Shown in pieces: positions 1-64,000 of a DNA stretch of 64,000 bases. A model generated the notes under the pieces. The model was not told where the DNA came from. It made no database searches and worked only from the letters and a program-made list of their open reading frames with translations. The position numbers and the translations under genes were made by a program. The DNA comes from Hyphomicrobiales bacterium (lineage in GTDB: Bacteria; Pseudomonadota; Alphaproteobacteria; Rhizobiales; Xanthobacteraceae), in assembly GCA_017305715.1 (NCBI GenBank), contig JAFKKG010000036.1, positions 45,630 to 109,629 on the forward strand. Reading direction: 5' to 3'. Every line of letters starts with the position of its first letter. Positions within the stretch are counted from its first letter, which is position 1.

Positions 1-370
1 ATTTTATTGCCAAAGTTTGCGACTCAGAGTCCACGCAACCGGCTTTCGCCGGGTTGAAGCGAGTCGCGACGGTGCCGCCGAGGGATGGGTGACGGCGCGC
101 GTGAATCGCGAAAACATCTATAGCGATAGTGTTTCCTTCAATATTGACAAACGCCGATGTCGGCCGTTGCTGCACTTTTTGCATCGCTGCGCAAACGCGT
201 GGCGATGTTGCCGATGACAGCGCGTCGCGCGCCCTCCCTCGGCGGCGTCAACACTTCCTTAAGCGAGAAGCTGTTTTTTTGAATGTGTTGGTGTATTCGG
301 GATGTAGTGCATCTCGATTCCCGAGTGCACGCAGCGAACTAAGCCATCTCACTTACATTAGGAGGGCAAC
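1..370. other. Non-coding stretch upstream of the small basic protein gene
   Basis: I see no credible gene here; the open frames have no family resemblance and end abruptly. The part after about 110 is less GC-rich than the rest and contains a TTGACA hexamer near 145, but I cannot pair it with a convincing -10 box. The last bases carry the Shine-Dalgarno (GGAGGG, 361-366) of the basic protein that starts at 371, so this is probably its promoter and leader region. Confidence 0.5.
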
Positions 371-463
371 ATGGCCAAGAAAGCTAAGAAGGCAAAGAAG
401 GCGAAGAGCGCAGTGAAGAAGACTGCGAAGAAGACCCGCAAGGTCGCGAAGAAGAAGAAGTAA
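371..463 (+). CDS. 30-residue lysine-rich histone-like protein
   Basis: This short gene encodes 30 residues that are almost only Lys, Ala, Val, Thr and Arg. It starts MAKKAKKAKKAK, ends in KKKK, and has no acidic residue. A GGAGGG ribosome binding site sits five bases before the ATG. The composition is that of eukaryotic histone H1 tails and of bacterial H1-like proteins, so a nucleic-acid-binding, chromosome-compacting role is inferred. No folded domain can be present. The leader is long and no neighbouring gene is close, so it looks monocistronic. The frame is too short for usual ORF cut-offs. The strong RBS and coherent composition argue that it is real. Confidence 0.7.
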   Translation: MAKKAKKAKKAKSAVKKTAKKTRKVAKKKK

Positions 464-1281
464 CTTCGCTTCTCCAAGATTGCCGGCGGCTTGATGCCGG
501 CACGTCACACGAACCATCAGACCGTTTGCTTCTCGGAGCAAACATAACTCGGATGGCTCTGGTCGACGAAAGAGGGTGTCGGCGAGACATCAGGTCAAAC
601 GGCTGGATCGACTTTCGGGAGAGTTCGCTTTTCCAAAACCGGTCCGGCAGAAGAAACGAGCTTTCTTCGTTCGGTGCGGAATCTTTGCTCCGCAATTTCG
701 CCGGGCTCAAAGCCCGGCTGAAATCTGGTCCTGACGTGTTCGCCGACGCCCTCGTTCCCCGGAACGCCTTCCGTTCCGATGGCCGCGCCCCCGGCGCCCG
801 GCGTTCTGACATTTCCAAATCCTTTACCTGCCTGCTTTCGACCGCCCCTGGCGTCTGACCGCCCCGCGGCTTCCGCGGCTGTGGTGGGTCGCGGTCATAT
901 TTCGCCACGCATCGCTTGCGCCGCGCCCACCGATTCGGCGCTGGACCTTCTGCAGATGCTGGTGCTCCGTTCGCGCCGATGACCACGCGCGAAATGCGAG
1001 GCGTTGCAATGGTTATCGTTCTGCCAAATGGCAGGGTAAACCGGTCTTCACGAATCCTGACTTGTTGCTGCGGCGCAGGGACTTTTGCGATTTCGTGCGG
1101 GCCGCGCCGCACCGCGCGTTTACACCCCGTTCATCGCGAAATTTAAACTGCCCTTCAAATTTGATCGGTCATGATCATCCCAACAAGCCGGCAAACGGCG
1201 TGGAAAGTAACGGGACGTTTCAGACAGTGGACAGGGGCCGCGCTCGGGGGAGGGCGGCAACAAGAAAAAGGGGAGACTTCA
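464..1281. other. Intergenic region with small hairpins, no gene seen
   Basis: About 800 bases follow the small basic gene without a frame that looks like a protein. Two nearby dyads are visible: TGCGGA/TCCGCA at 675-694, and GCCGGGCT-caa-AGCCCGGC at 700-718. They could fold as consecutive hairpins and may end the upstream transcript, although there is no T-run. The 3' end carries the GGGGAG ribosome binding site of the Sel1-like gene. Confidence 0.4.
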
Positions 1282-1545
1282 ATGTTTCAGGGACAATTCG
1301 ATCTGGAGACAGCAACACCGGTGGAAACCGCAATCCCCGATCTGCTGTTCGAGCGTGGCCTGTACTGGGCGAGCGGCCGTTCCGGCGTCGTCAATCTGAT
1401 CGCCGCCCATAAATGGTTCAATCTCGCCGCCCTCAAGGGCCGCACGGATGCGGTCTCGATGCGCCGCGAAGTCGCCGAGATGATGTCGGACGTCGAGATC
1501 GCCACGGCGCAGCGCGAAGCCCGGGCCTGGATGACCGAGCACTGA
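1282..1545 (+). CDS. Sel1-repeat-like small protein
   Basis: The 87-residue product contains one Sel1-like (SLR/TPR-type) helical pair: the segment LYWASGRSGVVNLIAAHKWFNLAALKG has the spaced Ala/Gly/Trp/Leu pattern of that repeat. Such repeats act as protein-protein adaptors. The frame extends upstream to 1171, but the ATG at 1282 has a GGGGAG Shine-Dalgarno nine bases before it and begins the conserved part. There is no signal peptide or membrane segment. It stands alone, with non-coding DNA on both sides. The partner and exact role are unknown; similar short proteins are common in Rhizobiales. Confidence 0.75.
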   Translation: MFQGQFDLETATPVETAIPDLLFERGLYWASGRSGVVNLIAAHKWFNLAALKGRTDAVSMRREVAEMMSDVEIATAQREARAWMTEH

Positions 1546-1935
1546 GCGGCGAGATGACGGGGTGCCGGCCGACGCCGGCAGCGCCAGATCAAGCGCACCG
1601 ACAACACGCAGGTCACGCGAACAGGCTTGCTGAAATCATCGAGGCATTCGGGCCATAACGTCCACGGCCCACGATCCGCCCGCGCAACGAAGCGCCTCAT
1701 CAGCTCCTCCGCAGAAGCACAGGAGTCATGGCGAGGCAGCAGCGTTTTGATACAGCCGCGGTCATAGGTCCTGCATCGCGCATTATTCGATCACTTTGTC
1801 CGCCAACGTCAGCCGTCGAACCGGCCTCGCGTCGTAGCGGCCCGTTCCGCTGCGTTGACGTCACGACTCCGGAACGGCTAAGCTGTGCCCTCCCGAATTC
1901 CGCGTTTCGTCTCCTATTTTGCGGTTCCTTTTGCC
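1546..1935. other. Intergenic region, no gene seen
   Basis: About 390 bases lie between the Sel1-like gene and the hydroxylase gene. Overlapping open frames on both strands show no recognisable family and are Arg/Pro-rich in the way of GC-rich shadow frames. The last part presumably holds the promoter of the hydroxylase, but I see no clear -35/-10 pair or iron box. Confidence 0.4.
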
Positions 1936-2622
1936 ATGCTCGTTGCGATTCCCAACCTTCTTACGCCGCAGCAGGTTGCATACGCGCGGCAAAAGCTCGA
2001 CGCGGCGGCGAATTGGATCGACGGCGCGGCCACGGCGGGTGTTCTGGCGAAACAGGTCAAGCGGAACCGGCAGATCGACCAGAGCCACCACGTCGGACAA
2101 GAAATCGGGCAGATGATTCTCAAGGCGCTGGCCAGCAACGGGACCTTTATGTCTGCCGCGCAGCCGGTGAAGGTGCTTCCGCCGAAGTTCAACCGGTACG
2201 AAGGGGGGGAGCACTACGGGGCGCACATCGATAACGCCGTCATGGACATCCCCGCTTCAGGCGGCGTGCGCCTGCGTGCGGACCTCTCGATGACTGTCTT
2301 CTTCTCTGAACCCGGGGAATACGACGGGGGCGAGTTGCGTGTGCTGGACACGTATGGGCACCAGGCCATTAAACTTCCGGCGGGGCATGCCATCCTCTAC
2401 ACCGCCACGAGCCTGCACGAGGTGACGCCGGTCACGCGGGGGATCCGCACGTCCTCTTTTTTCTGGATACAGAGCATGATCCGCGATGACGGGCGGCGGT
2501 CGATGCTCTACGAGCTGGGCGAAGTCATCCATTCGCTCGCGGCAACACATCCCGACCACCCGTCCCTCGCTGGGTTTCTGGGCCACTATCACAAGCTGCT
2601 GCAGCGTTGGACGGACGTCTGA
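1936..2622 (+). CDS. piuC: PKHD-type Fe(II)/2-oxoglutarate hydroxylase, PiuC family
   Basis: This 228-residue protein matches the PiuC/YbiX family of Fe(II)- and 2-oxoglutarate-dependent hydroxylases in length and motifs. The iron-binding facial triad is His97-x-Asp99 in HYGAHID and His161 in SLHEV, and the 2-oxoglutarate-binding Arg follows in VTRGIR. Family members are often iron-starvation genes beside TonB siderophore receptors (piuA), but no receptor is adjacent here. The frame is open from 1885. The start at 1936 gives the family N-terminus, MLVAIPNLLT. The substrate is unknown. Confidence 0.9.
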   Translation: MLVAIPNLLTPQQVAYARQKLDAAANWIDGAATAGVLAKQVKRNRQIDQSHHVGQEIGQMILKALASNGTFMSAAQPVKVLPPKFNRYEGGEHYGAHIDNAVMDIPASGGVRLRADLSMTVFFSEPGEYDGGELRVLDTYGHQAIKLPAGHAILYTATSLHEVTPVTRGIRTSSFFWIQSMIRDDGRRSMLYELGEVIHSLAATHPDHPSLAGFLGHYHKLLQRWTDV

Positions 2623-3256
2623 ACGGGCAGGGAAGCGGGTGCGATGCCGGTGGTGTCGACGACGTGCGGCGCGAACCTCTTGAACGAGCCGAGTTTGCCT
2701 GAAGCGATCCATTCGTGATTGCTGGTGCCGGCGGTGGCGATACGGCTCGCTGGCGGGCGTCACGCCCACGCTGCCAAACATGAAGCTGAGGCGACCGAGA
2801 AACAGAAACACGTGATGAAGAATCATGTGCGGCTGCCGAAATGGCATGGGATGAAGCGTACGCGGCACCAAAGTGAAATCTGCATCATGCAGAGAAAAAC
2901 GATCGGGATGAGGTCGCAGAGGTTGTCGCGTCATCTGGGGCGCAGGCAGGCGTTTTCTCGGTGCGTCGGTCGGGTTCATCCGAGCGCTGATAACCGTTCG
3001 ATCGGCGTGTCAGTCCGGCGGTGTTTGCTTGCTGCGGCGGTTTTGCCGATATGGAGGCGAGAAAGGGCTGCCATTGCGACGAAGCGCAAGGTCCGGCCAA
3101 CCCCCGCCGGTTCGCCGCTACCTAGTCCGACTTGTCGAGCGAAATCAATCAGGTGTCGTTTCAGCCGATCTACCTCTGTTGAGCGCGCCGGGTCCGGCAT
3201 GGGAGCAGCCTTCGGGTTTGACCCTGCTGGTCGATTCGATGCATAAGACCCGCACC
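2623..3256. other. Intergenic region before tRNA-Ser, no gene seen
   Basis: Over 600 bases carry no frame I can assign. Frames on both strands overlap each other and lack family resemblance. The last 100 bases should hold the tRNA promoter. A stretch near 3185-3215 superficially resembles an SRP RNA loop and is discussed under rejected observations. Confidence 0.4.
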
Positions 3257-3348
3257 GGAGAGGTGGCCGAGTGGCTGAAGGCAGCGCTTTGCTAAAGCGC
3301 CATACGGCGAAAGTTGTATCAAGGGTTCGAATCCCTTCCTCTCCGCCA
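3257..3348 (+). tRNA. tRNA-Ser (anticodon GCT), CCA encoded
   Basis: The acceptor stem GGAGAGG (3257-3263) pairs exactly with CCTCTCC (3338-3344), followed by discriminator G and an encoded CCA. The D-arm has the class II serine pattern TGGCCGAGTGGC. The anticodon loop TTGCTAA gives anticodon GCT, which reads AGC and AGT codons. The variable arm CCATACGGCGAAAGTTGTAT is long, as expected for serine, and the T-arm AGGGTTCGAATCCCT is canonical. There is no obvious integrated element at its 3' end. Confidence 0.97.
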
Positions 3349-4350
3349 CCACCCCTGGGCACGAGCATTTCACTTCAGTTCGGGGACGCGGGTCTCTCCT
3401 GAGAAAAGCTTCGTTTCGAAGGCTCGCGCAGACCCGATGCGGCATGGCTCGCGGACCTGATCCGTCAAGCATCTGGCGGCGCCGCGCATTGTTACCGGCT
3501 TCATTCCGGAACGACGTGAACACCGCGAGTCCCTGTTTTTATAGCGGATTCGACGATTCTGGCGCGGCGTCGATGGCCATCTGGCTCTCCGCGTCTTCGG
3601 CCGTCGCGTGTTCGATTCGTTATCGCGGGCGACCACATTTGATTCAAGCAAGCAGCTGTTCCCGGGCACGGCAAGAAGGTGTTGGAACTTGCTCGGAGAT
3701 TGAAAGACCTTCGTCCTCCAAGCGCCTCGGCGATTCCGCGGCAGGTCAGCCGAACCGCCTCATTGTTGTCGCGATTGCGGCCCGCACGGCGCCGTTGCCC
3801 ACACCTTCTTATTGAAGCGCTGCTTCGAAGGACGTGGTCAGCGCCGAGCCAGCGCGCCGGCGTCTGATGTCGGCGACTCTATAATAGGTGACGGTTGGCG
3901 GGTGGGGATTCGATGTTTGCCGCGCTCGATTCGACGCCATGCGGCCTCAGGAGGGGGAGAGGCGCCCGACCAGTACCCCGCGGCAACCATTCACGCGTCA
4001 AATGGAACTTTTTAAAAAACATCAATAAAAACAATGCATTGAGAAAAAAGTTCGATCACATCTGCGTGTTATTTGTGCAACACCCTTCGGAAAAGGGGCT
4101 GAGTCATGCGTTCCGAAGCGGTTCCTTTGTTGCGTGTGCAGAAGTCCTCGGTAATTGTGATCACGCGACGGAGGGGGGCATCCCGAGGTCGTCCCGTTAG
4201 GTGGTTCGCTTAAGTCCCTCGCGTTGATGCGGGAGTGTCCGAAGGCGCGAAGCGACGAAGCGGGTTTCAGGGGATTAAGGGAACCAACCTTAGGGTGTTT
4301 ACACCCGGCGGATCCGGAACCTTCCCTACAGAGCAACTTGGAGGTTTATC
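3349..4350. promoter_or_regulatory. Long leader/promoter region of the first porin
   Basis: Roughly 1 kb between tRNA-Ser and the porin has no credible gene. The part up to about 3990 is unassigned. From about 4005 to 4070 the DNA turns AT-rich (runs of A and T in TTTTTAAAAAACATCAATAA and the bases after), which is unusual for this genome and typical of a strong, curved promoter. The remaining ~280 bases before the start codon could be a long 5' untranslated leader; it contains possible hairpins around 4140-4260. The ribosome binding site is TTGGAGG near 4338. Confidence 0.5.
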
Positions 4351-5967
4351 ATGAAGATGGTTAAGAGCCTAATTCTCGGCTCAGCGGCGGGTCTCATCGC
4401 CATGAGTGGAGCTCAGGCTGCCGATCTTCCCGTCAAGGCCAAAGCGGTCGAGTACGTGAGGATCTGCTCCCTGTACGGTGCTGGTTTCTTCTACATTCCT
4501 GGCACTGACACCTGCATCAAGCTGGGTGGTTACGTTCGTGTCGACACCACGTTCAATGGTGGCATCTACGGTCAGCCGGCGTGGTCGGGCGACCTCGGTC
4601 AGCAGAACCGCTATCGCGACTACTATGCTTCCCGCTCCCGTATGGCGTTGACGGTCGATACGCGCACCGCCACCGAATACGGTGTTGTCCGTACCTTCGG
4701 TCAGGCTGACTTCCAGTTCACGACCCAAGGCAACACCACGGTCAACCCGAACCTGTTCACGGGTTCGCCGAGCATCGGCACTTCCACGGGCCTGCTGAAC
4801 AGCCCGGGCGAAGGTTACGTCGCGGTTGAAATGGTGTTCATCCAGTTCGCTGGTTTCACCTTCGGTAAGTCGGCTTCGGCCTACGCAACGCCGTGGCATG
4901 GGTATCCGGGCAACAACAACTCGTACCTGCTCGGCGGCCATGACACCGTCACGGGTGTGAACAACATCCAGTACACCGCTCAGTTCGGCAACGGCGTTTC
5001 CGCCACCATCGGTCTCGATGATCCGGTCACGTTCAACCGTACCGCGGTTTACAACCTCGGCCTCGGCCTCGGCTTCGCGGGCACTGGCGCCAACACCTAC
5101 GCTGGCGTGCATGCTCCGGACGTCGTCGGCAACATCCGCGTCGACCAAGCCTGGGGTCTGTTCCAGATTTCGGCCGCTGCGCATGAAGTCTCCGGTTCCT
5201 ACAACATCCTGAACACCGTTGCGGCTCCGGCTGGCGGCGTGGGTGTTGCTGCGGGCGCTCCGACCGCTCTGTCGGAAATCTCTGGCCACCCCGACACCAA
5301 GTGGGGCGGTTCGGTGATGGCTGCCTTGCAGATCAAGAACCTCCCGACCGGCGCGGGCGACGATATCAAGATCGACGCCACCTACGCCAAGGGTGACACC
5401 AAGAACGTGATCTCCACGAGCGCGGCCTCGCCGAGCTTCGCGATGTTCGGTGGTACCGGCCGTCCGGGCGCCTATCAGAGCATCGGGTTCGGTGCGACGA
5501 CGGACGCTGTGTATCTGCCCGCCCTCAACGGCGGCACGGGTGACCTGAAGCTGACGGAAGCCTGGGGTGTCCGTGGTGCGTTCAACCACAACTGGGATCC
5601 GTACTGGTCGTCCAGCCTGTTCGGCAGCGCTTCGTGGGTCAAGTACAACGGTAACGCTCTCGACCTGACCTCGGCCAAGGGCCAGTATTGCGCGGTCTAC
5701 GTGACCGGCAAGGCTGTCTCCGCTGACTTCACCTGTAACCCGGACTTCTCCGTGTATCAGGTGGGCGTCGTGACCCGCTGGACTCCCGTCAAGAACCTCA
5801 CGTTCTCGGCTGAAGTCGGTGCGTTCTTCCTCGACCAGAAGTACACCGGTGCCGTCGCGACCGCGGGTGGCCCGGGTGCTCCGAAGCCGGGTGGCGCAGG
5901 TGCTGTGTACGAGTTCAAGGACCAGAGCACTGTGTACCTGAACGTTCGCGCTCAGCGTAACTTCTGA
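4351..5967 (+). CDS. Outer-membrane porin, Bradyrhizobium/alphaproteobacterial family
   Basis: This 538-residue protein is a porin of the alphaproteobacterial Porin_2 family. It has a Sec signal peptide (MKMVKSLILGSAAGLIAMSG, cleaved after AQA) and the mature start ADLPVKAKAVEYVRIC. A hallmark Cys pair follows in RICSLYGAGFFYIPGTDTCIKLGG, then amphipathic beta-strands, and the protein ends in the aromatic C-terminus AQRNF that is needed for barrel assembly. It would form general diffusion channels in the outer membrane. The Shine-Dalgarno TTGGAGG lies close to the ATG. Its paralogue lies next downstream and is highly similar over the whole length; the two differ mainly in the surface-loop segments. 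Codon choice is strongly biased, consistent with high expression. Confidence 0.95.
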   Translation: MKMVKSLILGSAAGLIAMSGAQAADLPVKAKAVEYVRICSLYGAGFFYIPGTDTCIKLGGYVRVDTTFNGGIYGQPAWSGDLGQQNRYRDYYASRSRMALTVDTRTATEYGVVRTFGQADFQFTTQGNTTVNPNLFTGSPSIGTSTGLLNSPGEGYVAVEMVFIQFAGFTFGKSASAYATPWHGYPGNNNSYLLGGHDTVTGVNNIQYTAQFGNGVSATIGLDDPVTFNRTAVYNLGLGLGFAGTGANTYAGVHAPDVVGNIRVDQAWGLFQISAAAHEVSGSYNILNTVAAPAGGVGVAAGAPTALSEISGHPDTKWGGSVMAALQIKNLPTGAGDDIKIDATYAKGDTKNVISTSAASPSFAMFGGTGRPGAYQSIGFGATTDAVYLPALNGGTGDLKLTEAWGVRGAFNHNWDPYWSSSLFGSASWVKYNGNALDLTSAKGQYCAVYVTGKAVSADFTCNPDFSVYQVGVVTRWTPVKNLTFSAEVGAFFLDQKYTGAVATAGGPGAPKPGGAGAVYEFKDQSTVYLNVRAQRNF

Positions 5968-5995
5968 TCCCGAAAGACTTGAAACAACAGGGAAA

Positions 5996-6024
5996 CCCCC
6001 GGCAGGCAACTGCCGGGGGTTTTT
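5996..6024 (+). terminator. Rho-independent terminator of porin 1
   Basis: A perfect 10-bp stem, CCCCCGGCAG/CTGCCGGGGG, with loop GCAA is followed by five T. It lies 28 bases after the porin stop. The same hairpin and flanks recur after the second porin at 7806. Confidence 0.95.
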
Positions 6025-6192
6025 CGTTGTGCTTTATCCGCCGCACACCGTCGCGCCCCGAAAATGTTGCGTAGCAAAAAGATCACACCGAATGACCAAG
6101 TGGAGCGTTTCACATCGTTGTCATTCTCGGCGCCCGTTTCTGGGTTAACTGTTCGCCATGCACTTGCATGAATCGTGGGACAGGAGACCCGA

Positions 6193-7779
6193 ATGAAAAT
6201 AGCGCGAACTCTAATTCTCAGCTCAGCGGCGGCCCTGATGGGCTTCAGCGGGGCTGAAGCGGCCGACCTTCCGGTCAAGGCCAAGGCCGTGGAATATGTG
6301 AGGATCTGCTCGCTTTACGGAGCCGGCTTCTTCTATATCCCGGGCACCGACACCTGCATCAAGCTCGGCGGCTATGTGCGCGTCGACAGCACTTTCAATG
6401 GCAGCATCCATGGCCAACCGGCATGGAGCGGCGATCTCGGGCAGCAGAATCGCTATCGCGATTACTTTGCCGCGCGTTCCCGTATGGCGCTGACCATCGA
6501 TACCCGTACCGCCACCGAGTATGGCGTGGTTCGTACCTTCGGCCAGGCTGACTTCCAGTTCAGCACCCAAGGCAGCAACAACGTCAATCCGAACAGTTTC
6601 ACCGGTTCGCCGAGCGTCGGCACCTCCACCGGCCTGTTGAACAGCCCGGGCGAAGGCTACGTCGCGGTGGAGTACGTCTTCATCCAGTTCGCCGGCTTCA
6701 CCTTCGGTAAGTCTGCCTCGGCCTATGCGACGCCCTGGCAGGGCTTCCCGGGTAACATCAATTCGAGTCTGCTCGGCGGCCAGAACACCGATACCGGTGT
6801 CAATCAAATTCAGTATACCGCGCAGTTCGGCAATGGCGTGAGCGCGTCGATCGGTCTCGACGATCCTGTCGTCTGGGATCGCACCAGCGTCTTCAATCTG
6901 GCGCTTCCGCTGAATGCCACGCTCGGCGGCAGCAACGTTTATGCAGGCGCCCACGTGCCCGATATCGTCGGTAATGTGCGCGTCGACCAGGCCTGGGGTC
7001 TCTTCCAGATTTCGGCAGCGGCCCACGAAGTCAGCGGCTCCTACAACATCCTGAACACGACGGGCGCTCCTGCCGGTGGTGTCGGCGTTGCCGGCGGTTC
7101 GCCCACCGCTCTGTCGGAAATCTCCGGTCACCCCGACACCAAGTGGGGCGGTTCGGTGATGGCGGCCTTGCAGCTCAAGAACCTCCCGACCGGCGCGGGC
7201 GACGACATCAAGGTTGATGTCAGCTACGCAAAGGGTGTCACCAAGAACGTGATTGCAACCTCGTCGGCTTCGCCGAGCTTTGCAATGTTCGGCGGTACAA
7301 GCCGCGCGGGCGCTTATCAGAGCGTCGGCTTTGGCGTGACGACGGATGCGGTCTACCTGCCGGTGGCAAATGGTGGTGACGGCTCGCTGCATCTGACCGA
7401 ATCGTTCGGCATCCGCGGCGCGTTCAACCACAACTGGAACCCCTACTGGTCGACCAGCCTGTTCGGAAGCTATTCGGCGGTTCGTTATGACGGCGCGGCG
7501 AAAGCTTTCATGTGCACCAACTACACGACGCCCGCCAAGGCGGTCAGCGCGGACTACAGCTGCAACCCCAACTACAACGTCTCGCAGCTCGGTCTTCTCA
7601 CCCGTTGGACTCCGGTCAAGAACCTGACGTTCTCGGCCGAAGCCCAGTGGTTCCACCTCGATCAGAACTTCACCGGTTCGGCAACGCTCGGCGCGTCCGC
7701 GCCGAAGCCGGCTACCGTGTACGAGTTCAAGGACCAGAACACGGTTCTGCTGCAGCTTCGCGCTCAGCGTAACTTCTGA
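6193..7779 (+). CDS. Outer-membrane porin, tandem paralogue
   Basis: The second porin has 528 residues from the ATG at 6193. That start gives the signal peptide MKIARTLILSSAAALMGFSG with cleavage before ADLPVKAKAVEYV. An upstream in-frame ATG at 6175 is possible, but the GGAGACC Shine-Dalgarno precedes 6193. Sequence, Cys pair, loop order and the C-terminal AQRNF are nearly those of the first porin, so the two arose by tandem duplication. It has its own promoter region (about 6025-6192) after the first terminator, so the paralogues can be expressed separately. Loop differences, for example around the second half of the barrel, may change pore selectivity. Confidence 0.94.
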   Translation: MKIARTLILSSAAALMGFSGAEAADLPVKAKAVEYVRICSLYGAGFFYIPGTDTCIKLGGYVRVDSTFNGSIHGQPAWSGDLGQQNRYRDYFAARSRMALTIDTRTATEYGVVRTFGQADFQFSTQGSNNVNPNSFTGSPSVGTSTGLLNSPGEGYVAVEYVFIQFAGFTFGKSASAYATPWQGFPGNINSSLLGGQNTDTGVNQIQYTAQFGNGVSASIGLDDPVVWDRTSVFNLALPLNATLGGSNVYAGAHVPDIVGNVRVDQAWGLFQISAAAHEVSGSYNILNTTGAPAGGVGVAGGSPTALSEISGHPDTKWGGSVMAALQLKNLPTGAGDDIKVDVSYAKGVTKNVIATSSASPSFAMFGGTSRAGAYQSVGFGVTTDAVYLPVANGGDGSLHLTESFGIRGAFNHNWNPYWSTSLFGSYSAVRYDGAAKAFMCTNYTTPAKAVSADYSCNPNYNVSQLGLLTRWTPVKNLTFSAEAQWFHLDQNFTGSATLGASAPKPATVYEFKDQNTVLLQLRAQRNF

Positions 7780-7805
7780 TCCCGAGAGACTTGAAACACC
7801 AGGAA

Positions 7806-7834
7806 CCCCCGGCAGGCAACTGCCGGGGGTTTTT
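7806..7834 (+). terminator. Rho-independent terminator of porin 2
   Basis: This is the same 10-bp stem and GCAA loop as at 5996, again with a T-run. The bases before it (GACTTGAAACA) and after it (TTCGTTGTG) are also shared, so the duplicated unit included the terminator. Confidence 0.95.
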
Positions 7835-7972
7835 CGTTGTGCGTCGCCTTAATCGCTCAGCGGCGACGTGCGGGCCGCGGCGCATCGTCGCCGGAGCCCC
7901 GTTGCGTGCGTTGAAATTTGTCTCGCCCGGCGCAAGGCGGCGGGACGCGATCGCGAAAAGTTCGGTGATCGG

Positions 7973-10204
7973 CTATTCGATGCTGGCGCCGCGGCGCAGA
8001 TCCGCTTCGATCTGAAGCCTGGTCCCGCCGCCGAACCGCGCCCGGTAGACCTGCAGGTTCTCCATGATCCGCTGCACGTAGTTGCGCGTCTCGGAGAACG
8101 GAATCTGTTCGACCCAATCGACCGCGTCGACTTTGGGATCGCGTGGATCGCCGTAGCGTTCGATCCACTTCCTGACGCTGCCGCGGCCGGCATTATAGGC
8201 CGCGAAGGTCAGGATGTAGGAACCGCGATAGTCCTCGAGCAACCCGCCGAGTTCGGCCGCGCCCATTGCGGCGTTATAGACCGGATCGGTCTTCATCCGG
8301 TTGAGGTCGAAGCTGACGCCGGCCCGTTTGGCGACGTAGCGCCCGGCGTCCGGCGTCACCTGCATCAGGCCGTATGCCTGCGCCGGCGAAACCACGGCCT
8401 GGTTGAAGGCGCTTTCCTGCCGGCAGATGGCGTAGACGATGCTCTGCTCGACCTCCGGCCCAAACGGCTTGAACGGCGGGATGCCATTGACGGGATAGGC
8501 GTAGTGGTCGAACGGCAGCCCCCGATTGAGGGCGGCCTTGCCGAGCAGCAGCATGCCGCGGGCGTCGGCATAGCGTGCCGTCAGCTCGCCGAGGCCGGCC
8601 AGTGCATCGGGGTCGCCGTTCTCGCCCATGTCGGCGAGAATCGGGATCGCGACCTCGCGCTCGTCGAGCTCATAGAGCAACTGCGCCGCCCGCACGATCT
8701 CCAGCCGGTCCGCGCCGCGCCCGCGGGGGACGCCATTCAATTCGATCTGCGGCAATCCAAGTTTGGCGCGTGCCAATTGACCGTAATAGCTGGTGGATTG
8801 TTCGGCGGCCCGCGCGTAGGCGGCGCGTGCCTCCTGGCCGCGCCCTGCGGCCTCTGCGGCGCGGCCTTGCCAATAGCCGGCACGGGCGAGGGCGGTCGGA
8901 TTGACGCTGCCGACGCCGATGCGCGCAAAATGCTGGGCGGCCACCGCCGGATCCTTCAGGAAACGGAGCGCGATCCAGCCTGCGGTGAATTCCTGTTCGG
9001 TCTTGTAGATATCGCGCGAGGGCAGCGCGGCGTCCCTTGCGATCAGATAGGCGGTGCGATGTTCGCCGACGTCCAGCATCTTGCGCGCCAGCAGCCGCCG
9101 CTCGATCCACCATTCGTCGAGATTGTGCAGTCGGCCTGGATCCTTCGGTGCGCCCATCATCAATTGGGCGGCCTCGGCAAATTTCTCCTCGCGGCGGAGC
9201 AATTGGATCCTGGCGAAGGCGTAGCCGGGATCGCCATGCAGTTCGCGCGGCACCGCATCGAGCAACGCCCTGAGGTTGGAGCCCTTTTTGTTTGCCGCGA
9301 TCCGTGCCTTGGCCAAGGCTAGATGACCGGCACCCATCCGCTTCGCGGCGCGCAGGCCGGCGGCCTCCTGCTCGGTGCCGTAGAGCATCATGTCCATCCG
9401 CGCCTTGTGATCGCCGGCGTTCAGCAAGGCGCCGAAGAGATCAAGTGCGGTGGTCTCGGTATCTTCAGTCATGCCGTCGCGCCGCCAGGCGTCGCGCACC
9501 AGCCGCTCGGCGTTGGCGCGATCGCCGCGTGCGATCATCACCCGCGCCAGCGCGAACTTGCCCTTGGCCGAAATCGGCGATTCGTTTTCGAACCACGACC
9601 ACACCGTGGCGTCGTCGCGCTTGTCGTCCCACAGCGCGGCCTCGATGCGCCGGCGCAGGAAGGTCTGCGACGGCCAGCTCGGATTGGCCGAAACGAAGGC
9701 CCGATAACGCTCGACCGACGCGCCATTGTTGTCGCTGCGCAGGATCAGCCATTCGGCGAGTTTGCGCGCGACCGGATCGGTGATGCCGGCCTGGGCCTGC
9801 GTTGCATCCGCAGGCTTGCGCTTGCGGATGAGCTCGATGACGTTTTCCAGTGTGTCCTTGTCGGCCTGCGGGGTCGATGACGTCGCCGCCACCGCGGCGG
9901 CCGCAACCGGTTTGCGCGCCGCGGGCAGGGCGGCATGCGCGCGCGTCGCGGGCGCGAGAGCCGGTCCGGGAGCTGGTAATGGCGAGATCGGAGCCGCCGC
10001 TGCGGGCGCCGCGGCCAGGGAACGCTGCACCGGGCTCGCCGGTGTCGTCTTTGGAACGACATTGCGGGCGATCGGCCGCGGCTTTGGCAACGGAACTTTC
10101 GGTTTGGCCCAGGCGTCCGCAGGAATTGCAGACAGGCCGACCGCCAGTACCAGGCTTGTCGCCAGTGCGGATCGCAATGCGGCTGCGCGGGCGGAACGGG
10201 TCAC
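7973..10204 (-). CDS. slt: Soluble lytic murein transglycosylase (Slt70 type)
   Basis: The protein is periplasmic and cleaves the MurNAc-GlcNAc bond with formation of 1,6-anhydroMurNAc. From a GTG start at 10204 it has 743 residues. That start has an AGAGGAA Shine-Dalgarno and directly gives a signal peptide ending in SAIPADAWA; the frame remains open to 10324. A Pro/Ala-rich linker follows, then a long alpha-helical superhelix of TPR-like repeats, then the catalytic SLT domain with Glu597 in the motif RQESAF, the downstream GLMQVTP, and AAYNAGRG. This layout is that of Slt70. It is transcribed divergently from dapA. Confidence 0.93.
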   Translation of the reverse strand: MTRSARAAALRSALATSLVLAVGLSAIPADAWAKPKVPLPKPRPIARNVVPKTTPASPVQRSLAAAPAAAAPISPLPAPGPALAPATRAHAALPAARKPVAAAAVAATSSTPQADKDTLENVIELIRKRKPADATQAQAGITDPVARKLAEWLILRSDNNGASVERYRAFVSANPSWPSQTFLRRRIEAALWDDKRDDATVWSWFENESPISAKGKFALARVMIARGDRANAERLVRDAWRRDGMTEDTETTALDLFGALLNAGDHKARMDMMLYGTEQEAAGLRAAKRMGAGHLALAKARIAANKKGSNLRALLDAVPRELHGDPGYAFARIQLLRREEKFAEAAQLMMGAPKDPGRLHNLDEWWIERRLLARKMLDVGEHRTAYLIARDAALPSRDIYKTEQEFTAGWIALRFLKDPAVAAQHFARIGVGSVNPTALARAGYWQGRAAEAAGRGQEARAAYARAAEQSTSYYGQLARAKLGLPQIELNGVPRGRGADRLEIVRAAQLLYELDEREVAIPILADMGENGDPDALAGLGELTARYADARGMLLLGKAALNRGLPFDHYAYPVNGIPPFKPFGPEVEQSIVYAICRQESAFNQAVVSPAQAYGLMQVTPDAGRYVAKRAGVSFDLNRMKTDPVYNAAMGAAELGGLLEDYRGSYILTFAAYNAGRGSVRKWIERYGDPRDPKVDAVDWVEQIPFSETRNYVQRIMENLQVYRARFGGGTRLQIEADLRRGASIE

Positions 10205-10545
10205 GGCTTTCCTCTGCGGCGGCGAATCATTCAATCGCTGAAGCCTTAGGTCTATTTGATTGAATATGTGGACAAAATGCCAAAAACGTCGCAGCTCGCG
10301 ATGTTTGCGCCACCACCACGGCAAAATCGCGGCTGGAGCTGATTCCGTCCCGATGGCATCTGAACGGCGGCCTGGATTCTGGTTTTGCCGTGTCGCAGGC
10401 GCGCTGCCGCGCTGCGGTCGGAAAGCGCATCAAAAACAAAGGCCTGTGGCTATATCCTTCGGCCCTTTCGCCAGACCCGCAGACTCGATATGAATTGGCT
10501 GGCCATTTTTTAAAGTGCCGTCGCCAGCGCGTTGGGAGAAAGTCC
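10205..10545. promoter_or_regulatory. Divergent promoter region between slt and dapA
   Basis: These 341 bases separate two divergently read genes and should contain both promoters. I see no convincing -35/-10 pair or palindrome. The GGGAGA ribosome binding site of dapA is at about 10534. Confidence 0.45.
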
Positions 10546-11436
10546 ATGGCAGCCAAGACGAAGTTCCGGGGATCGTTCACCGCACTGGTCACGCCGTTCA
10601 AGAACGGCGCGGTCGACGAGGCGGCCTTCCGCGGTCTTGTCAGCTGGCAGATCGAGCAGGGTTCGCATGGCCTCGTTCCCGTCGGCACCACCGGCGAAAG
10701 CCCGACACTGAGCCATCAGGAGCATCACCGGGTCGTCGAAATGTGTCTCGATGAGGCAAAGGGTCGCGTGCCGGTCATCGCCGGCGCGGGCTCGAACTCC
10801 ACGCGCGAGGCCGTCGATCTGGCGGTCCACGCCGAGAAGGCCGGCGCCGATGCCGTGCTGGTGGTGACGCCATATTACAACAAGCCTACCCAGGAAGGGA
10901 TGTACCAGCACTTCAAGGCGGTGAATGACGCGATCGGCATCCCGATCATCATCTACAATATCCCGCCGCGCTCCGTCGTCGATATGTCCGTCGAGACCAT
11001 GGCCCGGTTGTTCGAGTTGAAGAACATCGCCGGCGTCAAGGACGCCACGGCCAATCTCGCCCGGGTATCGCAACAGCGCCATGCGATGGGGCCGGATTTT
11101 ATCCAACTGTCCGGCGAGGACATGACGGCGCTGGCTTACATGGCGGCGGGCGGACATGGGTGTATTTCGGTGGTCTCCAATGTGGCGCCAAAATTGTGCG
11201 CTGAACTGATGTCGGCCGTCCTGAAGGGCGATTACGCGACCGGACTGAAGCTCCAAGACCGGTTGACGCCGCTGCATGATGCCATCTTCAAGGAGCCGGG
11301 TCTCGCGGGAGCCAAGCATGGCCTCAAGCTGCTGGGGCGGCTGGGCGACGAAGTGCGGCTGCCGCTGATGAATGTCACGCCGTCGACCGGCAAGGTGATC
11401 CGCGACGCCATGGTTCATGCCGGCCTGATCAACTGA
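10546..11436 (+). CDS. dapA: 4-hydroxy-tetrahydrodipicolinate synthase
   Basis: This enzyme condenses pyruvate with aspartate semialdehyde, the first committed step to lysine and meso-diaminopimelate. The 296-residue TIM barrel shows the Schiff-base Lys165 in IAGVKDAT, the catalytic Tyr137 in IIYNIPPR, the GTTGE motif at 48-52 and [13 protein letters not shown]. The ATG at 10546 gives the family N-terminus. mscL and smpB follow on the same strand with short spacing, a gene order seen in related genomes. Confidence 0.97.
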
Positions 11437-11477
11437 AACAGACCTCTCATTCCGATGAACCTGGAAGGAAATCGACA

Positions 11478-11894
11478 ATGCTGAAGGAATTCCGCGAATT
11501 CGCCATGAAGGGCAACGTCGTCGATCTCGCGGTCGGCGTCATCATCGGTGCGGCCTTCGGCGCCATCGTTTCCTCGCTGGTCGGTGACATCATCATGCCG
11601 ATCATCGGCTCGATCACTGGCGGCCTCGACTTCTCCAACTATTTCACCGGGCTGTCGAAGGCGGTGACCGCGACCAACCTGGCGGACGCCAAGAAGCAGG
11701 GCGCCGTGCTGGCCTGGGGCAACTTCCTGACCCTGACGCTGAATTTCCTCATCGTCGCCTTCGTGCTGTTCATGGTCATCCGGGCCATGAACACGCTGAA
11801 GCGCAAGGATGAAGCCAAGCCCGCTGAGCCGGCGAAGCCGTCGGCCGAGGTGGCGCTGTTGACCGAGATCCGCGATCTCCTCAAGAAGGCGTGA
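11478..11894 (+). CDS. mscL: Large-conductance mechanosensitive channel
   Basis: The 138-residue inner-membrane protein has the MscL layout: an N-terminal amphipathic helix ([20 protein letters not shown]), first pore helix with the glycine-rich [17 protein letters not shown], a periplasmic loop, a second helix near [18 protein letters not shown], and a charged C-terminal bundle. It opens under hypo-osmotic membrane tension and releases solutes. AGGAA lies before the ATG. The stop is one base from the smpB start, so the two are co-transcribed. Confidence 0.97.
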
Positions 11895-11895
11895 A

Positions 11896-12369
11896 GTGGC
11901 CGAGAAGAACGAGCGCCCGATCAAGGTTGTCGCCGAGAACCGCAAGGCCCGGTTCAACTACGCGATCGAGGACACGATCGAGACCGGCATTGCGCTAACC
12001 GGTACCGAAGTGAAGTCGATCCGCAACGGCAAGACCACGATTGCGGAATCCTATGCCGACACCAAGGACGGCGAGATCTGGCTGATCAACGCCAATATTC
12101 CCGAATATCTGCAGGCCAACCGCTTCAACCATGAGCCGAAGCGGCCGCGCAAACTGTTGCTGCATCGCAAGCAAATCAACAAGCTGATGGGCGCCGTCGA
12201 TCGCGAAGGCATGACGCTGATCCCGCTAAAGCTCTATTTCAACGAGCGCGGTCGCGCCAAGCTGTTGCTGGCGGTGGCGAAAGGCAAGAAGCTGCATGAC
12301 AAGCGCGAGACCGAAAAGAAACGCGACTGGGGCCGGGAGAAGGGCCGCCTGATGCGGGCGCGGGGGTAG
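11896..12369 (+). CDS. smpB: SsrA-binding protein SmpB
   Basis: SmpB binds tmRNA and delivers it to stalled ribosomes for trans-translation. The 157-residue product has the family signatures: [28 protein letters not shown], then the [20 protein letters not shown]-like segment and the basic tail [21 protein letters not shown], which acts in the decoding centre. It starts with GTG, one base after the mscL stop. The usual MAEKNE-type start of the family supports this start. The tmRNA gene itself is not in the window. Confidence 0.97.
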
Positions 12370-12372
12370 GGG

Positions 12373-12475
12373 GCGAATAGGGAATGGCGAATAGCGAGTA
12401 GGCAATGGCGAATAGTAAGTCCTTTGGATACCCTTTCCATTCGCTACTCGCCATTCGCGCTCCTCGCTACTCGCC
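12373..12475. repeat. Inverted array of short GCGAATA/GGAATGG-type repeats
   Basis: The left half contains several copies of a degenerate short unit (GCGAATA, GCGAGTA, GGAATG, GCAATG). The right half contains the reverse complements (CATTCGCTACTCGCC, CATTCGC, CTCGCTACTCGCC). The two halves can pair into an imperfect long hairpin, separated by about 25 bases around TAAGTCCTTTGGATACC. It fills the whole space between smpB and the peroxiredoxin gene and could act as a terminator. Confidence 0.75.
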
Positions 12476-12496
12476 GCCTTGAGGGAACGAGAACCG

Positions 12497-13072
12497 ATGA
12501 ACCAGAAAAACCTGCTTGAAGTCGACTGGAGCAAAATCCCGCCGCCATCGGACGATGGCGCGGCGAACCATCTTGTCGGCATGACGATTCCGCCGCTCAG
12601 CCTCATCGCGACCGACGACCAGTCCATCACGCTGTCGGGGCTGCCCGGCCGGACCGTGGTATTCGCCTATCCCCGCACCGGCGAGCCGGGCAAGATCAGT
12701 CTGGTCGATGATTGGGACATGATTCCCGGCGCGCGTGGTTGTACGCCGCAGACCTGTTCGTTCCGCGATTTGTATGCCGAACTGAAAGCCGCCGGCGCCG
12801 GGCATGTGTTCGGCCTGTCGACGCAAAGCAACGTCTACCAGACCGAGATGGCGTCGCGGCTGCATTTGCCGTTTGCGGTGCTGTCCGACGAGAAGCTGGC
12901 GCTGACGCGTGCGTTGAATCTGCCGACGATGGAAGTGGCTGGGCTGACCCTGATCAAGCGCCTGGCGCTGATCATCGACAATGGCCGCATCAGTCACGTG
13001 TTCTATCCGGTGTTTCCGCCGGACCGTAATGCCGGCGACGTGCTGGCGTGGTTGAAGGCGAACCCGGCATAA
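12497..13072 (+). CDS. Peroxiredoxin (AhpC/TSA, BCP-like)
   Basis: The 191-residue protein has a thioredoxin-fold peroxiredoxin core. The motif RGCTPQTCSFRDLY places the peroxidatic Cys at 82 and a second Cys at 87, the spacing used by atypical two-Cys BCP-type enzymes. The N-terminal half has the sheet segment TVVFAYPRTGEPG; the C-terminal half has VFGLSTQSNVYQTEMA and the redox-partner face. It reduces peroxides using thioredoxin or a similar donor in the cytoplasm. The ATG at 12497 follows a GAGGGAACG site. An in-frame ATG at 12479 lacks a better site. Confidence 0.88.
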   Translation: MNQKNLLEVDWSKIPPPSDDGAANHLVGMTIPPLSLIATDDQSITLSGLPGRTVVFAYPRTGEPGKISLVDDWDMIPGARGCTPQTCSFRDLYAELKAAGAGHVFGLSTQSNVYQTEMASRLHLPFAVLSDEKLALTRALNLPTMEVAGLTLIKRLALIIDNGRISHVFYPVFPPDRNAGDVLAWLKANPA

Positions 13073-13074
13073 GG

Positions 13075-13121
13075 CGCTTTCAAGCGAGTGGCGTCCGGTT
13101 CCTGCGAAGAAAACGCGTCAA
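13075..13121. repeat. Intergenic repeat of the CGAA...GGTTC..GAAAACGCG type, copy 1
   Basis: The segment TTTCAAGCGAGTGGCGTCCGG and the following GTTCCTGCGAAGAAAACGCGTCAA resemble two other segments in the window (19323 and 58388). All three have a GCGAA...CCGGTTCGCG-like dyad followed by GA(A/G)GAAAACG. It lies just past the peroxiredoxin stop between convergent genes. Confidence 0.6.
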
Positions 13122-13131
13122 CCAACCGGCG

Positions 13132-13782
13132 CTAGCTCTCGTCCAGATCCGCGCGCACCTTCGCAAACACGCTGCGAAACATTTCGGGCGTCAGCACGCG
13201 GGTATTCGTGTTGTAGCGCGAGCAGTGATAGCTGTCGTAGAGCTTGATGGTGCCGGCGCTGTGCACGGCACCGTGCGCAAATGGCGCCGCGGCGTTTCGG
13301 AGCCCCAGCGCCTTCACCGTCGATTCATGGGCGATGCGGCCGAGCGCCACGATCGAGCGAAGTTTCGGCATGCCCGCGATGGTTGCGATCAGGAATTGCC
13401 GGCAGGTGTTGATCTCGGCCGGCAGCGGCTTGTTCTGTGGCGGCACGCAGTGCACCGCATTGCCGATCCGGCAGTCGACCAGCCGCAACCCATCGTCCGG
13501 CCGCGCCTGATAGGTGCCCTTGGCGAAGCCATATTCCAGCAAGGTGGCATAGAGCAGATCGCCCGCGTAGTCGCCGGTGAAGGGGCGGCCGGTACGATTG
13601 GCGCCCTGCATGCCCGGGGCGAGGCCCACGATCAACAACCGTCCCTTTTGATCGCCGAAGGCAGGCACCGGCGCATTGTGCCAATCCGGCTCTTTCGCGC
13701 GTGTCTGCATGCGAAAGTCGACAAGCCGCGGGCAGAGCGGACAGTTGCGGTCGGGTTCGGCGGGGGCGGCGATGCTAGCCAT
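13132..13782 (-). CDS. Family-5 (UDGb) uracil-DNA glycosylase
   Basis: This 216-residue enzyme removes uracil and deaminated purines from DNA. The UDG family 5 signatures are visible: GLAPGMQGANRTGRPFTGD near residue 55 for the catalytic loop, which lacks the Asp/Asn of family 1, and DSYHCSRYN near the C-terminus for the intercalation loop. Four Cys (two in CPLC near residues 14-17, one in NAVHC, one in NTCRQF) fit the [4Fe-4S] ligands. The gene lies next to the NYN protein on the same strand but with its own short leader. Confidence 0.92.
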   Translation of the reverse strand: MASIAAPAEPDRNCPLCPRLVDFRMQTRAKEPDWHNAPVPAFGDQKGRLLIVGLAPGMQGANRTGRPFTGDYAGDLLYATLLEYGFAKGTYQARPDDGLRLVDCRIGNAVHCVPPQNKPLPAEINTCRQFLIATIAGMPKLRSIVALGRIAHESTVKALGLRNAAAPFAHGAVHSAGTIKLYDSYHCSRYNTNTRVLTPEMFRSVFAKVRADLDES

Positions 13783-13814
13783 CTAAACGTGACTAGCAGC
13801 GCACCTGATCATTC

Positions 13815-14447
13815 TCAATCGTCGAAGTCCTCATCACCCGCGCCACGGGGCGCCATGGTGGTCGCGCGCTGCAGGAATTGCGGCGCGTGATGACGCGGCT
13901 CGCGCGGGGCGGGGCGCTCTGAGGGATCGCGGCCAAGCTTGGATTGCAACTCGACCAGGTCGGTGAAGACGTCGGCCTGGCGGCGCAGTTCGTCGGCAAT
14001 CATCGGCGGCTGGCTCGAAATCGTCGATACTACCGTGACGCGAACGCCGCGCCGCTGCACCGCTTCAACCAGCGAGCGAAAATCGCCGTCGCCGGAAAAC
14101 AGCACGATCTGATCGACATGTTCGGCGAGCTCCATGGCATCGACGGCGAGTTCGATGTCCATATTGCCCTTCACCTTGCGGCGGCCGCTGGCGTCTATGA
14201 ATTCCTTGGTCGCCTTGGTGACGACGGTGTAGCCGTTGTAATCGAGCCAGTCGATCAGAGGACGGATCGAGGAGTATTCCTGATCCTCGATAATCGCCGT
14301 GTAGTAGAACGCGCGCAGCAGCGTACCGCGGCTCTGGAATTCCTTGAGAAGGCGCTTGTAGTCGATGTCGAAGCCGAGTGTCTTTGCGGTTGCATAGAGA
14401 TTGGCGCCATCGATAAAGAGCGCGATCTTGTTGGAAACGGGTGACAT
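13815..14447 (-). CDS. NYN/LabA-type (DUF88) putative nuclease
   Basis: The 210-residue product has the PIN-like NYN fold of LabA/DUF88 proteins. The first metal-site Asp lies in IALFIDGANLY (Asp13), further acidic positions follow in VKGNMDIELAVDAME, and the second conserved block is VLFSGDGDFRSLVEAVQRRG. Homologues bind or cleave RNA. After residue 170 a basic, Pro/Arg-rich tail may be disordered. The frame runs upstream to 14507, but the ATG at 14447 starts the conserved region. It is divergent from rpoZ. Confidence 0.88.
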   Translation of the reverse strand: MSPVSNKIALFIDGANLYATAKTLGFDIDYKRLLKEFQSRGTLLRAFYYTAIIEDQEYSSIRPLIDWLDYNGYTVVTKATKEFIDASGRRKVKGNMDIELAVDAMELAEHVDQIVLFSGDGDFRSLVEAVQRRGVRVTVVSTISSQPPMIADELRRQADVFTDLVELQSKLGRDPSERPAPREPRHHAPQFLQRATTMAPRGAGDEDFDD

Positions 14448-14798
14448 CAAAGTGGTTCTCGCGTTGTTGTTAACGTTTTTAGCGCAGCGGCGATCGACCG
14501 CGCGCACTTTCCAGTCCAGCTGCCTAAAGTTCGGTGAATCTTCCCCACGACACTCACCACTTTAATTATGGTGGCGAGAGGGCAAAAAACCTAGACTTTT
14601 GACGTCGCAATGAGAGATTACTTGTCCCGGACGGTGTCCCGCCGTCTCCGGACGCTCCGGCCTTCTGGCCCCGGGTCTTGGGTTAGCAGAGCCGACCGGG
14701 AAGGCAAATCACAAATTTTGCCTTGCGAAACGTCGTCCACCCCTATAACTAGCCCCCATAACCAACATATTGGGCCCCATTTAACGGAGCGACAGTCT
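14448..14798. promoter_or_regulatory. Divergent promoter region NYN gene / rpoZ
   Basis: These 351 bases separate divergent genes. A TTGACG hexamer at about 14598 and CTATAACT at about 14742 are promoter-like but too far apart to form one promoter. A weak dyad (TCACCAC/GGTGGCGA) surrounds the AT-rich TTTAATTAT at about 14560. The GGAGCGACAG ribosome binding site of rpoZ is at its end. Confidence 0.4.
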
Positions 14799-15191
14799 AT
14801 GGCGCGCGTCACCGTGGAAGATTGCATTGATAAGGTCGACAACCGGTTCGACCTGGTTCTGCTGGCGGCACATCGCGCCCGTATGATCTCGTCCGGATCA
14901 CAACTCACAGTTGATCGCGATAATGACAAGAACCCGGTCGTTTCGCTGCGGGAAATCGCCGACTCCTCGATTTCTCCGGAAGATTTGCGCGAGGAACTCG
15001 TTCATTCCCTGCAGAAATTCGTCGAGGTCGATGAGCCTGAGCCCGATACCGTTCCTTTGATCGGCTCGGCCGGTGCCAGCGTCGATGCCGACGACACCGA
15101 GGTCGCGGTCGAACGCATGACCGAGGAGGAGCTCCTGAAGGGCCTCGAAGGCCTCGCTCCGCCGGAAGAGCAGCCCGAAGAGGACGAATAG
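14799..15191 (+). CDS. rpoZ: RNA polymerase omega subunit
   Basis: The 130-residue omega subunit helps fold and recruit the beta' subunit and forms part of the ppGpp site on RNA polymerase. The N-terminal [20 protein letters not shown] and [11 protein letters not shown] are diagnostic. The acidic C-terminal tail (Glu/Asp/Pro-rich, ending PEEDE) is longer than in enterobacteria, as is usual in alphaproteobacteria. The upstream frame to 14610 is spurious; this ATG has a GGAGCGA site. It precedes the ppGpp synthetase gene, an order that is widely conserved. Confidence 0.97.
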
Positions 15192-15238
15192 TCGCAGCTT
15201 TCGGGCGCTCCCAACTCCTGCCCAACCCCTGATCTGTC

Positions 15239-15275
15239 AAAGGCCCGGATATTTGTCCGGGCCTTTGCTTTTGTT
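15239..15275 (+). terminator. Rho-independent terminator after rpoZ
   Basis: The stem AAAGGCCCGGA/TCCGGGCCTTT with a short loop (TATTTG) is followed by a T-rich tract. It separates rpoZ from relA/spoT, which therefore probably has its own promoter within 15276-15490. Confidence 0.9.
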
Positions 15276-15497
15276 GACATTTTTTCGGTTACGGTGCGTC
15301 CTTGGCGGATGGGTGCGATCGCCTGGACCGGTTTGGCCGCCGCTTGGCCATGGGTTCGGCAAATATAACGGGCCCAAGCCATGCGAAATTGATCGTTTGC
15401 CGCCGCTTAAGTGGGTGCAGCATCGTTCGAAAACGCATTAGATGTTGGTGAGGCATTCTTGCGGCGGGCCAGTTCGGCGCGCGGAGGCAGTGATTCG

Positions 15498-17786
15498 ATG
15501 GCGTTCTGGCGTCGCATATCCCGGCAGATGCAGGCCGCGACCGAAACGGTCGCGGTGGCGCCGGCGTCGCCCGTGATCGAGAGGGCCAAAACGCCGCGCT
15601 CGCGGATGATGCGGCAATATGATCTGGTCGAGCGCGTCCGCTCGTATAATCCCGATACCAACGAGGACCTGCTCAACCGCGCCTATGTCTACGCGATGAA
15701 GGCGCACGGTACGCAAACGCGAGCGTCCGGCGATCCCTATTTCTCGCATCCGCTCGAGGTCGCGGCGATCCTCACCGGGCTGAAGCTCGACGATGCCACC
15801 ATCGTGGCGGCACTCCTGCACGACACCATCGAGGATACCGAGGCGACGCGCGCCGAAATCGACAACGTCTTCGGCCACGAAATCGGCGCGCTGGTGGAGG
15901 GCCTCACCAAACTGAAGCGGCTGGAGCTGGTTTCGCGCGAGGCCAAGCAGGCCGAGAATCTGCGCAAGCTGTTGCTGGCGATCGCCGACGACGTCCGGGT
16001 GCTCCTGATCAAGCTTGCCGACCGCCTGCACAACATGCGCACGCTCGAATTCGTGCCGCACGCCTCGCGCCGCCGGATCGCCGAGGAGACGCTGGACATC
16101 TATGCGCCGCTGGCCGGCCGCATGGGCATGCAGGAGATGCGCGAGGAACTCGAGGATCTTTCGTTCCATACGCTCGATCCGGAAGCCTATGCGGTGGTGA
16201 TGCAGCGGCTCGACTCGCTGGCGGAACGCAATCGCAACCTGATCGGCGAGATTGAAAGCCAGCTGTCGAAGAATTTGCAGAAGAACGGCATTACGGCGCG
16301 CGTCTATGGCCGGCGCAAGCAGCCGTTTTCGATCTGGACCAAGATGGAGCGTAAGTCTGTCGGCTTCGAGCAATTGTCCGACATCTACGGCTTCCGCGTC
16401 GTGATGGCCGACGTCGAGGCCTGTTACCGCGCGCTCGGCGTCGTGCATACCACCTGGCCGGTGGTGCCCGGGCGGTTCAAGGACTACATCTCGACGCCGA
16501 AGCAGAACGACTATCGTTCGATCCACACCACCGTGATCGGCCCCGGCAAGCAGCGCGTCGAGTTGCAGATCCGCACCGAGGAGATGAACCAGATCGCGGA
16601 ATTCGGCATCGCCGCGCACGCGTTCTACAAGGAAGGCATGGGCTCGCCGACCGAGCGGCTCAAGCACGAATCCAACGCCTTTGCCTGGCTGCGCCACACC
16701 GTCGGGATCCTGTCCGAAAGCGCCAACCCGGAAGAGTTTCTGGAGCACACCAAGCTCGAACTGTTCCACGACCAGGTGTTCTGCTTTACGCCGAAGGGCA
16801 AGCTGATCGCGCTGCCGCGCCAGGCCAATGTGATCGACTTTGCCTATGCCGTGCATACCGACGTCGGCAACAGCGCGGTTGGCTGCAAGATCAACGGCAA
16901 ATTCGCGCCGCTGTCGTCCGAATTGCAGAACGGCGACGAGGTCGAGGTCCTGACCTCGCAGGCCCAGGCGGCGCCGCCGTCGGCCTGGGAGTCGCTCGCC
17001 GTGACCGGCAAGGCGCGGGCGGCGATCCGCCGCGCCACCCGGACCGCCGTGCGCGATCAGTATGCCGGGCTTGGCCGCCGCATCGTCGACCGCCTGTTTG
17101 CCCGTGCCAAGATCGAATATGCCGACGACAAGCTGAAGGGTGCGCTGCCGCGGCTGGCGCGCGCCTCGATCGAGGACGTGATGGCATCCGTCGGGCGCGG
17201 CGAACTCAAGGCGTCCGATGTCGCGCGCGCGATGTATCCGGACTACAAGGAAGAACGGATGGTGCGCTACGGGGCCAAGAAGGGCTTCATGGCCAAGCTG
17301 AAGCAGCAATCGCCGCATCCGGCCCGCTCCGCCTCGGTGATCCCGGTGCGTGGCCTCAATTCCGACCTGCCGGTCAAGTTCGCGCCGAATGGTGGCGCGG
17401 TGCCGGGCGACCGTATCGTCGGCATCGTCTCGCCGGGCGAGGGGATCACGATCTATCCGATCCAGTCGCCGGCGCTGAAGGATTTCGAGGAGGAGCCGGA
17501 GCGCTGGCTCGACGTCCGCTGGGATATCGACGAGACCATGCCGCAGCGTTTCCCGGCGCGGATTCTCGTGCACAATGTCAACGAGCCCGGCAGCCTCGCG
17601 CAGGTCGCGACCGTGATCGCCGAGCATGACGGCAATATCGACAATATCAGCATGTCGCGCCGTTCGCCCGATTTCACCGAGCTTACCATTGATCTCGAGG
17701 TCTATGACCTGAAGCATCTCAGCGCTATTATCGCCCAGTTGCGCGCCAAGGCCGTCGTCGCACGGGTCGAGCGCGTCAATGGGTAA
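15498..17786 (+). CDS. rel: Bifunctional (p)ppGpp synthetase/hydrolase, Rel/SpoT family
   Basis: This long RSH enzyme makes and degrades (p)ppGpp in the stringent response. In order it has an HD hydrolase domain (HDTIEDTEAT in VAALLHDTIEDTEA, ~residue 110), the synthetase domain with YGRRKQPFSIWTKM, PKQNDYRSIHT and ELQIRT, a TGS domain (VFCFTPKGKLIALPRQANVIDFAYAVHTDVG), a helical/zinc-finger-like region, and a C-terminal ACT domain (ARILVHNVNEPGSLAQVATVIAEHDGNI). Both catalytic sets look intact. I chose the ATG at 15498, with GGAGG 11 bases upstream (762 residues). ATGs at 15606/15609 would begin at the conserved MRQYDLVERV and are a real alternative. Confidence 0.95.
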   Translation: MAFWRRISRQMQAATETVAVAPASPVIERAKTPRSRMMRQYDLVERVRSYNPDTNEDLLNRAYVYAMKAHGTQTRASGDPYFSHPLEVAAILTGLKLDDATIVAALLHDTIEDTEATRAEIDNVFGHEIGALVEGLTKLKRLELVSREAKQAENLRKLLLAIADDVRVLLIKLADRLHNMRTLEFVPHASRRRIAEETLDIYAPLAGRMGMQEMREELEDLSFHTLDPEAYAVVMQRLDSLAERNRNLIGEIESQLSKNLQKNGITARVYGRRKQPFSIWTKMERKSVGFEQLSDIYGFRVVMADVEACYRALGVVHTTWPVVPGRFKDYISTPKQNDYRSIHTTVIGPGKQRVELQIRTEEMNQIAEFGIAAHAFYKEGMGSPTERLKHESNAFAWLRHTVGILSESANPEEFLEHTKLELFHDQVFCFTPKGKLIALPRQANVIDFAYAVHTDVGNSAVGCKINGKFAPLSSELQNGDEVEVLTSQAQAAPPSAWESLAVTGKARAAIRRATRTAVRDQYAGLGRRIVDRLFARAKIEYADDKLKGALPRLARASIEDVMASVGRGELKASDVARAMYPDYKEERMVRYGAKKGFMAKLKQQSPHPARSASVIPVRGLNSDLPVKFAPNGGAVPGDRIVGIVSPGEGITIYPIQSPALKDFEEEPERWLDVRWDIDETMPQRFPARILVHNVNEPGSLAQVATVIAEHDGNIDNISMSRRSPDFTELTIDLEVYDLKHLSAIIAQLRAKAVVARVERVNG

Positions 17787-17804
17787 GGCTTCGCCCGTAG
17801 CCAA

Positions 17805-17908
17805 CCCTCATGGTGAGGCGACGGTCTTGCGCCGTCTCGAACCATGAGGCCACACTAGGGCCCGCATCCTTCGAGACGCGGCGAAGCAGCCGCTCCTCAG
17901 GATGAGGG
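17805..17908. repeat. Palindromic intergenic repeat, CCTCATGGTGAGG/CTCAGGATGAGG family, copy 1
   Basis: Two linked dyads occupy the space before pdxJ. CCCTCATGGTGAGGCG pairs with the later CGCCGTCTCGAACCATGAGG, and CATCCTTCGAGACGCGG pairs with CCGCTCCTCAGGATGAGG. The same vocabulary (GTTCGAGACGCGC, CTCCTCACCATGAGG, CTCATCCTGAAGAGCGC, GTCTCGAAGGATG) recurs at 57351-57471, so this is a dispersed element and probably ends the relA transcript. Confidence 0.8.
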
Positions 17909-17940
17909 ATTATCCACCAACTCGTTGACGAGATACTGTC

Positions 17941-18699
17941 ATGCCCGTCCCCCCGCTGCGCCTCGGAATCAATGTCGACCACGTCGCCACGCTGCGCAAC
18001 GCGCGCGGCGGCGCGCGGCCGGATCCGGTCCGCGCCGCGCTGATCGCGATCGAAGCCGGCGCCGACGGCATCACCGCGCATCTGCGCGAGGATCGCCGCC
18101 ATATCCGCGATACCGATATGGAACGGCTCAAGGCCGAGATTTCAAAGCCGCTCAATTTCGAGATGGCGGCGACGCCGGACATGCTGCGGATTTCGCTTGG
18201 CGTCAAACCGCATGCGGTCTGTCTGGTGCCCGAGCGCCGCGAAGAGCTCACCACCGAAGGCGGGCTCGACGTGGTCGGCCAGCACAATGCGCTGGCGCCG
18301 TTCATTGCCCGCCTGAGCGACGCCGGCATCCGGGTGTCGCTGTTCATCTCGGCCGATCCGCAGCAGATCGAGATGGCCGCAAGGCTGCGCGCACCTGTCA
18401 TCGAGATCCATACCGGCGGCTGGTGCGATGCCGTGGTCGATGGCCATGCCGCCAAGGCCGAGGCGGAATGGCAGCGTATCGTCGCGGGCGCGAAGCTGGC
18501 GCGTGCCGCCGGGCTCGAGGTCCATGCCGGTCACGGCCTCGACTACCAGACATCGGAGACGATCGCGGGCCTGCCTGAACTCGCCGAACTCAACATCGGC
18601 TACTTCATGATGGGGGAGGCGCTGTTCGTCGGCCTCGGCGAGACCGTCCGCAGCATGCGGGCCGCCATGGACCGTGGCCGCCAGCGGCTCGCGGGCTAG
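17941..18699 (+). CDS. pdxJ: Pyridoxine 5'-phosphate synthase
   Basis: PdxJ condenses 1-deoxyxylulose 5-phosphate with 3-amino-2-oxopropyl phosphate, the ring-closing step of vitamin B6 synthesis. The 252-residue TIM barrel shows [19 protein letters not shown] at the N-terminus, [35 protein letters not shown] with the catalytic Glu, VHAGHGLDY and the phosphate-binding [12 protein letters not shown]. acpS follows 10 bases later on the same strand, as in many proteobacteria. Confidence 0.97.
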
Positions 18700-18709
18700 G
18701 AACGACGGC

Positions 18710-19129
18710 ATGATCATCGGCATCGGCTCCGACCTGATCGATATCACCCGCGTCGCCAAGGTGATCGAACGCCATGGCGACCGCTTCCTCGACCGCGTCT
18801 TCACCGATGCCGAGCGCGCCCGGGCGACGCGCCGCGCCAAGAACGAGAAGATGGTGGTTGCCACTTATGCCAAGCGGTTCGCCGCCAAGGAGGCCTGTTC
18901 CAAGGCGCTCGGTACCGGCATCCGTCAGGGGGTGTGGTGGCGGGATATGGGGGTGGTGAACCTGCCCGGCGGCCGCCCGACCATGCAGCTGACTGGCGGG
19001 GCGCTGGCCCGGCTCGAGAAGCTGACGCCGGAGGGTTTTGAGGCCCGGATCGACCTCTCCATCACCGATGATTGGCCGCTGGCGCAGGCTTTCGTCATAA
19101 TTTCGGCCGTCGCTCCGGGCAAACCTTGA
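18710..19129 (+). CDS. acpS: Holo-[acyl-carrier-protein] synthase
   Basis: AcpS transfers 4'-phosphopantetheine from CoA to apo-ACP. The 139-residue protein has both family motifs: [12 protein letters not shown] with the metal-binding Asp, and [16 protein letters not shown] with the catalytic Glu. The ATG at 18710 lies ten bases after the pdxJ stop; the frame is also open 36 bases further upstream but without the conserved start. It belongs to the pdxJ-acpS-lepB-rnc-era group that links coenzyme, lipid and envelope genes. Confidence 0.96.
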
Positions 19130-19440
19130 GGCCAGCGGCGGTTTACGCCCGGGGACCGCTGCAAAACAAAAAACAATGATTTATCAATGGATTGCAAAGT
19201 TTTGTCGAGGCGCTTGATTGCACGGCCGCGAACAACCGTCTAAAACGCCGTGCGACACTACCGAACCAGGGTGAATTCGGGTTTCGCACCGGAATTTGCC
19301 TTTAATATCAGTATCGAGACCATTTTCTTGACGCGAACGGAACTCTCGATTCGCGTGAGGAAAACGTTCTGCCACCAAGCGGGCCAGGCCATGCCAAAAG
19401 CAGGGCTCGGCTGAAAAGCCTTGCGGGAATTGGGAAAGCG
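19130..19440. promoter_or_regulatory. Promoter/leader region of lepB with a dispersed repeat
   Basis: These 311 bases include an AT-rich patch around 19165-19200 (AAAACAAAAAACAATGATTTATC), likely promoter DNA. At 19323-19370 lies copy 2 of the GCGAA...TTCGCGTGAGGAAAACG repeat. No protein gene is supported. Confidence 0.5.
19323..19370. repeat. Intergenic repeat of the CGAA...TTCGCG..GAAAACG type, copy 2
   Basis: The segment TTTTCTTGACGCGAACGGAA and the following CTCTCGATTCGCGTGAGGAAAACGTT share the dyad GCGAA/TTCGC and the tail TGAGGAAAACG with the copies at 13075 and 58388. Confidence 0.65.
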
Positions 19441-20199
19441 ATGAGCGTGACATCCGGGACAAAATCTGAAAGCGGCTTGGGTGAAACCATCCGCGTGGTC
19501 ATCCACGCCCTCCTGATCGCGCTCGTGATCCGCACCTTCCTGTTCCAGCCCTTCAACATCCCTTCGGGCTCGATGAAGGCGACGCTGCTGGTCGGCGACT
19601 ATCTGTTCGTCTCGAAATATTCGTACGGCTACAGCCATTATTCGATCCCGCTGTCGCCGCCGCTGTTCTCGGGCCGCATCTTCGGCTCCGAGCCGAACCG
19701 CGGCGATATCGTCGTGTTCCGCCTCCCGCGGGAGGATTCCACCGACTACATCAAGCGCGTGATCGGCCTGCCCGGTGACCGCATCCAGATGAAGGAGGGC
19801 CTGCTCTACATCAACGACACCCCGGTCAAGCGCGAGCGGCTGAGCGATTTCATCGGCGAGGACCCTTGTGGCTCGGATGCCACCGCACGGGTCAAGCGCT
19901 GGAAGGAAACGCTGCCGAACGGCGTGTCCTATGAATCGCTGGATTGCGTCGACAACGGTTTTTACGACAATACCAACGTCTACACGGTGCCGCCCGGCAA
20001 CTTCTTCATGATGGGCGACAACCGCGACAATTCGACCGACAGCCGTGTGTTGTCGCAGGTCGGATTCGTGCCGTTCGAGAACATCGTCGGCCGGGCGCAG
20101 ATGATCTTCTTCTCCATTGCCGAGGGCGAACACGCCTGGATGTTCTGGCGCTGGCCGACCGCGGTGCGCTGGAACCGCATTTTCTCAATCGTGCGATGA
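19441..20199 (+). CDS. lepB: Signal peptidase I
   Basis: LepB cleaves Sec and Tat signal peptides at the periplasmic face of the inner membrane. The 252-residue protein has one N-terminal membrane helix (VVIHALLIALVIRTFLF), the nucleophile Ser44 in FNIPSGSMKATLL, the general base Lys105 in TDYIKRVIGLPGD, and the later box MGDNRDNSTDSR. It overlaps rnc by four bases (ATGA), so lepB, rnc and era form one operon. Confidence 0.97.
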   Translation: MSVTSGTKSESGLGETIRVVIHALLIALVIRTFLFQPFNIPSGSMKATLLVGDYLFVSKYSYGYSHYSIPLSPPLFSGRIFGSEPNRGDIVVFRLPREDSTDYIKRVIGLPGDRIQMKEGLLYINDTPVKRERLSDFIGEDPCGSDATARVKRWKETLPNGVSYESLDCVDNGFYDNTNVYTVPPGNFFMMGDNRDNSTDSRVLSQVGFVPFENIVGRAQMIFFSIAEGEHAWMFWRWPTAVRWNRIFSIVR

Positions 20200-21035
20200 A
20201 CGACGACACGCCCGTCATCCCGGATACCCCGACACCTGGCGAGAGCCCGCAGCCCGATGCCGGCCGCGCCGCCGCGCCCAAGAAGAAGCGCGGCAGGGCG
20301 GCGGCCAAGGAATCGGCCAAGGCCGCGGTGGTCGCGCTCGAGGCACGCATCGGCCACACTTTCGCCGATCCCAATCTCCTGACCTCCGCGTTCACCCACG
20401 TGTCCGCGCTCAAGGCGGCGCGCTCCCGCGCCGAGAGCTATCAGCGCCTCGAATTCCTCGGCGACCACGTGCTCGGGCTGATCGTCTCCGACATGCTGTA
20501 TCGTGCATTTCCGACTGCTGATGAGGGAGAGTTGTCGAAGCGGCTCGCCGAACTCGTGCGCAAGGAGAGCTGCGCCGACGTCGCGAAATCGCTCGGGCTG
20601 GTCGACGACATCAAGCTCGGCCAGGTCGGCGCCAGCGCCAGCGCGCGCTTGCGCAAATCGGTGCTCGGCGACATCTGCGAAGCCGTGATCGGCGCGATCT
20701 TTCTCGACGGAGGCTATGGGGCAGCCGCCCTGTTCGTCGAGCGCAATTGGACCGAACGGATGCGCAAGCCGCGCCGGCCGCTGCGCGATCCCAAGACCGT
20801 GTTGCAGGAATGGGCGCAGAGCAGGGGAATGCCGACGCCGGTCTATCGCGAAGTCGAGCGCACCGGGCCGCATCACGACCCTCAATTCCGCGTCTCCGTC
20901 GATCTGCCGGGACTGGCGCCGGCCGAGGGTGTCGGCGGCAGCAAGCGTGCGGCCGAGAAGGTTGCAGCCTCCGTGATGATCGAGCGTGAGGGCGTTGGCG
21001 GCGGCGGCAACACAGTTGAATCCAATGACAGTTGA
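20196..21035 (+). CDS. rnc: Ribonuclease III
   Basis: RNase III cuts double-stranded RNA, for example in rRNA maturation. The 279-residue protein has an extra N-terminal 40-residue tail rich in Pro, Ala and Lys (PKKKRGRAAAKESAK) not found in E. coli. Then come the RIII domain with YQRLEFLGDHVLGL and DICEAVIGAIFLDGG (catalytic Asp and Glu) and a C-terminal dsRNA-binding domain (PKTVLQEWAQSRG...GGSKRAAEKVAAS). The usual NERLEFLGD reads YQRLEFLGD, so one conserved but non-catalytic Glu is Gln. The ATG overlaps the lepB stop; the open frame before it is spurious. Confidence 0.95.
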   Translation: MNDDTPVIPDTPTPGESPQPDAGRAAAPKKKRGRAAAKESAKAAVVALEARIGHTFADPNLLTSAFTHVSALKAARSRAESYQRLEFLGDHVLGLIVSDMLYRAFPTADEGELSKRLAELVRKESCADVAKSLGLVDDIKLGQVGASASARLRKSVLGDICEAVIGAIFLDGGYGAAALFVERNWTERMRKPRRPLRDPKTVLQEWAQSRGMPTPVYREVERTGPHHDPQFRVSVDLPGLAPAEGVGGSKRAAEKVAASVMIEREGVGGGGNTVESNDS

Positions 21036-21939
21036 ATCTTCAGCCGCTACCGCATGCGGCTTCGTCGCGCTGATCGGCGCGCCCAATGTCGGCAAGTCCA
21101 CGCTGGTCAACGCGCTGGTCGGCTCCAAGGTCACGATCGTCTCGCGCAAGGTGCAGACGACGCGGGCGCTGATCCGCGGCATCGTCATCGAGAACAATGC
21201 GCAGATCATCCTGGTCGATACCCCCGGCATCTTCGCGCCGAAACGGCGGCTCGACCGCGCCATGGTGTCGACCGCCTGGAGCGGCGCGCATGACGCCGAT
21301 CTCGTCTGCGTGCTGCTCGATGCCAAGGCTGGCATCGACGAGGAGGCGGACGCAATCCTGAACAAGCTCGAAAGCGTCAAGCATCCGAAAATCCTGGTGC
21401 TGAACAAGATCGACCTGATCCCGCGCGAGAAATTGCTGGCGCTGGCGCAGGCCGCCAACGCACGGATGAAATTCGAACACACCTTCATGATCTCGGCGTT
21501 GTCGGGCGATGGCGTCGACGATCTGCGCGCGACGCTCGCCAAAATGGTGCCGGCAGGTCCGTTTCACTATCCCGAAGACCAGATGTCGGATGCGCCGATG
21601 CGGCATCTGGCGGCCGAGATCACCCGCGAGAAGATCTACCGGCAACTGCACCAGGAGCTGCCGTATCAGTCCACCGTCGAGACCGACAGCTGGACCGAGC
21701 GCAAGGACAAATCGGTCCGCATCGAGCAGACCATATTTGTCGAGCGCGAGAGCCAGCGCAAGATCGTGCTCGGCAAGGGCGGCGCCACCATCAAGTCGAT
21801 CGGCGCGGATTCTCGCAAAGAGATCGCCGAGATCGTGGGCGTCCCCATCCATCTGTTCCTGTTCGTGAAAGTGCGCGAGAACTGGGGCGACGATCCGGAT
21901 CGCTACCGCGAGATGGGACTGGAATTCCCCAAAGAGTAA
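21025..21939 (+). CDS. era: GTPase Era
   Basis: Era is an essential GTPase that binds the 3' end of 16S rRNA during 30S assembly. The 304-residue protein shows G1 GAPNVGKST, G2/G3 with VDTPGIF, G4 NKIDLI and a C-terminal KH domain with KIVLGKGGATIKSIG. The ATG at 21025 overlaps the end of rnc by 11 bases; the frame is also open from 20986, but translation from 21025 fits the family length. Confidence 0.97.
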   Translation: MTVESSAATACGFVALIGAPNVGKSTLVNALVGSKVTIVSRKVQTTRALIRGIVIENNAQIILVDTPGIFAPKRRLDRAMVSTAWSGAHDADLVCVLLDAKAGIDEEADAILNKLESVKHPKILVLNKIDLIPREKLLALAQAANARMKFEHTFMISALSGDGVDDLRATLAKMVPAGPFHYPEDQMSDAPMRHLAAEITREKIYRQLHQELPYQSTVETDSWTERKDKSVRIEQTIFVERESQRKIVLGKGGATIKSIGADSRKEIAEIVGVPIHLFLFVKVRENWGDDPDRYREMGLEFPKE

Positions 21940-21976
21940 TCAAGAACGAGAACAACAGGGATGATCGGCGTCTTCG

Positions 21977-22357
21977 ATGATTTTGCCCAGGAACGTAGTT
22001 TGGTTTGAAGTGCTGCTGTATCTCTCGCTGACGCTGGATGCGGTGTCGGTGGCATTCCGGGATCGTACGCCGAGAGCTGACATGACGGAGCAGGCGATCA
22101 TGGTGTCGACCATCATCGCGGCCGGCTTGATCCTGCTTCTGGTCTATTTCGTCCGGCTCGCGGCGCGGGGACGCAAGAACTGGCCACGCTGGGTGTTGGT
22201 GGCGGCGCTGGTGCTGTCGGTGATTTCACTGGTGCAGGTGATCGGCGCAAGCGGCGTGCAATTCGACAGCGCCATCGAGGTGGTGTCCTGCGCGCTGACG
22301 GCGGCGGGGCTGTATTTCTCCTTTAGCGGCGATGCCGTGGGCTGGTTCAACGCGTGA
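21977..22357 (+). CDS. Small membrane protein of unknown function
   Basis: The 126-residue product has four likely membrane helices: VWFEVLLYLSLTLDAVSVAF, AIMVSTIIAAGLILLLVYFV, WVLVAALVLSVISLVQVI and AIEVVSCALTAAGLYFSF. The basic residues between helices 2 and 3 (RLAARGRKNWPR) would be cytoplasmic. I recognise no named family. It lies 37 bases after era on the same strand and may be read through from it. Confidence 0.7.
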   Translation: MILPRNVVWFEVLLYLSLTLDAVSVAFRDRTPRADMTEQAIMVSTIIAAGLILLLVYFVRLAARGRKNWPRWVLVAALVLSVISLVQVIGASGVQFDSAIEVVSCALTAAGLYFSFSGDAVGWFNA

Positions 22358-22677
22358 CCGCCGTGTAGCGCGGGGAAAGCCAGGAATGCGGATCAACCGG
22401 TGATTGCCTGGGCGGCGTTGTTGTTATCCGCGGGCAGTTCTCTGGCGGCTCCTCCAGAGGAAAGTGGCGTGGTCGTGTAGACCGGCGAAATCAATTTTCA
22501 ATATCTGAATCGGCGAAATCGATCGTAACGTTCAAGGGGAAGTTGACTACGCAATTTCTGACGGGAACGTTTGACAATGGCTGGGCAAACAGATCGGTCG
22601 AGAAGACGTTTCGGCTTCCGAAGATAGCTGGTGGGCGGGGATCGTTTCCCGATTGCAAACGGGAGCCGGCCTGACGA
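22358..22677. other. Intergenic region between convergent genes, no gene seen
   Basis: These 320 bases lie between convergent small genes. A short dyad, CTCTGG/CCAGAG, at 22441-22460 is the only structure noted. The middle section (22480-22620) is less GC-rich than the surroundings, which may mark degraded or acquired DNA. Confidence 0.35.
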
Positions 22678-22926
22678 TTACCTGAGCGCTTGCGGATAAA
22701 TCTTGGTTGTTCCTGCTATTGGTATAGCCATCCAGATGTTCCATCTGGAATCAAAGGCCAAAGTAGCCTTCATCTCCAGTTCGTCGGTCATGTAGATGAC
22801 CACACGCATACCTTCTTGCGGGCCGCCTGGAATGCGAGCCAAGTCCTTTTTTGCGGCATCCAAATGTAGTGGATAGCCTTCGTGGTGAGGCACGCTGTCA
22901 TTGGCGTCAAAATAGATGCGATGCAT
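22678..22926 (-). CDS. Hypothetical 82-residue protein
   Basis: The reading frame from the ATG at 22926 encodes 82 residues starting MHRIYFDANDSVPHHEGYPL. It has an alternation of hydrophobic and polar residues in MRVVIYMTDELEMKATLAFD and WNIWMAIPIAGTTKIY, consistent with a small beta-rich domain. There is no signal peptide, membrane helix or known motif. Composition looks protein-like, not a shadow of another gene, and no overlapping gene exists. It is divergent from recO. Function unknown. Confidence 0.6.
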   Translation of the reverse strand: MHRIYFDANDSVPHHEGYPLHLDAAKKDLARIPGGPQEGMRVVIYMTDELEMKATLAFDSRWNIWMAIPIAGTTKIYPQALR

Positions 22927-22998
22927 GGATGACTTGCCTATCGGCAAGCATAGCACAAGGGCCGGTGCTTAGGATAGGCAAAGGCGCATCTTCGCGCT

Positions 22999-23064
22999 GT
23001 GCCCACCGGTTCGCGCGACGCCGTTTGTTGATCGCTGGTGGGCACGCTACGCTTTGCCCACCCT
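22999..23064. repeat. Inverted repeat with GTGCCCACC/GGTGGGCAC arms before recO
   Basis: GTGCCCACC (22999-23007) is the exact reverse complement of GGTGGGCAC (23037-23045). A third arm, TGCCCACC, follows at 23055-23062, so two alternative hairpins can form. Elements of this GGTGGGCA...TGCCCACC type are familiar to me from Bradyrhizobium intergenic regions. Confidence 0.7.
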
Positions 23065-23082
23065 TGTGATAAGCTTCATGCC

Positions 23083-23835
23083 ATGGAATGGACCGACGAA
23101 GGCATCGTGCTGGGGGTGCGGCGGCATGGCGAATCCTCCGCCATTGTCGAGCTTCTGACGCGCAGCCATGGCCGACACCTTGGCCTCGTGCGGGGCGGTG
23201 CGGGGAAAAGGATGCGGCCGCTGCTGCAGCCCGGCAACAGCGTCACCACGGTGTGGCGGGCGCGGCTGGACGAACATCTCGGTTATTACGCGATTGAGGG
23301 CACGCGATTGCGCGCGGCGACACTGCTGGCGTCGGCGCATGCGACCTATGGCGTCACTCATCTGGCCTCGCTGGTGCGGCTATTGCCGGAGCGCGATCCG
23401 CACGAGGACATCTATGAAATGCTCGACCGCACGCTGGACGACTTCGACGATGTCAGCGGCGCCGCAGCGCATCTGATCCGCTTCGAGCTGGCGATGCTGG
23501 CCGAACTCGGCTTCGGTCTCGACCTCGACAACTGCGCCGCGACCGGCGAGACATCAGAGCTGATTTACGTGTCGCCGAAATCCGGCGGCGCGGTGTCGCG
23601 GCGGGCCGGCGAGCCCTACCGTGACCGGCTGCTACCGCTGCCGGCATTTTTGCGTGAGGGTGAGGGCGGGGCGAATGGCTGGTCAGACCAGGACCTGCAG
23701 GACGGCTTCCGGTTGACCGGCATATTCCTGCTCCGCCACGTGCTGGAGCCGCGCGGGCAGGGCCATTCGGATGCCCGCGACGGCTTTATCAACGCGGTAA
23801 TCAAATATCGGGCGCGAATCAGCAGGGCGGTGTGA
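23083..23835 (+). CDS. recO: DNA repair protein RecO
   Basis: RecO anneals single strands and, with RecR, loads RecA at gaps in RecF-pathway repair. The 250-residue protein has the N-terminal OB fold start [39 protein letters not shown], which is typical, followed by the helical domain ([37 protein letters not shown]). The ATG at 23083 begins the family N-terminus. It follows era at a distance, as in other alphaproteobacteria. Confidence 0.95.
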
Positions 23836-23845
23836 CGAGGGACGC

Positions 23846-23969
23846 CCGTCGTCCCGGCCTTGGGCCGGGACCGACACACCGCGGCTTAAGAGCCGTGGCC
23901 CCGGTCGATTTCTGTCACAAACACTTGTGGTTATGGGTCCCGGCCTTCGCCGGGACGACGCCGGGAATG
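23846..23969. repeat. GTCCCGGCC-type intergenic palindrome, copy A
   Basis: The element opens with CGTCGTCCCGGCCTTGGGCCGGGAC (an internal hairpin) and closes with GGGTCCCGGCCTTCGCCGGGACGACG, so the ends are also inverted copies of each other. Between them are a GCGGCTTAAGAGCCG dyad and ACACTTGTGGTTATGGG. Copies B (26281) and C (55407) share the ends and the GGTTAT/CCATAACCA motif. Confidence 0.8.
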
Positions 23970-24024
23970 GTGTTGCCCCGATTCGCGTCTTGCCCGATTC
24001 ACCCCAAAAGTTTAACCCGTCGCC

Positions 24025-26280
24025 ATGGGAAAACGACAACTGCCGCCGGAAGAGCCGGCCGAAATCCATGAAGTGATGCTGCGGGATGCGCTGGAAGAGC
24101 GCTATCTCGCCTATGCGCTTTCGACCATCATGCACCGCGCGCTGCCGGACGCCCGCGACGGCCTGAAGCCGGTGCATCGGCGCATTCTCTATGGCATGCG
24201 CCTGTTGCGCCTCGAACCCGGCACGGCACTCAAAAAATCCGCCAAAATCGTTGGCGACGTGATGGGTTCGTTCCATCCCCATGGCGACCAGGCGATCTAC
24301 GATGCCATGGTGCGGCTGGCGCAGGATTTCTCCATGCGCTACCCGTTGGTCGACGGCCAGGGCAATTTCGGCAATATCGACGGCGATAATGCGGCCGCCT
24401 ATCGCTATACCGAAGCGCGCATGACCGAGGTCGCGCGGCTGCTGTTGGAAGGCATCGACGAAGACGGCGTCGAGTTCCGTCCCAATTACGACGGCCAAAG
24501 CAAAGAGCCGGTGGTGCTGCCCGGCGGCTTCCCGAACCTGCTCGCCAATGGCGCGCAAGGCATCGCGGTCGGCATGGCGACCTCGATTCCGCCGCACAAC
24601 GTGGCCGAGCTATGCGATGCGGCGCTGCATCTGATCGACAAGCCCGACGCCAAATCGAAGTCGCTGCTGAAATGGGTCAAGGGGCCCGACTTTCCCACCG
24701 GTGGCATCATCGTCGATTCCAAGGAGGCGATTGCCGAAGCCTACGTGACCGGGCGGGGGTCGTTCCGCACTCGCGCGCGGTGGAATCAGGAGGAAGGCGC
24801 GCGCGGCACTTGGGTGGTCGTCATCACAGAGATCCCGTGGCTGGTCCAGAAGGGCCGGCTGGTGGAGAAAATCTCCGAACTTTGGCAGGACAAGAAGCTG
24901 CCGCTGGTAGGCGAAGTCAGGGATGAGTCGGCCGAAGACGTCCGCCTCGTGATCGAGCCGAAGTCCCGCGCGGTCGATCCTGAATTGATGATGGAATCGC
25001 TATTCCGGCTGACCGAGCTCGAAAGCAAGATTCCGTTAAACCTCAACGTGCTGATCAAGGGCCGCATCCCGAAGGTGGTGGGGCTCGCCGAAGCCTTGCG
25101 CGAATGGCTCGACCATTTGCGCGATGTGCTGGTGCGCCGCTCAAACTACCGCAAGACTCAGATCGAGAACCGGCTGGAGGTGCTCGGCGGCTATCTGATC
25201 GCCTATCTGAACATCGACAAGGTGATCAAGATCATCCGCACCGAGGACGAACCGAAGCCGGAGTTGATGAAGGCGTTCAAGCTGACCGAAGTCCAGGCCG
25301 ACGCCATCCTGGACATGCGGCTGCGCCGTTTGCGCAAGCTCGAGGAATTCGAGATCCGCACCGAGGACAAGAACCTCCGTAACGAATTGAAGGGCATTAA
25401 GTCGCTGCTCGGATCCGAGACCGAGCAATGGTCCAGGGTCGGCGATCAGGTACGAAAAGTTCGCGACCTGTTTGGCCCGAAGACACCGCTCGGCAAGCGC
25501 CGCACCACGTTTGCGGATGCGCCCGAACACGATCTTGCCGCGATCGAGGAGGCCTTTGTCGAGCGCGAGCCGTGCACGGTCGTGATCTCCGAAAAGGGCT
25601 GGGTGCGCACCCTGAAGGGTCATGTCGAGGATATTTCGGGGCTGACCTTCAAGACCGACGACAAGCTCGACCACGCCTTCTTTGCCGAGACCACGTCGAA
25701 GCTGCTGATATTCGCGACCAACGGAAAGTTCTATTCGCTCGACGTCGCAAAGCTGCCTGGCGGCCGCGGCCATGGCGAGGCGATCCGGATGTTCATCGAC
25801 ATGGAGCCCGACGTCGCGATCGTGTCGCTGTTCGTCAACAAGGGCGGCCGCAAATTCCTGATCGCGAGCCTCGAAGGGCAGGGCTTCGTCGTCAACGAGG
25901 ACGATTGCGTCGGCAACACCCGCAAGGGCAAGCAGGTGCTCAACGTCGAAATGCCGAACGAGGCCTGCGCGATCGCGACCGTTGCCGGTGATACCGTTGC
26001 CGTCATCGGCACCAACCACAAGATGGTGCTGTTCCCGCTCGACCAGGTGCCGGAGATGGCGCGCGGCCGCGGCGTGCGCTTGCAAAAGTACACCAGCGCC
26101 AAACTCTCCGACGTCGCGGTATTCGATTCCAAGGCGGGGCTCGCCTGGAAGGATTCCGCCGGCCGCGACCAGAGCATGAGCTGGAAGGATCTGGCCGAGT
26201 GGCGCGGCAACCGCGCCGACGCCGGCCGCCTCGCACACGGCCTGCCGAAGTCGAACAAGTTTTTGCGGGGCGTGGAGTAG
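24025..26280 (+). CDS. parC: DNA topoisomerase IV subunit A
   Basis: ParC is the DNA-cleaving subunit of topoisomerase IV, which decatenates sister chromosomes. The 751-residue protein has the winged-helix region with [41 protein letters not shown], and the catalytic Tyr128 in [12 protein letters not shown] coiled-coil gate and a C-terminal beta-pinwheel ([33 protein letters not shown]) follow. The C-terminal pinwheel lacks a GyrA box, which supports ParC over GyrA. Position 89, after HPHGD, is Gln where quinolone-sensitive enterobacterial enzymes have Ser. No parE is adjacent. Confidence 0.95.
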
Positions 26281-26402
26281 CCGTCGTCCCGGCCTTGAGC
26301 CGGGACCTATAACCACAGGTATTTGCGGTTATCCCAAGTGGCTGCTCCAGCTCCCTCCAAATCGACGGCCTTGGGGTATGGCTCCCTGCGTTCGCAGGGA
26401 CA
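26281..26402. repeat. GTCCCGGCC-type intergenic palindrome, copy B
   Basis: The copy starts CCGTCGTCCCGGCCTTGAGCCGGGAC directly after the parC stop, then CTATAACCACAGG with TGCGGTTAT as a dyad. It ends with GGCTCCCTGCGTTCGCAGGGACAACG, whose own hairpin (CCCTGCG/CGCAGGG) replaces the usual GGTCCCGGCC end. It is probably the parC terminator. Confidence 0.75.
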
Positions 26403-26467
26403 ACGCAGAATCCTTTGACTGGATCGTGCTTCTCGCCGATGCTCCCTCGAAATCGGGGGAGGCGGCG

Positions 26468-28387
26468 ATGCACGAAGCCAGATGGCATCCGTGGACGAGC
26501 CTGACAGTTCTCGGCCTCGCGTTGGTGGTGCTGGCGATGCCTGCCGCACTCCACGCCCAATCGATCCCCGGCGCGCTGACCGAATCCGCCAAGGCATTGT
26601 CACAGGGGGAATGGCCGGCCTATGCCGGGACCTACGCCGCGTCGCGCTATTCGCCGCTGACGCAGATCGATAGGACCAACGCCAAAAATCTTCACATTGC
26701 CTGGCGCTGGAAGTCGCCGGACATGGCGGTCAAGGAGAGGACCGGCGCCGGCCCGAGCGTGGCGAATGAAGCGACGCCGTTGATGGTGGGCGGGGTGCTC
26801 TACACCAGCACCTCGCTGTCGCAGGTCGCCGCGATCGACGCCGCCACCGGCGAGACCAAATGGGTGTACGACCCGAAGATTTACGAGAACGGCCTTGGCA
26901 TTCCCCCCAACCTCGGCTGGCTGCACCGCGGCGTCGCTTATTGGCGGAGCGGCGATGACGAACGGATCGTGATCCTGACCGCGTTCGCGCAGATGATCGC
27001 GCTCGACGCCAGGACGGGAAAGCCGGTGCCGTCGTTCGGCAAGGACGGGCGGGTCGATTTGGTCGAAGGACTGGGCCGCCCGATCGACCGCAATTATTAC
27101 ACCATGACGTCGCCGCCGGTGATCGTGCGCGGGGTGATCGTGGTCGGCTCGTCGGTGTTCGACTGGTGGGGAAGCCGGCCGTCGCCGCCCGGCGACGTCA
27201 GGGGATTTGACGGGGCGACCGGCCGTCTGCTCTGGACTTTCCACACGGTGGCGCAAGGCGAGGAGCCCGACGCCGAGACCTGGGAGAAGGATTCCTGGAA
27301 AGAGGCCGGCAACACCAATGTCTGGGCGCCGATGAGCGCCGACGAAGAGCTCGGCTACGTCTATCTGCCGGTCTCGACGCCGACCAATGATTATTACGGC
27401 GGCCATCGCCCCGGTGACGGGCTCTATGGCGAAAGTCTGGTTTGTCTTGACGTGACCACCGGCAAGAAGGTCTGGCACTACCAGCTCGTCCATCATGGCC
27501 TGTGGGATTACGACCCGCCGGCCGCGCCCAATTTGATCGACATCACGGTGGCGGGAAAGCCGATCAAGGCAGTGGCGCAAGTGACAAAGCAGGCGTTTGT
27601 CTATGTGTTCGACCGCGTCACCGGCAGGCCGGTCTGGCCGATCGAGGAACAGCCGGTGCCGGCCTCCAGCGTGCCCGGCGAGCGTGCGGCGAAAACCCAG
27701 CCGATTCCGACCCGGCCCGCGCCGTTCGACATCCAGAGTGCGAGCAACGACAACGTGATCGATTTGACGCCGGAGATTCACAGAGAGGCGATCGATATCG
27801 CCTCCGCCTATGACCGTGGCGGCCTTTACACGCCGCCGACCGAGCGCGGCATGATCCAGGTGCCCGGCAATACTGGCGGCGCGAGCTGGGCAGGCGCCGC
27901 GGTCGATCCGGAAACCAATACGCTCTATGTCGGAACCCAGCGCCTGCCGACCCTCATCATGATCCGCAAGCCGGAGGCGTCGTGGCAGGGGACGTATGAC
28001 TATATCGGCCTGCCCAGTTACCTGCCGGGACCGCGCGGCTTGCCGCTGCTCAAGCCGCCATTCGGCAGCATGGTCGCGATCGACATGAACTCCGGCGAGC
28101 ACCGCTGGCGTATTCCGGTTGGTCGCAGTGTGGCGTTGCGGGCGATCCAGAACCTCGGCATCCGCGAGCAGTTGGGATTGCCCCAGCGCAGCTGGGCGCT
28201 CCTGACCAAGACGGTGATGATCGTCGTGCAGATGGGTTATCTCGGTCCGATGCGATTCGTGCCGGGCCTCAATATGCCGATCAGGGATCTGTTCAATCGC
28301 GACCCGCATCTATGGGTCTACGACAAGACCACGGGCGAAATGCTGGCGGAGATCGATCTGCCGGCAATGCGACGGGCGCACCGATGA
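26468..28387 (+). CDS. PQQ-dependent (quinoprotein) dehydrogenase, frameshifted at the C-terminus
   Basis: This periplasmic quinoprotein of the glucose/alcohol dehydrogenase type has 639 residues as read. It has a signal peptide (SLTVLGLALVVLAMPAALHAQ) and then beta-propeller blades: GEWPAYAGTYAASRYSPLTQID is the standard first blade and ALDARTGKPVPSFGKDGRV and GDVRGFDGATGRLLW are later ones. Membrane helices of Gcd are absent, so it would be soluble. The frame ends at 28387 in an atypical tail (AMRRAHR). A one-base shift would instead continue as ATGAPMSYMAGGKQFIVF..., the expected family ending, to 28473. See the separate entry for that segment. The substrate and the heme partner are unknown. 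Confidence 0.88.
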   Translation: MHEARWHPWTSLTVLGLALVVLAMPAALHAQSIPGALTESAKALSQGEWPAYAGTYAASRYSPLTQIDRTNAKNLHIAWRWKSPDMAVKERTGAGPSVANEATPLMVGGVLYTSTSLSQVAAIDAATGETKWVYDPKIYENGLGIPPNLGWLHRGVAYWRSGDDERIVILTAFAQMIALDARTGKPVPSFGKDGRVDLVEGLGRPIDRNYYTMTSPPVIVRGVIVVGSSVFDWWGSRPSPPGDVRGFDGATGRLLWTFHTVAQGEEPDAETWEKDSWKEAGNTNVWAPMSADEELGYVYLPVSTPTNDYYGGHRPGDGLYGESLVCLDVTTGKKVWHYQLVHHGLWDYDPPAAPNLIDITVAGKPIKAVAQVTKQAFVYVFDRVTGRPVWPIEEQPVPASSVPGERAAKTQPIPTRPAPFDIQSASNDNVIDLTPEIHREAIDIASAYDRGGLYTPPTERGMIQVPGNTGGASWAGAAVDPETNTLYVGTQRLPTLIMIRKPEASWQGTYDYIGLPSYLPGPRGLPLLKPPFGSMVAIDMNSGEHRWRIPVGRSVALRAIQNLGIREQLGLPQRSWALLTKTVMIVVQMGYLGPMRFVPGLNMPIRDLFNRDPHLWVYDKTTGEMLAEIDLPAMRRAHR

Positions 28388-28473
28388 GCTATATGGCCGG
28401 CGGCAAACAGTTCATCGTGTTTCCGGTCGGCGGTGCCCAACTGGTCGAGGAACTGATCGCGGTTTCGCTGTAA
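28364..28473 (+). pseudogene. Displaced C-terminal end of the PQQ dehydrogenase (+1 frame)
   Basis: In the frame of ATG 28384 the DNA encodes MSYMAGGKQFIVFPVGG and AQLVEELIAVSL, which is the final propeller strand of PQQ dehydrogenases. The preceding bases read AATGCGACGGGCGCACCG (NATGAP) in the same frame. The main frame reaches CTGCCGGCA and is one base out of register, so a single base was lost near 28361-28367, or is missing from the assembly. The usual text would be LPANATGAPMSYMAGGKQ. Confidence 0.85.
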
Positions 28474-28509
28474 TAGTATTCCTATTTCCAGGCGCTATAT
28501 GTCAGCGCC

Positions 28510-29457
28510 ATGGCGCACGATCACCACCAGGGGCAGGATCATCACGGCCATGCCCACGCGCATGATCATGCCGGGCACAGCCATGCGCCCGATAATTTCA
28601 GCTGGGCGTTCGCGATCGGCGCGGCGCTCAATACGGCCTTCGTCATCGCCGAACTGATCTTCGGCTATGCTGCCAACTCGCTGGCGCTGATTTCCGACGC
28701 CGTTCACAATCTCTCCGACGTGATCGCGCTGCTCTTGGCATGGGGCGCGGCCTGGCTTGCGCAGCGGCAGCCGACGCAGCGGTACACCTATGGCTACCGG
28801 CGGGCCTCGATCCTCGCGGCGCTGTTCAATGCAGGGCTGCTGCTGGTCGCCGTTGGCGGCATCGTCGTCGAGGCCGTCAATCGCCTGCAGGAGCCGGCAC
28901 CGGTCGCGGGCTGGACCGTCGTGGTGGTCGCAGCCATCGGCATCGTCATCAATGGAGGCACCGCCTTGATGTTCATGCGCGGCCGCCATGGCGACCTCAA
29001 TATTCGCGGCGCCTATCTGCACATGGTCGCCGACGCCGGCGTCTCGTTCGGCGTGGTGATCGCCGCGCTGGTGATCATGGTGACGGGATGGTTGTGGGTC
29101 GACCCGGTCATCAGCCTCGTGATCGCGGCCGTGGTGTTCTGGAGCGGGTGGGGGCTGGCGCGTGACAGCGTCAACCTCGCACTCGACGGCGTGCCGCGTG
29201 GCATCGAGCTGGCGCAGGTGAGGGATTATCTCGCCGGACTTGCCGGCGTCGCCGAAATCCATGACCTGCACATCTGGGCCATGAGCACCAACGAGACCGC
29301 GCTGACGGCGCATCTGGTGCGGCCCGACGGCACCGACGACGCCTTCCTGCGCCGGGTCTGCGAGGAGCTTGCGCACCGTTTCAACATCCACCACGCCACG
29401 CTGCAGATCGAATCCAGCGGTGAGGTCTGCAAGCTCGCGCCGGCCGAGAAAGTGTAG
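28510..29457 (+). CDS. Cation diffusion facilitator (CzcD/ZitB-type zinc exporter)
   Basis: The 315-residue inner-membrane antiporter exports Zn2+ or similar metals. The N-terminus is a His-rich tail (MAHDHHQGQDHHGHAHAHDH). Six membrane helices follow; helix 2 carries the transport-site motif His66-x3-Asp70 in ISDAVHNLSD, and helix 5 has HMVAD. The C-terminal cytoplasmic domain (VAEIHDLHIWAMSTNETALTAHL) is the CDF ferredoxin-like metal sensor. It directly follows the dehydrogenase on the same strand but has its own spacing of about 40 bases. Confidence 0.93.
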   Translation: MAHDHHQGQDHHGHAHAHDHAGHSHAPDNFSWAFAIGAALNTAFVIAELIFGYAANSLALISDAVHNLSDVIALLLAWGAAWLAQRQPTQRYTYGYRRASILAALFNAGLLLVAVGGIVVEAVNRLQEPAPVAGWTVVVVAAIGIVINGGTALMFMRGRHGDLNIRGAYLHMVADAGVSFGVVIAALVIMVTGWLWVDPVISLVIAAVVFWSGWGLARDSVNLALDGVPRGIELAQVRDYLAGLAGVAEIHDLHIWAMSTNETALTAHLVRPDGTDDAFLRRVCEELAHRFNIHHATLQIESSGEVCKLAPAEKV

Positions 29458-29598
29458 GCGGCAGCGAGCTTGCGCCGGTGCAAATTCCGGCCTAGCCTCT
29501 TTCGTACCGGGGACAAAGCAGGCTCCCCGTCAGACGGTCCACCGTCCAAGCTCTGCGCACCGCTCGACGTGTCGAGTTGCGCATGAAAGCATGGATCG

Positions 29599-30825
29599 AT
29601 GACCGGCATTTCCACAAAATCACGGCCTTCAACCGCCACGTCGCTGATCAAGCTGCTCTATGTCGCGCGAGGTTTGCGCGGCTTCGGCGACGGTTTTGCG
29701 ATCATCATCCTGCCGGCCTACATGACGCTGCTGGGTTATGACGCCGTCGCGGTCGGCATTGTCGCGACCGCCTCGCTATTGGGCACGGCCCTTCTGACCC
29801 TGATCGTCGGCTGGATCGCGCCTCGCCATGATCTGCGTCCGCTGTTGATGTTCGGCGCCGGCCTGATGGCGGCGACCGGTATGGCATTTCCGGGCGTCGA
29901 GCATTTCGTTTTGATCGTGCTGGTCGCCTTCATCGGCACCATCAACCCATCCGGTGGCGATCTCGGCGTGCTGGTGCCGCTCGAACACGCCGTGCTGGCA
30001 CACAGCAGCACGGACGAACGCCGCACGCAGATCTTTGCCCGCTACAGCCTGATCGGCGCGCTCGCCACCGCGGCAGGCTCGCTCGCGGCGTCGTTGCCCG
30101 ATTTCCTCGTCGCCGGCGGCAGCACGAAACTCGGCGCGTTCCGGCTGATGTTTTACGCTTATGCGGCGCTCGGTATTCTCTGCGCCGCGCTCTATCGCCG
30201 TGTCCCGCATACGCAGGGCGAGGAGAGGGCGCCGCAAACGCCGCTCGGGCCCTCGCGCGGCACGGTCTACAAGCTGGCCGCGCTGTTCAGCATCGACGCG
30301 TTTGCCGGTGGCTTCGTCGCCCAATCGCTGCTGGTGCTCTGGCTGTTCGAGCGCTTCGACCTCTCGCTGTCGGCGGCGGGATTGTTCTTTTTCTGGTCGA
30401 GCACGCTGAGCGCCTTCTCCTATCCGGTCGCGGCATGGCTCGCCAGGCGCATCGGCCTCGTCAACACCATGGTGTTCACGCATATCCCCTCCAGCGTGTT
30501 CCTGATCCTGGCGGCGTTCTCGCCCAATCTGTATCTAGCGCTGGGATTGCTGTTGCTGCGCTCGGCGTTGTCGCAAATGGACGTGCCGACCCGCACCTCC
30601 TACGTCATGGCGGTCGTAACGCCGGCGGAGCGTCCCGCCGCGGCCAGCGTGACCGCAGTGCCGCGCAGCCTCGCGTCCGCGATCAGCCCGGCGATATCGG
30701 GCGCGCTGCTGATGACGGCGTTCTCCGGCCTGCCGCTGGTGGTTTGCGGCACCCTGAAGATTGCCTACGACCTCGCGCTGCTATTCTCGTTCCGGCACAT
30801 CAAGCCGCCGGAGGAGATATCTTGA
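29599..30825 (+). CDS. MFS transporter
   Basis: A 408-residue major facilitator with 12 predicted membrane helices. The A-like motif between helices 2 and 3 is GWIAPRHDLRPLLMFGAGLM, and helix 1 is preceded by LLYVARGLRGFGDG. A second repeat starts at FSIDAFAGGFVAQSLLVLWLFERFDL. The family is usually annotated as an uncharacterised MFS exporter; I cannot assign a substrate. It sits between two CDF metal exporters, which suggests, but does not show, a role in metal or toxicant resistance. Confidence 0.85.
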   Translation: MTGISTKSRPSTATSLIKLLYVARGLRGFGDGFAIIILPAYMTLLGYDAVAVGIVATASLLGTALLTLIVGWIAPRHDLRPLLMFGAGLMAATGMAFPGVEHFVLIVLVAFIGTINPSGGDLGVLVPLEHAVLAHSSTDERRTQIFARYSLIGALATAAGSLAASLPDFLVAGGSTKLGAFRLMFYAYAALGILCAALYRRVPHTQGEERAPQTPLGPSRGTVYKLAALFSIDAFAGGFVAQSLLVLWLFERFDLSLSAAGLFFFWSSTLSAFSYPVAAWLARRIGLVNTMVFTHIPSSVFLILAAFSPNLYLALGLLLLRSALSQMDVPTRTSYVMAVVTPAERPAAASVTAVPRSLASAISPAISGALLMTAFSGLPLVVCGTLKIAYDLALLFSFRHIKPPEEIS

Positions 30826-30918
30826 TCAGGCGAGGCTGATTTTGCAGCCATTGCCTCTTCGAACTTTCGCCGGAAGCATCTATATTCGTGCCACGCAATC
30901 GCGACGCGAGGATTGGCC

Positions 30919-31854
30919 ATGCATTCCCATTCAATCGACCAGTGGACGCACGATCACGTGTTCCTTGGCGCCCGGCATGCCCGACATGAGCGCCGGACCT
31001 GGTTCGTGGTGGCGCTGACCACCGTGATGATGGTCGGTGAAATAGCCGTCGGGTGGTTTTCCGGATCGATGGCGCTGTTGGCCGATGGCTGGCACATGGC
31101 GACCCACGCCGCCGCGCTCGGGATCGCGGGGCTTGCCTATCTGTTCGCGCGCCGGCAGGCGGGCAATTCGCATTTCACCTTCGGCACCGGCAAGTTCGGC
31201 GACCTCGCGGCCTTTTCCAGCGCGATCATCCTGGCGATGATCGCGGTTCAGATCGCCTATGAAAGCGTGGTTCGGCTGGTGAATCCGGTGCCGATTGCCT
31301 ATGGCGAGGCCATTGCGGTTGCGGTGCTCGGTCTTGCCGTCAATCTCGTCAGCGCGTGGCTGTTGCGCGACGATCATGACCATCATCATGGTCACGATCA
31401 TGCCCATGGGCATCACCACCACGACAACAATCTTCGTGCCGCCTACGTTCATGTCATGGCCGACGCTGCGACGTCGATCCTCGCCATCGCGGCACTTCTG
31501 ATGGCGATGTATGCGAAATGGGTCTGGGCCGACCCGGTTGTCGGCATTGTTGGCAGTGTCGTGATCGCGAGCTGGGCCGTCGGGTTGATCCGTGCTTCCG
31601 GTGCCGTATTGCTTGACGTCAATGCCGATGAAGATCTCGAAGGCACCATTCGCAGCCGGATCGAAACCAAGGGCGACCGCGTTACCGATCTTCATCTGTG
31701 GCAAGTCGGCCCCGGGCATCGCGCGGCCGTGATCTCCGTTATCTCCGACAACCCGCTGCCGCCTGCCACCTACAAGCGCCGGCTCGGCGGTCTGCAGGGT
31801 CTCAGCCACGTCACGATCGAGGTCGAGACCTGTCCGCATACGCAGGCATCCTAG
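30919..31854 (+). CDS. dmeF: Cation diffusion facilitator, DmeF-type (Co/Ni efflux)
   Basis: The 311-residue protein matches DmeF: it opens MHSHSIDQWTHDHVFLGARH, has six membrane helices, the motif ADGWHMATHAAAL in helix 2, and YVHVMADAATS in helix 5. A long His-rich cytoplasmic loop lies between helices 4 and 5 (DDHDHHHGHDHAHGHHHHDN). DmeF proteins of rhizobia and Cupriavidus export cobalt and nickel. The ATG at 30919 has GAGGA seven bases upstream. The RcnR-type repressor DmeR that often precedes dmeF is not adjacent here. Confidence 0.9.
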   Translation: MHSHSIDQWTHDHVFLGARHARHERRTWFVVALTTVMMVGEIAVGWFSGSMALLADGWHMATHAAALGIAGLAYLFARRQAGNSHFTFGTGKFGDLAAFSSAIILAMIAVQIAYESVVRLVNPVPIAYGEAIAVAVLGLAVNLVSAWLLRDDHDHHHGHDHAHGHHHHDNNLRAAYVHVMADAATSILAIAALLMAMYAKWVWADPVVGIVGSVVIASWAVGLIRASGAVLLDVNADEDLEGTIRSRIETKGDRVTDLHLWQVGPGHRAAVISVISDNPLPPATYKRRLGGLQGLSHVTIEVETCPHTQAS

Positions 31855-31994
31855 AGGGCGCTGCTGACACTTGTCGCCATTCTTCGGAAAAGTTCGCGCG
31901 ACGCGTGTTTTTTGACTCGCGCGCGTGATCGGTCGCGATCATATGGTCTCCCAAGCGTCGCATCCGATGGCGCGGCAGAGCGCGGGAGGACGAA

Positions 31995-32882
31995 GTGGGC
32001 GAATGGGTCGGTGTCGCAATTGCTTTGGTATCGAGCTCTCTCGGTGGGACCGCGGCAGCGATCACGCGCTATCTCGCCGGCAATACCGATCCGATCACCA
32101 TGGCGATCCTGCGCTGGGGGATCGGCTTTTGCTGCGTGCTGCCCGCTGCGCTGCTCTTGAAGGCGCGATGGCCGCAGCGTAGCGACTGGCCGGCCGTCGC
32201 GGCGCTGGGCTTTTGCTTCTTCGGCGTGTTCTTTGTCCTCTACAACATCGCGATGTCCTACACGACCGCGGCGCGCGCCAGCCTCGCGCTGGCGACGCTG
32301 CCGCTGCATACCATGGTGGTCGGCGCCGTGCTCGGCATCGAGCCATTGACGAAACGGAAGTCGATCGGTGTCGGCATCGCGGTGCTCGGCGTCTTCGCCG
32401 CGCTTGCATCGGGGCTGTCGAGCGCGCCGGCCGGCGCCTGGCGCGGCGAACTGATCATGACGGCAGCCGTCTTGTGCATGGCCTTCTATAACGTCTGGTC
32501 CCGTCCGTTCATCCGGCGATCGAGCGCGCTCGGCTTCCTCACCGTCGGCATGGGCGCCGGCGCAGCCGCGCTGATCCTGGTGGGGGCGCTGACCGGGAGC
32601 GCTGCCACGCTCAGCCATTTCGACACGGCGCAATGGATCGCAGGGCTTTATCTCGGCATTGCCGGCGGCGCGCTGGCGTTCATCCTGTGGGTGCTGGCGC
32701 TGGAGCGCGCATCGCCCACTCGCGTCGCCACCACCATGACCGTCAACCCGCTGGCCGCCGGGTTGCTCGCCACGCAACTCGTCGGCGAGCCGATCACGCC
32801 CAATCTCGTGCTGGGATTGATCGCGGTGTTCGCCGGCATCTGGATCGCGACCTCGACGGTCAGCAAGCCGTTGAATGCATGA
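31995..32882 (+). CDS. EamA/DMT-family transporter
   Basis: The 295-residue protein has ten hydrophobic helices in two EamA repeats, the second starting near GELIMTAAVLCMAFYNVWSRPF. The conserved helix end is ALERASPTRVATTMTVNPLAAGLLA. DMT carriers export amino acids or other metabolites. The start is GTG at 31995 with GGGAGGA before it, and this is the only good ribosome binding site in the region. It runs convergent to the RidA gene. Confidence 0.88.
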   Translation: MGEWVGVAIALVSSSLGGTAAAITRYLAGNTDPITMAILRWGIGFCCVLPAALLLKARWPQRSDWPAVAALGFCFFGVFFVLYNIAMSYTTAARASLALATLPLHTMVVGAVLGIEPLTKRKSIGVGIAVLGVFAALASGLSSAPAGAWRGELIMTAAVLCMAFYNVWSRPFIRRSSALGFLTVGMGAGAAALILVGALTGSAATLSHFDTAQWIAGLYLGIAGGALAFILWVLALERASPTRVATTMTVNPLAAGLLATQLVGEPITPNLVLGLIAVFAGIWIATSTVSKPLNA

Positions 32883-32884
32883 CC

Positions 32885-33301
32885 TCATGCGGCGGCGATC
32901 GCCTCGATCTCGATCAGGAGATCTGGGCCATAGAGTTTTGACACCTCGACCAGCGTCACCGCGGGCGCGGCCGGCGGCGTGACGGTGGCAAAGAAGCGAT
33001 TTCGTGCCTCGCGGTAGCGCCCGAGATTATCCATTTCGGTGAGAAACACCGTGAGCTTTACCAAATTGGCGGCCGTGCACCCGCTCGCCTGCAGTGCGAC
33101 GGTGAGGTTCGCGAACACCTGTTCGGCTTGCGCGGCGAAGTCGTTCTTGCCGACCACGTTGCCGTCGCGGTCGACCGCGGTCTGACCGGCGATGAAGACG
33201 AGGCGGCCGGGGCTGACGTCGGCGATCTGCGAATAGCCGGGCGGGGTGCCCAGTTCAGGTGGATTGATGCGCCGGATCGACGGCGTTTTGTCGCTTGTCA
33301 T
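32885..33301 (-). CDS. RidA (YjgF/YER057c/UK114) family protein
   Basis: The 138-residue trimeric enzyme hydrolyses reactive enamine/imine intermediates from PLP enzymes. Recognisable parts are PGYSQIADVSPGRLVFIAGQTAVDRDGNVVGKNDFAAQAEQVFANL, and LTVFLTEMDNLGRYREARNRFF. The C-terminal catalytic Arg region of RidA (PARxxV) appears here as PAAPAVTLVEVSKLYGPDLLIEIEAIA with no Arg at that place, so it may be a RidA subfamily without the canonical imine deaminase activity. It may be co-transcribed with the MFS gene that starts upstream. Confidence 0.87.
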   Translation of the reverse strand: MTSDKTPSIRRINPPELGTPPGYSQIADVSPGRLVFIAGQTAVDRDGNVVGKNDFAAQAEQVFANLTVALQASGCTAANLVKLTVFLTEMDNLGRYREARNRFFATVTPPAAPAVTLVEVSKLYGPDLLIEIEAIAAA

Positions 33302-33323
33302 GGCAGTCCTCCCAGTTTCCGCA

Positions 33324-34487
33324 TCATATCTCAGCCCGGGGCGGATCGTTGCGCAACAGGAACAGCGCCAACAGCGCCGCGAGGCTGAGCGCCGAGGAGA
33401 CGATCAGGACGCGGCTGCCCATGGTGTCGATCAAGAGGCTGAACAGCAGCGGAGCGGCGGCCTGCGCCATCCGCGCCGGTGCGCCGATGATGCCGAGGCG
33501 ATAGCCGTAATTCTGGGGGCCAAAGATCGCCAGCGGCAGCGTGCCGCGCGCGATGGTGAGGATGCCGTTGCCGGCGCCGTAGAACAGCGCGAATACACTG
33601 GCCGCGCCGCCGCCGGCCAGAGCGAGAATCGCAGTACCGATCGGATTCGTGATGCAGGCGAGCTTGGTCGAGACCAGCGGATGGAAGCGGCTGAGGAAGC
33701 CGGCCTCGAAAATGCGGGCTGCCACTTGCGCCGGGCCGATCAGCGCGCCCGCGAATACCGCTTGTCCGTGGGTCGCGCCGGCGGCTTCCATGATCCGGGG
33801 CAAATGCGCGGCCATCGCGCCGGTGACGGTCCAGGCGGCGGCGAACACGAAGGCCAGCAGGATCATGGTGCGGTCGATCGGGATATGCGGCTTGACGGCG
33901 GAAGCGACCGCGGCCTTGGCGCCCTTGACCGCCGGTAGCATCCATAAATTGATCGGCAGGCCGATCAGGATATGCGCCGCCGCCCAGGCAAAACAGGTGT
34001 TGCGCCAGCCGATGGTTTCCAGCCCCCAGGCCGAGAGCGGCCATCCTACGGTGGAGGCAAAACCCGCGATCAGCGTGATCCCGGTGATCGAGCGCCGCGC
34101 CGCATCGCCATAGATGCGCCCGAGTGCCGCGAACGCCGCGTCGTAGAGGCCGCCGGTCATGCCGATGCCGAGCAGCAGCCAGGCGAGGACCATCACCGGG
34201 ACGGAAGTGCTGAACCCGAGCAGCGTCAGTCCCACGGCGAATACCACATTGGACATCGACAGCACTGGCCGGCCGCCGACCAGGTCGATCTGCCGGCCGA
34301 TGCGCGGGCCGAGCAAAGCCGAGAGCACCAGGGAGGCGGAGAAAGCGGCAAAGATCCAGTTCGACGACACGCCGAGATCGCGCGCGATCGGATCGGCCAA
34401 AATCGCCGGGAGATAATAGCTCGACGCCCAGGCCAGCGTCTGCGTGGTGCCAAGCGCCAGGATAATGGGGAGGGGGCTTGCGCTCAT
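33324..34487 (-). CDS. MFS transporter
   Basis: The 387-residue carrier has 12 helices. It opens MSASPLPIILALGTTQTLAWASSYYLPAILADPIARDLGV, which resembles MFS members of the oxalate:formate/MCT-like type in Rhizobiales, and has the A-motif ARIGRQIDLVGGRPVL. The substrate is not apparent. A perfect 11-bp-arm palindrome 63 bases upstream of its start (34550-34575) is its likely operator. The RidA gene follows 22 bases after its stop. Confidence 0.86.
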   Translation of the reverse strand: MSASPLPIILALGTTQTLAWASSYYLPAILADPIARDLGVSSNWIFAAFSASLVLSALLGPRIGRQIDLVGGRPVLSMSNVVFAVGLTLLGFSTSVPVMVLAWLLLGIGMTGGLYDAAFAALGRIYGDAARRSITGITLIAGFASTVGWPLSAWGLETIGWRNTCFAWAAAHILIGLPINLWMLPAVKGAKAAVASAVKPHIPIDRTMILLAFVFAAAWTVTGAMAAHLPRIMEAAGATHGQAVFAGALIGPAQVAARIFEAGFLSRFHPLVSTKLACITNPIGTAILALAGGGAASVFALFYGAGNGILTIARGTLPLAIFGPQNYGYRLGIIGAPARMAQAAAPLLFSLLIDTMGSRVLIVSSALSLAALLALFLLRNDPPRAEI

Positions 34488-34549
34488 GGCCTGTTTGCGT
34501 TGCGCCGGCTTGTCGTTCGTGTTGCCGTCATGGCCACCCTGCCGGAATC

Positions 34550-34575
34550 GAGTTGTCTATATTAATAGACAACTC
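34550..34575. promoter_or_regulatory. Perfect palindrome GAGTTGTCTAT-atta-ATAGACAACTC, probable operator
   Basis: Two perfectly complementary 11-base arms (34550-34560 and 34565-34575) are separated by ATTA. The centre contains TATATTAAT, which could serve as a -10 box on the reverse strand. The site lies 63 bases before the MFS start at 34487 and matches the size of operators bound by dimeric MarR, TetR or GntR regulators. No regulator gene lies beside it. Confidence 0.75.
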
Positions 34576-34643
34576 AAAAAACGGCCGCCATGACTGTTTA
34601 GTGGCAACAGCGTTGCTTTTTTGGATGGAAGGCGGCGAGGCGC

Positions 34644-35909
34644 TCATGCCTGGATCATCATCCGTCGCGACCAATAGAGGGCGAGGGGCCCAAGCAGAAT
34701 GCCGGCCGCCAGCACGGCAAACGCGGCCGTCCACGCCGACGCACTCGACGGTCCGCCGGCTGCATCCAGCGCGACGCCAAGCGCCCAGGCACCGAGGGCC
34801 GACAGGCTGAAGCCAACGGTTGAATGCACGGCCATCGTGGCGCCGCGGTAGTTGGGATCGGCGGCCATCGTCATCCCCGATGTCAGTGCGCCGGAATCGG
34901 CGGGCACCGTGATGGCGTAGACCAGGATCAGCGGCAGCAGCAGCCATGGCGACTGGTCGGCAAACGCGCCGATCAACAGAGCCACGACGGCAGAACTCAG
35001 CATCACGGCGGTGATGGCGCGATGCCGGCCGAACCGGATCGCGCATTCATTGCCGAGAATGCTGGCCGGCATCGCCAGCACGGAGAACAGCACGCTGACG
35101 ACCACGGGCGTCAGGATCGATCCGTCCGAATTCTTCGCCGCCACGAACGTCCAGAACGCGACGAGCCAGGTCCGGATGCCGTACAGCTCAAAGCAGTGCG
35201 CGCCATAGCCGAGCACGAAGCCCATGGCGTTGGTGTTGCGGAACACCGGCGCGAAATCCAGGAGGCGCCCTGGCGCGGGCTTCGGCGTCACCGGCCGCAG
35301 CAGGAAACAGACCGAAAGCATCACCAGCGGGCCCAGCGCGGTCACCAGGAAGGCGGCGCGCCAGCCCCAGGCGTCCGCGACAAGCTGCGAGACCAGGAAC
35401 GACAGCCCGACGCCGAACGAAAAGCTCGACGTGTACAGCGTGATCGCGCGGGACGAATCTCCCGGCTCAAGCCGGTCGGTCAACGCCTTGAGGCCCGGCA
35501 TGTAGGCGCCCGCAAAGCCGATGCCGGCAATCGCGTTGAACAACGCCCCGGACCAGAGACCGGTGGCAAACAGGCCGAACAGCAGTGTGCCGAGCGCACT
35601 GACCGCCGAACCCGCCATCAGAATCCTGCGCGCGTCGATCCGGTCGGTCAGCGTCGCCAGCAGCGGCACGGTCAGCATGTAGCCGGCGGCACCCGAGCCC
35701 GCCAGCAGCCCGGCCTGCGCGCCGCTCAGATGCCATTCGGGGATCAGGAACGCGGCCAGAATGGACGGCACCACGACGTGAGGGAGCAGGCTGCCGAGCT
35801 GCCCCATGCACATCGCGACGATGACGGATCGGCCGTTCAAGGAAATGCGTTTCACCCCGATTTGCTCACGATGCGCAACCGCATCCTGCTTTGCCTTGTT
35901 GCTTGGCAT
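34644..35909 (-). CDS. MFS transporter, CynX/NarK-like
   Basis: A 421-residue 12-helix MFS carrier; the first helix begins NGRSVIVAMCMGQLGSLLPHVVVPS. The A-motif-like loop is ATLTDRIDARRILMAG and the second half starts VFRNTNAMGFVLGYGAHCFELYG. The substrate is unknown; anion or metabolite transport is possible. The ATG at 35909 has an AGAAGG site; in-frame codons extend upstream to 35990. It lies tail-to-head with the MFS gene at 33324 and is separated from it by the palindrome region. Confidence 0.85.
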   Translation of the reverse strand: MPSNKAKQDAVAHREQIGVKRISLNGRSVIVAMCMGQLGSLLPHVVVPSILAAFLIPEWHLSGAQAGLLAGSGAAGYMLTVPLLATLTDRIDARRILMAGSAVSALGTLLFGLFATGLWSGALFNAIAGIGFAGAYMPGLKALTDRLEPGDSSRAITLYTSSFSFGVGLSFLVSQLVADAWGWRAAFLVTALGPLVMLSVCFLLRPVTPKPAPGRLLDFAPVFRNTNAMGFVLGYGAHCFELYGIRTWLVAFWTFVAAKNSDGSILTPVVVSVLFSVLAMPASILGNECAIRFGRHRAITAVMLSSAVVALLIGAFADQSPWLLLPLILVYAITVPADSGALTSGMTMAADPNYRGATMAVHSTVGFSLSALGAWALGVALDAAGGPSSASAWTAAFAVLAAGILLGPLALYWSRRMMIQA

Positions 35910-36765
35910 TTGCACCTTCTGCGCAACAGGCGTCAACGGTTGATGGCGCCGGTTCGTCGCAGCGCTGGCTTGCGCCTGGAGCGGCTGCAAACGCCGGTTT
36001 CAAGGCAACACCAGTTCGACACGTCGTGCGGCTTCGTGATAGTGGCGGCGCGGTGCCCGAAATGACGTCGATCGAGTCATTCCGCGGGAGCCTGTCGTCT
36101 CCCGCGAGGCGGGGGAGCCAGTAGGCCGCGGCTTCTCGGTTCTATCATCGGCGCCTCTGGAATACTGGATCGTCCGCCTTCGCGGACGACGACAGTTGGT
36201 GTGACAAGCTTTCGCAGTCTCGCGGCGCGTTGCGCCCGAGCTTTGCCAGAAATTCTCCGCCCTCTCCAAACTGAGGGCGCAGGGAATGCCGGATGCGCGC
36301 TGCACCCGCGGTCTCGTGTGCGGATTGTGCTAAGAATGCTGCACACGAGCATACAGGGCAGCGGAGAACATCCGACATTCCCTGCGCGATGGCTTTACGG
36401 CTTATCACGTGCTCTCCCCGGAGAACGGCTCTTTTGCCTCCGTCGCGCCCTGGGAAGTCAGACGCCCCCAGGAGCATGGACGCCAGCAACGCGGCGTCAG
36501 GACCACACGTCTTTGCCGTACGCTTCGGCCGCGCTCGTCGGGCGACAACCTCCACGTCCACCGCTCCCCGCCCAACGTCCGTGACGACGGCCGACGCCCT
36601 TCTGACCAGGGCGGGATGGGCAAAGTCGTAGCCCTGATTTGCCATTTCTGAAAAGCGAAATATTTTTCATTTCGGCTCTTGACACGACTTCCGAAAATCG
36701 GAAGGTGATTTGCCCGACGGGGGGGTGGCGCGCATCGCAGACCCCGGGGTCGGGCGGCGCGTGAA
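35910..36765. other. Non-coding composite repeat region between MFS and ynfA genes
   Basis: These 856 bases have no credible protein gene; the several ORFs on both strands (about 100-170 residues) are Arg/Pro/Ser-rich shadows. The stretch 36130-36760 looks like a dispersed non-coding element: nested inverted repeats at 36277-36387, then CGTGCTCTCCCCGGAGAACG and a short tail GAAAAGCGAAATATTTTTC and CTTCCGAAAATCGGAAG with self-complementary ends. From memory, similar text occurs in many Bradyrhizobium/Rhodopseudomonas genomes; I cannot search. Confidence 0.55.
36277..36387. repeat. Nested inverted repeat (17-bp outer and 9-bp inner arms)
   Basis: The outer arms GCGCAGGGAATGCCGGA (36277-36293) and TCCGACATTCCCTGCGC (36371-36387) are reverse complements with one mismatch (16 of 17). 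The inner arms CTCGTGTGC (36313-36321) and GCACACGAG (36341-36349) match perfectly. Transcribed RNA would fold into a long two-tier hairpin. This is part of the larger repeat region around 36130-36760. Confidence 0.85.
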
Positions 36766-37089
36766 CTATCCGCGCGGTCCCCAGAGAATGACGGCCGCGC
36801 CGACCAGACATATGCAGGCGCCGCCGATGTCCCAGCGGTCAGGACGCGTATTCTCAACCACCCAAAGCCAAACCAGTGACGCGACAATGTAGAGGCCGCC
36901 ATAGGCGGCGTAGGCACGCCCCGCTGCCTCGGTTTCGACCAGGGTCAACAGATACGCAAAAAGAATCAGCGATACGACACCCGGAACCAACCACCACGCG
37001 GGCTTGCCAAGGCGAAGCCAACCCCAGAAGGCAAAACAGCCCGCGATCTCGGCGACGGCAGCGCCGATATAGACAATAACGGTTTTCAT
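36766..37089 (-). CDS. ynfA: YnfA/UPF0060 family membrane protein
   Basis: The 107-residue inner-membrane protein has four helices and the family motifs [46 protein letters not shown] and [21 protein letters not shown]. YnfA belongs to the small multidrug resistance superfamily and is a possible exporter. The codon before its ATG is TTG, so a two-residue longer form is possible but less likely. It is divergent from the arsenic operon. Confidence 0.94.
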
Positions 37090-37274
37090 CAATCCAACTT
37101 CTCACGAGGCCCGTTGCCGTTCAAGGCAGCGGCTTGTGCCGTTGACCGTCAAGCCCGGCGAGCACGGATGCGGTTTTTCGATCAACGACCACATCACGCC
37201 GATTGTTCGCTTTGAACAGCGCTTGGACGATGGAGCCTATGGCGCCCGACAAAGCGGTACGACTTGACAGTCGT

Positions 37275-37302
37275 CCATATATCCATAAGTCTGGATATAT
37301 GG
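37275..37302. promoter_or_regulatory. Perfect palindrome CCATATATCCA-n6-TGGATATATGG, ArsR operator overlapping the start codon
   Basis: The arms 37275-37285 and 37292-37302 are perfect reverse complements of 11 bases around TAAGTC. The second arm covers the ATG of arsR (37299), and a TTGACA -35 hexamer lies just upstream at 37264-37269. The sequence has the ATATCC/GGATAT pattern expected for an ArsR-family operator, so arsR is probably autoregulated and arsenite-induced. Confidence 0.85.
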
Positions 37303-37667
37303 AATCAGAACAAGCCATTCTCGCGCTCGCGGCACTCGCCCAGCCGACCCGGCTGGATGTGTTTCGCCTGCTGGTGAAGCACGAGCCGGAAGGGCTCGCG
37401 GCCGGCGACGTCGCCAAGGCGCTGGCGGTGCCGCAGAACACCATGTCGTCGCATCTGGCGATTCTGTCGCGCGCGGGACTGGTGACGGCGCAGCGCTTCA
37501 GCCGCTCGATCGTCTACCGCGCCGATCTCGACGCGTTCCGGGCGGTCATGCTGTTCATGGTCAGGGACTGTTGCGATGGCCGGCCGGAAATCTGCGCGCC
37601 GCTGGTCGAAGACCTGACGCCGTGCTGTCCGCCCGCCAGAAAAAAGCGCGCTCATGCAAAAGTTTGA
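37299..37667 (+). CDS. arsR: ArsR-family arsenite-responsive repressor
   Basis: The 122-residue winged-helix repressor has the DNA-recognition segment AGDVAKALAVPQNTMSSHLAILSRAGLV. A cysteine cluster lies in the C-terminal half (Cys91-Cys92...Cys99 in RDCCDGRPEIC, plus Cys109-Cys110). This is the CC-x(5-6)-C type of As(III) site found in Acidithiobacillus-like ArsR, not the CxC in the DNA-binding helix of the plasmid R773 type. The open frame begins at 37203, but the ATG at 37299 is inside the operator and fits the family. It overlaps aqpS by 14 bases and heads an arsR-aqpS-arsC operon. Confidence 0.93.
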   Translation: MESEQAILALAALAQPTRLDVFRLLVKHEPEGLAAGDVAKALAVPQNTMSSHLAILSRAGLVTAQRFSRSIVYRADLDAFRAVMLFMVRDCCDGRPEICAPLVEDLTPCCPPARKKRAHAKV

Positions 37668-38352
37668 TGTGCCGCGCCGCCTGACCGCGGAAGCCCTCGG
37701 CACCGCGATACTGGTCGCCACCGTCGTCGGCTCCGGTATCATGGCGGAGACGCTGACCAAGGACGTTGCGCTGCTGCTGCTCAGCAATACGCTGCCGACC
37801 GGCGCGATCCTCGTGGTGCTCGTCAGCATTCTCGGGCCCATTTCGGGGGCGCATTTCAATCCGGCGGTTACGCTGGTGTTTGCGCTCCGGCGCGAGCTGC
37901 CGCCGCGCGAGGCGTTGTCGTATGCGATCGCGCAGATTGCGGGCGGCATCGCCGGCACCATGCTGGCGCACGCGATGTTCGCGCTGCCGCTGATGGATGC
38001 GTCCGTGAAAGTGCGGACCGGCGGTGCGCAATGGCTGGCCGAAGCGGTGGCGGCGTTCGGTCTCGTTGCGACCATCCTCGCCGGCATCCGGTTCAACCGC
38101 CCGGCGATTCCCTGGCTGGTCGGGCTCTATATTACGGCGGCCTACTGGTTCACGTCGTCGACGTCGTTTGCCAATCCGGCCGTCGCCATTGCCCGCTCGC
38201 TGACCAACACGTTTTCAGGGATACGTCCGACCGATCTACCCGGCTTCATCGCCGCCGAACTGTGCGGCGCCATCATCGCCATGCTGCTGATGGGTTGGCT
38301 GCTGCGCGGGGCAGGCGAGGTGGGCGCAACGACAAAGGAGGCCCATTCATGA
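37654..38352 (+). CDS. aqpS: Arsenic-operon aquaglyceroporin (AqpS type)
   Basis: The 232-residue MIP-family channel has six helices and the two pore half-helices GAHFNPAVTL and TSFANPAVAIA. In Sinorhizobium meliloti AqpS, encoded in an ars operon with arsR and arsC, lets arsenite leave the cell down its gradient after arsenate reduction. That arrangement is reproduced here. The start overlaps arsR by 14 bases; the stop overlaps arsC by four bases (ATGA), so translation is coupled. ArsB and Acr3 are absent, so AqpS is the probable only arsenite exit in this locus. Confidence 0.93.
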   Translation: MQKFDVPRRLTAEALGTAILVATVVGSGIMAETLTKDVALLLLSNTLPTGAILVVLVSILGPISGAHFNPAVTLVFALRRELPPREALSYAIAQIAGGIAGTMLAHAMFALPLMDASVKVRTGGAQWLAEAVAAFGLVATILAGIRFNRPAIPWLVGLYITAAYWFTSSTSFANPAVAIARSLTNTFSGIRPTDLPGFIAAELCGAIIAMLLMGWLLRGAGEVGATTKEAHS

Positions 38353-38756
38353 GCGTGACGATCTATCACAACCCGTCCTGCGGCACCTCGCGCAACACGC
38401 TGGCGATGATCCGCCAGAGCGGCGAAGAGCCTGAAGTGATCGAGTACCTGAAGACCCCGCCAAGCCGCGCCCGGCTGGTTGAGCTGATCGCCGCGTTGGG
38501 CATTTCTGCGCGGGCGCTGTTGCGCGAAAAGGGCTCGCCCTATGCGGAGCTCGGCCTTGCCGATCCCAAATGGAGCGACGACGAACTGATCGATTTCATG
38601 CTGGCCCACCCGATCCTGATCAACCGGCCGATCGTGGTGACGCCGAAGGGCGTAAAACTGTGCCGGCCGTCGGAGCTGGTGCTCGAACTGCTCGATCGTC
38701 CCGTCGAGACGTTCGTGAAGGAGGACGGCGAGGTCGTCGCGCGCGCAAGCTCGTAA
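38349..38756 (+). CDS. arsC: Arsenate reductase, glutaredoxin-dependent
   Basis: The 135-residue protein of the ArsC/Spx fold reduces As(V) to As(III) using glutaredoxin and glutathione. The catalytic Cys11 is in YHNPSCGTSRN, which matches Cys12 of the R773 enzyme. Later boxes are ELGLADPKWSDDELIDFMLAHPILINRPIVVTPKG and CRPSE. Its ATG is inside the aqpS stop overlap. Together with the AqpS channel it forms a minimal arsenate-to-arsenite pathway. Confidence 0.95.
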   Translation: MSVTIYHNPSCGTSRNTLAMIRQSGEEPEVIEYLKTPPSRARLVELIAALGISARALLREKGSPYAELGLADPKWSDDELIDFMLAHPILINRPIVVTPKGVKLCRPSELVLELLDRPVETFVKEDGEVVARASS

Positions 38757-38804
38757 CGGGCGGCGGGCCTTTCGTCCGTCACGATTGCGCGGCATAATGC
38801 AACT

Positions 38805-40064
38805 ATGGAACTCACGCCCCGCTTGCGCCTGATGAACTGGCTCGTCAACCAGAGCCTGACCGGCCTGCCCGAAAACGATCTGCTCCGCGGCTTTTGCGAG
38901 CGCTGCCGCGCCCACGGCCTGGAGCTGTCGCGTTCGCTCGTCTTCATCGACACGCTGCACCCGGTGTTCGAGGGGCGCGGATTTCGCTGGAACGATTCCC
39001 GGACCAACGAGAGCGAACGTTTTGAGTATGGTTCGAGCAGCGAGGGCACCGCTGCGGAAAACTGGCGGCGCTCGACATTCCATCATCTGCTCGAGACCGG
39101 CGGCGACGAACTGCTGATCGATCTGTCCGATTGCGCAGGGCTCGAGTTCAACATGATCGAGGAGCTGACCGCCAAGGGGCACAAGCATTTCCTCTCCTTC
39201 GTGCACCGTTTCGGCGAAGCCGGCACCATGGGCCAGATGGACTGCTTCTATTCGACCTGGGTGACCCGGCGCGAGGAGGGATTTGGCGAGCAGGGGCTCG
39301 CCGCGCTGCGCGACCTCGTGCCGGTGCTCGGGTTGGCGATCAAATCCGCAGCCCAGGCCGAGGTGGCGCGGACGCTGGGGCGGGTCTATCTCGGCCGCGA
39401 CGCCTCCGAGCAGGTGCTGCGCGGCCGCATGTCCCGCGGCGTCACCGAGCGCATCAAGGCGGTGTTGTGGTTTTCGGATTTGCGCGGCTCGACCGCGATC
39501 AGCGAGAGCATCGAGCCCGGCCAGATCATTCCCTTTCTCAACGACTACGCGCAGGCCTCGATCGACGCCATCCACGAGGCCGGCGGCGAAGTGCTGAAAC
39601 TGATCGGCGACGGCGTGCTGGCGATGTTCACGCATGAGAACATGGCCGTTGCCAAACGCGCCGCGCTGCGCGCCGAGCATCGTTTCCGGCGCAACATGGC
39701 CGCGGTCAGCGCCCGCCGTGCCGCCGAGGGCCTGGCGGTGACGACGGCCCATTGCGGCCTGCATATCGGCGAGGTGTTTTATGGCAATATCGGCAGCGAG
39801 GACCGGCTCGATTTCACCGTCGTCGGCCCCGCCGTCAACGAGGTCAGCCGCATCGCCTCGATGTGCCGCTCGGTCGACCGGGAATTGCTGACGTCGCAGG
39901 ATTTTCGCACCGGTCTCGACGCGGCGGGCCGCAACTTCCTGGTTTCCACCGGCCGCTACGCGCTGCGCGGCATCGGCCGCGCGCAGGATCTCTACACGCT
40001 GGATCCGGATATCGCGTCGGATGAGGTTGTGGCCGGCAGATACGAGCGCTATCTCGGGAGCTAA
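38805..40064 (+). CDS. Class III adenylate cyclase with an N-terminal regulatory domain
   Basis: The 419-residue soluble protein has a C-terminal cyclase domain (about residues 215-400). Metal-binding Asp225 (WFSDLRGST) and Asp269 (LKLIGDGVLAMF), substrate-specifying Lys265 and Asp336, and transition-state Asn345 and Arg349 in GPAVNEVSRI are all present, so it should make cAMP. The ~200-residue N-terminal part has no transmembrane helix and I do not recognise it; it contains HHLLETGGDELLID and EFNMIEELTAKGHKHFLSF. Such N-terminal domains may sense a ligand. It is convergent with, and overlaps by four bases, the following reverse-strand gene. Confidence 0.92.
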   Translation: MELTPRLRLMNWLVNQSLTGLPENDLLRGFCERCRAHGLELSRSLVFIDTLHPVFEGRGFRWNDSRTNESERFEYGSSSEGTAAENWRRSTFHHLLETGGDELLIDLSDCAGLEFNMIEELTAKGHKHFLSFVHRFGEAGTMGQMDCFYSTWVTRREEGFGEQGLAALRDLVPVLGLAIKSAAQAEVARTLGRVYLGRDASEQVLRGRMSRGVTERIKAVLWFSDLRGSTAISESIEPGQIIPFLNDYAQASIDAIHEAGGEVLKLIGDGVLAMFTHENMAVAKRAALRAEHRFRRNMAAVSARRAAEGLAVTTAHCGLHIGEVFYGNIGSEDRLDFTVVGPAVNEVSRIASMCRSVDRELLTSQDFRTGLDAAGRNFLVSTGRYALRGIGRAQDLYTLDPDIASDEVVAGRYERYLGS

Positions 40065-41278
40065 GTCGATTTGGCCCGCTGCGTGTACAGGCTTGCGGCG
40101 ACCAGCGAAAACACCGTCAGCACCACGCCGAGCGCGAACAGCGCGTCATGCGAGATCGTCGCGGCCAGCCAGACGCCGATCGCCGACATCATCATCTGCC
40201 AGAAGCCGAGCAGTGCGGAGGCCGCGCCCGCCTTCTCGCCGAACGGGGAAAGCGCCTGTGCCGTCCCCAGGGGATTGACGATGCCCATGCCGAGCAGGAA
40301 CACGCTGGTTGCGGCGAGAAACGACAGGAAGGTCGGGCTGTACAGCGACGCCAGCAGGATGGCGATGGCGCCGGCGACGGCCGCCACCAACCCGCCGCGG
40401 ATCGAGCGGTCGAGCCCGTAACGCGGGGCCAGTTTGGTCGCCAGCATTCCGGCGGCGAACACGATCATGACCGTGCCCGCGAAGAACAGGCCGAGCTGGA
40501 TCGGCGTAAAATGCATCGCCTCGATCAGGATGCGCGGCGCGGCCGAGAACATCGAGAACAGTCCGCCCATGATCAGGCTCACGGTTGCGGCCGGCACCAC
40601 GAAACGCCGGTCGGCGATCAGGCCAAAATAGTTTTTCGCGATCGCCAGCGGATCGAGCGGCGTGCGCGTCGCGTGGTGGGTTTCGCCCAGCACGGCGCCG
40701 TAAGCCACCGCGCCCAGCACGGCAAAGGCCGCGACGAGGGCGAATTCAGACCGCCAGCCGAAATAGTGCTCGAGCGCGCCGCCGAGCAGCGGCGAGAAAC
40801 CGGGGGCCGCCGCCATCGCGATCATGATGAGCGCCATCACGCGCGCCAGCGCCGCGCCCGAATACATATCGCGCGCGATCGCCCGCGACAGCACCGACGT
40901 GGCGCAGGCGCCCGCGGCCTGGATCACGCGGCCGGTCAGGAGATTGGGGAGGTCCGTGGCCAGGCCGCACCAGACGCTGCCGGCAAAGAACACGGCAAAA
41001 CCGATCAGAACCGGCCAGCGGCGGCCGTAACGGTCCGAGATCGGCCCGACCACGAGCTGGCCGACCGCGAACACCGCGAGGAAGATGGTGATGGCGGATG
41101 TCACCGCCGCGCTGGTCACCTTCAGCGAGGCCGCCATCTGCGGCAGCGAGGGCAGCAGGATGTTGGTCGCCAGCGTCCCGGTGGCGGCCAGGCCCGCCAG
41201 CACGGCGATTTGCAGTACGGTGTAGGAGGCTTCCGGGCGGGGACGGCTCGTGTCGATCGCGACGGTCTGGTCGGCCAT
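40061..41278 (-). CDS. Bcr/CflA family drug:proton antiporter
   Basis: The 405-residue MFS carrier has 12 helices. The Bcr/CflA signature is clear: an N-terminal ILLPSLPQMAASLKV, VGQLVVGPISDRYGRRWPVLIG for motif A, QAAGACATSVLSRAIARD for helix 4, and the following SGAALARVMALIMIAMAAAPGFSPLLGG. The group exports bicyclomycin, chloramphenicol and similar compounds. Its C-terminal end overlaps the cyclase gene by four bases on the other strand. The AT-rich stretch 41298-41320 upstream (AAAATTATAATGATCATATG) likely contains its promoter. Confidence 0.92.
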   Translation of the reverse strand: MADQTVAIDTSRPRPEASYTVLQIAVLAGLAATGTLATNILLPSLPQMAASLKVTSAAVTSAITIFLAVFAVGQLVVGPISDRYGRRWPVLIGFAVFFAGSVWCGLATDLPNLLTGRVIQAAGACATSVLSRAIARDMYSGAALARVMALIMIAMAAAPGFSPLLGGALEHYFGWRSEFALVAAFAVLGAVAYGAVLGETHHATRTPLDPLAIAKNYFGLIADRRFVVPAATVSLIMGGLFSMFSAAPRILIEAMHFTPIQLGLFFAGTVMIVFAAGMLATKLAPRYGLDRSIRGGLVAAVAGAIAILLASLYSPTFLSFLAATSVFLLGMGIVNPLGTAQALSPFGEKAGAASALLGFWQMMMSAIGVWLAATISHDALFALGVVLTVFSLVAASLYTQRAKST

Positions 41279-41646
41279 GGAGCGTTCCCGGATTCGATAA
41301 AATTATAATGATCATATGACGCGAGGCTGGAAACCGGAAGGGCGCAATGAGGGCCCTGCAGCAACTTCCCGTCAAGATTGCTATCCAATCGCTGCAAACG
41401 CTTCAAGCGATTTCCTGCTCCGTTGCCAACCCGAAGCCGCCGGGTTTACACTGGCACCATCATGATGATGCGCTCCCTCCATATCGCTTCGGTCTTCTTC
41501 CTGGGCCACTGACGGCGCCGCCGTTTGGCGACCGGAAGTCAATTTGCGGATGGCGATACCGCCGGCCGCATTCCCCTAGGACCGAATGAGCCCAACCGAC
41601 CCTGCTTCGAGCAGGGCGGTGGTGGCTGACGATATGAGGATTTTTT
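41279..41646. promoter_or_regulatory. Divergent promoter region between Bcr-type transporter and PhyH gene
   Basis: These 368 bases carry no credible gene. The AT-rich segment at 41298-41320 fits a reverse-strand promoter for the transporter. The ribosome binding site AGGATTTTTT precedes the PhyH start. Confidence 0.45.
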
Positions 41647-42471
41647 ATGCCTGCCCATGAACGCGAACCCGCGCGCGCCCTCAGCGACGCGCAGATACGG
41701 CAATTTATCGAAGACGGATTTGTGCGGCTCGACCGCGCCTTTGCGAAGGAACTGGCCGACCAGGGTCGCGAGATCATGTGGCGCGACCTGCCATGCGATC
41801 GCGATGATCCTGCGACGTGGACGCGCCCGGTGATCCGGCTTGGTTATTATGGCGACGAGCCGTTCAGACGCGCGGTCAACAGTTCCATGCTCCATGCGGC
41901 GTTCGACCAGTTGGTCGGAGCGGGGCGCTGGCGGCCGCGTCCCAATCTGGGCACCTTCCCGGTGCGCTTTCCGCATCCGGACGATCCCGGGGACGCCGGC
42001 TGGCACATCGATGTCAGCTTTCCCGGCCCGTCCAGCGATCCGGGCGAGCGTCAGGATTTTTCGTCGTGGCGCGCCAATGTCACCTCGCGCGACCGGGCGC
42101 TATTGATGCTGTTTCTGTTCTCGGATGTCGGCGAACATGACGCGCCCACGCGTATCAAGATCGGCTCGCATCGGGACATCGCGCGGGTTCTGGAACCGGC
42201 GGGCGAGGTAGGGGTATCTCACGCCGCCGTTGGCCAGGCGGGAGTGGCGCTGGACCGGCCGGAGGCGCTGGCCACCGGCGAGGCGGGGACGGTCTATCTC
42301 TGCCATCCCTTCCTGGTGCACGCGGCGCAGATGCATCAGGGGACGCAGCCGCGCTTCATGGCGCAGCCGCCGCTGCATCCGGCCGAACCGTTCAGGCTCG
42401 AGCGGGAGGACGGCAATTACTCGCCGGTGGAAATCGCCATCCGGCTGGCTTTGAGGGAAAAGCGCGGTTGA
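41647..42471 (+). CDS. Phytanoyl-CoA dioxygenase (PhyH) family protein
   Basis: The 274-residue protein is a Fe(II)/2-oxoglutarate dioxygenase of the PhyH group. The iron ligands are His-x-Asp in AGWHIDVSFPGPS and a distal His in FLVHAAQMHQGTQPRFM with the 2-oxoglutarate-binding Arg after it. The N-terminal helical region DAQIRQFIEDGFVRLDRAF is typical of PhyH. Members hydroxylate acyl-CoAs, ectoine, phosphonates or secondary metabolites; here there is no context to choose a substrate. It is convergent with the MFS gene at 42503. Confidence 0.85.
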   Translation: MPAHEREPARALSDAQIRQFIEDGFVRLDRAFAKELADQGREIMWRDLPCDRDDPATWTRPVIRLGYYGDEPFRRAVNSSMLHAAFDQLVGAGRWRPRPNLGTFPVRFPHPDDPGDAGWHIDVSFPGPSSDPGERQDFSSWRANVTSRDRALLMLFLFSDVGEHDAPTRIKIGSHRDIARVLEPAGEVGVSHAAVGQAGVALDRPEALATGEAGTVYLCHPFLVHAAQMHQGTQPRFMAQPPLHPAEPFRLEREDGNYSPVEIAIRLALREKRG

Positions 42472-42502
42472 GCGTGCAGCCGCCCGGACCGGCGGCGCAA
42501 CC

Positions 42503-43753
42503 TCAGTACGCCCGCAGCGCGGGTCCGTCGCCGACCATGTCCGGCTGCCGGGCCAGCGAAACCGCCGGTGACATCAGGATCACCAGTGCCTGCGCGGCGA
42601 AGATCGCGGCGGCAAGGTACAAACACGCTTCCGCGCTGTAGAGGCCGCCGACGATGGCGCCGAGCGCCGAGCCGAGCGGACGCGCGCCATAGCTCGTGAT
42701 GTTGATGGCGGAGACGCGTCCGAGCAGCGACGGCGGCGTCACCGACTGGCGCAGCGTGGTGGTCGAGATCACCCACAGGATCGGGCCGACGCCGAGCAGG
42801 AAGAAGCTCAGGCCCGCGAGCCAGGGTGAGGCCATGAAGGTGGTCAGCGCCATGACCATGGCCGCGGCGAAACCGGTCACGGGGCCGAGCGCGATGACGG
42901 TGCCGAAGGGCAGCCGGCGCATCACCCGCGTCGCTGCGAGCGCACCGACCACCATCCCGACGCCATACATCGCCAGCGTCGTGCCGATGCCGGCTGCCGA
43001 AAGGCCGAAGCGGCGCACCGCGTAAGGCACGAACACCGACAGGATGACGAAAAAGGCCGCGCCAAAGACGAATTGCGTGATGAACACCGGCCGCAGCAGC
43101 GGATGATGCAGCACGAAAGCGGCGCCTTCCTTGATGTCCTGCAGCGGATGCCGCCGCGGCGCGGGGGCGCGGGCCGGCTCATAGATGCCCGACAGCAGCA
43201 CCACCGCGATCACGGAAAGCGCCGCGGCGAATCCAAAGGCGGGCGCTGCACCGACCCATCCGACCAGCACGCCGCCGAGCGCGGGGCCGCTGGCAAACGC
43301 AACGGTGCGCGCGAGCTCGATCCGCGCATTCGCCGCCGGCAGTTGTTGCGGATTCACCAGCGAGGGCACCAGCGCTGGCGCCGCGACGCTGTAGGCGACC
43401 GTGCCGCAGACCGCAATGAAGCCGAGCAAGGCCAGCAGCGGCAGCGTCATCCATCCCTGCCAGATCAGCAGCAGGATGGCCGCCAGTGCCACCGCCCGCA
43501 GCGCTTCGGAGCCCGCCATCAGCCAGCGCCGCGAGATGCGGTCGGCGAGCAGGCCCGCCGGAATCGCAAACAGGATGAAGGGCAGCGTCAGCGCGGTCTG
43601 TAGCAGACCGGTCTGGCCTTCGCCGACGCCGAGCAGCAGCACCGCGACGATCGGGGCGGCGGCCAGCGCGATCTGCTCGGCCGATTGCGCGGCGAGGTTG
43701 GACCAGGCGAGGCGGTTGAAGGTCGGCGGCAGCGTCGTGTCGGCGGCGGGCAT
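42503..43753 (-). CDS. MFS transporter (enterobactin-exporter-like group)
   Basis: The 416-residue carrier resembles the EntS/MFS_3 branch: FNRLAWSNLAAQSAEQIALAAAPIVAVLLLGVGEGQTGLLQTALTLPFILFAIPAGLLADRISRRWLM gives helices 1-2 and motif A. The second half includes LLGRVSAINITSYGARPLGSALGAIVGGL, the hallmark of that branch. The exported substrate is unknown. It ends convergently with the PhyH gene and is separated from the flotillin operon by a terminator. Confidence 0.88.
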   Translation of the reverse strand: MPAADTTLPPTFNRLAWSNLAAQSAEQIALAAAPIVAVLLLGVGEGQTGLLQTALTLPFILFAIPAGLLADRISRRWLMAGSEALRAVALAAILLLIWQGWMTLPLLALLGFIAVCGTVAYSVAAPALVPSLVNPQQLPAANARIELARTVAFASGPALGGVLVGWVGAAPAFGFAAALSVIAVVLLSGIYEPARAPAPRRHPLQDIKEGAAFVLHHPLLRPVFITQFVFGAAFFVILSVFVPYAVRRFGLSAAGIGTTLAMYGVGMVVGALAATRVMRRLPFGTVIALGPVTGFAAAMVMALTTFMASPWLAGLSFFLLGVGPILWVISTTTLRQSVTPPSLLGRVSAINITSYGARPLGSALGAIVGGLYSAEACLYLAAAIFAAQALVILMSPAVSLARQPDMVGDGPALRAY

Positions 43754-43831
43754 GATTTGATTCCCTGAGCATTCGTTTCGCCGTCATTGTCTGACCGCAG
43801 CACGATCGAACCCACCCGTTTCCCGACAAGC

Positions 43832-43866
43832 AAAAAGCCCGCCGCGTGGAACCGCGGCGGGCTTCT
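43832..43866 (-). terminator. Rho-independent terminator of the flotillin operon
   Basis: GCCCGCCGCG (43837-43846) pairs with CGCGGCGGGC (43853-43862) around TGGAAC. On the reverse strand the stem is followed by TTTTTG, so it terminates the operon that ends at 43892. On the forward strand a T-containing tail also follows, but no forward gene precedes it. Confidence 0.9.
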
Positions 43867-43891
43867 TTCAATTTGCAACTTGAACGGCGGA

Positions 43892-45658
43892 TTACGACTT
43901 CGGTCCGAGCGTCGCTTTCCCCGTGCCCGAGATGGTGTTGGGCGGCGCATCGGCAGGTGCGGCCGGCGCCGCAGGCGCCTCGGACGGATGGGCGAGCTTC
44001 TGGGCCGCCAGCGCATTGGTGAGGCTGGTCAGCGCATCCGGTCCGGCTGCAAAACCGGCCTCGGTGAGGATCTTGTCGATGATCGGCTTGAACGCCGAGA
44101 CCGACAGCAACTGGCTTGCAAGCCCGTCGCCCAGACCGAGATTGCCGCCGCCGGCTCCAGCTCCGCCGCCGATGCCGCCACCGCCGCGGCCGAGCAGGCT
44201 GCCGGTATCGAAGATCCGGATGTCCGAAATCTTCTCGATCGGCTTGACCGCTTCGGCCAGCGCGCTCGGGATGATGTTGAGGCGGGCGAGGTTGAGGTCG
44301 TATTCGATGATCTCAGAGCCGAGCTTGTTGCGGGCCTCGGCCTTGAGGGCTGCGACCTCGGCCTCGGCCTCGCCGAGCGCCTTGACGCCGGTCGCGCGCG
44401 TCGTCGCGGCGGCGGCATCGGCCCGGGCGAGCACGTTGATCGCTTCGGCCTTGTTGGCGGCGGCCTGCCGTTCGGCCTCCGCCATCACGGTGATCGGCAT
44501 CGCGTCGGTTTCGGCGACCTTGCGCGCCGCGATCACGTTGATGATCTTGTCGCGCTCGGCGATTTCGGTGGCCCGCGCCGTCGTGACCTTTTCCTCGGCC
44601 GCAATCGCCAGCGCGCGCGCCGTCTCGGCGATGGTCTGCGCTTCGGATTGTTCCTTGTTCTTGTTGGCGACGACGATCGCGGCTTCCTGCGCCACGACCT
44701 GGAGATCGCGGTCCATCTCGGTGGTGCGGCGCTTGACCGCCAGATCGGCCTCGATCTTGCGGGTGTCGCGCAACTGGTTGGCTTCGGTCTGCTTGTTGGC
44801 GACCGCCAGTTCCTGCTGGATGCGGTACTCGGCTTCGTTCTGCAACGCGGTCTGTTCGACCTGCGCGGTCTGCGCGCGCATCGCGGCGGTCTTGTTGGCG
44901 ATGTCGCGCTGCTGCGCCAGTTCCGCCTCGCGCTTGGTGGCCTCGATCGTCAGCGTGGTCTGGCGCGCGACGAGGTCCTGCTGGGCGATGTTGACCTCCG
45001 TGGTGCGGACGATCTGGTTGCGCTCCTGCTCGCGCTCCCTGGTGATCTTGGTCAGCGTCGTGAGGCCGTGGGCGTCGAAGAAATTGCTCGGATTGAAATG
45101 CTTGATGTCGCTCTGGTCGAGCCGCGTCAGCGACACCGATTCGAGTTCGAGGCCGTTGTTCTGGATGTCGGCGCCGACCGCGTCCTGCACCGCCTTGACG
45201 AAGGTGGCGCGCTGTTCCTGCAACTCCTCGAGATTCATGGTGGCCGCGACCGAGCGCAGGCCATCGACGAATTTGGCTTCGACCAGTTCGCGCAATTCGG
45301 CGGCGTCATTGGTGCGGTTGCCGAGCGTTTGCGCCGCCAGCGCGATCGACGATGCATCGGGTTTGACGCGCAGGTAGAATTCGGCGCCGATGTCGACGCG
45401 CATGCGGTCCTTGGTGATCAGCGAATCCGGGCCGCCGCGGGCGACTTCCAGCCGCAGCGTCTTCAAATTGACCGCGGCGGTGGAATGGAAGACCGGCAGC
45501 ACCAGCGAGCCGCCGTCGAGCACGACCTTCTGGCCGCCGAGGCCGGTGCGGACATAGGCTTCATCGCGCGTCGAGCGCCGGTAGAGCCGGGCGAACAACA
45601 GGCCCAAGACAAAAACGACGGCGACGCCAATGGCAACGGGTACAGCAAGTTCCCACAT
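43892..45658 (-). CDS. yqiK: Flotillin-like SPFH protein (YqiK type)
   Basis: The 588-residue protein has one N-terminal membrane helix (VPVAIGVAVVFVLGLLFARLY), an SPFH/Band7 domain at about residues 30-210 (VRTGLGGQKVVLDGGSLVLPVFH, LESVSLTRLDQSDIKHFNPSNFFDAHGL), and a long Ala/Glu/Gln-rich coiled coil (about 210-470). A Gly-rich linker and a short C-terminal helix follow. Flotillins scaffold membrane microdomains. It is the last gene of a three-gene operon with a YqiJ-like and a PspA-like gene, as with E. coli yqiJ-yqiK. Its start is three bases after the yqiJ stop. Confidence 0.93.
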   Translation of the reverse strand: MWELAVPVAIGVAVVFVLGLLFARLYRRSTRDEAYVRTGLGGQKVVLDGGSLVLPVFHSTAAVNLKTLRLEVARGGPDSLITKDRMRVDIGAEFYLRVKPDASSIALAAQTLGNRTNDAAELRELVEAKFVDGLRSVAATMNLEELQEQRATFVKAVQDAVGADIQNNGLELESVSLTRLDQSDIKHFNPSNFFDAHGLTTLTKITREREQERNQIVRTTEVNIAQQDLVARQTTLTIEATKREAELAQQRDIANKTAAMRAQTAQVEQTALQNEAEYRIQQELAVANKQTEANQLRDTRKIEADLAVKRRTTEMDRDLQVVAQEAAIVVANKNKEQSEAQTIAETARALAIAAEEKVTTARATEIAERDKIINVIAARKVAETDAMPITVMAEAERQAAANKAEAINVLARADAAAATTRATGVKALGEAEAEVAALKAEARNKLGSEIIEYDLNLARLNIIPSALAEAVKPIEKISDIRIFDTGSLLGRGGGGIGGGAGAGGGNLGLGDGLASQLLSVSAFKPIIDKILTEAGFAAGPDALTSLTNALAAQKLAHPSEAPAAPAAPADAPPNTISGTGKATLGPKS

Positions 45659-45661
45659 ATT

Positions 45662-46324
45662 TTATGCCCTGTTTGATGATTGTATTGGTGCAATGAGATC
45701 GGCGGGTGCGGAAATGGCGATGAAGCTCTTGGCGTCGCGGTCGACCAGCAACACGCTGGCGCCGACCGGGAGCGGCGTTGAATCGGCGCTGGCGCGCGCG
45801 GTAAGTGTATGCCAGTTGCCGAAGACATCCTTGAGACGGACCTTGCCGGGCAATCCCTGGTCCAGCGGCCCGACCGCGACCTGCGCGACCTTGCCGACGA
45901 AATCGGCATCCGAGACCGCATAGGTCTCGTCGCGCGGGATGATGCGGGCGAGGCCACGGCTGGTGCTCCTGATCACGGGGACGCTGCCGACAGCCGCCAC
46001 CAGCGATGCGATCGCGACCGGCACGGTGGTGCCGAGGGTGTGTGCGACGCCCTGCAGCAAAAATCCTTCGATCGAGAAGACGCCGAGCGCCAGGATGATC
46101 AGTATCAGCAGGGGCAGGCGCCCGGCATTGATCCAGAGAAACAGGCCATCCAGTCCATGATGGCCGCCGCTGTCGGCCGAAGCATCGTGGCCGAACAGGT
46201 CGCTGAGCGAAAAACCGATGACGGTCGTCAGAAATTCGATGCCGCCGAGGACGAGCATGATGGCGGCCGCAACCGCGAACGGCCGCACGTCGGGGGCGAG
46301 CAGAATGTCGCCGATGGCACTCAT
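45662..46324 (-). CDS. yqiJ: YqiJ-like inner-membrane protein with OB-fold (NfeD-like)
   Basis: The 220-residue protein has about three membrane helices (PFAVAAAIMLVLGGIEFLTTVIG, LPLLILIILALGVFSIEGFLL, and TTVPVAIASLVAAVGSVPVI) and a C-terminal soluble beta-barrel of OB/NfeD type (DFVGKVAQVAVGPLDQGLPGKVRLKDVFGNWHTLTARA). YqiJ/NfeD proteins pair with flotillins of the YqiK type. Its ATG overlaps the stop of the PspA-like gene by four bases and its stop lies three bases before the flotillin start, so translation is coupled. Confidence 0.9.
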   Translation of the reverse strand: MSAIGDILLAPDVRPFAVAAAIMLVLGGIEFLTTVIGFSLSDLFGHDASADSGGHHGLDGLFLWINAGRLPLLILIILALGVFSIEGFLLQGVAHTLGTTVPVAIASLVAAVGSVPVIRSTSRGLARIIPRDETYAVSDADFVGKVAQVAVGPLDQGLPGKVRLKDVFGNWHTLTARASADSTPLPVGASVLLVDRDAKSFIAISAPADLIAPIQSSNRA

Positions 46325-46968
46325 TGCTGCGACTTGATCCTTTCTAGCCTTGCCGCGATTTCCTTTTCGCGGTGCAGGCGGTCGAGTTCATCCAGTTCCT
46401 TGGCTCCGAGCACGCTGGAAGCGGGAACGCCGGTCACCCGCGCGATCGCCGCCATGGCCCGGTCGGCACTTACCGTGTTAGTCGCCGAAGGGCCCCGGTT
46501 GGTTTCGGTTAACGGATGCTGCACCAGGCTCGCCTCGAGATCGGCGAGCCGCGCTTCCGCTTCGCGTCGCGCTCCAAGCATCGCCTGCAAGGCCTTGGTC
46601 TGCTCATCGATTTCGAGTTCGATGAAGTCCATCGCGCGCTCCAGCGCAATGCCCTGGGATTCCAGATCAATTTGCCGTGCGACGCCGGCGCGCGCGAGAT
46701 CCTCGCGGTTTTCCGCCAGGGCGAAGCGGATCTTTTCCGTTAGATCGGCGGTCTCGGCGTCGAGTTCGTCGCGCCGCCGCTTGAGGCGGAATTCCTCGGC
46801 GCGCGATTTGCCGAGCGCGTAACGCGCTTCGTCGGCGCCGGCATCGATTTCGCGGATCGCCTGCTTGACCAGGGCGACCTTGTTCAGGTTCTCGGCGTTG
46901 TCCATGGTCTGGCTGGCGATGGCGGCGAGCAGCCGCCCCATTCGTGCAAGGATGCCTTCGTGCAGCAT
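46321..46968 (-). CDS. Alternative short form: PspA/IM30-like coiled-coil protein from internal start
   Basis: Starting at ATG 46968, 215 residues are encoded. The start has an excellent Shine-Dalgarno, GGAGGAG, seven bases upstream, the best in the operon. PspA/IM30 proteins bind and stabilise the inner membrane under envelope stress and oligomerise through long helical hairpins; the predicted coiled coil here covers roughly the first 150 residues. Heptad-like Leu/Ala repeats with RRRDELDAETADLTEKIRFAL and EARLADLEASLVQHP are visible. A genome annotator might report only this form, with the upstream frame as a separate or absent gene. Confidence 0.7.
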   Translation of the reverse strand: MLHEGILARMGRLLAAIASQTMDNAENLNKVALVKQAIREIDAGADEARYALGKSRAEEFRLKRRRDELDAETADLTEKIRFALAENREDLARAGVARQIDLESQGIALERAMDFIELEIDEQTKALQAMLGARREAEARLADLEASLVQHPLTETNRGPSATNTVSADRAMAAIARVTGVPASSVLGAKELDELDRLHREKEIAARLERIKSQQ

Positions 46969-47451
46969 GGTCTTCTCCTCCGGCGGTGTTGATTTCGATT
47001 TGACGGCGATGTGGACTTCGTAAGTGCGGCCGTCCGAGACCAAATGAGCCGGGAAGGGACTGTCCCACCCGGCAACGTAGCCCGGCACTTCGAACGGCAC
47101 CAAGACGCGTCCCCTGACAGTGCTGATCGTCAGTGAAGTCGGTCCCTTGATCGCGAATAATTTGTCGTCGAGCGGAATCCGCCGCGGCAGGATTCCCGCG
47201 ACGTAGCCGGCGCGGTCGCGCAAGCCCAGCGTCACCAGGCGCGCGGGCAAATCGGTTTCGCGGCGGATCGTCTCGTAGGCCTGGGCATGCAGCGAGACCA
47301 GATTAGCGCCGACGGGCGCGACTTCCGAAAGGATCGCCATCATGCGGTCGTAGGCGGCAAACGTCGCCTCGATCGCCGCAACGCCCGCTTCATCGGGGGT
47401 GAGGGCGTAGCGCAGGGTCGCGGTAGGCGTCTCGACGGGCAATTTGACCAT
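46321..47451 (-). CDS. TnpB-N-like domain fused in frame to a PspA/IM30-like protein
   Basis: The frame encodes 376 residues. Residues 1-160 resemble the N-terminal part of IS605-type TnpB/OrfB proteins: TLRYALTPDEAGVAAIEATF (residues 12-31), LHAQAYETIRRETDLPARL, the box DDKLFAIKGPTSLTISTVRGRVLVPF (95-120) and AHLVSDGRTYEVHIAVK. Residues 162-376 are a PspA/IM30-like coiled coil (ILARMGRLLAAIASQTMDNA, ALVKQAIREIDAGADEARYALG). The RuvC nuclease and Zn-ribbon halves of TnpB are absent. A GGAGGAG Shine-Dalgarno (inside PPEEK) precedes ATG 46968, so a 215-residue PspA alone could also be made. It heads the operon with yqiJ and yqiK and is preceded by a palindrome. Confidence 0.75.
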   Translation of the reverse strand: MVKLPVETPTATLRYALTPDEAGVAAIEATFAAYDRMMAILSEVAPVGANLVSLHAQAYETIRRETDLPARLVTLGLRDRAGYVAGILPRRIPLDDKLFAIKGPTSLTISTVRGRVLVPFEVPGYVAGWDSPFPAHLVSDGRTYEVHIAVKSKSTPPEEKTMLHEGILARMGRLLAAIASQTMDNAENLNKVALVKQAIREIDAGADEARYALGKSRAEEFRLKRRRDELDAETADLTEKIRFALAENREDLARAGVARQIDLESQGIALERAMDFIELEIDEQTKALQAMLGARREAEARLADLEASLVQHPLTETNRGPSATNTVSADRAMAAIARVTGVPASSVLGAKELDELDRLHREKEIAARLERIKSQQ

Positions 47452-47461
47452 GCCACTAACT

Positions 47462-47484
47462 TAAAGTACTTCCTCAGTACTTTA
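47462..47484. promoter_or_regulatory. Palindrome TAAAGTACT-tcctc-AGTACTTTA upstream of the PspA-type gene
   Basis: Two 9-base perfectly complementary arms (47462-47470, 47476-47484) flank a 5-base spacer, just 11 bases before the ATG at 47451 (reverse strand). It is a probable operator for a dimeric repressor or activator of the TnpB-N/PspA-yqiJ-yqiK operon. No regulator gene is in the vicinity. The spacer on the reverse strand reads GAGGA and could also double as a ribosome binding site within a hairpin. Confidence 0.75.
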
Positions 47485-47523
47485 CAAGCGGGGCCATCGG
47501 TATCATTTTCGTGATGGCTAGAT

Positions 47524-47546
47524 GCAGTTGCAAATGAGTTGCAATA
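47524..47546 (+). promoter_or_regulatory. TTGCAA-n5-TTGCAA box upstream of mntH
   Basis: Two copies of the self-complementary hexamer TTGCAA (47528-47533 and 47539-47544) are separated by ATGAG; GCAG precedes them. It lies 29 bases before the mntH start. In B. japonicum, mntH is controlled by manganese through a Fur-family (Mur) protein that binds short repeats in the promoter. This box fits that role but was identified only by eye. Confidence 0.6.
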
Positions 47547-47573
47547 AATATCGAGATCGGCCATCGTGTTGAA

Positions 47574-48965
47574 ATGGATGCGCGAACACCCCGTTTGGGG
47601 CCCGAGACACTGCCCGAGACCTTGCAAGACACTCCCGCCGGCTGGCGTGCTGACGCCGCCGCGAACGCGCAAGCCAGCCTTCCCGAAGTCAACGCGACGA
47701 TCTCGGTGCCGTCCCTGGGCGGCCATTGGATGCGCCGGCTGCTGGCGTTTCTCGGGCCCGGCTATCTGGTCTCGGTCGGCTATATGGACCCCGGCAATTG
47801 GGCGACCGATCTCGCCGGCGGTTCGAAGTTCGGCTACACGCTGCTGGCGGTGATCCTGCTGTCGAATTTGATGGCGATCCTGCTACAGGCGCTCGCCGCA
47901 CGGCTCGGCATCGCCACCGGCCGCGATCTCGCGCAGGCCTGCCGCGCCACCTATTCGCGCCCGGTCAATTTTGCGCTGTGGCTGATCTGCGAAGCGGCAA
48001 TCATCGCCTGCGACCTCGCGGAAGTGATCGGCACCGCGATCGCGCTGAAACTGTTGTTCGGCATTCCCCTGATCGGCGGCGCGCTGATCACGGCGCTCGA
48101 CGCCTTCCTGCTGCTGCTTCTGATGAACAAGGGCTTTCGTTTCCTCGAAGCCTTCGTGATTTCGCTGCTGATCGTGATCGCGGTCTGCTTTGCCATCCAG
48201 ATCTTTGCCGCCGCGCCCCCCGTGGCCGCGATGCTGCGCGGCTTCGTGCCGTCGACCGAGATCGTCACCAATCCGGAAATGCTCTACATCGCCATCGGCA
48301 TCATCGGCGCCACCGTGATGCCGCATAATCTCTATCTGCACTCCTCGATCGTGCAGACCCGCGCCTATGAGCGCACGGACGAAGGCCGCCGCGACGCCAT
48401 CAAATGGGCGACGACGGATTCCACCATCGCCTTGATGCTGGCGCTGTTCATCAACGCCGCGATCCTGATCGTCGCCGCCGCCACCTTCCATGCGACCGGC
48501 CGCACCGAGGTCGCCGAGATCGAGCAGGCGTATGAATTGCTGTCGCCGCTGCTCGGGCTCGGCATGGCCTCGACCCTGTTCGCCGTCGCATTGCTGGCGT
48601 CCGGACTCAACTCGACGGTGACGGCGACCCTGGCCGGCCAGATCGTGATGGAAGGCTTTTTGCACCTGCGCCTGCCGAACTGGGCGCGGCGTCTGATTAC
48701 CCGTGGCATCGCCATCGTTCCCGTCGTGATCGTCACGGCGCTCTACGGCGAGAAGGGGACGGCCAATCTGCTGGTGCTCAGCCAGGTGATCCTGTCGATG
48801 CAATTGCCGTTCGCGGTGATCCCGCTGGTGCGGTTCGTGTCCGACCGGCGCAAGATGGGCGACTTTGTGATTTCCCGCTCCGTCGCCGGGGTGGCATGGA
48901 TCGTCGCGGCCCTCATCGTGACGCTGAACGTCAAGCTTTTGTACGACACGTTGTTCGGCGGGTGA
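47574..48965 (+). CDS. mntH: Nramp-family divalent metal transporter (MntH)
   Basis: MntH imports Mn2+ (and Fe2+) with protons. The 463-residue protein has a ~45-residue hydrophilic N-terminus and 11 helices. The metal-binding motif DPGNW is at residues 72-76 (Asp72, Asn75), and [15 protein letters not shown] in helix 6 holds the conserved His and the Met of the binding site. In Bradyrhizobium this is the major Mn uptake system. It is divergent from the PspA-like operon. Confidence 0.95.
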
Positions 48966-48982
48966 TTCGCCGAACGGCCGTA

Positions 48983-51514
48983 TCACGCGTCGCTGGTATG
49001 ATTTTCGGTGATCGCCCTGCGAACCATCCGCGCGAGTTCGGTGGCGCGGAACGGCTTTGACAGCAGCATGACGCCGGGGTCGAGCCTGCCGTGATGCACG
49101 ATCGCATTCTCGGTATAGCCGGACATGAACAGCACCTTGAGGCCGGGCCGCCGCTGCGCGGCGGCGTCGGCAACCTGCTTGCCCGTCAGCGTTCCCGACA
49201 GGATCACGTCGGTCAGCAACAAGTCGATCCCGGCGTCCCCGTCGAGAACAGCCAGCGCTTCTTTGCCGTTCTCGGCCAGCAGCGTCCGGTAGCCAAGCTG
49301 CCGCAACTGCTGCACGACAAAATCGCGCACCATCGCGTCGTCTTCGACGACGAGCACGGTTTCGTTGTTTGGCAAGTCCCGCGGCGACGCGGTGACGGGA
49401 GCGTCCACGATCGCCGTCGGCTCGCTTCGCGGCAGATAGAGTTTTACGGTCGTGCCATGCCCGACCTCGCTGTAGATCTTGATGTGGCCATTCGACTGCT
49501 TGATGAAGCCGTAGACCATGCTGAGGCCGAGGCCGGTGCCCTTGCCGATTTCCTTGGTGGTGAAAAACGGTTCGAACACGCGGTCCAGGATCGCGGCAGG
49601 AATGCCGGCGCCGGTATCGCTGACGGCCAGCAGGACATAGGCGCCGGGCCTGGCGTCGGCATTCTGCCGCGCATAGTCCTCATCCAGCACGACGTTGCCG
49701 GTCTCGATCGTCAACTTGCCGCCTTGTCCCATCGAGTCGCGTGCGTTCACCGCAAGGTTGATCAGGGCGGCCTGCAATTGGGCGGGGTCGACCATGGTCA
49801 GCCAGATCTCGCGTTCCGGGCTGGTTTCCAGCTCTATTTGTTCGCCCAGCGTTCGCCGCAGCAAATGATCGGTTTCCAGCACGATCTCGTTCAGATTGAC
49901 CACGCGCGGTTGCAGCGGTTGCTTCCGCGAGAAGGCCAGCAGGCTGCGCACGAGACCGGCGCCGCGATCGGCGGCGCGCAGCGCGATGTCGGCCGTCTCG
50001 CGGGCGCGCGCGTCTGCGCCGGGCCATTCGGCCAGCATGTCCAGATTGCCGATGATGACGGTCAGAAGGTTGTTGAAGTCGTGGGCGACGCCGCCGGTCA
50101 ATTGGCCGACACCTTCCATCTTCTGGGCCTGCGCCAGTTGGCGCTCGGCCATCCGGCGATCGGTCACATCCTGGCAAATGGCGACGACGCCGGCCGCGCC
50201 GGCCCGGGTGTCATGGTCCTGGAATCCCTCGGACCAGATGATGCGCGTGCCGCCATCCGGGCGCGTGATGCGAAATTCATGGCGATACGGTCCGCCATTG
50301 GCGGCACAGCGCCCGATCGCTTGTTCGAGCGGCTGGCGATCGGCGTCGATCACGGCGGCAAGGAAATCCCGCAGCGGAATTTCCTCCACCGGCTCCGGCC
50401 AGCCGAAAATATTGGCGATCTGCGGCGACGGCCGAACCGTCGCGGCCGGCATGTCGAAGGTGACGGCTCCCATGTGGGCGATCGACTGGGCGAGCAGCAA
50501 CTGCCGCTCGCGGCTGGCCAGGCGCAATGTCGCGGCGTGGCGCGCCCGCAATAGCTGCAGGATGGTGGCCGTCGCGATCGCAAGAACCAGGAATTCCGCG
50601 GCGAGCAGTGCGCCGTTGACGGCGAGGTTGCTGCGCCATTCCGCGAACGCCGCCTTGCGATCGAGCGAAACCGCAAGCAGGACTCCGGGCGAGGCCAGCG
50701 TATGGAAGGCGGTAATGAGGGCGCGTCGATCGGGGCCCGAATCTTCGTCCAGCAGGGCGTTGGTCTTTCCGGCCCGATGCGCCAGGTAGACCGGGTCTTG
50801 CAGGGCCGGCTCGCCGATCGGGTCTTGCGACGACGGCTCGCGGAATAGCACCTGCCCGTCGGGATGCAGGATGCGGATCAGCCCACCGGGACCGACATCG
50901 ATCGAATGGTAGAAAGCCCGCAGTTGCGGCAGGCGCCAGGTGGCCACCGCGATGCCCTGAAACGTGCCGGACGGGCCTGCGAGGCGGCGCCCGAGCGGAA
51001 TCAGCATGTCGCCGGTGACGAGGCTTTTGAACGGCCGGTCCGCCATCATTCCGGTCGTCGCTTGCTGGCGGAGCGTCTGGAATAGATAGAGGTCTCGCCG
51101 CGACTGACCCACGAGATTGGGGACCGTCGAATGCCGGATAATGCCCTCGCTGTCGATGACGGTGAGCGATCCCGCATTTGGCAGGCCGGCGATCGCGCCG
51201 GTCAGCACGGCGTTCCAGTCGCCTGCGTTGCCGGACGGCCCGCCCAGCCGCGCGCTGGCGGCTGCGATTTGCGCGAGTGAGGCATCGAGCGCTGCCGCCG
51301 CCTCCTGCATGTGGGCGCTCAGCAGGAAGACCAGGTTGCTTGCCCGTCGTTCTGTCTCGCCGCGGACCGTGTAATAGCCATTCCAGGCCTGAAGCGCCTG
51401 CACGGCGAGCAGTGCCAGCGCGAATACGACCGCCCCGAGGACGATCCGTCGCCGTAGCCAGTCGTAGGATACCGGTTGCGGCATCGGGGCGGCGGAAGGG
51501 CCCGGTTCGACCAT
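48983..51514 (-). CDS. Hybrid sensor histidine kinase with response-regulator domain
   Basis: The 843-residue inner-membrane protein has two membrane helices ([20 protein letters not shown] and [20 protein letters not shown]) flanking a ~250-residue periplasmic sensing domain of Cache type. A PAS domain, a HisKA domain with the phospho-acceptor in [21 protein letters not shown], a HATPase_c domain ([28 protein letters not shown]), and a receiver domain ([13 protein letters not shown], phospho-acceptor Asp in DLLLTDVIL) follow. The FixL-like His motif AHDFNN places it in the HPK4 group. The ATG at 51514 is my choice; GTG 51571 is also in frame. Confidence 0.92.
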
Positions 51515-51700
51515 ATGGGCTGACGGCTCCGGCAAACAGTGCGGGTGTGAAGTTCCGCCGACGCTTATCACGCCACCGTTCGCGAGTTGAAGATATTCGA
51601 CGGCGAATTTTGATGGCGGTATTTATAACCCTAGAGATATGCGTGATCGCCCGACTGAGGACGACATATCAGCCCAATTTGCAATCGAAGCAGCCTCCGC

Positions 51701-51729
51701 TTGACTAATCCATATCTCTATGGTTATAC
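51701..51729 (+). promoter_or_regulatory. Promoter of the arsR/SRPBCC operon (TTGACT-17-TTATAC)
   Basis: TTGACT (51701-51706) and TTATAC (51724-51729) are separated by exactly 17 bases. They lie 33 bases before the ATG at 51762. The -10 box overlaps a palindrome (51722-51736). Confidence 0.85.
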
Positions 51730-51736
51730 GATAACC
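51722..51736. promoter_or_regulatory. Palindrome GGTTAT-acg-ATAACC, likely operator of the ArsR repressor
   Basis: Two 6-base perfectly complementary arms flank ACG; with the outer T and A the arms are 7 bases. The palindrome overlaps the -10 box, so binding would block transcription. A further GGTTAT half-site lies 15 bases on (51749-51754). A longer imperfect inverted repeat joins ATAACCCTAGAGATAT (51625-51640) with ATATCTCTATGGTTAT (51712-51727), 15 of 16 bases, 71 bases apart. Confidence 0.75.
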
Positions 51737-51761
51737 AATAGCCAACGGGTTATCGATCCAG

Positions 51762-52085
51762 ATGTCAGCCGCTCAAGACGTGCTCTTCCGAACGCTTGCC
51801 GACCCGACCCGCCGGGCGATCTTCGAACGGCTGTGCCGTGACGGCGAGCAGACGGTCGGGGCGCTGACGGCGCGGGCAGGGGTCTCGCAACCGGCGGTCT
51901 CCAAACATCTCGGCGTCCTGAAACAGGCCGGGCTGGTGCGCGATCGCCATCAGGGTCGGCAGACCCATTACAGCGCACAGCTCGGCGCGCTTTCCCCGCT
52001 GATCGACTGGACCAGCCAGATGGCGGGTTTTTGGCAGAGCCGGTTCGACGATCTCGAAGATCTCCTCAAAAGGATGGACCAATGA
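51762..52085 (+). CDS. ArsR-family winged-helix repressor (no metal site)
   Basis: The 107-residue regulator has the winged-helix segment VGALTARAGVSQPAVSKHLGVLKQAGLVRDRHQGRQTHY and an N-terminal LADPTRRAIFERLCRDG. The only Cys in the protein is in that N-terminal part, so a metal-sensing site is unlikely. ArsR genes of this type often precede an SRPBCC/AHSA1 gene, as here (four-base overlap, ATGA). They are thought to control the small operon they head; the ligand is unknown. Confidence 0.93.
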   Translation: MSAAQDVLFRTLADPTRRAIFERLCRDGEQTVGALTARAGVSQPAVSKHLGVLKQAGLVRDRHQGRQTHYSAQLGALSPLIDWTSQMAGFWQSRFDDLEDLLKRMDQ

Positions 52086-52504
52086 AATCAGAAACGCGCT
52101 CGGTCGTCGTCGAACGCGAGATCGCGCATCCGCCGGAAAAGATCTGGCGCGCGCTCACGCAGCCGCATTTGATCGAGGAGTGGCTGATGAAGAACGACTT
52201 CAAGCCGGTGGTCGGTCACAATTTCAATCTGCGCGGCGACTGGGGCGGCGTGCTTGACTGCGAGGTTCTCAGCGTCGAGCCGCACAAGAAGCTGACCTAC
52301 ACCTGGAATTTCAAGCACGAGGAGGCGGCCTACAATCTGACCAGTGTCGTCGCCTGGACTCTCACCCCGACGCCAACGGGCACCCGCTTGCGCATGGAGC
52401 AGTCGGGCTTCCGCCCCGATCAGCCGCAGGCCTATGGCGGTGCCAAGGCGGGCTGGCAGCAGTTCCTTGAAAAACTGGACCAGCTGTTGGCGCGGGTGGA
52501 ATGA
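52082..52504 (+). CDS. SRPBCC (AHSA1/START) domain protein
   Basis: The 140-residue protein begins MKSETRSVVVEREIAHPPEKIWRALTQPHLIEEWLMKNDF, the classical AHSA1-type start. It continues with the cavity-forming beta strands (HNFNLRGDWGGVLDCEVLSVEPHKKLTYTWNF) and a C-terminal helix (GGAKAGWQQFLEKLDQLL). Such domains bind hydrophobic small molecules. The gene overlaps the ArsR gene by four bases, so the two proteins are co-produced. Confidence 0.92.
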   Translation: MKSETRSVVVEREIAHPPEKIWRALTQPHLIEEWLMKNDFKPVVGHNFNLRGDWGGVLDCEVLSVEPHKKLTYTWNFKHEEAAYNLTSVVAWTLTPTPTGTRLRMEQSGFRPDQPQAYGGAKAGWQQFLEKLDQLLARVE

Positions 52505-52549
52505 AGGCTGCGGATACGATCGCGTAATAGCTGACCAAAGGAGATCGCA

Positions 52550-52756
52550 TTGAACTGGAATATATGGCTTCGGCAATTCCACCGCTGGGTGTCCATCGTC
52601 TTTACGGTGGGCGTCATCATCAACAGCATTGCCGTGGCGCGGGGCGCCTATGCCGACTGGCTCGGCCTGCTGGCGCTGCTGCCGCTCGCCTTGCTGCTGA
52701 TCACAGGTCTGTATCTGTTCATGCTGCCCTATGCCGCAAGGTGGCGCAGCAACTGA
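52550..52756 (+). CDS. Small two-helix membrane protein
   Basis: A TTG start at 52550 with a strong AAAGGAG site opens a 68-residue frame. Helices are RWVSIVFTVGVIINSIAVARG and GLLALLPLALLLITGLYLFML. The third gene of the ArsR/SRPBCC operon, it is likely co-transcribed. Function unknown; I do not recognise a named family. Confidence 0.8.
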   Translation: MNWNIWLRQFHRWVSIVFTVGVIINSIAVARGAYADWLGLLALLPLALLLITGLYLFMLPYAARWRSN

Positions 52757-52776
52757 CGCATCGGACAGGAGCGGAC

Positions 52777-53271
52777 ATGAAGGCTGGCAAGACGTCCCGG
52801 AAGGCGGCGAAGGTCGGCAAGAAGAAGGCAGTGAAGACCGTAAAGGCCGCCGCCAAGCGGATCGCTGCGAAGCCGGCGCTGCTGTCGGGCGGCAACCCGC
52901 AGATCGCGAAGGCCTATGGCGACGCCCCGGTACAAGCCTACATCGCGGCCATGCCGGGCTGGAAAAGCGAGGTGGGACGCCGTCTCGACGCGCTGATCGT
53001 GCGAACCGTCCCCGGCGTGCACAAGGCGGTCAAATGGAACTCGCCGCTGTACGGTATCGAGGGCCAAGGCTGGTTCCTCGGCATCCATGTGTTCACGAAA
53101 TACGTCAAGGTGGCATTCTTCCGCGGCACGTCGCTCCGCCCTGTTCCTCCCGGCGCGTCCAGGCAGAAAGAAGTGCGCTACCTCGATATCCACGAGGACG
53201 ACCAGTTCGACGAAGCCGTGCTCGCCGCCTGGGTGAAGCAAGCCAGCCAAATGCCCGGCGAGCGGATGTGA
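52777..53271 (+). CDS. DUF1801 (YdhG-like) protein with Lys/Ala-rich tail
   Basis: The 164-residue protein has a 35-residue Lys/Ala-rich N-terminal tail (KAGKTSRKAAKVGKKKAVKTVKAAAKRIAAKP), like a histone H1 tail. The DUF1801 domain follows (YIAAMPGWKSEVGRRLDALIVRTVPGVHKAVKWNSPLYGIEGQGWFLGIHVF). The basic tail suggests nucleic-acid binding, which is an inference. The ATG is preceded by AGGAG. It lies 20 bases after the small membrane gene and a related gene follows at 53305. Confidence 0.85.
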   Translation: MKAGKTSRKAAKVGKKKAVKTVKAAAKRIAAKPALLSGGNPQIAKAYGDAPVQAYIAAMPGWKSEVGRRLDALIVRTVPGVHKAVKWNSPLYGIEGQGWFLGIHVFTKYVKVAFFRGTSLRPVPPGASRQKEVRYLDIHEDDQFDEAVLAAWVKQASQMPGERM

Positions 53272-53304
53272 GCGGGACAACGTGACGGACGAGCGACAGC
53301 AACC

Positions 53305-53742
53305 ATGAGAAGAGCGGCAATGATGATAAAGAAGAACGCCAGCGGTTCGAAGGAAGAAAGCGGCGCCGTAGCGCCGTCCCGGCTGATCGACGGGCGCATC
53401 AAGGAACTGGGCGATTGGCGCGGCAAGACGCTGGCCCACGTCCGCGCGCTGATCAAACAGGCCGTCCCTGACGTGGTCGAGGAATGGAAGTGGCGCGGCG
53501 TTCCGGTCTGGTCGCACGACGGAATTATCTGCACCGGCGAGACCTACAAGAGCGCCGTGAAGCTGACCTTCGCCAAGGGCGCTTCGCTCAAGGATCCCAA
53601 AAAGCTGTTCAACTCCAGCCTCGAGGGCAACACCAGGCGCGCGATCGATATTCATGAGGGCGTTGAGATAAACGCCGATGCCTTCAAGGCGCTGATCCGC
53701 GACGCAGCCGCGCTGAACGGGTCGAAGAAAAAGCCGCGCTAG
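53305..53742 (+). CDS. DUF1801 family protein, paralogue
   Basis: The 145-residue protein carries a divergent DUF1801 domain: GKTLAHVRALIKQAVPDVVEEWKWRGVPVWSHDGIICTGETYKSAVKLTFAKG. The block DIHEGVEINADAFKALIRDA aligns with DIHEDDQFDEAVLAAWVKQA of the upstream gene, so the two are paralogues. An N-terminal basic/Met-rich segment precedes it; ATG at 53323 is an alternative start. Function unknown. Confidence 0.83.
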   Translation: MRRAAMMIKKNASGSKEESGAVAPSRLIDGRIKELGDWRGKTLAHVRALIKQAVPDVVEEWKWRGVPVWSHDGIICTGETYKSAVKLTFAKGASLKDPKKLFNSSLEGNTRRAIDIHEGVEINADAFKALIRDAAALNGSKKKPR

Positions 53743-53752
53743 CGGATTGACG

Positions 53753-54529
53753 TTAGTCCTGCGGCTCGCACGGCACTTCGCCTGACGCCTCGATGCGCAG
53801 CCAGCCGGACGGCGCCAGCCGCTGCTGCGGCAGGAAGCGGCCCTTGTAGTCCATCTTCTTGGAGCCCTCGATCCAGTAGCCGAGATAGACGTAAGGCAGT
53901 CCGAGCCGCCTGGCGCGCGTGATGTGGTCGAGGATCATGAAGGTGCCGAGCGAACGGGCATGCTCGGACGGCTCGAAGAACGAATAGACCATCGACAGGC
54001 CGTCGCTGAGCACGTCGGTCAGCGCCACCGCGATCAGATCCTCGCCGCGGCCGGTGATGCCGGAATCCACGCTGCGCTTGCGGTATTCGATGATGCGGGT
54101 TTCGACGTGGCTGTCTTCGACCATCATGGCGTAGTCCAGCACGGTCATGTCGGCCATGCCGCCATGGCGGTGGCGCCGGTCGAGATAGGCGCGGAACACG
54201 GAATATTGTTCCGAGGTCGGCACCGCGCTGCGCTGTTCGCCGACGATGTCGGCGTTGCGCGCCAGGATCTTGCGGAAATTGCGCGAGGGCCGGAACTCGT
54301 TGGCGACGACGCGCACGGAGACGCAGGCCCGGCACTGGTCGCAGGCCGGCCGGTAGGCGATCGACTGGCTGCGGCGGAAGCCGCCATGGGTGAGGAGGTC
54401 GTTGAGATCGCCGGCCTTGTCGCCGACCAGATGCGTGAACACCTTGCGCTCATGCCGGCCCGGCAGATAGGGGCAGGGCGAGGGCGCCGTCAGGTAAAAC
54501 TGTGGGGTATCACGCGAATGCTGGGTCAC
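53753..54529 (-). CDS. bpt: Aspartate/glutamate leucyltransferase (Bpt)
   Basis: Bpt transfers leucine from Leu-tRNA to proteins with N-terminal Asp or Glu, marking them for ClpAP in the N-end rule. The 258-residue protein has the ATE-family motifs: [40 protein letters not shown] with the conserved Cys pair, and [25 protein letters not shown]. The C-terminal [16 protein letters not shown] is also typical. It converges with the DUF1801 gene at 53742. Confidence 0.95.
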
Positions 54530-54688
54530 GTCGGGTCGTCAGGCCTCCGAAACTCGAACGATAACGCTTTCCGGTGAAGAATTGGTACCCGGAGCAGGAA
54601 GTCCGGCCCCGATCCCGATCGGGGCCGAACATGCTGCAGCATCGCGCCGCGGAGGCTGACGGTCAATCGCTTTGGCGTCTTGCACCTT

Positions 54689-55288
54689 CTAATAAGCGCG
54701 TGACTGCGGAACAACCTGCGTACGAATCGAGCTGTTGATCACGACGGTTCCCAGCACGATGTCATGCAGCAACCGGCGGCGGCCGTTGAACAGGCCGACC
54801 AGCAGCACCAGCGGCGTCAGGAACGAGATCGATACCCAGAACAGCACCGCGTGCGTGGCGCCGAGCACGAAATAGCCGGGAGCGCCGTACCAGGTGCGCA
54901 GTTCCAGATCCATCACGCGCATGCCGACCGTCGCCGAATGCGGCCCGCCGAGGGAGGCGCCGTAATAGACGATGGCCCAGACGACGGAGGCCGGCCAGGC
55001 CAGCCAGAACAGCGCCCAGCCCAGCCCAAGCGTGATCAGGCCGAACACGGCGATGAAGAGATAGCCGAGGATCACCGGCACCGACAGCACCACGAGGTCG
55101 ATCAGGAACGCAAACGCCCGCCGCGTCAGCACGCCGCGAAACAGTTCCGGCTCAAAGTCCGGATCGAATGCGTGCGGCGCCACGCCGCCATCGTTGCGCC
55201 AGGCGCCGCCAGCGCTCGACGTGCCGCCAGCCCGCGAAGAGCTGCGCGCATTCGAGGCGCCGTCATTACCCGAGCCGCTATACGACAT
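54689..55288 (-). CDS. RDD family membrane protein
   Basis: The 199-residue protein has a Ser/Gly-rich cytoplasmic N-terminus (MSYSGSGNDGASNARSSSRAGG) and then the RDD domain: RRAFAFLIDLVVLSVPVILGYLFIAVFG with the Arg-Asp pair, further helices (WALFWLAWPASVVWAIVYYGASLGG), and TVGMRVMDLELRTWYG. RDD proteins are small inner-membrane transport-like proteins. The ATG at 55288 has a GGAGGA site. It lies upstream of bpt on the same strand with a ~160-base gap. Confidence 0.88.
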   Translation of the reverse strand: MSYSGSGNDGASNARSSSRAGGTSSAGGAWRNDGGVAPHAFDPDFEPELFRGVLTRRAFAFLIDLVVLSVPVILGYLFIAVFGLITLGLGWALFWLAWPASVVWAIVYYGASLGGPHSATVGMRVMDLELRTWYGAPGYFVLGATHAVLFWVSISFLTPLVLLVGLFNGRRRLLHDIVLGTVVINSSIRTQVVPQSRAY

Positions 55289-55406
55289 GATCAGTCCTCC
55301 AGACCGTGCATATTCCCGCGCAAACATGGGAACCGCGCCCGCGCGCGCAAGGGGCCGCAAGGATTACGAAACGGCAATATTCCGGCGATTCGGGGGCTAA
55401 CGCAGT

Positions 55407-55528
55407 CGTCGTCCCGGCGAAGGCCGGGACCATACGCCGCGGCCCATCGATCAGAAAACGGTCTTCGACGACTTCCCATAACCATGCACATCGGCGGCTA
55501 TGGGTCCCGGCCTTCGCCGGGACGACGA
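55407..55528. repeat. GTCCCGGCC-type intergenic palindrome, copy C
   Basis: The copy opens GTCGTCGTCCCGGCGAAGGCCGGGAC and closes GGGTCCCGGCCTTCGCCGGGACGACG, mirroring copy A (23846). Internal CCCATAACCATGCACATCGGCGGCTATGGG gives an extra stem. It lies between hemB and the RDD gene and is the probable hemB terminator. Confidence 0.8.
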
Positions 55529-55532
55529 AAGA

Positions 55533-56672
<1,140 letters not shown>

Positions 56673-56810
56673 TCACCGCAGGCTTGATTTGCATCAGCGG
56701 TAATTGATGTTAATCCCCGGGGCGGGCCAAGACTCGTACAAAGGCTCGTGCCAAACCTCGTGCAAAGCTCCCGCATTAAGGACCGTTTTCGCCAGTGAGC
56801 ACCGATTCCC

Positions 56811-57305
56811 ATGTCTGACACCTCGGCGCGCGACCCGTCGCGGGACAATCGGGACCCGGCCCGCGACAATGCCAGAGAGAACGCCATGTCGGTGGCGGCG
56901 ATCTCGTCCGAGCGCATCGAGCCGGATGAGAATGCGTGGACGCGGCGGCTGGTGCTGTTCCTGCGCGTCATGGCGGTCGTCTCGATCGCCAAGGGGCTCT
57001 ATCACTGGGCACAGGTGACCGGCTTCATCGGCGGCGAGGAAGAGGCGTTCGAAAACCAGTCGATGGCCTGGCAGACCGCGACGATCTATTTCGCCGTCAT
57101 CGAACTCGTCGCCGCCGTCGGCCTGTGGCTTGCGACGCCATGGGGCGCGGTGGTGTGGCTCACGACCGTGGTGTCGATGGCCGTCATCGAACTGATGTTT
57201 CCGGGAATCTATGGCGGCAGCCTGACGGTGGTCGGTTTCGAAGCCGTGATGCTCGCCGCCTATCTCGCACTCGCCTGGATGGCCGCGCGCGAACGGCCGC
57301 CATAG
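56811..57305 (+). CDS. DUF6163 family membrane protein
   Basis: The 164-residue protein has an N-terminal hydrophilic segment made of near-repeats (DPSRDNRDPARDNARENA), then helices LVLFLRVMAVVSIAKGLYHWAQV, TATIYFAVIELVAAVGLWLATP, AVVWLTTVVSMAVIELMFPGIYGG and GFEAVMLAAYLALAWMAA. It resembles the DUF6163 group of Rhizobiales (from memory). Function unknown. It is divergent from hemB and precedes the ldtR gene. Confidence 0.8.
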   Translation: MSDTSARDPSRDNRDPARDNARENAMSVAAISSERIEPDENAWTRRLVLFLRVMAVVSIAKGLYHWAQVTGFIGGEEEAFENQSMAWQTATIYFAVIELVAAVGLWLATPWGAVVWLTTVVSMAVIELMFPGIYGGSLTVVGFEAVMLAAYLALAWMAARERPP

Positions 57306-57860
57306 GCGCGCCCTTGCGGACATCTTTCGCCTGGCTGCCGCGTATTGTCGGGCCCGCACGGTTCGAGACGCGCGCAAGAGCGCGCTCCTCACCATGAGGC
57401 TCTCATATTCCTCGCGAGCCAGTAGGCCTCATCCTGAAGAGCGCGCCCTTAGCGCGCGTCTCGAAGGATGAAAGTCCGAACCGTTAATCGCACCAGCGCG
57501 TCCGCGTGCAAATCCCGCGATGCCATCCCGTACAATTTTCGTTTTTTTTCGCGGTAACTTTTCAGTCACTGTAAAGGGTTCCCTCACACCCCTTACGCAG
57601 GCGTTTCGAATTCGAACGGACCTGTTTTGGAATGCGACAGGGCCTCAAGACGAAGCGTGAACAGAGGCCTGCCACCGTCAACGAAACGTTGCGAAAAGTC
57701 CTTTATCCATGGGCTTAATCCGCGATTTACTGTCTTAAATTCATGATCTCTTTATTGTCTTATTTAAGCTGATCTTCAAACCGGCCCCTTAAGTTGAAGC
57801 TATCAGGCGGGACACAAGTTTCGTCGAATAAGTCGATAAAAACGACGACAGGGGAATGTC
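57306..57860. promoter_or_regulatory. Long leader/promoter region of ldtR with dispersed repeat
   Basis: About 550 bases between the DUF6163 gene and ldtR. The first third holds the palindromic repeat at 57351-57471. The remainder is less GC-rich, with CGTTTTTTTTCG near 57540 and several T-rich stretches (57715-57780), which suggests promoter DNA and a long leader for ldtR. No gene is supported. Confidence 0.5.
57351..57471. repeat. Palindromic intergenic repeat, CTCATCCTGAAGAGCGC family, copy 2
   Basis: Contains GTTCGAGACGCGCGCAAGAGCGCGCTCCTCACCATGAGG, whose ends can pair, and GGCCTCATCCTGAAGAGCGCGCCCTTAGCGCGCGTCTCGAAGGATGA with GAGCGCGC/GCGCGCGTCTC stems. It shares motifs with the copy at 17805. 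Confidence 0.8.
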
Positions 57861-58376
57861 ATGATGAAAGCCGTTGCAACGGCGGTGGAAACCGCTGAAC
57901 GCTCTGCCGGTCAAGCTCCGGTGCAGCCGCTCTATCTTGAAGCGTTGACGTTGGTAGAGCGTCTGCATCGCCGGCTGCTCGATGTGATCAAGGATGAGTT
58001 CGATCGCCGCGGCCGCGCCGATATCAATTCGGTGCAGGCACTGCTGCTCTACAACATCGGCGACAAGGAGCTGACCGCGGGCGAACTGCGCACGCGCGGC
58101 TACTATCTCGGCTCCAACGTCTCCTACAATCTGAAGAAGCTCGTCGAGCTCGGCTTCCTCGATCATCAGCGTAGCCGCGTTGACCGCCGCTCGGTCCGCA
58201 TCCGCCTGACGACGCAGGGCCAGGAAATCCGCCGCATCGTCGACGCGCTCTACCAGAAGCACGTCAAGACCGTGGAGCAGGTCGGCGGCATCTCGAACGA
58301 GGAGTTCGCGACCCTGAACAAGTCGCTGCACCGGCTCGAGCGGTTCTGGACCGACCAGATCCTGTATCGGCTCTGA
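57861..58376 (+). CDS. ldtR: LdtR-type MarR-family regulator
   Basis: The 171-residue winged-helix protein matches LdtR, the MarR-family regulator first studied in Liberibacter, where it controls the L,D-transpeptidase ldtP. Visible are the helices LEALTLVERLHRRLLDVIKDEFDRRGR, the DNA-recognition region ELRTRGYYLGSNVSYNLKKLVELGFL, the wing DHQRSRVDRRSVRIRLT, and a C-terminal dimerisation helix. The ATG at 57861 is followed directly by another; either may be used. No L,D-transpeptidase gene is adjacent. Confidence 0.88.
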   Translation: MMKAVATAVETAERSAGQAPVQPLYLEALTLVERLHRRLLDVIKDEFDRRGRADINSVQALLLYNIGDKELTAGELRTRGYYLGSNVSYNLKKLVELGFLDHQRSRVDRRSVRIRLTTQGQEIRRIVDALYQKHVKTVEQVGGISNEEFATLNKSLHRLERFWTDQILYRL

Positions 58377-58387
58377 GAATTATTTAG

Positions 58388-58437
58388 CGTTTTCAAGCGA
58401 ACTGCACTTCCGGTTCGCGTGAGGAAAACCCGTCAAA
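58388..58437. repeat. Intergenic repeat of the CGAA...GGTTCGCG..GAAAAC type, copy 3
   Basis: The segment GCGTTTTCAAGCGAACTGC and the following ACTTCCGGTTCGCGTGAGGAAAACCCGTC resembles 13075 and 19323. It has the dyad GCGAAC/GGTTCGC and ends with TGAGGAAAACC. It lies 11 bases after the ldtR stop. Confidence 0.7.
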
Positions 58438-58504
58438 GGAGAATCTCTGTTGCGGCCAAGCCGGCCAGCGAGAAGACCGGCAGCCAACAGCGGATAGCCC
58501 TGTT

Positions 58505-58553
58505 CAAAACGCATCGGCCCCGGTCTACCGGGTCCGGTGCGTTTTGCTTTTGG
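58505..58553 (+). terminator. Rho-independent-like hairpin after ldtR
   Basis: CAAAACGCATCGGCCCC pairs with GGTCCGGTGCGTTTTG (two mismatches) around GGTCTACCG, and CTTTTGG follows. The long stem with a T-containing tail fits a terminator for ldtR. Confidence 0.7.
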
Positions 58554-58633
58554 GGCCCGCAAAAACGGTTTCGCGGATGGAACTTCTGCGGTGCCTGCGA
58601 ATTATCGCCGCTGATCCGCCACCGGAGTACTTC

Positions 58634-58855
58634 ATGCAAGCCGCCATCGACCGCATCATGCAGACCTACGACATGCTGGTGAACCGCACCGCCGCCGCGA
58701 ATGACGAAGCGCGCGAGAAGGTGACGGCTTACGTGAAGACGCTGTTCGAGGCCGGCGAAAAGGACACCCACCGCCTCACCGTGTGCGGCCTGACCTATCT
58801 GCGCCAGCTCGACGGCTCCACCGATCCGGTGAAAGCGGGCTATACGGGGATGTGA
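58634..58855 (+). CDS. Hypothetical 73-residue helical protein
   Basis: The 73-residue product is predicted helical (MQAAIDRIMQTYDMLVNRTAAANDEAREKVTAYVKTLFEAG) and ends KDTHRLTVCGLTYLRQLDGSTDPVKAGYTGM. There is no signal peptide. GGAG precedes the ATG by seven bases; the earlier open frame from 58544 overlaps the terminator stem and is not used. It is followed by a terminator at 58891. Function unknown; similar short proteins occur in Bradyrhizobium (from memory). Confidence 0.75.
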   Translation: MQAAIDRIMQTYDMLVNRTAAANDEAREKVTAYVKTLFEAGEKDTHRLTVCGLTYLRQLDGSTDPVKAGYTGM

Positions 58856-58890
58856 GGGCTGAGAGCGTCCTCGGTAACGTGATGCCGTGG

Positions 58891-58924
58891 CCCGGATGAG
58901 CGAAAGCGGCATCCGGGTTTTTTT
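58891..58924 (+). terminator. Rho-independent terminator after the 73-residue protein gene
   Basis: CCCGGATG (58891-58898) pairs with CATCCGGG (58910-58917) around AGCGAAAGCGG; seven T follow. Confidence 0.92.
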
Positions 58925-58936
58925 GTCCGTCCGGTC

Positions 58937-59860
58937 TCAGTCCGCCGGCTTGCCCATGATGTAGGGCTTCAGCATCGCATACATCAGGCTGTGCGTCGGC
59001 GTCGGCACGCCGAGCTTGTTGCCGAGCTCAACGACCTTGCCGCCGAGCCAGGGCAATTCCAGGCGGTTGCCGCGCTCGAGGTCGAGCGCCATCGACGGTT
59101 TTTGATGCGCGGGCAGGCTGTCGGAATATCCCGCGGTGATCTCCACGGCGTTGTCCGGCAGCGTCACGCCGTTGGCGCGGCCGACCTCCATCACTTCTCG
59201 ATAGGCCGACATCATCACGGGGCGCATCTCGGGACTGCGCAAGTCACCGACCGGCCGGCGCGACAGCGCCACCGCGCTGGCGTTGGCGGCGAGCAGGATG
59301 AACTTCATCCAGAGTTCGGTGAGGATCGCGTCGCTCAGCTTGGCTTCGAAGCCGGCCTTCTGGCACAGCGCGAGAAACTTTTCGCCGCGCGGGCTGGCCC
59401 TGCCGTCGAGCTCGCCGAACACGATGCGCATGAAGGTGCCGACCTGCTGGATCACGCCGGGCTCGATGATTTTCGCACTGATCTGCGCGACGCCGCCCAT
59501 CACGGCGTTCTCGCCGAGGATCGGGATCAGCCGCTCGGCAGCGTCGACGCCGTTCTGCAGCGGGATGACAGCCGTATCGGGGCCGATCAGCGGCTTGATG
59601 CTGATCCCGGCGCTTTCGACGTCCCACAGCTTGACGCAGAACAGCACGAAATCGACCCTGCCGATGTCGGCGGGGTTATCGGTCGCCCGTGTCGGCACCA
59701 GATGGATGTCGCCGCGCGGGCTCAGCACCTTCAATCCGTCGCGCTGCATGGCCGCGAGATGCGCGCCGCGCGCGATGAAGGTGACCTCCGCGCCGGCTTT
59801 GGCCAGCGCCGCCCCATAACCGGCGCCGACGCCGCCGGTGCCGACAATCGCAATCCGCAT
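58937..59860 (-). CDS. panE: 2-dehydropantoate 2-reductase
   Basis: PanE (KPR) reduces ketopantoate to pantoate with NADPH in CoA synthesis. The 307-residue protein starts MRIAIVGTGGVGAGYGAAL, the NADPH-binding Gly motif. Later are DFVLFCVKLWDVESA, IPLQNGVDAAERL, LTELWMKFILLAANASAVALSRRPVG (catalytic Lys in the ELWMK segment), and HQKPSMALDLERGNRLE. It is divergent from the glutathione transferase gene. Confidence 0.92.
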   Translation of the reverse strand: MRIAIVGTGGVGAGYGAALAKAGAEVTFIARGAHLAAMQRDGLKVLSPRGDIHLVPTRATDNPADIGRVDFVLFCVKLWDVESAGISIKPLIGPDTAVIPLQNGVDAAERLIPILGENAVMGGVAQISAKIIEPGVIQQVGTFMRIVFGELDGRASPRGEKFLALCQKAGFEAKLSDAILTELWMKFILLAANASAVALSRRPVGDLRSPEMRPVMMSAYREVMEVGRANGVTLPDNAVEITAGYSDSLPAHQKPSMALDLERGNRLELPWLGGKVVELGNKLGVPTPTHSLMYAMLKPYIMGKPAD

Positions 59861-59883
59861 TATTCGCTCCTTGTTGACGAAAG

Positions 59884-59916
59884 CCTAGCATCGTCGCTTC
59901 GCTCCTCGCAATGACG
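59884..59916. repeat. Short dispersed sequence GCATCGTCGCTTCGCTCCTCGCAATGACGG
   Basis: This motif lies between panE and the GST gene. Its reverse complement (CGTCATTGCGAGGAGCGAAGCGACGAT) is familiar to me as an intergenic repeat in alphaproteobacteria. There is one clear copy in the window. It contains the dyad GCGA/TCGC. Confidence 0.45.
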
Positions 59917-59961
59917 GTGCTAACCTCTGCCTCCAAACAAGGATTCCCTGAGGAAACGCGC

Positions 59962-60588
59962 ATGCTCACGCTTCATCATCTCAACGACTCCCGCTCGCAG
60001 CGGATCCTGTGGCTGCTGGAAGAGCTTGGGCTCCCCTATGAGATGAAGCGCTATCAGCGCGACGCCACGACGCGGCTGGCGCCGCCCGAACTCACCGCGA
60101 TCCATCCGCTCGGCAAGTCGCCCGTCATCACCGATGGCGACGTCACGATCGCGGAGTCGGGCGCGATCGTCGACTACATCATCCGCAGATACGGCAAGGG
60201 CGCGATGATGCCGGCGCCGGGCAGCGCCGACTTCGAGTCCTACAACGAGTGGCTGCATTATTCGGAAGGCTCGGCGATGCTGCCGCTGATGCTGAACCTC
60301 TATGTCTCCAGGCTGAAGGAAGCCGGTGCGCCGCTGCATCCGCGCATCGACAGCGAGCTCGCCAACCATCTCGGCTATGTCGACCGCGCACTAAAGGGGC
60401 GGGAATTCTTCGTCGGCCAGTCATTGTCCGGCGCCGACATCCAGATGAGCTTCGTCGGCGAGATGGCGAAAGTGTTCGACAAGCTTGGACCGTATCCGAA
60501 CCTGAAGGCGTGGCTGACGCGGATGCACGCCCGGCCGGCGTTCCAGCGCAGCGTGGAGAAGGGCGGGGCGTACCGGTTCGCGAAATGA
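59962..60588 (+). CDS. Glutathione S-transferase
   Basis: The 208-residue protein has the thioredoxin-like GST N-terminal domain (MLTLHHLNDSRSQRILWLLEELGLPYEMKRYQRD, HPLGKSPVITDGDVTIAESGAIVDYI) and the helical C-terminal domain (GQSLSGADIQMSFVGEMAKVF). The N-terminal Ser of SRSQR fits a Ser/Cys-type GST. It conjugates or reduces electrophiles with glutathione. The frame extends upstream to 59911, but the ATG at 59962 with a TGAGGAAA site begins the domain. Confidence 0.93.
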   Translation: MLTLHHLNDSRSQRILWLLEELGLPYEMKRYQRDATTRLAPPELTAIHPLGKSPVITDGDVTIAESGAIVDYIIRRYGKGAMMPAPGSADFESYNEWLHYSEGSAMLPLMLNLYVSRLKEAGAPLHPRIDSELANHLGYVDRALKGREFFVGQSLSGADIQMSFVGEMAKVFDKLGPYPNLKAWLTRMHARPAFQRSVEKGGAYRFAK

Positions 60589-60590
60589 CG

Positions 60591-60684
60591 ACGTAGTCGT
60601 CATTCCGGGGCGATGCGAAGCATCGAACCCGGAATCTCGACATTCCGGGTCTGGTGCTCGCGCACCATCCCGGAATGACGAGCG
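60591..60684. repeat. CATTCCGGG-type intergenic palindrome after the GST gene
   Basis: The element contains TAGTCGTCATTCCGGGGCG, CGATGCGAAGCATCG (perfect dyad), ACCCGGAATCTCGACATTCCGGGT (perfect dyad), and ends TGGTGCTCGCGCACCATCCCGGAATGACG, which mirrors the start. It is a relative of the GTCCCGGCC copies A-C and probably ends the GST transcript. Confidence 0.8.
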
Positions 60685-60882
60685 CCCCCGCTCAGGGCCG
60701 GGGCGACGGCGGGCTGGAATCCCCGCCATCCCCACCATATCTTGCATAATTATCAGGCGGATACCGCAAGTGCTTGGCCGGCCCGGGCCGATGTGGTATC
60801 TCGCAAGCGCTTCTTTCGACCGCCACACGTAGCCGACCGTTTTGCCGTCTAAGGCCTTGCGGCGGTGGAGATATTTTGGCCC

Positions 60883-62184
60883 ATGAGCTCCAGCACCAAG
60901 ACCGCTTCCGCGCCCGACTCGTTCTTCACGGCAACCCTGGCCGAGGCCGACCCGGATATCGCCGCCGCCATCAAGGGCGAACTCGGCCGGCAGCGCCATG
61001 AGGTCGAACTGATCGCCTCGGAAAACATCGTCAGCCGCGCGGTGCTGGAAGCGCAGGGCTCGGTGATGACCAACAAATACGCCGAGGGCTATCCGGGCGC
61101 ACGCTACTATGGCGGCTGCGAGTGGGTCGATGTCGCCGAGACGCTCGCGATCGACCGCGCCAAGAAATTGTTCGGTGCGCAGTTTGCCAACGTGCAGCCG
61201 AATTCCGGCAGCCAGATGAACCAGGCGGTGTTCCTGGCGCTGCTGCAGCCCGGCGACACCTTCATGGGCCTCGATCTGGCCGCCGGCGGCCATCTGACCC
61301 ATGGCGCGCCGGTCAACATGTCCGGCAAGTGGTTCAAGGCGCAGCACTACACCGTGCGCCGCGACGACCAGATCATCGATATGGACGACGTCGCCCGCCG
61401 CGCCGAGGAGGTGAAGCCGAAGCTGATCATCGCCGGCGGCTCGGCCTATTCGCGCGCCTGGGACTTCAAGCGCTTCCGCGAGATCGCCGACAGCGTCGGC
61501 GCCTATCTGTTGGTCGACATGGCGCATTTCGCCGGCCTGGTGGCCGGTGGCGTCCATGCTTCGCCGGTGCCGCATGCCCACATCACCACCACCACCACGC
61601 ACAAATCGCTGCGCGGCCCGCGCGGCGGGTTGATGCTGTGGAACGACGAGACGCTGACCAAGAAATTCAACTCGGCGATCTTCCCGGGCCTGCAGGGCGG
61701 TCCCTTGATGCACATCATCGCCGCCAAGGCAGTGGCGTTCGCCGAGGCGCTGCGTCCGGACTTCAAGATCTACGCCAAGAACGTCGTCGAGAACGCCAAG
61801 GCGCTGGCGGAAGCGCTGCGCGCGCAGGGCCTCGATATCGTCTCCGGCGGTACCGACAACCATCTGATGCTGGTCGATCTGCGGCCGAAGGGCCTCAAGG
61901 GCAACGTCTCGGAGAAGGCGCTGGTGCGCGCCGCGATCACCTGCAACAAGAACGGCATTCCGTTCGATCCCGAAACGCCGTTCGTCACCTCCGGCCTGCG
62001 TCTCGGCACGCCGGCGGCGACCACGCGCGGGTTTGGCGTCGCCGAATTCCAGCAGGTCGCCTCCATGATCGCCGAAGTGCTCAACGCGCTGGCGCAATCG
62101 CCCGACGGCAAGGCGCCGCTGGTGGAAGCTGCGATCAAGGAACGCGTCAAGGCGCTGACCGACCGCTTCCCGATCTACCAATAA
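60883..62184 (+). CDS. glyA: Serine hydroxymethyltransferase
   Basis: GlyA makes glycine and methylene-tetrahydrofolate from serine. The 433-residue PLP enzyme shows [49 protein letters not shown], Asp212/His215 in [15 protein letters not shown], and the PLP Lys241 in [15 protein letters not shown]. The ATG at 60883 gives the usual N-terminus. nrdR follows after 12 bases; glyA-nrdR-ribD is a conserved alphaproteobacterial order. Confidence 0.97.
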
Positions 62185-62196
62185 AGGTCTTTTCGG

Positions 62197-62679
62197 ATGC
62201 GCTGTCCCAGCTGCAACAGTCTCGATACGCAGGTGAAGGATTCGCGTCCGACCGAGGACTCGGCCGTGATCCGCAGGCGGCGCGTCTGCATCGCCTGCAA
62301 CTTCCGCTTCACCACCTTCGAGCGGGTGCAGCTCCGCGAACTCACCGTGATCAAGCGCAATGGCCGCCGCGTGCCGTTCGACCGCGACAAGCTGGTGCGC
62401 TCGTTGCAGATCTCGCTGCGCAAGCGGCCGGTGGATTCCGAGCGGGTCGAGAAGATGGTCTCGGCGATCGTGCGCGAGCTTGAAAGCGGCGGCGAGGCGG
62501 AGATTTCCTCGGAGGCGATCGGCGAGATCGTGATGGAGCATCTGCGCCAGCTCGACGACGTCGCCTATGTGCGTTTTGCCTCGGTCTATCGCAATTTCCG
62601 CGAGGCCAAGGACTTTGAGGCCGTGCTCGGCGAACTGTCCGGCGAGGAAGACGCACGGGTCACCGCGTTACGCAAATGA
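62197..62679 (+). CDS. nrdR: Ribonucleotide reductase repressor NrdR
   Basis: NrdR represses ribonucleotide reductase operons when dATP is bound. The 160-residue protein has the zinc ribbon with Cys3, Cys6, Cys31 and Cys34 ([18 protein letters not shown] and [11 protein letters not shown]) and the ATP-cone domain ([40 protein letters not shown]). It overlaps ribD by four bases (ATGA). Confidence 0.96.
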
Positions 62680-63830
62680 TCTTCCGCATTCTGGAAGACC
62701 AGTACGCGCAGAAATCCAGGGACGCCAAGGCTGCCGACGCCCGCTTCATGCAACTGGCGCTGGCGCTCGGCCGGCGCGGGCAGGGGCGCACCTGGCCGAA
62801 TCCCGCCGTCGGCGCGGTGGTGGTGAAGGATGGCGTCATCGTCGGCCGCGGCTGGACGCAAGCGGGCGGCCGGCCGCATGCCGAACCCGAAGCGCTCAGG
62901 CGCGCGGGTGAAGCCGCCCGCGGCGCCACGCTCTATGTCACGCTGGAGCCGTGCTCGCATTTCGGCAAGTCGCCGCCTTGCGTCGATGCCGTGATCGCAT
63001 CGGGCGTTGCGCGCGTGGTGTCGGCGATCGAAGACCCCAATCCGGAAGTCGCCGGCCAGGGCCATGCCAAGCTCCGTGCCGCCGGGATCGTGGTCGATGT
63101 CGGCCTTGGGGCCGCGGAAGCAGCCTACGACCATGCCGGGCATTTCCGCCGCATCCGCGACAGGCGTCCGCATGTGATCTTGAAACTCGCGGTCTCCGCC
63201 GACGACAAGATCGGCGCCGCCGGTCATAAGCCCGTCGCCATCACCGGCGAGGCCGCAAGGACCCGCGTGCACCTGCTGCGCGCGCAATGCGATGCGATCC
63301 TGGTCGGGATCGGCACCGTGCTGGCGGACGATCCGGAGCTGACCTGCCGCCTGCCGGGCATGGAAGCATTGTCGCCGGTGCGGGTGGTGCTGGACCGGAG
63401 CTTGCGGATTCCCGGCACGAGCCGTCTGGTGCATTCGGCGCGCGAGACGCCGCTCTGGGTGATGACCTCGGACCTTGCGGAGGCGCCGGCCGCCATGAAG
63501 CTCGGCGCGGCCGGGGCGCAGGTGATCCGCGTCGCCGCGACCATCTCGCCGCCGGGGCTGGATCTGCCGGTGGTGCTGCGCGCGCTGTCGGAGAAGGGCA
63601 TTTCGCGGCTGATGGTGGAGGGCGGGGCGCGCGTCGCGTCATCCTTCGTGAGGGCGGGCCTCGTCGACGAAGTCTGGCTGCTGCGCGGGCCGGAGCCGAT
63701 CGGCGCCGACGGCATTCCCGCGCTGGACGCATTGCCGCTGTCGGCTCTGTCAGGGTCGCCCGCGCTAAGAGTCCGTGCTAGCGAAAACGTCGGCAAGGAC
63801 ACACTTACGATCTACGAGCGCACTGCCTAA
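62676..63830 (+). CDS. ribD: Bifunctional riboflavin deaminase/reductase RibD
   Basis: RibD performs steps two and three of riboflavin synthesis, deamination then reduction of the pyrimidine intermediate. The 384-residue protein has the CMP/dCMP deaminase-like domain (HAEPEAL and [14 protein letters not shown] zinc ligands) and a C-terminal reductase domain ([51 protein letters not shown]). The start overlaps nrdR. The riboflavin synthase gene expected next in this order does not begin within the window. Confidence 0.96.
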
Positions 63831-64000
63831 GTTCGTCATGCCCGGGCTTGTCCCACGGCTGTCCGGTTCATTGGAAGTATAATCCAAGTTTCAACTGATT
63901 TGGACATATGGGAATTGGCAGTAACGGTTCGAGCAGTCGGTCGATCGGTCGTCTTTGCATAAGGTTTGCTCGGACCAGGCGAGCGAACTCGAGTGGGCCG
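63831..64000. other. Window end after ribD: possible promoter and partial ORF
   Basis: TTCGTCATGCCCGGGCTTGTCCC is the start of a familiar dispersed palindrome, but its second half is missing. A TATAAT hexamer (63878-63883) sits inside ATTGGAAGTATAATCCAAG. An ATG at 63908 opens a frame to the window end that starts MGIGSNGSSSRSIGRL. A mobile element inserted into the repeat is possible but not provable from 170 bases. Confidence 0.35.

What the first reader, a model, noticed from the sequence alone, without database searches (positions are those of the whole stretch)
46321..47451. TnpB-like N-terminal domain joined in frame to a PspA-like protein in a flotillin operon
Seen: one 376-codon frame. 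Residues ~10-155 carry a pattern I associate with IS605 OrfB/TnpB N-terminal WED/REC regions: a TLRYALTPDEA start, LHAQAYETIRRETDLPARL, the beta-strand box DDKLFAIKG...LTISTVRGRVLVPF and an AHLVSDGRTYEVHIAVK strand. Residues 162-376 are PspA/IM30-like. The RuvC nuclease and zinc-ribbon parts of TnpB are absent, and there are no transposon ends nearby. Known: TnpB proteins are RNA-guided nucleases, and their domesticated forms can be regulators. Inferred: the TnpB RNA-binding half may have been captured into a membrane-stress operon (PspA, YqiJ, flotillin). I know of no described system with this combination.
Basis: partly seen in the sequence, partly recalled or inferred. Interest (0 to 1): 0.9.

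Follow-up and report, generated by a model that had tools for sequence, protein, structure and literature searches.

The report
TnpB half fused to PspA regulator
Soil bacteria have joined the DNA-reading half of a transposon nuclease (TnpB) to a membrane-stress protein (PspA), probably making a one-protein switch that senses membrane damage and controls its own gene.

Summary
The frame is on the minus strand (47451 to 46321, 376 aa). Residues ~10-155 are the WED-REC half of TnpB: Foldseek of the AlphaFold model ranks 16 TnpB/Fanzor/Cas12-type chains first, comparison with nine TnpB profiles gives 98.7% (controls 0.1-0.2%), and in 398 genomes the best hit outside the family is a complete TnpB, E 7.9e-11. 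Residues 162-376 are PspA. RuvC and zinc ribbon are absent.

The fusion is conserved in at least three alphaproteobacterial orders, ahead of yqiJ and flotillin where read. Two features go further. An in-frame Shine-Dalgarno plus ATG at M162 (80 of 80 loci) should give PspA alone as a second product. A 21-bp palindrome lies upstream of the start in 129 of 129 loci; its fifth base follows residue 71 on a REC helix in 21 of 22 representatives, the window's own copy being the exception. Sister operons carry a separate, putatively DNA-binding ORF there.

Best explanation: a guide-free TnpB DNA-reading module now works as the operator-binding domain of an autoregulating PspA. Homology is firm; DNA binding and stress release are inferred.

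The parts
46321..47451 (-). TnpB(WED-REC)::PspA fusion gene, 376 aa
46976..47430 (-). TnpB-like WED-REC domain as modelled (151 residues from about residue 8)
   Evidence: AlphaFold pLDDT 84.9, pTM 0.82; Foldseek top 16 TnpB/Fanzor/Cas12-type, best E 1.9e-3; hhalign 98.7
46321..46968 (-). PspA/IM30 part, residues 162-376, with its own internal start ATG at 46968
   Evidence: Pfam PspA_IM30 E 8.1e-11; Foldseek 4whe PspA E 1.1e-4
46975..46981 (-). internal Shine-Dalgarno GGAGGAG before ATG 46968
   Evidence: read; GAGGA-type site in 80 of 80 loci and an AGGAG/GGAGG site in 8 of 8 distant relatives read; E158 and E159 are GAG in 29 of 29 rows
47463..47483 (-). 21-bp palindrome AAAGTAC-N7-GTACTTT, proposed operator
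   Evidence: AAAGYAC-N7-GTRCTTT is found once in the 7.45-Mb genome
47458..47487 (-). putative promoter: -35 TTGTAA 47487-47482, -10 TAAGTT 47463-47458, 6 nt before ATG 47451, so perhaps a leaderless mRNA
   Evidence: read; similar layout in many of the relatives printed; inference
45662..46324 (-). yqiJ (YqiJ_N + YqiJ_OB), overlaps the fusion stop
43892..45658 (-). flotillin (Band_7 + Flot)

Best explanation
The gene encodes a one-protein membrane-stress switch. Its N-terminal half is a TnpB-derived WED-REC module that has lost the RuvC nuclease and the zinc ribbon. It now reads DNA without a guide RNA: two copies bind the two arms of a palindrome (AAAGCAC-N7-GTGCTTT and variants) in the operon's own promoter, and repress it. 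The C-terminal half is PspA/IM30, which self-assembles and binds stressed membrane. Drawn to a damaged membrane, the protein would leave the operator, and the fusion, YqiJ and flotillin would be made. A conserved internal ribosome-binding site and ATG make PspA alone as the bulk effector. Shown here: the TnpB and PspA homology, the conserved fusion, the internal start site, the conserved palindrome and its association with residue 71. Inferred: DNA binding, dimeric repression, release by membrane stress, leaderless start; membrane binding and assembly are known of PspA in general (recalled), not shown for this protein.
For: TnpB fold: Foldseek's first 16 matches of the N-domain model are all TnpB/Fanzor/Cas12-type, 8h1j E 1.9e-3, 8bf8 TM 0.66 over the query. 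Sequence: hhalign 98.7%, E 3.3e-16 over 146 columns, seven controls 0.1-0.2%; four single TnpBs 92-97%; the genome scan hits a complete TnpB at 7.9e-11 (Pfam OrfB_IS605 and TNB both above cut-off); tblastn to an Allomeiothermus TnpB 6e-5. WED and REC hold the TAM duplex in ISDra2 (PMC10097598 passages). Palindrome upstream of the start in 129 of 129 loci (117 distinct upstream stretches): 94 have 7 of 7 arm positions matching, 31 have 6, 4 have 5; it ends 2-12 nt before the start in 127 and 39 nt before in 2. In 22 representatives 19 score 8 or more, against 0.1% of shuffles. Exact pattern once in the own genome, control 0. Base 5 of the arms is C in at least one arm in 114 of 115 R71 loci and 0 of 14 Q71 loci, G in 9 of 14 Q71 and 0 of 115 R71. 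With classes defined by the operator alone, column 71 predicts C at base 5 in 21 of 22 representatives, the best of the N-domain columns with three or fewer residue kinds (next: 102, 20 of 22; baseline 15). The tree needs at least 2 changes of residue 71. L190 groups with Q71 rows (100/100) but has R71 and AAAGCAC; of 49 columns where it differs from its five sisters only 71 and 102 match all 14 other C-type rows. H55T goes with AAAACAC in L168. In sister pspA-yqiJ operons a separate ORF stands before pspA in 10 of 10. Internal start.
Against: No binding was measured. No Foldseek hit of the N-domain passes E 0.001. The N-domain is about neutral in charge (14 K+R, 15 D+E in the window). The window itself is the exception to the covariation: R71 but T at base 5 in both arms, and T occurs with Q71 too (5 of 14 Q71 loci have T only). 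Column 102 does nearly as well as 71, and the support comes from only two or three independent changes; the tree warns of a long branch (L168) and the places of L176 and L190's sisters are drawn open. Operator and gene are neighbours and are inherited together, so association alone does not prove reading. ISDra2 itself is not detected by sequence (hhalign 0.2%), so matching T74/L75/R78 to K76/F77/Q80 rests on a weak MAFFT alignment. The ribbon-helix-helix likeness of the sister ORFs is recalled and found no Pfam or PDB support. In L110/L182 the palindrome is imperfect (5 of 7) and 39 nt upstream. Eight of 24 congeneric genomes lack the gene.
Confidence: 0.65

Rival explanations
1. The palindrome is read by an unlinked host transcription factor, and the TnpB-N domain has become a protein-protein or assembly module that tunes PspA polymers or couples them to YqiJ and flotillin.
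For: N-domain is neutral in charge; the operator lies at different distances in L110 and L190; the window's own operator breaks the covariation; no binding data.
Against: Operator type follows residue 71 of the fusion in L190 and L176, whose residue and operator differ from those of other genomes of the same family; the exact pattern occurs once in the genome, so no second gene shares it in that strict form; yqiJ and flotillin show no DNA-binding domain in Pfam; sister operons have a putative DNA-binding ORF in the same place.
Confidence: 0.2
2. The WED-REC half still binds RNA, either a guide-like RNA or mRNA, so this is an RNA-responsive PspA.
For: In ISDra2 the WED domain contacts the guide RNA (PMC10097598, passages); TldR regulators derived from TnpB keep a guide RNA (PMC13418256, passages).
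Against: RuvC, with WED the main RNA-binding surface in ISDra2, is gone; the place after the TnpB part is occupied by pspA coding sequence; Rfam finds nothing at its gathering score in 43500-48500 (two weak sub-threshold matches); the conserved upstream element is a palindrome between putative -35 and -10 boxes, which would not be transcribed if that promoter is right.
Confidence: 0.12
3. The N-domain is not TnpB but another small OB/beta-barrel protein, for example the CesT/Tir-type partner known from PspA-flotillin operons.
For: CesT/Tir-PspA-YqiJ-flotillin operons are described (PMC11237479, passages); ISDra2 itself is not found by sequence; no Foldseek E below 0.001 for the N-domain alone.
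Against: Foldseek top 16 all TnpB/Cas12-type; hhalign 98.7% to TnpB and 0.1% to E. coli YjfI, the DUF2170 gene before a pspA homologue (that YjfI is of the CesT/Tir type is recalled); profile A9 finds a complete TnpB at 7.9e-11.
Confidence: 0.03

Closest known systems
TldR (TnpB-like nuclease-dead repressors)
   Same: TnpB-derived, nuclease lost, apparent transcriptional control, fixed association with host genes
   Different: TldR arise by inactivation of the RuvC domain and use a guide RNA (PMC13418256, passages); here the whole RuvC/TNB half is missing, the proposed site is a promoter palindrome, and the domain is fused to PspA
IS200/IS605 TnpB (ISDra2, ISFba1, Thermus and Deinococcus TnpBs)
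   Same: WED-REC fold, and sequence over about 146 columns with the Thermus/Deinococcus type
   Different: no RuvC, no zinc ribbon, fused to PspA
PspA/IM30 in YqiJ-flotillin operons, including the CesT/Tir-PspA dyad (PMC11237479, passages)
   Same: PspA domain, YqiJ and flotillin neighbours
   Different: that survey puts tandem repeats and fusions together at under 2% of PspA homologues and names NlpC/P60 and PspAA among the partners; the word tnpb does not occur in its main text (supplements not seen)
E. coli PspA-PspF
   Same: PspA linked to control of its own operon (recalled)
   Different: there a separate enhancer-binding protein reads DNA; here the DNA-reading part would be in the PspA chain itself

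Membership tests
TnpB (IS200/IS605 OrfB) | WED and REC domains | tested here: met
TnpB (IS200/IS605 OrfB) | RuvC nuclease with catalytic D-E-D | tested here: not met
   PspA follows directly after the WED part; no OrfB_IS605 or TNB match in the protein
TnpB (IS200/IS605 OrfB) | TNB zinc ribbon | tested here: not met
   the one PF07282 match at E 1e-8 or better in the own genome is on contig C30, not on the window's contig C24
TnpB (IS200/IS605 OrfB) | guide RNA encoded at or after the gene's end | tested here: inconclusive
   no Rfam match at gathering score in 43500-48500; gene end overlaps yqiJ; no dedicated guide-RNA search made
TnpB (IS200/IS605 OrfB) | transposon ends or TnpA nearby | not tested
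   -
TldR | TnpB with inactivated but present RuvC | tested here: not met
   RuvC half absent
TldR | guide RNA directing repression | not testable with these tools
   needs RIP-seq
PspA/IM30 | PspA_IM30 domain above curated cut-off | tested here: met
   42.4 bits against 33.9 in the window; of three distant members scanned two pass (L021, L023) and L022 stays below, 26.6 bits
PspA/IM30 | long helical hairpin fold | tested here: met
   helices 188-246 and 250-311; Foldseek 4whe E 1.1e-4
PspA/IM30 | membrane binding and self-assembly | not testable with these tools
   -
CesT/Tir-PspA dyad | CesT/Tir-type domain before PspA | tested here: not met
   hhalign to YjfI 0.1%; fold is WED-REC; that YjfI is CesT/Tir-like is recalled

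The most novel reading that the evidence does not exclude
TnpB's TAM-reading half can live without nuclease and without guide RNA as a protein-only transcription-factor domain. Here it gives PspA a built-in operator-binding part, making a self-contained, autoregulated membrane-stress switch whose operator specificity is set by a few REC-helix residues (55, 71).
Probability: 0.6. Interest if true: 0.93.

Novelty: categorically new. Interest (0 to 1): 0.88.

Why it matters
TnpB, Cas12 and the domesticated TldR work with a guide RNA. A WED-REC half working alone would show a second, RNA-free route of exaptation from the same ancestor and a natural code by which REC residues choose DNA sequence, which is directly testable and bears on how TAM/PAM recognition works. 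It would also give PspA systems a one-component control mode and make a widespread, already sequenced alphaproteobacterial operon family interpretable.

Tried and rejected
Family libraries on the N-domain gave nothing convincing. The A4 profile against PDB sequences gave no TnpB; only the structure comparison did. The ten-row family alignment against ISDra2 alone failed by sequence. A CesT/Tir (YjfI) identity was tested and rejected. Weak hits of the genome scans were not counted as family: six of twelve (E 0.003-0.09; none shown to be family), of fifteen, nine are family, one is a complete TnpB (L169) and five are weak, of which L170 was read in full and is an unrelated protein and L172 gave only a short frame. 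One unselected TnpB, L133, gave no hit with A4, so only one branch of TnpBs is detectable by sequence; A5 was built from TnpBs that had been found by similarity to the N-domain, which is why the genome scan is weighted more. The strict operator regex misses the GGA/GTA variants (four of the six fusion loci in that call lacked it), so absence there was not used; the general score was run on the ten sister promoters and gave at most 5. In one search the two groups of rows were set up by residue 71 itself, so its list of columns that separate them (36, 71, 131) is circular for column 71; I replaced it by the operator-defined test, and the count went from 22 of 22 to 21 of 22, the window being the exception. 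A ribbon-helix-helix assignment of the sister ORFs was not confirmed.

Full report
What is there. The finding's coordinates hold one open frame of 376 codons on the minus strand, ATG at 47451 to the stop at 46321. Its stop overlaps the start of yqiJ (45662-46324), which is followed by a flotillin gene (43892-45658). Upstream and divergent lies an Nramp-type transporter frame (47574-48965; name from inspection). Residues 166-298 match PspA_IM30, E 8.1e-11.

The N-terminal domain is TnpB WED-REC. No family library gives a convincing match to residues 1-160. Four kinds of evidence identify it. (a) tblastn with the Agrobacterium N-domain against plasmids at E up to 10 gives 32 records: 11 family members, then 21 weak ones (E 5e-3 to 7), of which 13 are annotated TnpB or transposase (Thermus, Deinococcus, Allomeiothermus, haloarchaea) and 8 are something else, hypothetical or unannotated. 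In phages the best of 7 is a Thermus phage transposase, E 5e-3; the other six are not TnpB. With the L107 N-domain an Allomeiothermus TnpB reaches 6e-5. (b) hhalign of nine N-domains (A4) against nine complete TnpBs (A5) gives probability 98.7, E 3.3e-16 over 146 columns, ending just before RuvC; five column-shuffled controls, reversed A5 and E. coli YjfI give 0.1-0.2. A5 had been selected by similarity, and the one unselected TnpB tried (L133) was not detected. (c) A scan of 398 genomes of the phylum with profile A9 gave 15 matches: nine family members, one complete TnpB from another class of the phylum (L169, E 7.9e-11; Pfam TNB 6.5e-23 and OrfB_IS605 3.1e-12), and five weak ones. (d) AlphaFold2 with 21 family rows gave pLDDT 84.9, pTM 0.82 for the domain. 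Foldseek's first 16 matches are all TnpB, Fanzor2 or Cas12-type proteins (E 1.9e-3 to 0.25; probability 1.00 for the first six, as low as 0.12 for others); none passes E 0.001, and rank 17 is an unrelated lipid-binding barrel. The full-length model (pLDDT 71.1, pTM 0.40) finds PspA/Vipp1 and also ISFba1 TnpB, 3.5e-4.

Distribution. The fusion is present in 17 of 41 genomes near the window: its own, 16 of 24 of the same genus and 0 of 16 of other families. A pattern scan of genome contigs found 143 relatives, of which the best 80 were kept: 78 titled Bradyrhizobium, one Xanthobacteraceae, one Frankia sp. RB7. Among 12 plasmid records matched, 11 hold most of the protein (Agrobacterium, Shinella, Rhizobium, Bosea), and in the four regions read it is followed by an OB-fold protein and flotillin. 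Further members came from class (6 strong of 385), order (15 of 297, some seen before) and two other orders of the class (8 of 76; 1 of 10).

Two products. M162 is preceded by a GAGGA-type Shine-Dalgarno a few nt upstream in 80 of 80 loci and by AGGAG/GGAGG in 8 of 8 distant members read. Among 26 invariant glutamates in 29 rows of 376 aa, only E158 and E159, which encode this site, are never GAA; in the second clade (44 rows) both are GAG in all rows too, but so are three other glutamates. So PspA alone is very likely also made; this is not shown.

A promoter palindrome. Before ATG1 many members share CTTG(A/T)A...AAAGCAC-N7-GTGCTTT-TAT, which looks like an alphaproteobacterial -35 and -10 (recalled consensus) with the palindrome between them and the -10 ending about 6 nt before ATG, suggesting a leaderless transcript; the window's -10 is weak. 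All 129 loci processed have a palindrome by one rule (117 distinct upstream stretches): 94 match at 7 of 7 arm positions, 31 at 6, 4 at 5; it ends 10-12 nt before the start in 126, 2 nt in one (L190), 39 nt in two (L110 and L182, the same genome fetched twice). In 22 representatives 15 score 9, four 8, two 7 and one 6, against shuffle rates of 0.009%, 0.1%, 1.2% and 11% for at least those scores. The arms change together: AAAGCAC, AAAGGAT, AAAGTAT, AAAACAC. The window's own copy is AAAGTAC in both arms, and AAAGYAC-N7-GTRCTTT occurs once in its 7.45 Mb genome, control pattern 0.

Covariation. Over 129 loci, C stands at base 5 of at least one arm in 114 of 115 R71 loci and 0 of 14 Q71 loci; G in 0 of 115 and 9 of 14; T alone in 1 of 115 (the window) and 5 of 14. 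In 22 representatives classed by the operator alone, column 71 is right in 21, the best among N-domain columns with three or fewer residue kinds; column 102 is right in 20, baseline 15 (columns with more kinds were not ranked). The tree needs two changes of residue 71, forced by starred branches; L190 groups with Q71 rows (100/100) but has R71 and AAAGCAC. L190 differs from its five sisters at 49 columns; only 71 and 102 match all 14 other C-type rows. L168 alone has T55 instead of H55 and alone has AAAACAC, but it is a long branch. Residues 71, 74, 75 and 78 are spaced as one face of a helix (model helix 70-79); by MAFFT 74, 75, 78 fall on ISDra2 K76, F77, Q80, which read the TAM (PMC10097598 passages; alignment, weak).

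Sister operons. YqiJ_N is found in 24 of 372 class genomes. Six of these 24 have the fusion, ten have PspA without TnpB-N, eight have no detected PspA in the stretch held. In ten of ten of the second kind a separate ORF of about 170-190 aa stands before pspA, 2-38 nt from the PspA match in nine and 168 nt in L137, where the match starts inside PspA. Its conserved N-terminus (SVPxSVRxSxxDAAFLA...TPSEKxRAII) resembles ribbon-helix-helix repressors from memory; Pfam and PDB profile searches did not confirm this. Several of its promoters carry TGCATAC-like repeats. The TnpB-N domain thus stands where a putative DNA-binding regulator stands elsewhere.

How it most likely works. The retained TnpB part is the cleft that holds the TAM duplex in ISDra2. 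I propose that it reads the operator arms without RNA and represses its own promoter, with PspA as the oligomerising and membrane-sensing part; membrane stress pulls the protein off the operator, and the internal start supplies PspA as effector. The homology, operon, internal start site, palindrome and association are results; binding, repression and release are inference. Against: neutral charge of the domain, few independent covariation events, the window's own AAAGTAC with R71, linkage of operator and gene, and the displaced palindrome in L110.

What is known. TldR are TnpB-derived repressors with inactivated nuclease and a guide RNA (PMC13418256, passages). A PSP survey (PMC11237479, passages) reports CesT/Tir-PspA with YqiJ and flotillin, puts tandem repeats and fusions together at under 2% of PspA homologues, and does not contain the word TnpB in its main text. 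A second survey (PMC9239133, passages) has neither tnpb nor yqij. Searches for TnpB+PspA+flotillin (none) and TnpB+PspA as whole words (one paper, on pneumococcal vesicles by its title) found no description; only open-licence papers are held. I therefore call the architecture undescribed as far as these searches reach, and the guide-free TnpB-half regulator, if confirmed, categorically new.

Noticed in passing
L138:2624-3139, L139:2571-3086, L146:229-744 and seven more: In pspA-yqiJ operons without TnpB-N a conserved ~170-aa ORF (four of the five scanned had only weak or no Pfam matches below cut-off, and none had a match above it) sits before pspA, N-terminus resembling ribbon-helix-helix (recalled), with TGCATAC-like repeats in several promoters.
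   Followed up: partly
L127:1881-2411 (Thermobacillus composti plasmid): A stand-alone 176-aa ORF similar to the TnpB WED-REC half (tblastn 7e-6) without RuvC after it; another free-standing half or a decayed TnpB.
   Followed up: partly
L190 upstream of the start: Three half-sites in a row (GGTGCTTT, AAAGCACC, GGTGCTTT) around the putative -10 instead of one palindrome between -35 and -10.
   Followed up: no
window 47525-47560: TTGCAACTCATTTGCAA-type repeat between the fusion and the divergent Nramp-type gene; resembles a manganese-responsive Mur box (recalled).
   Followed up: no
window 43830-43958 (-): Sub-threshold Rfam ar14 match, 22.6 bits against a gathering score of 58.8; probably chance.
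   Followed up: no
genus-level genomes: Eight of 24 congeneric genomes have no match to the gene, so the operon is patchy even within the genus.
   Followed up: no
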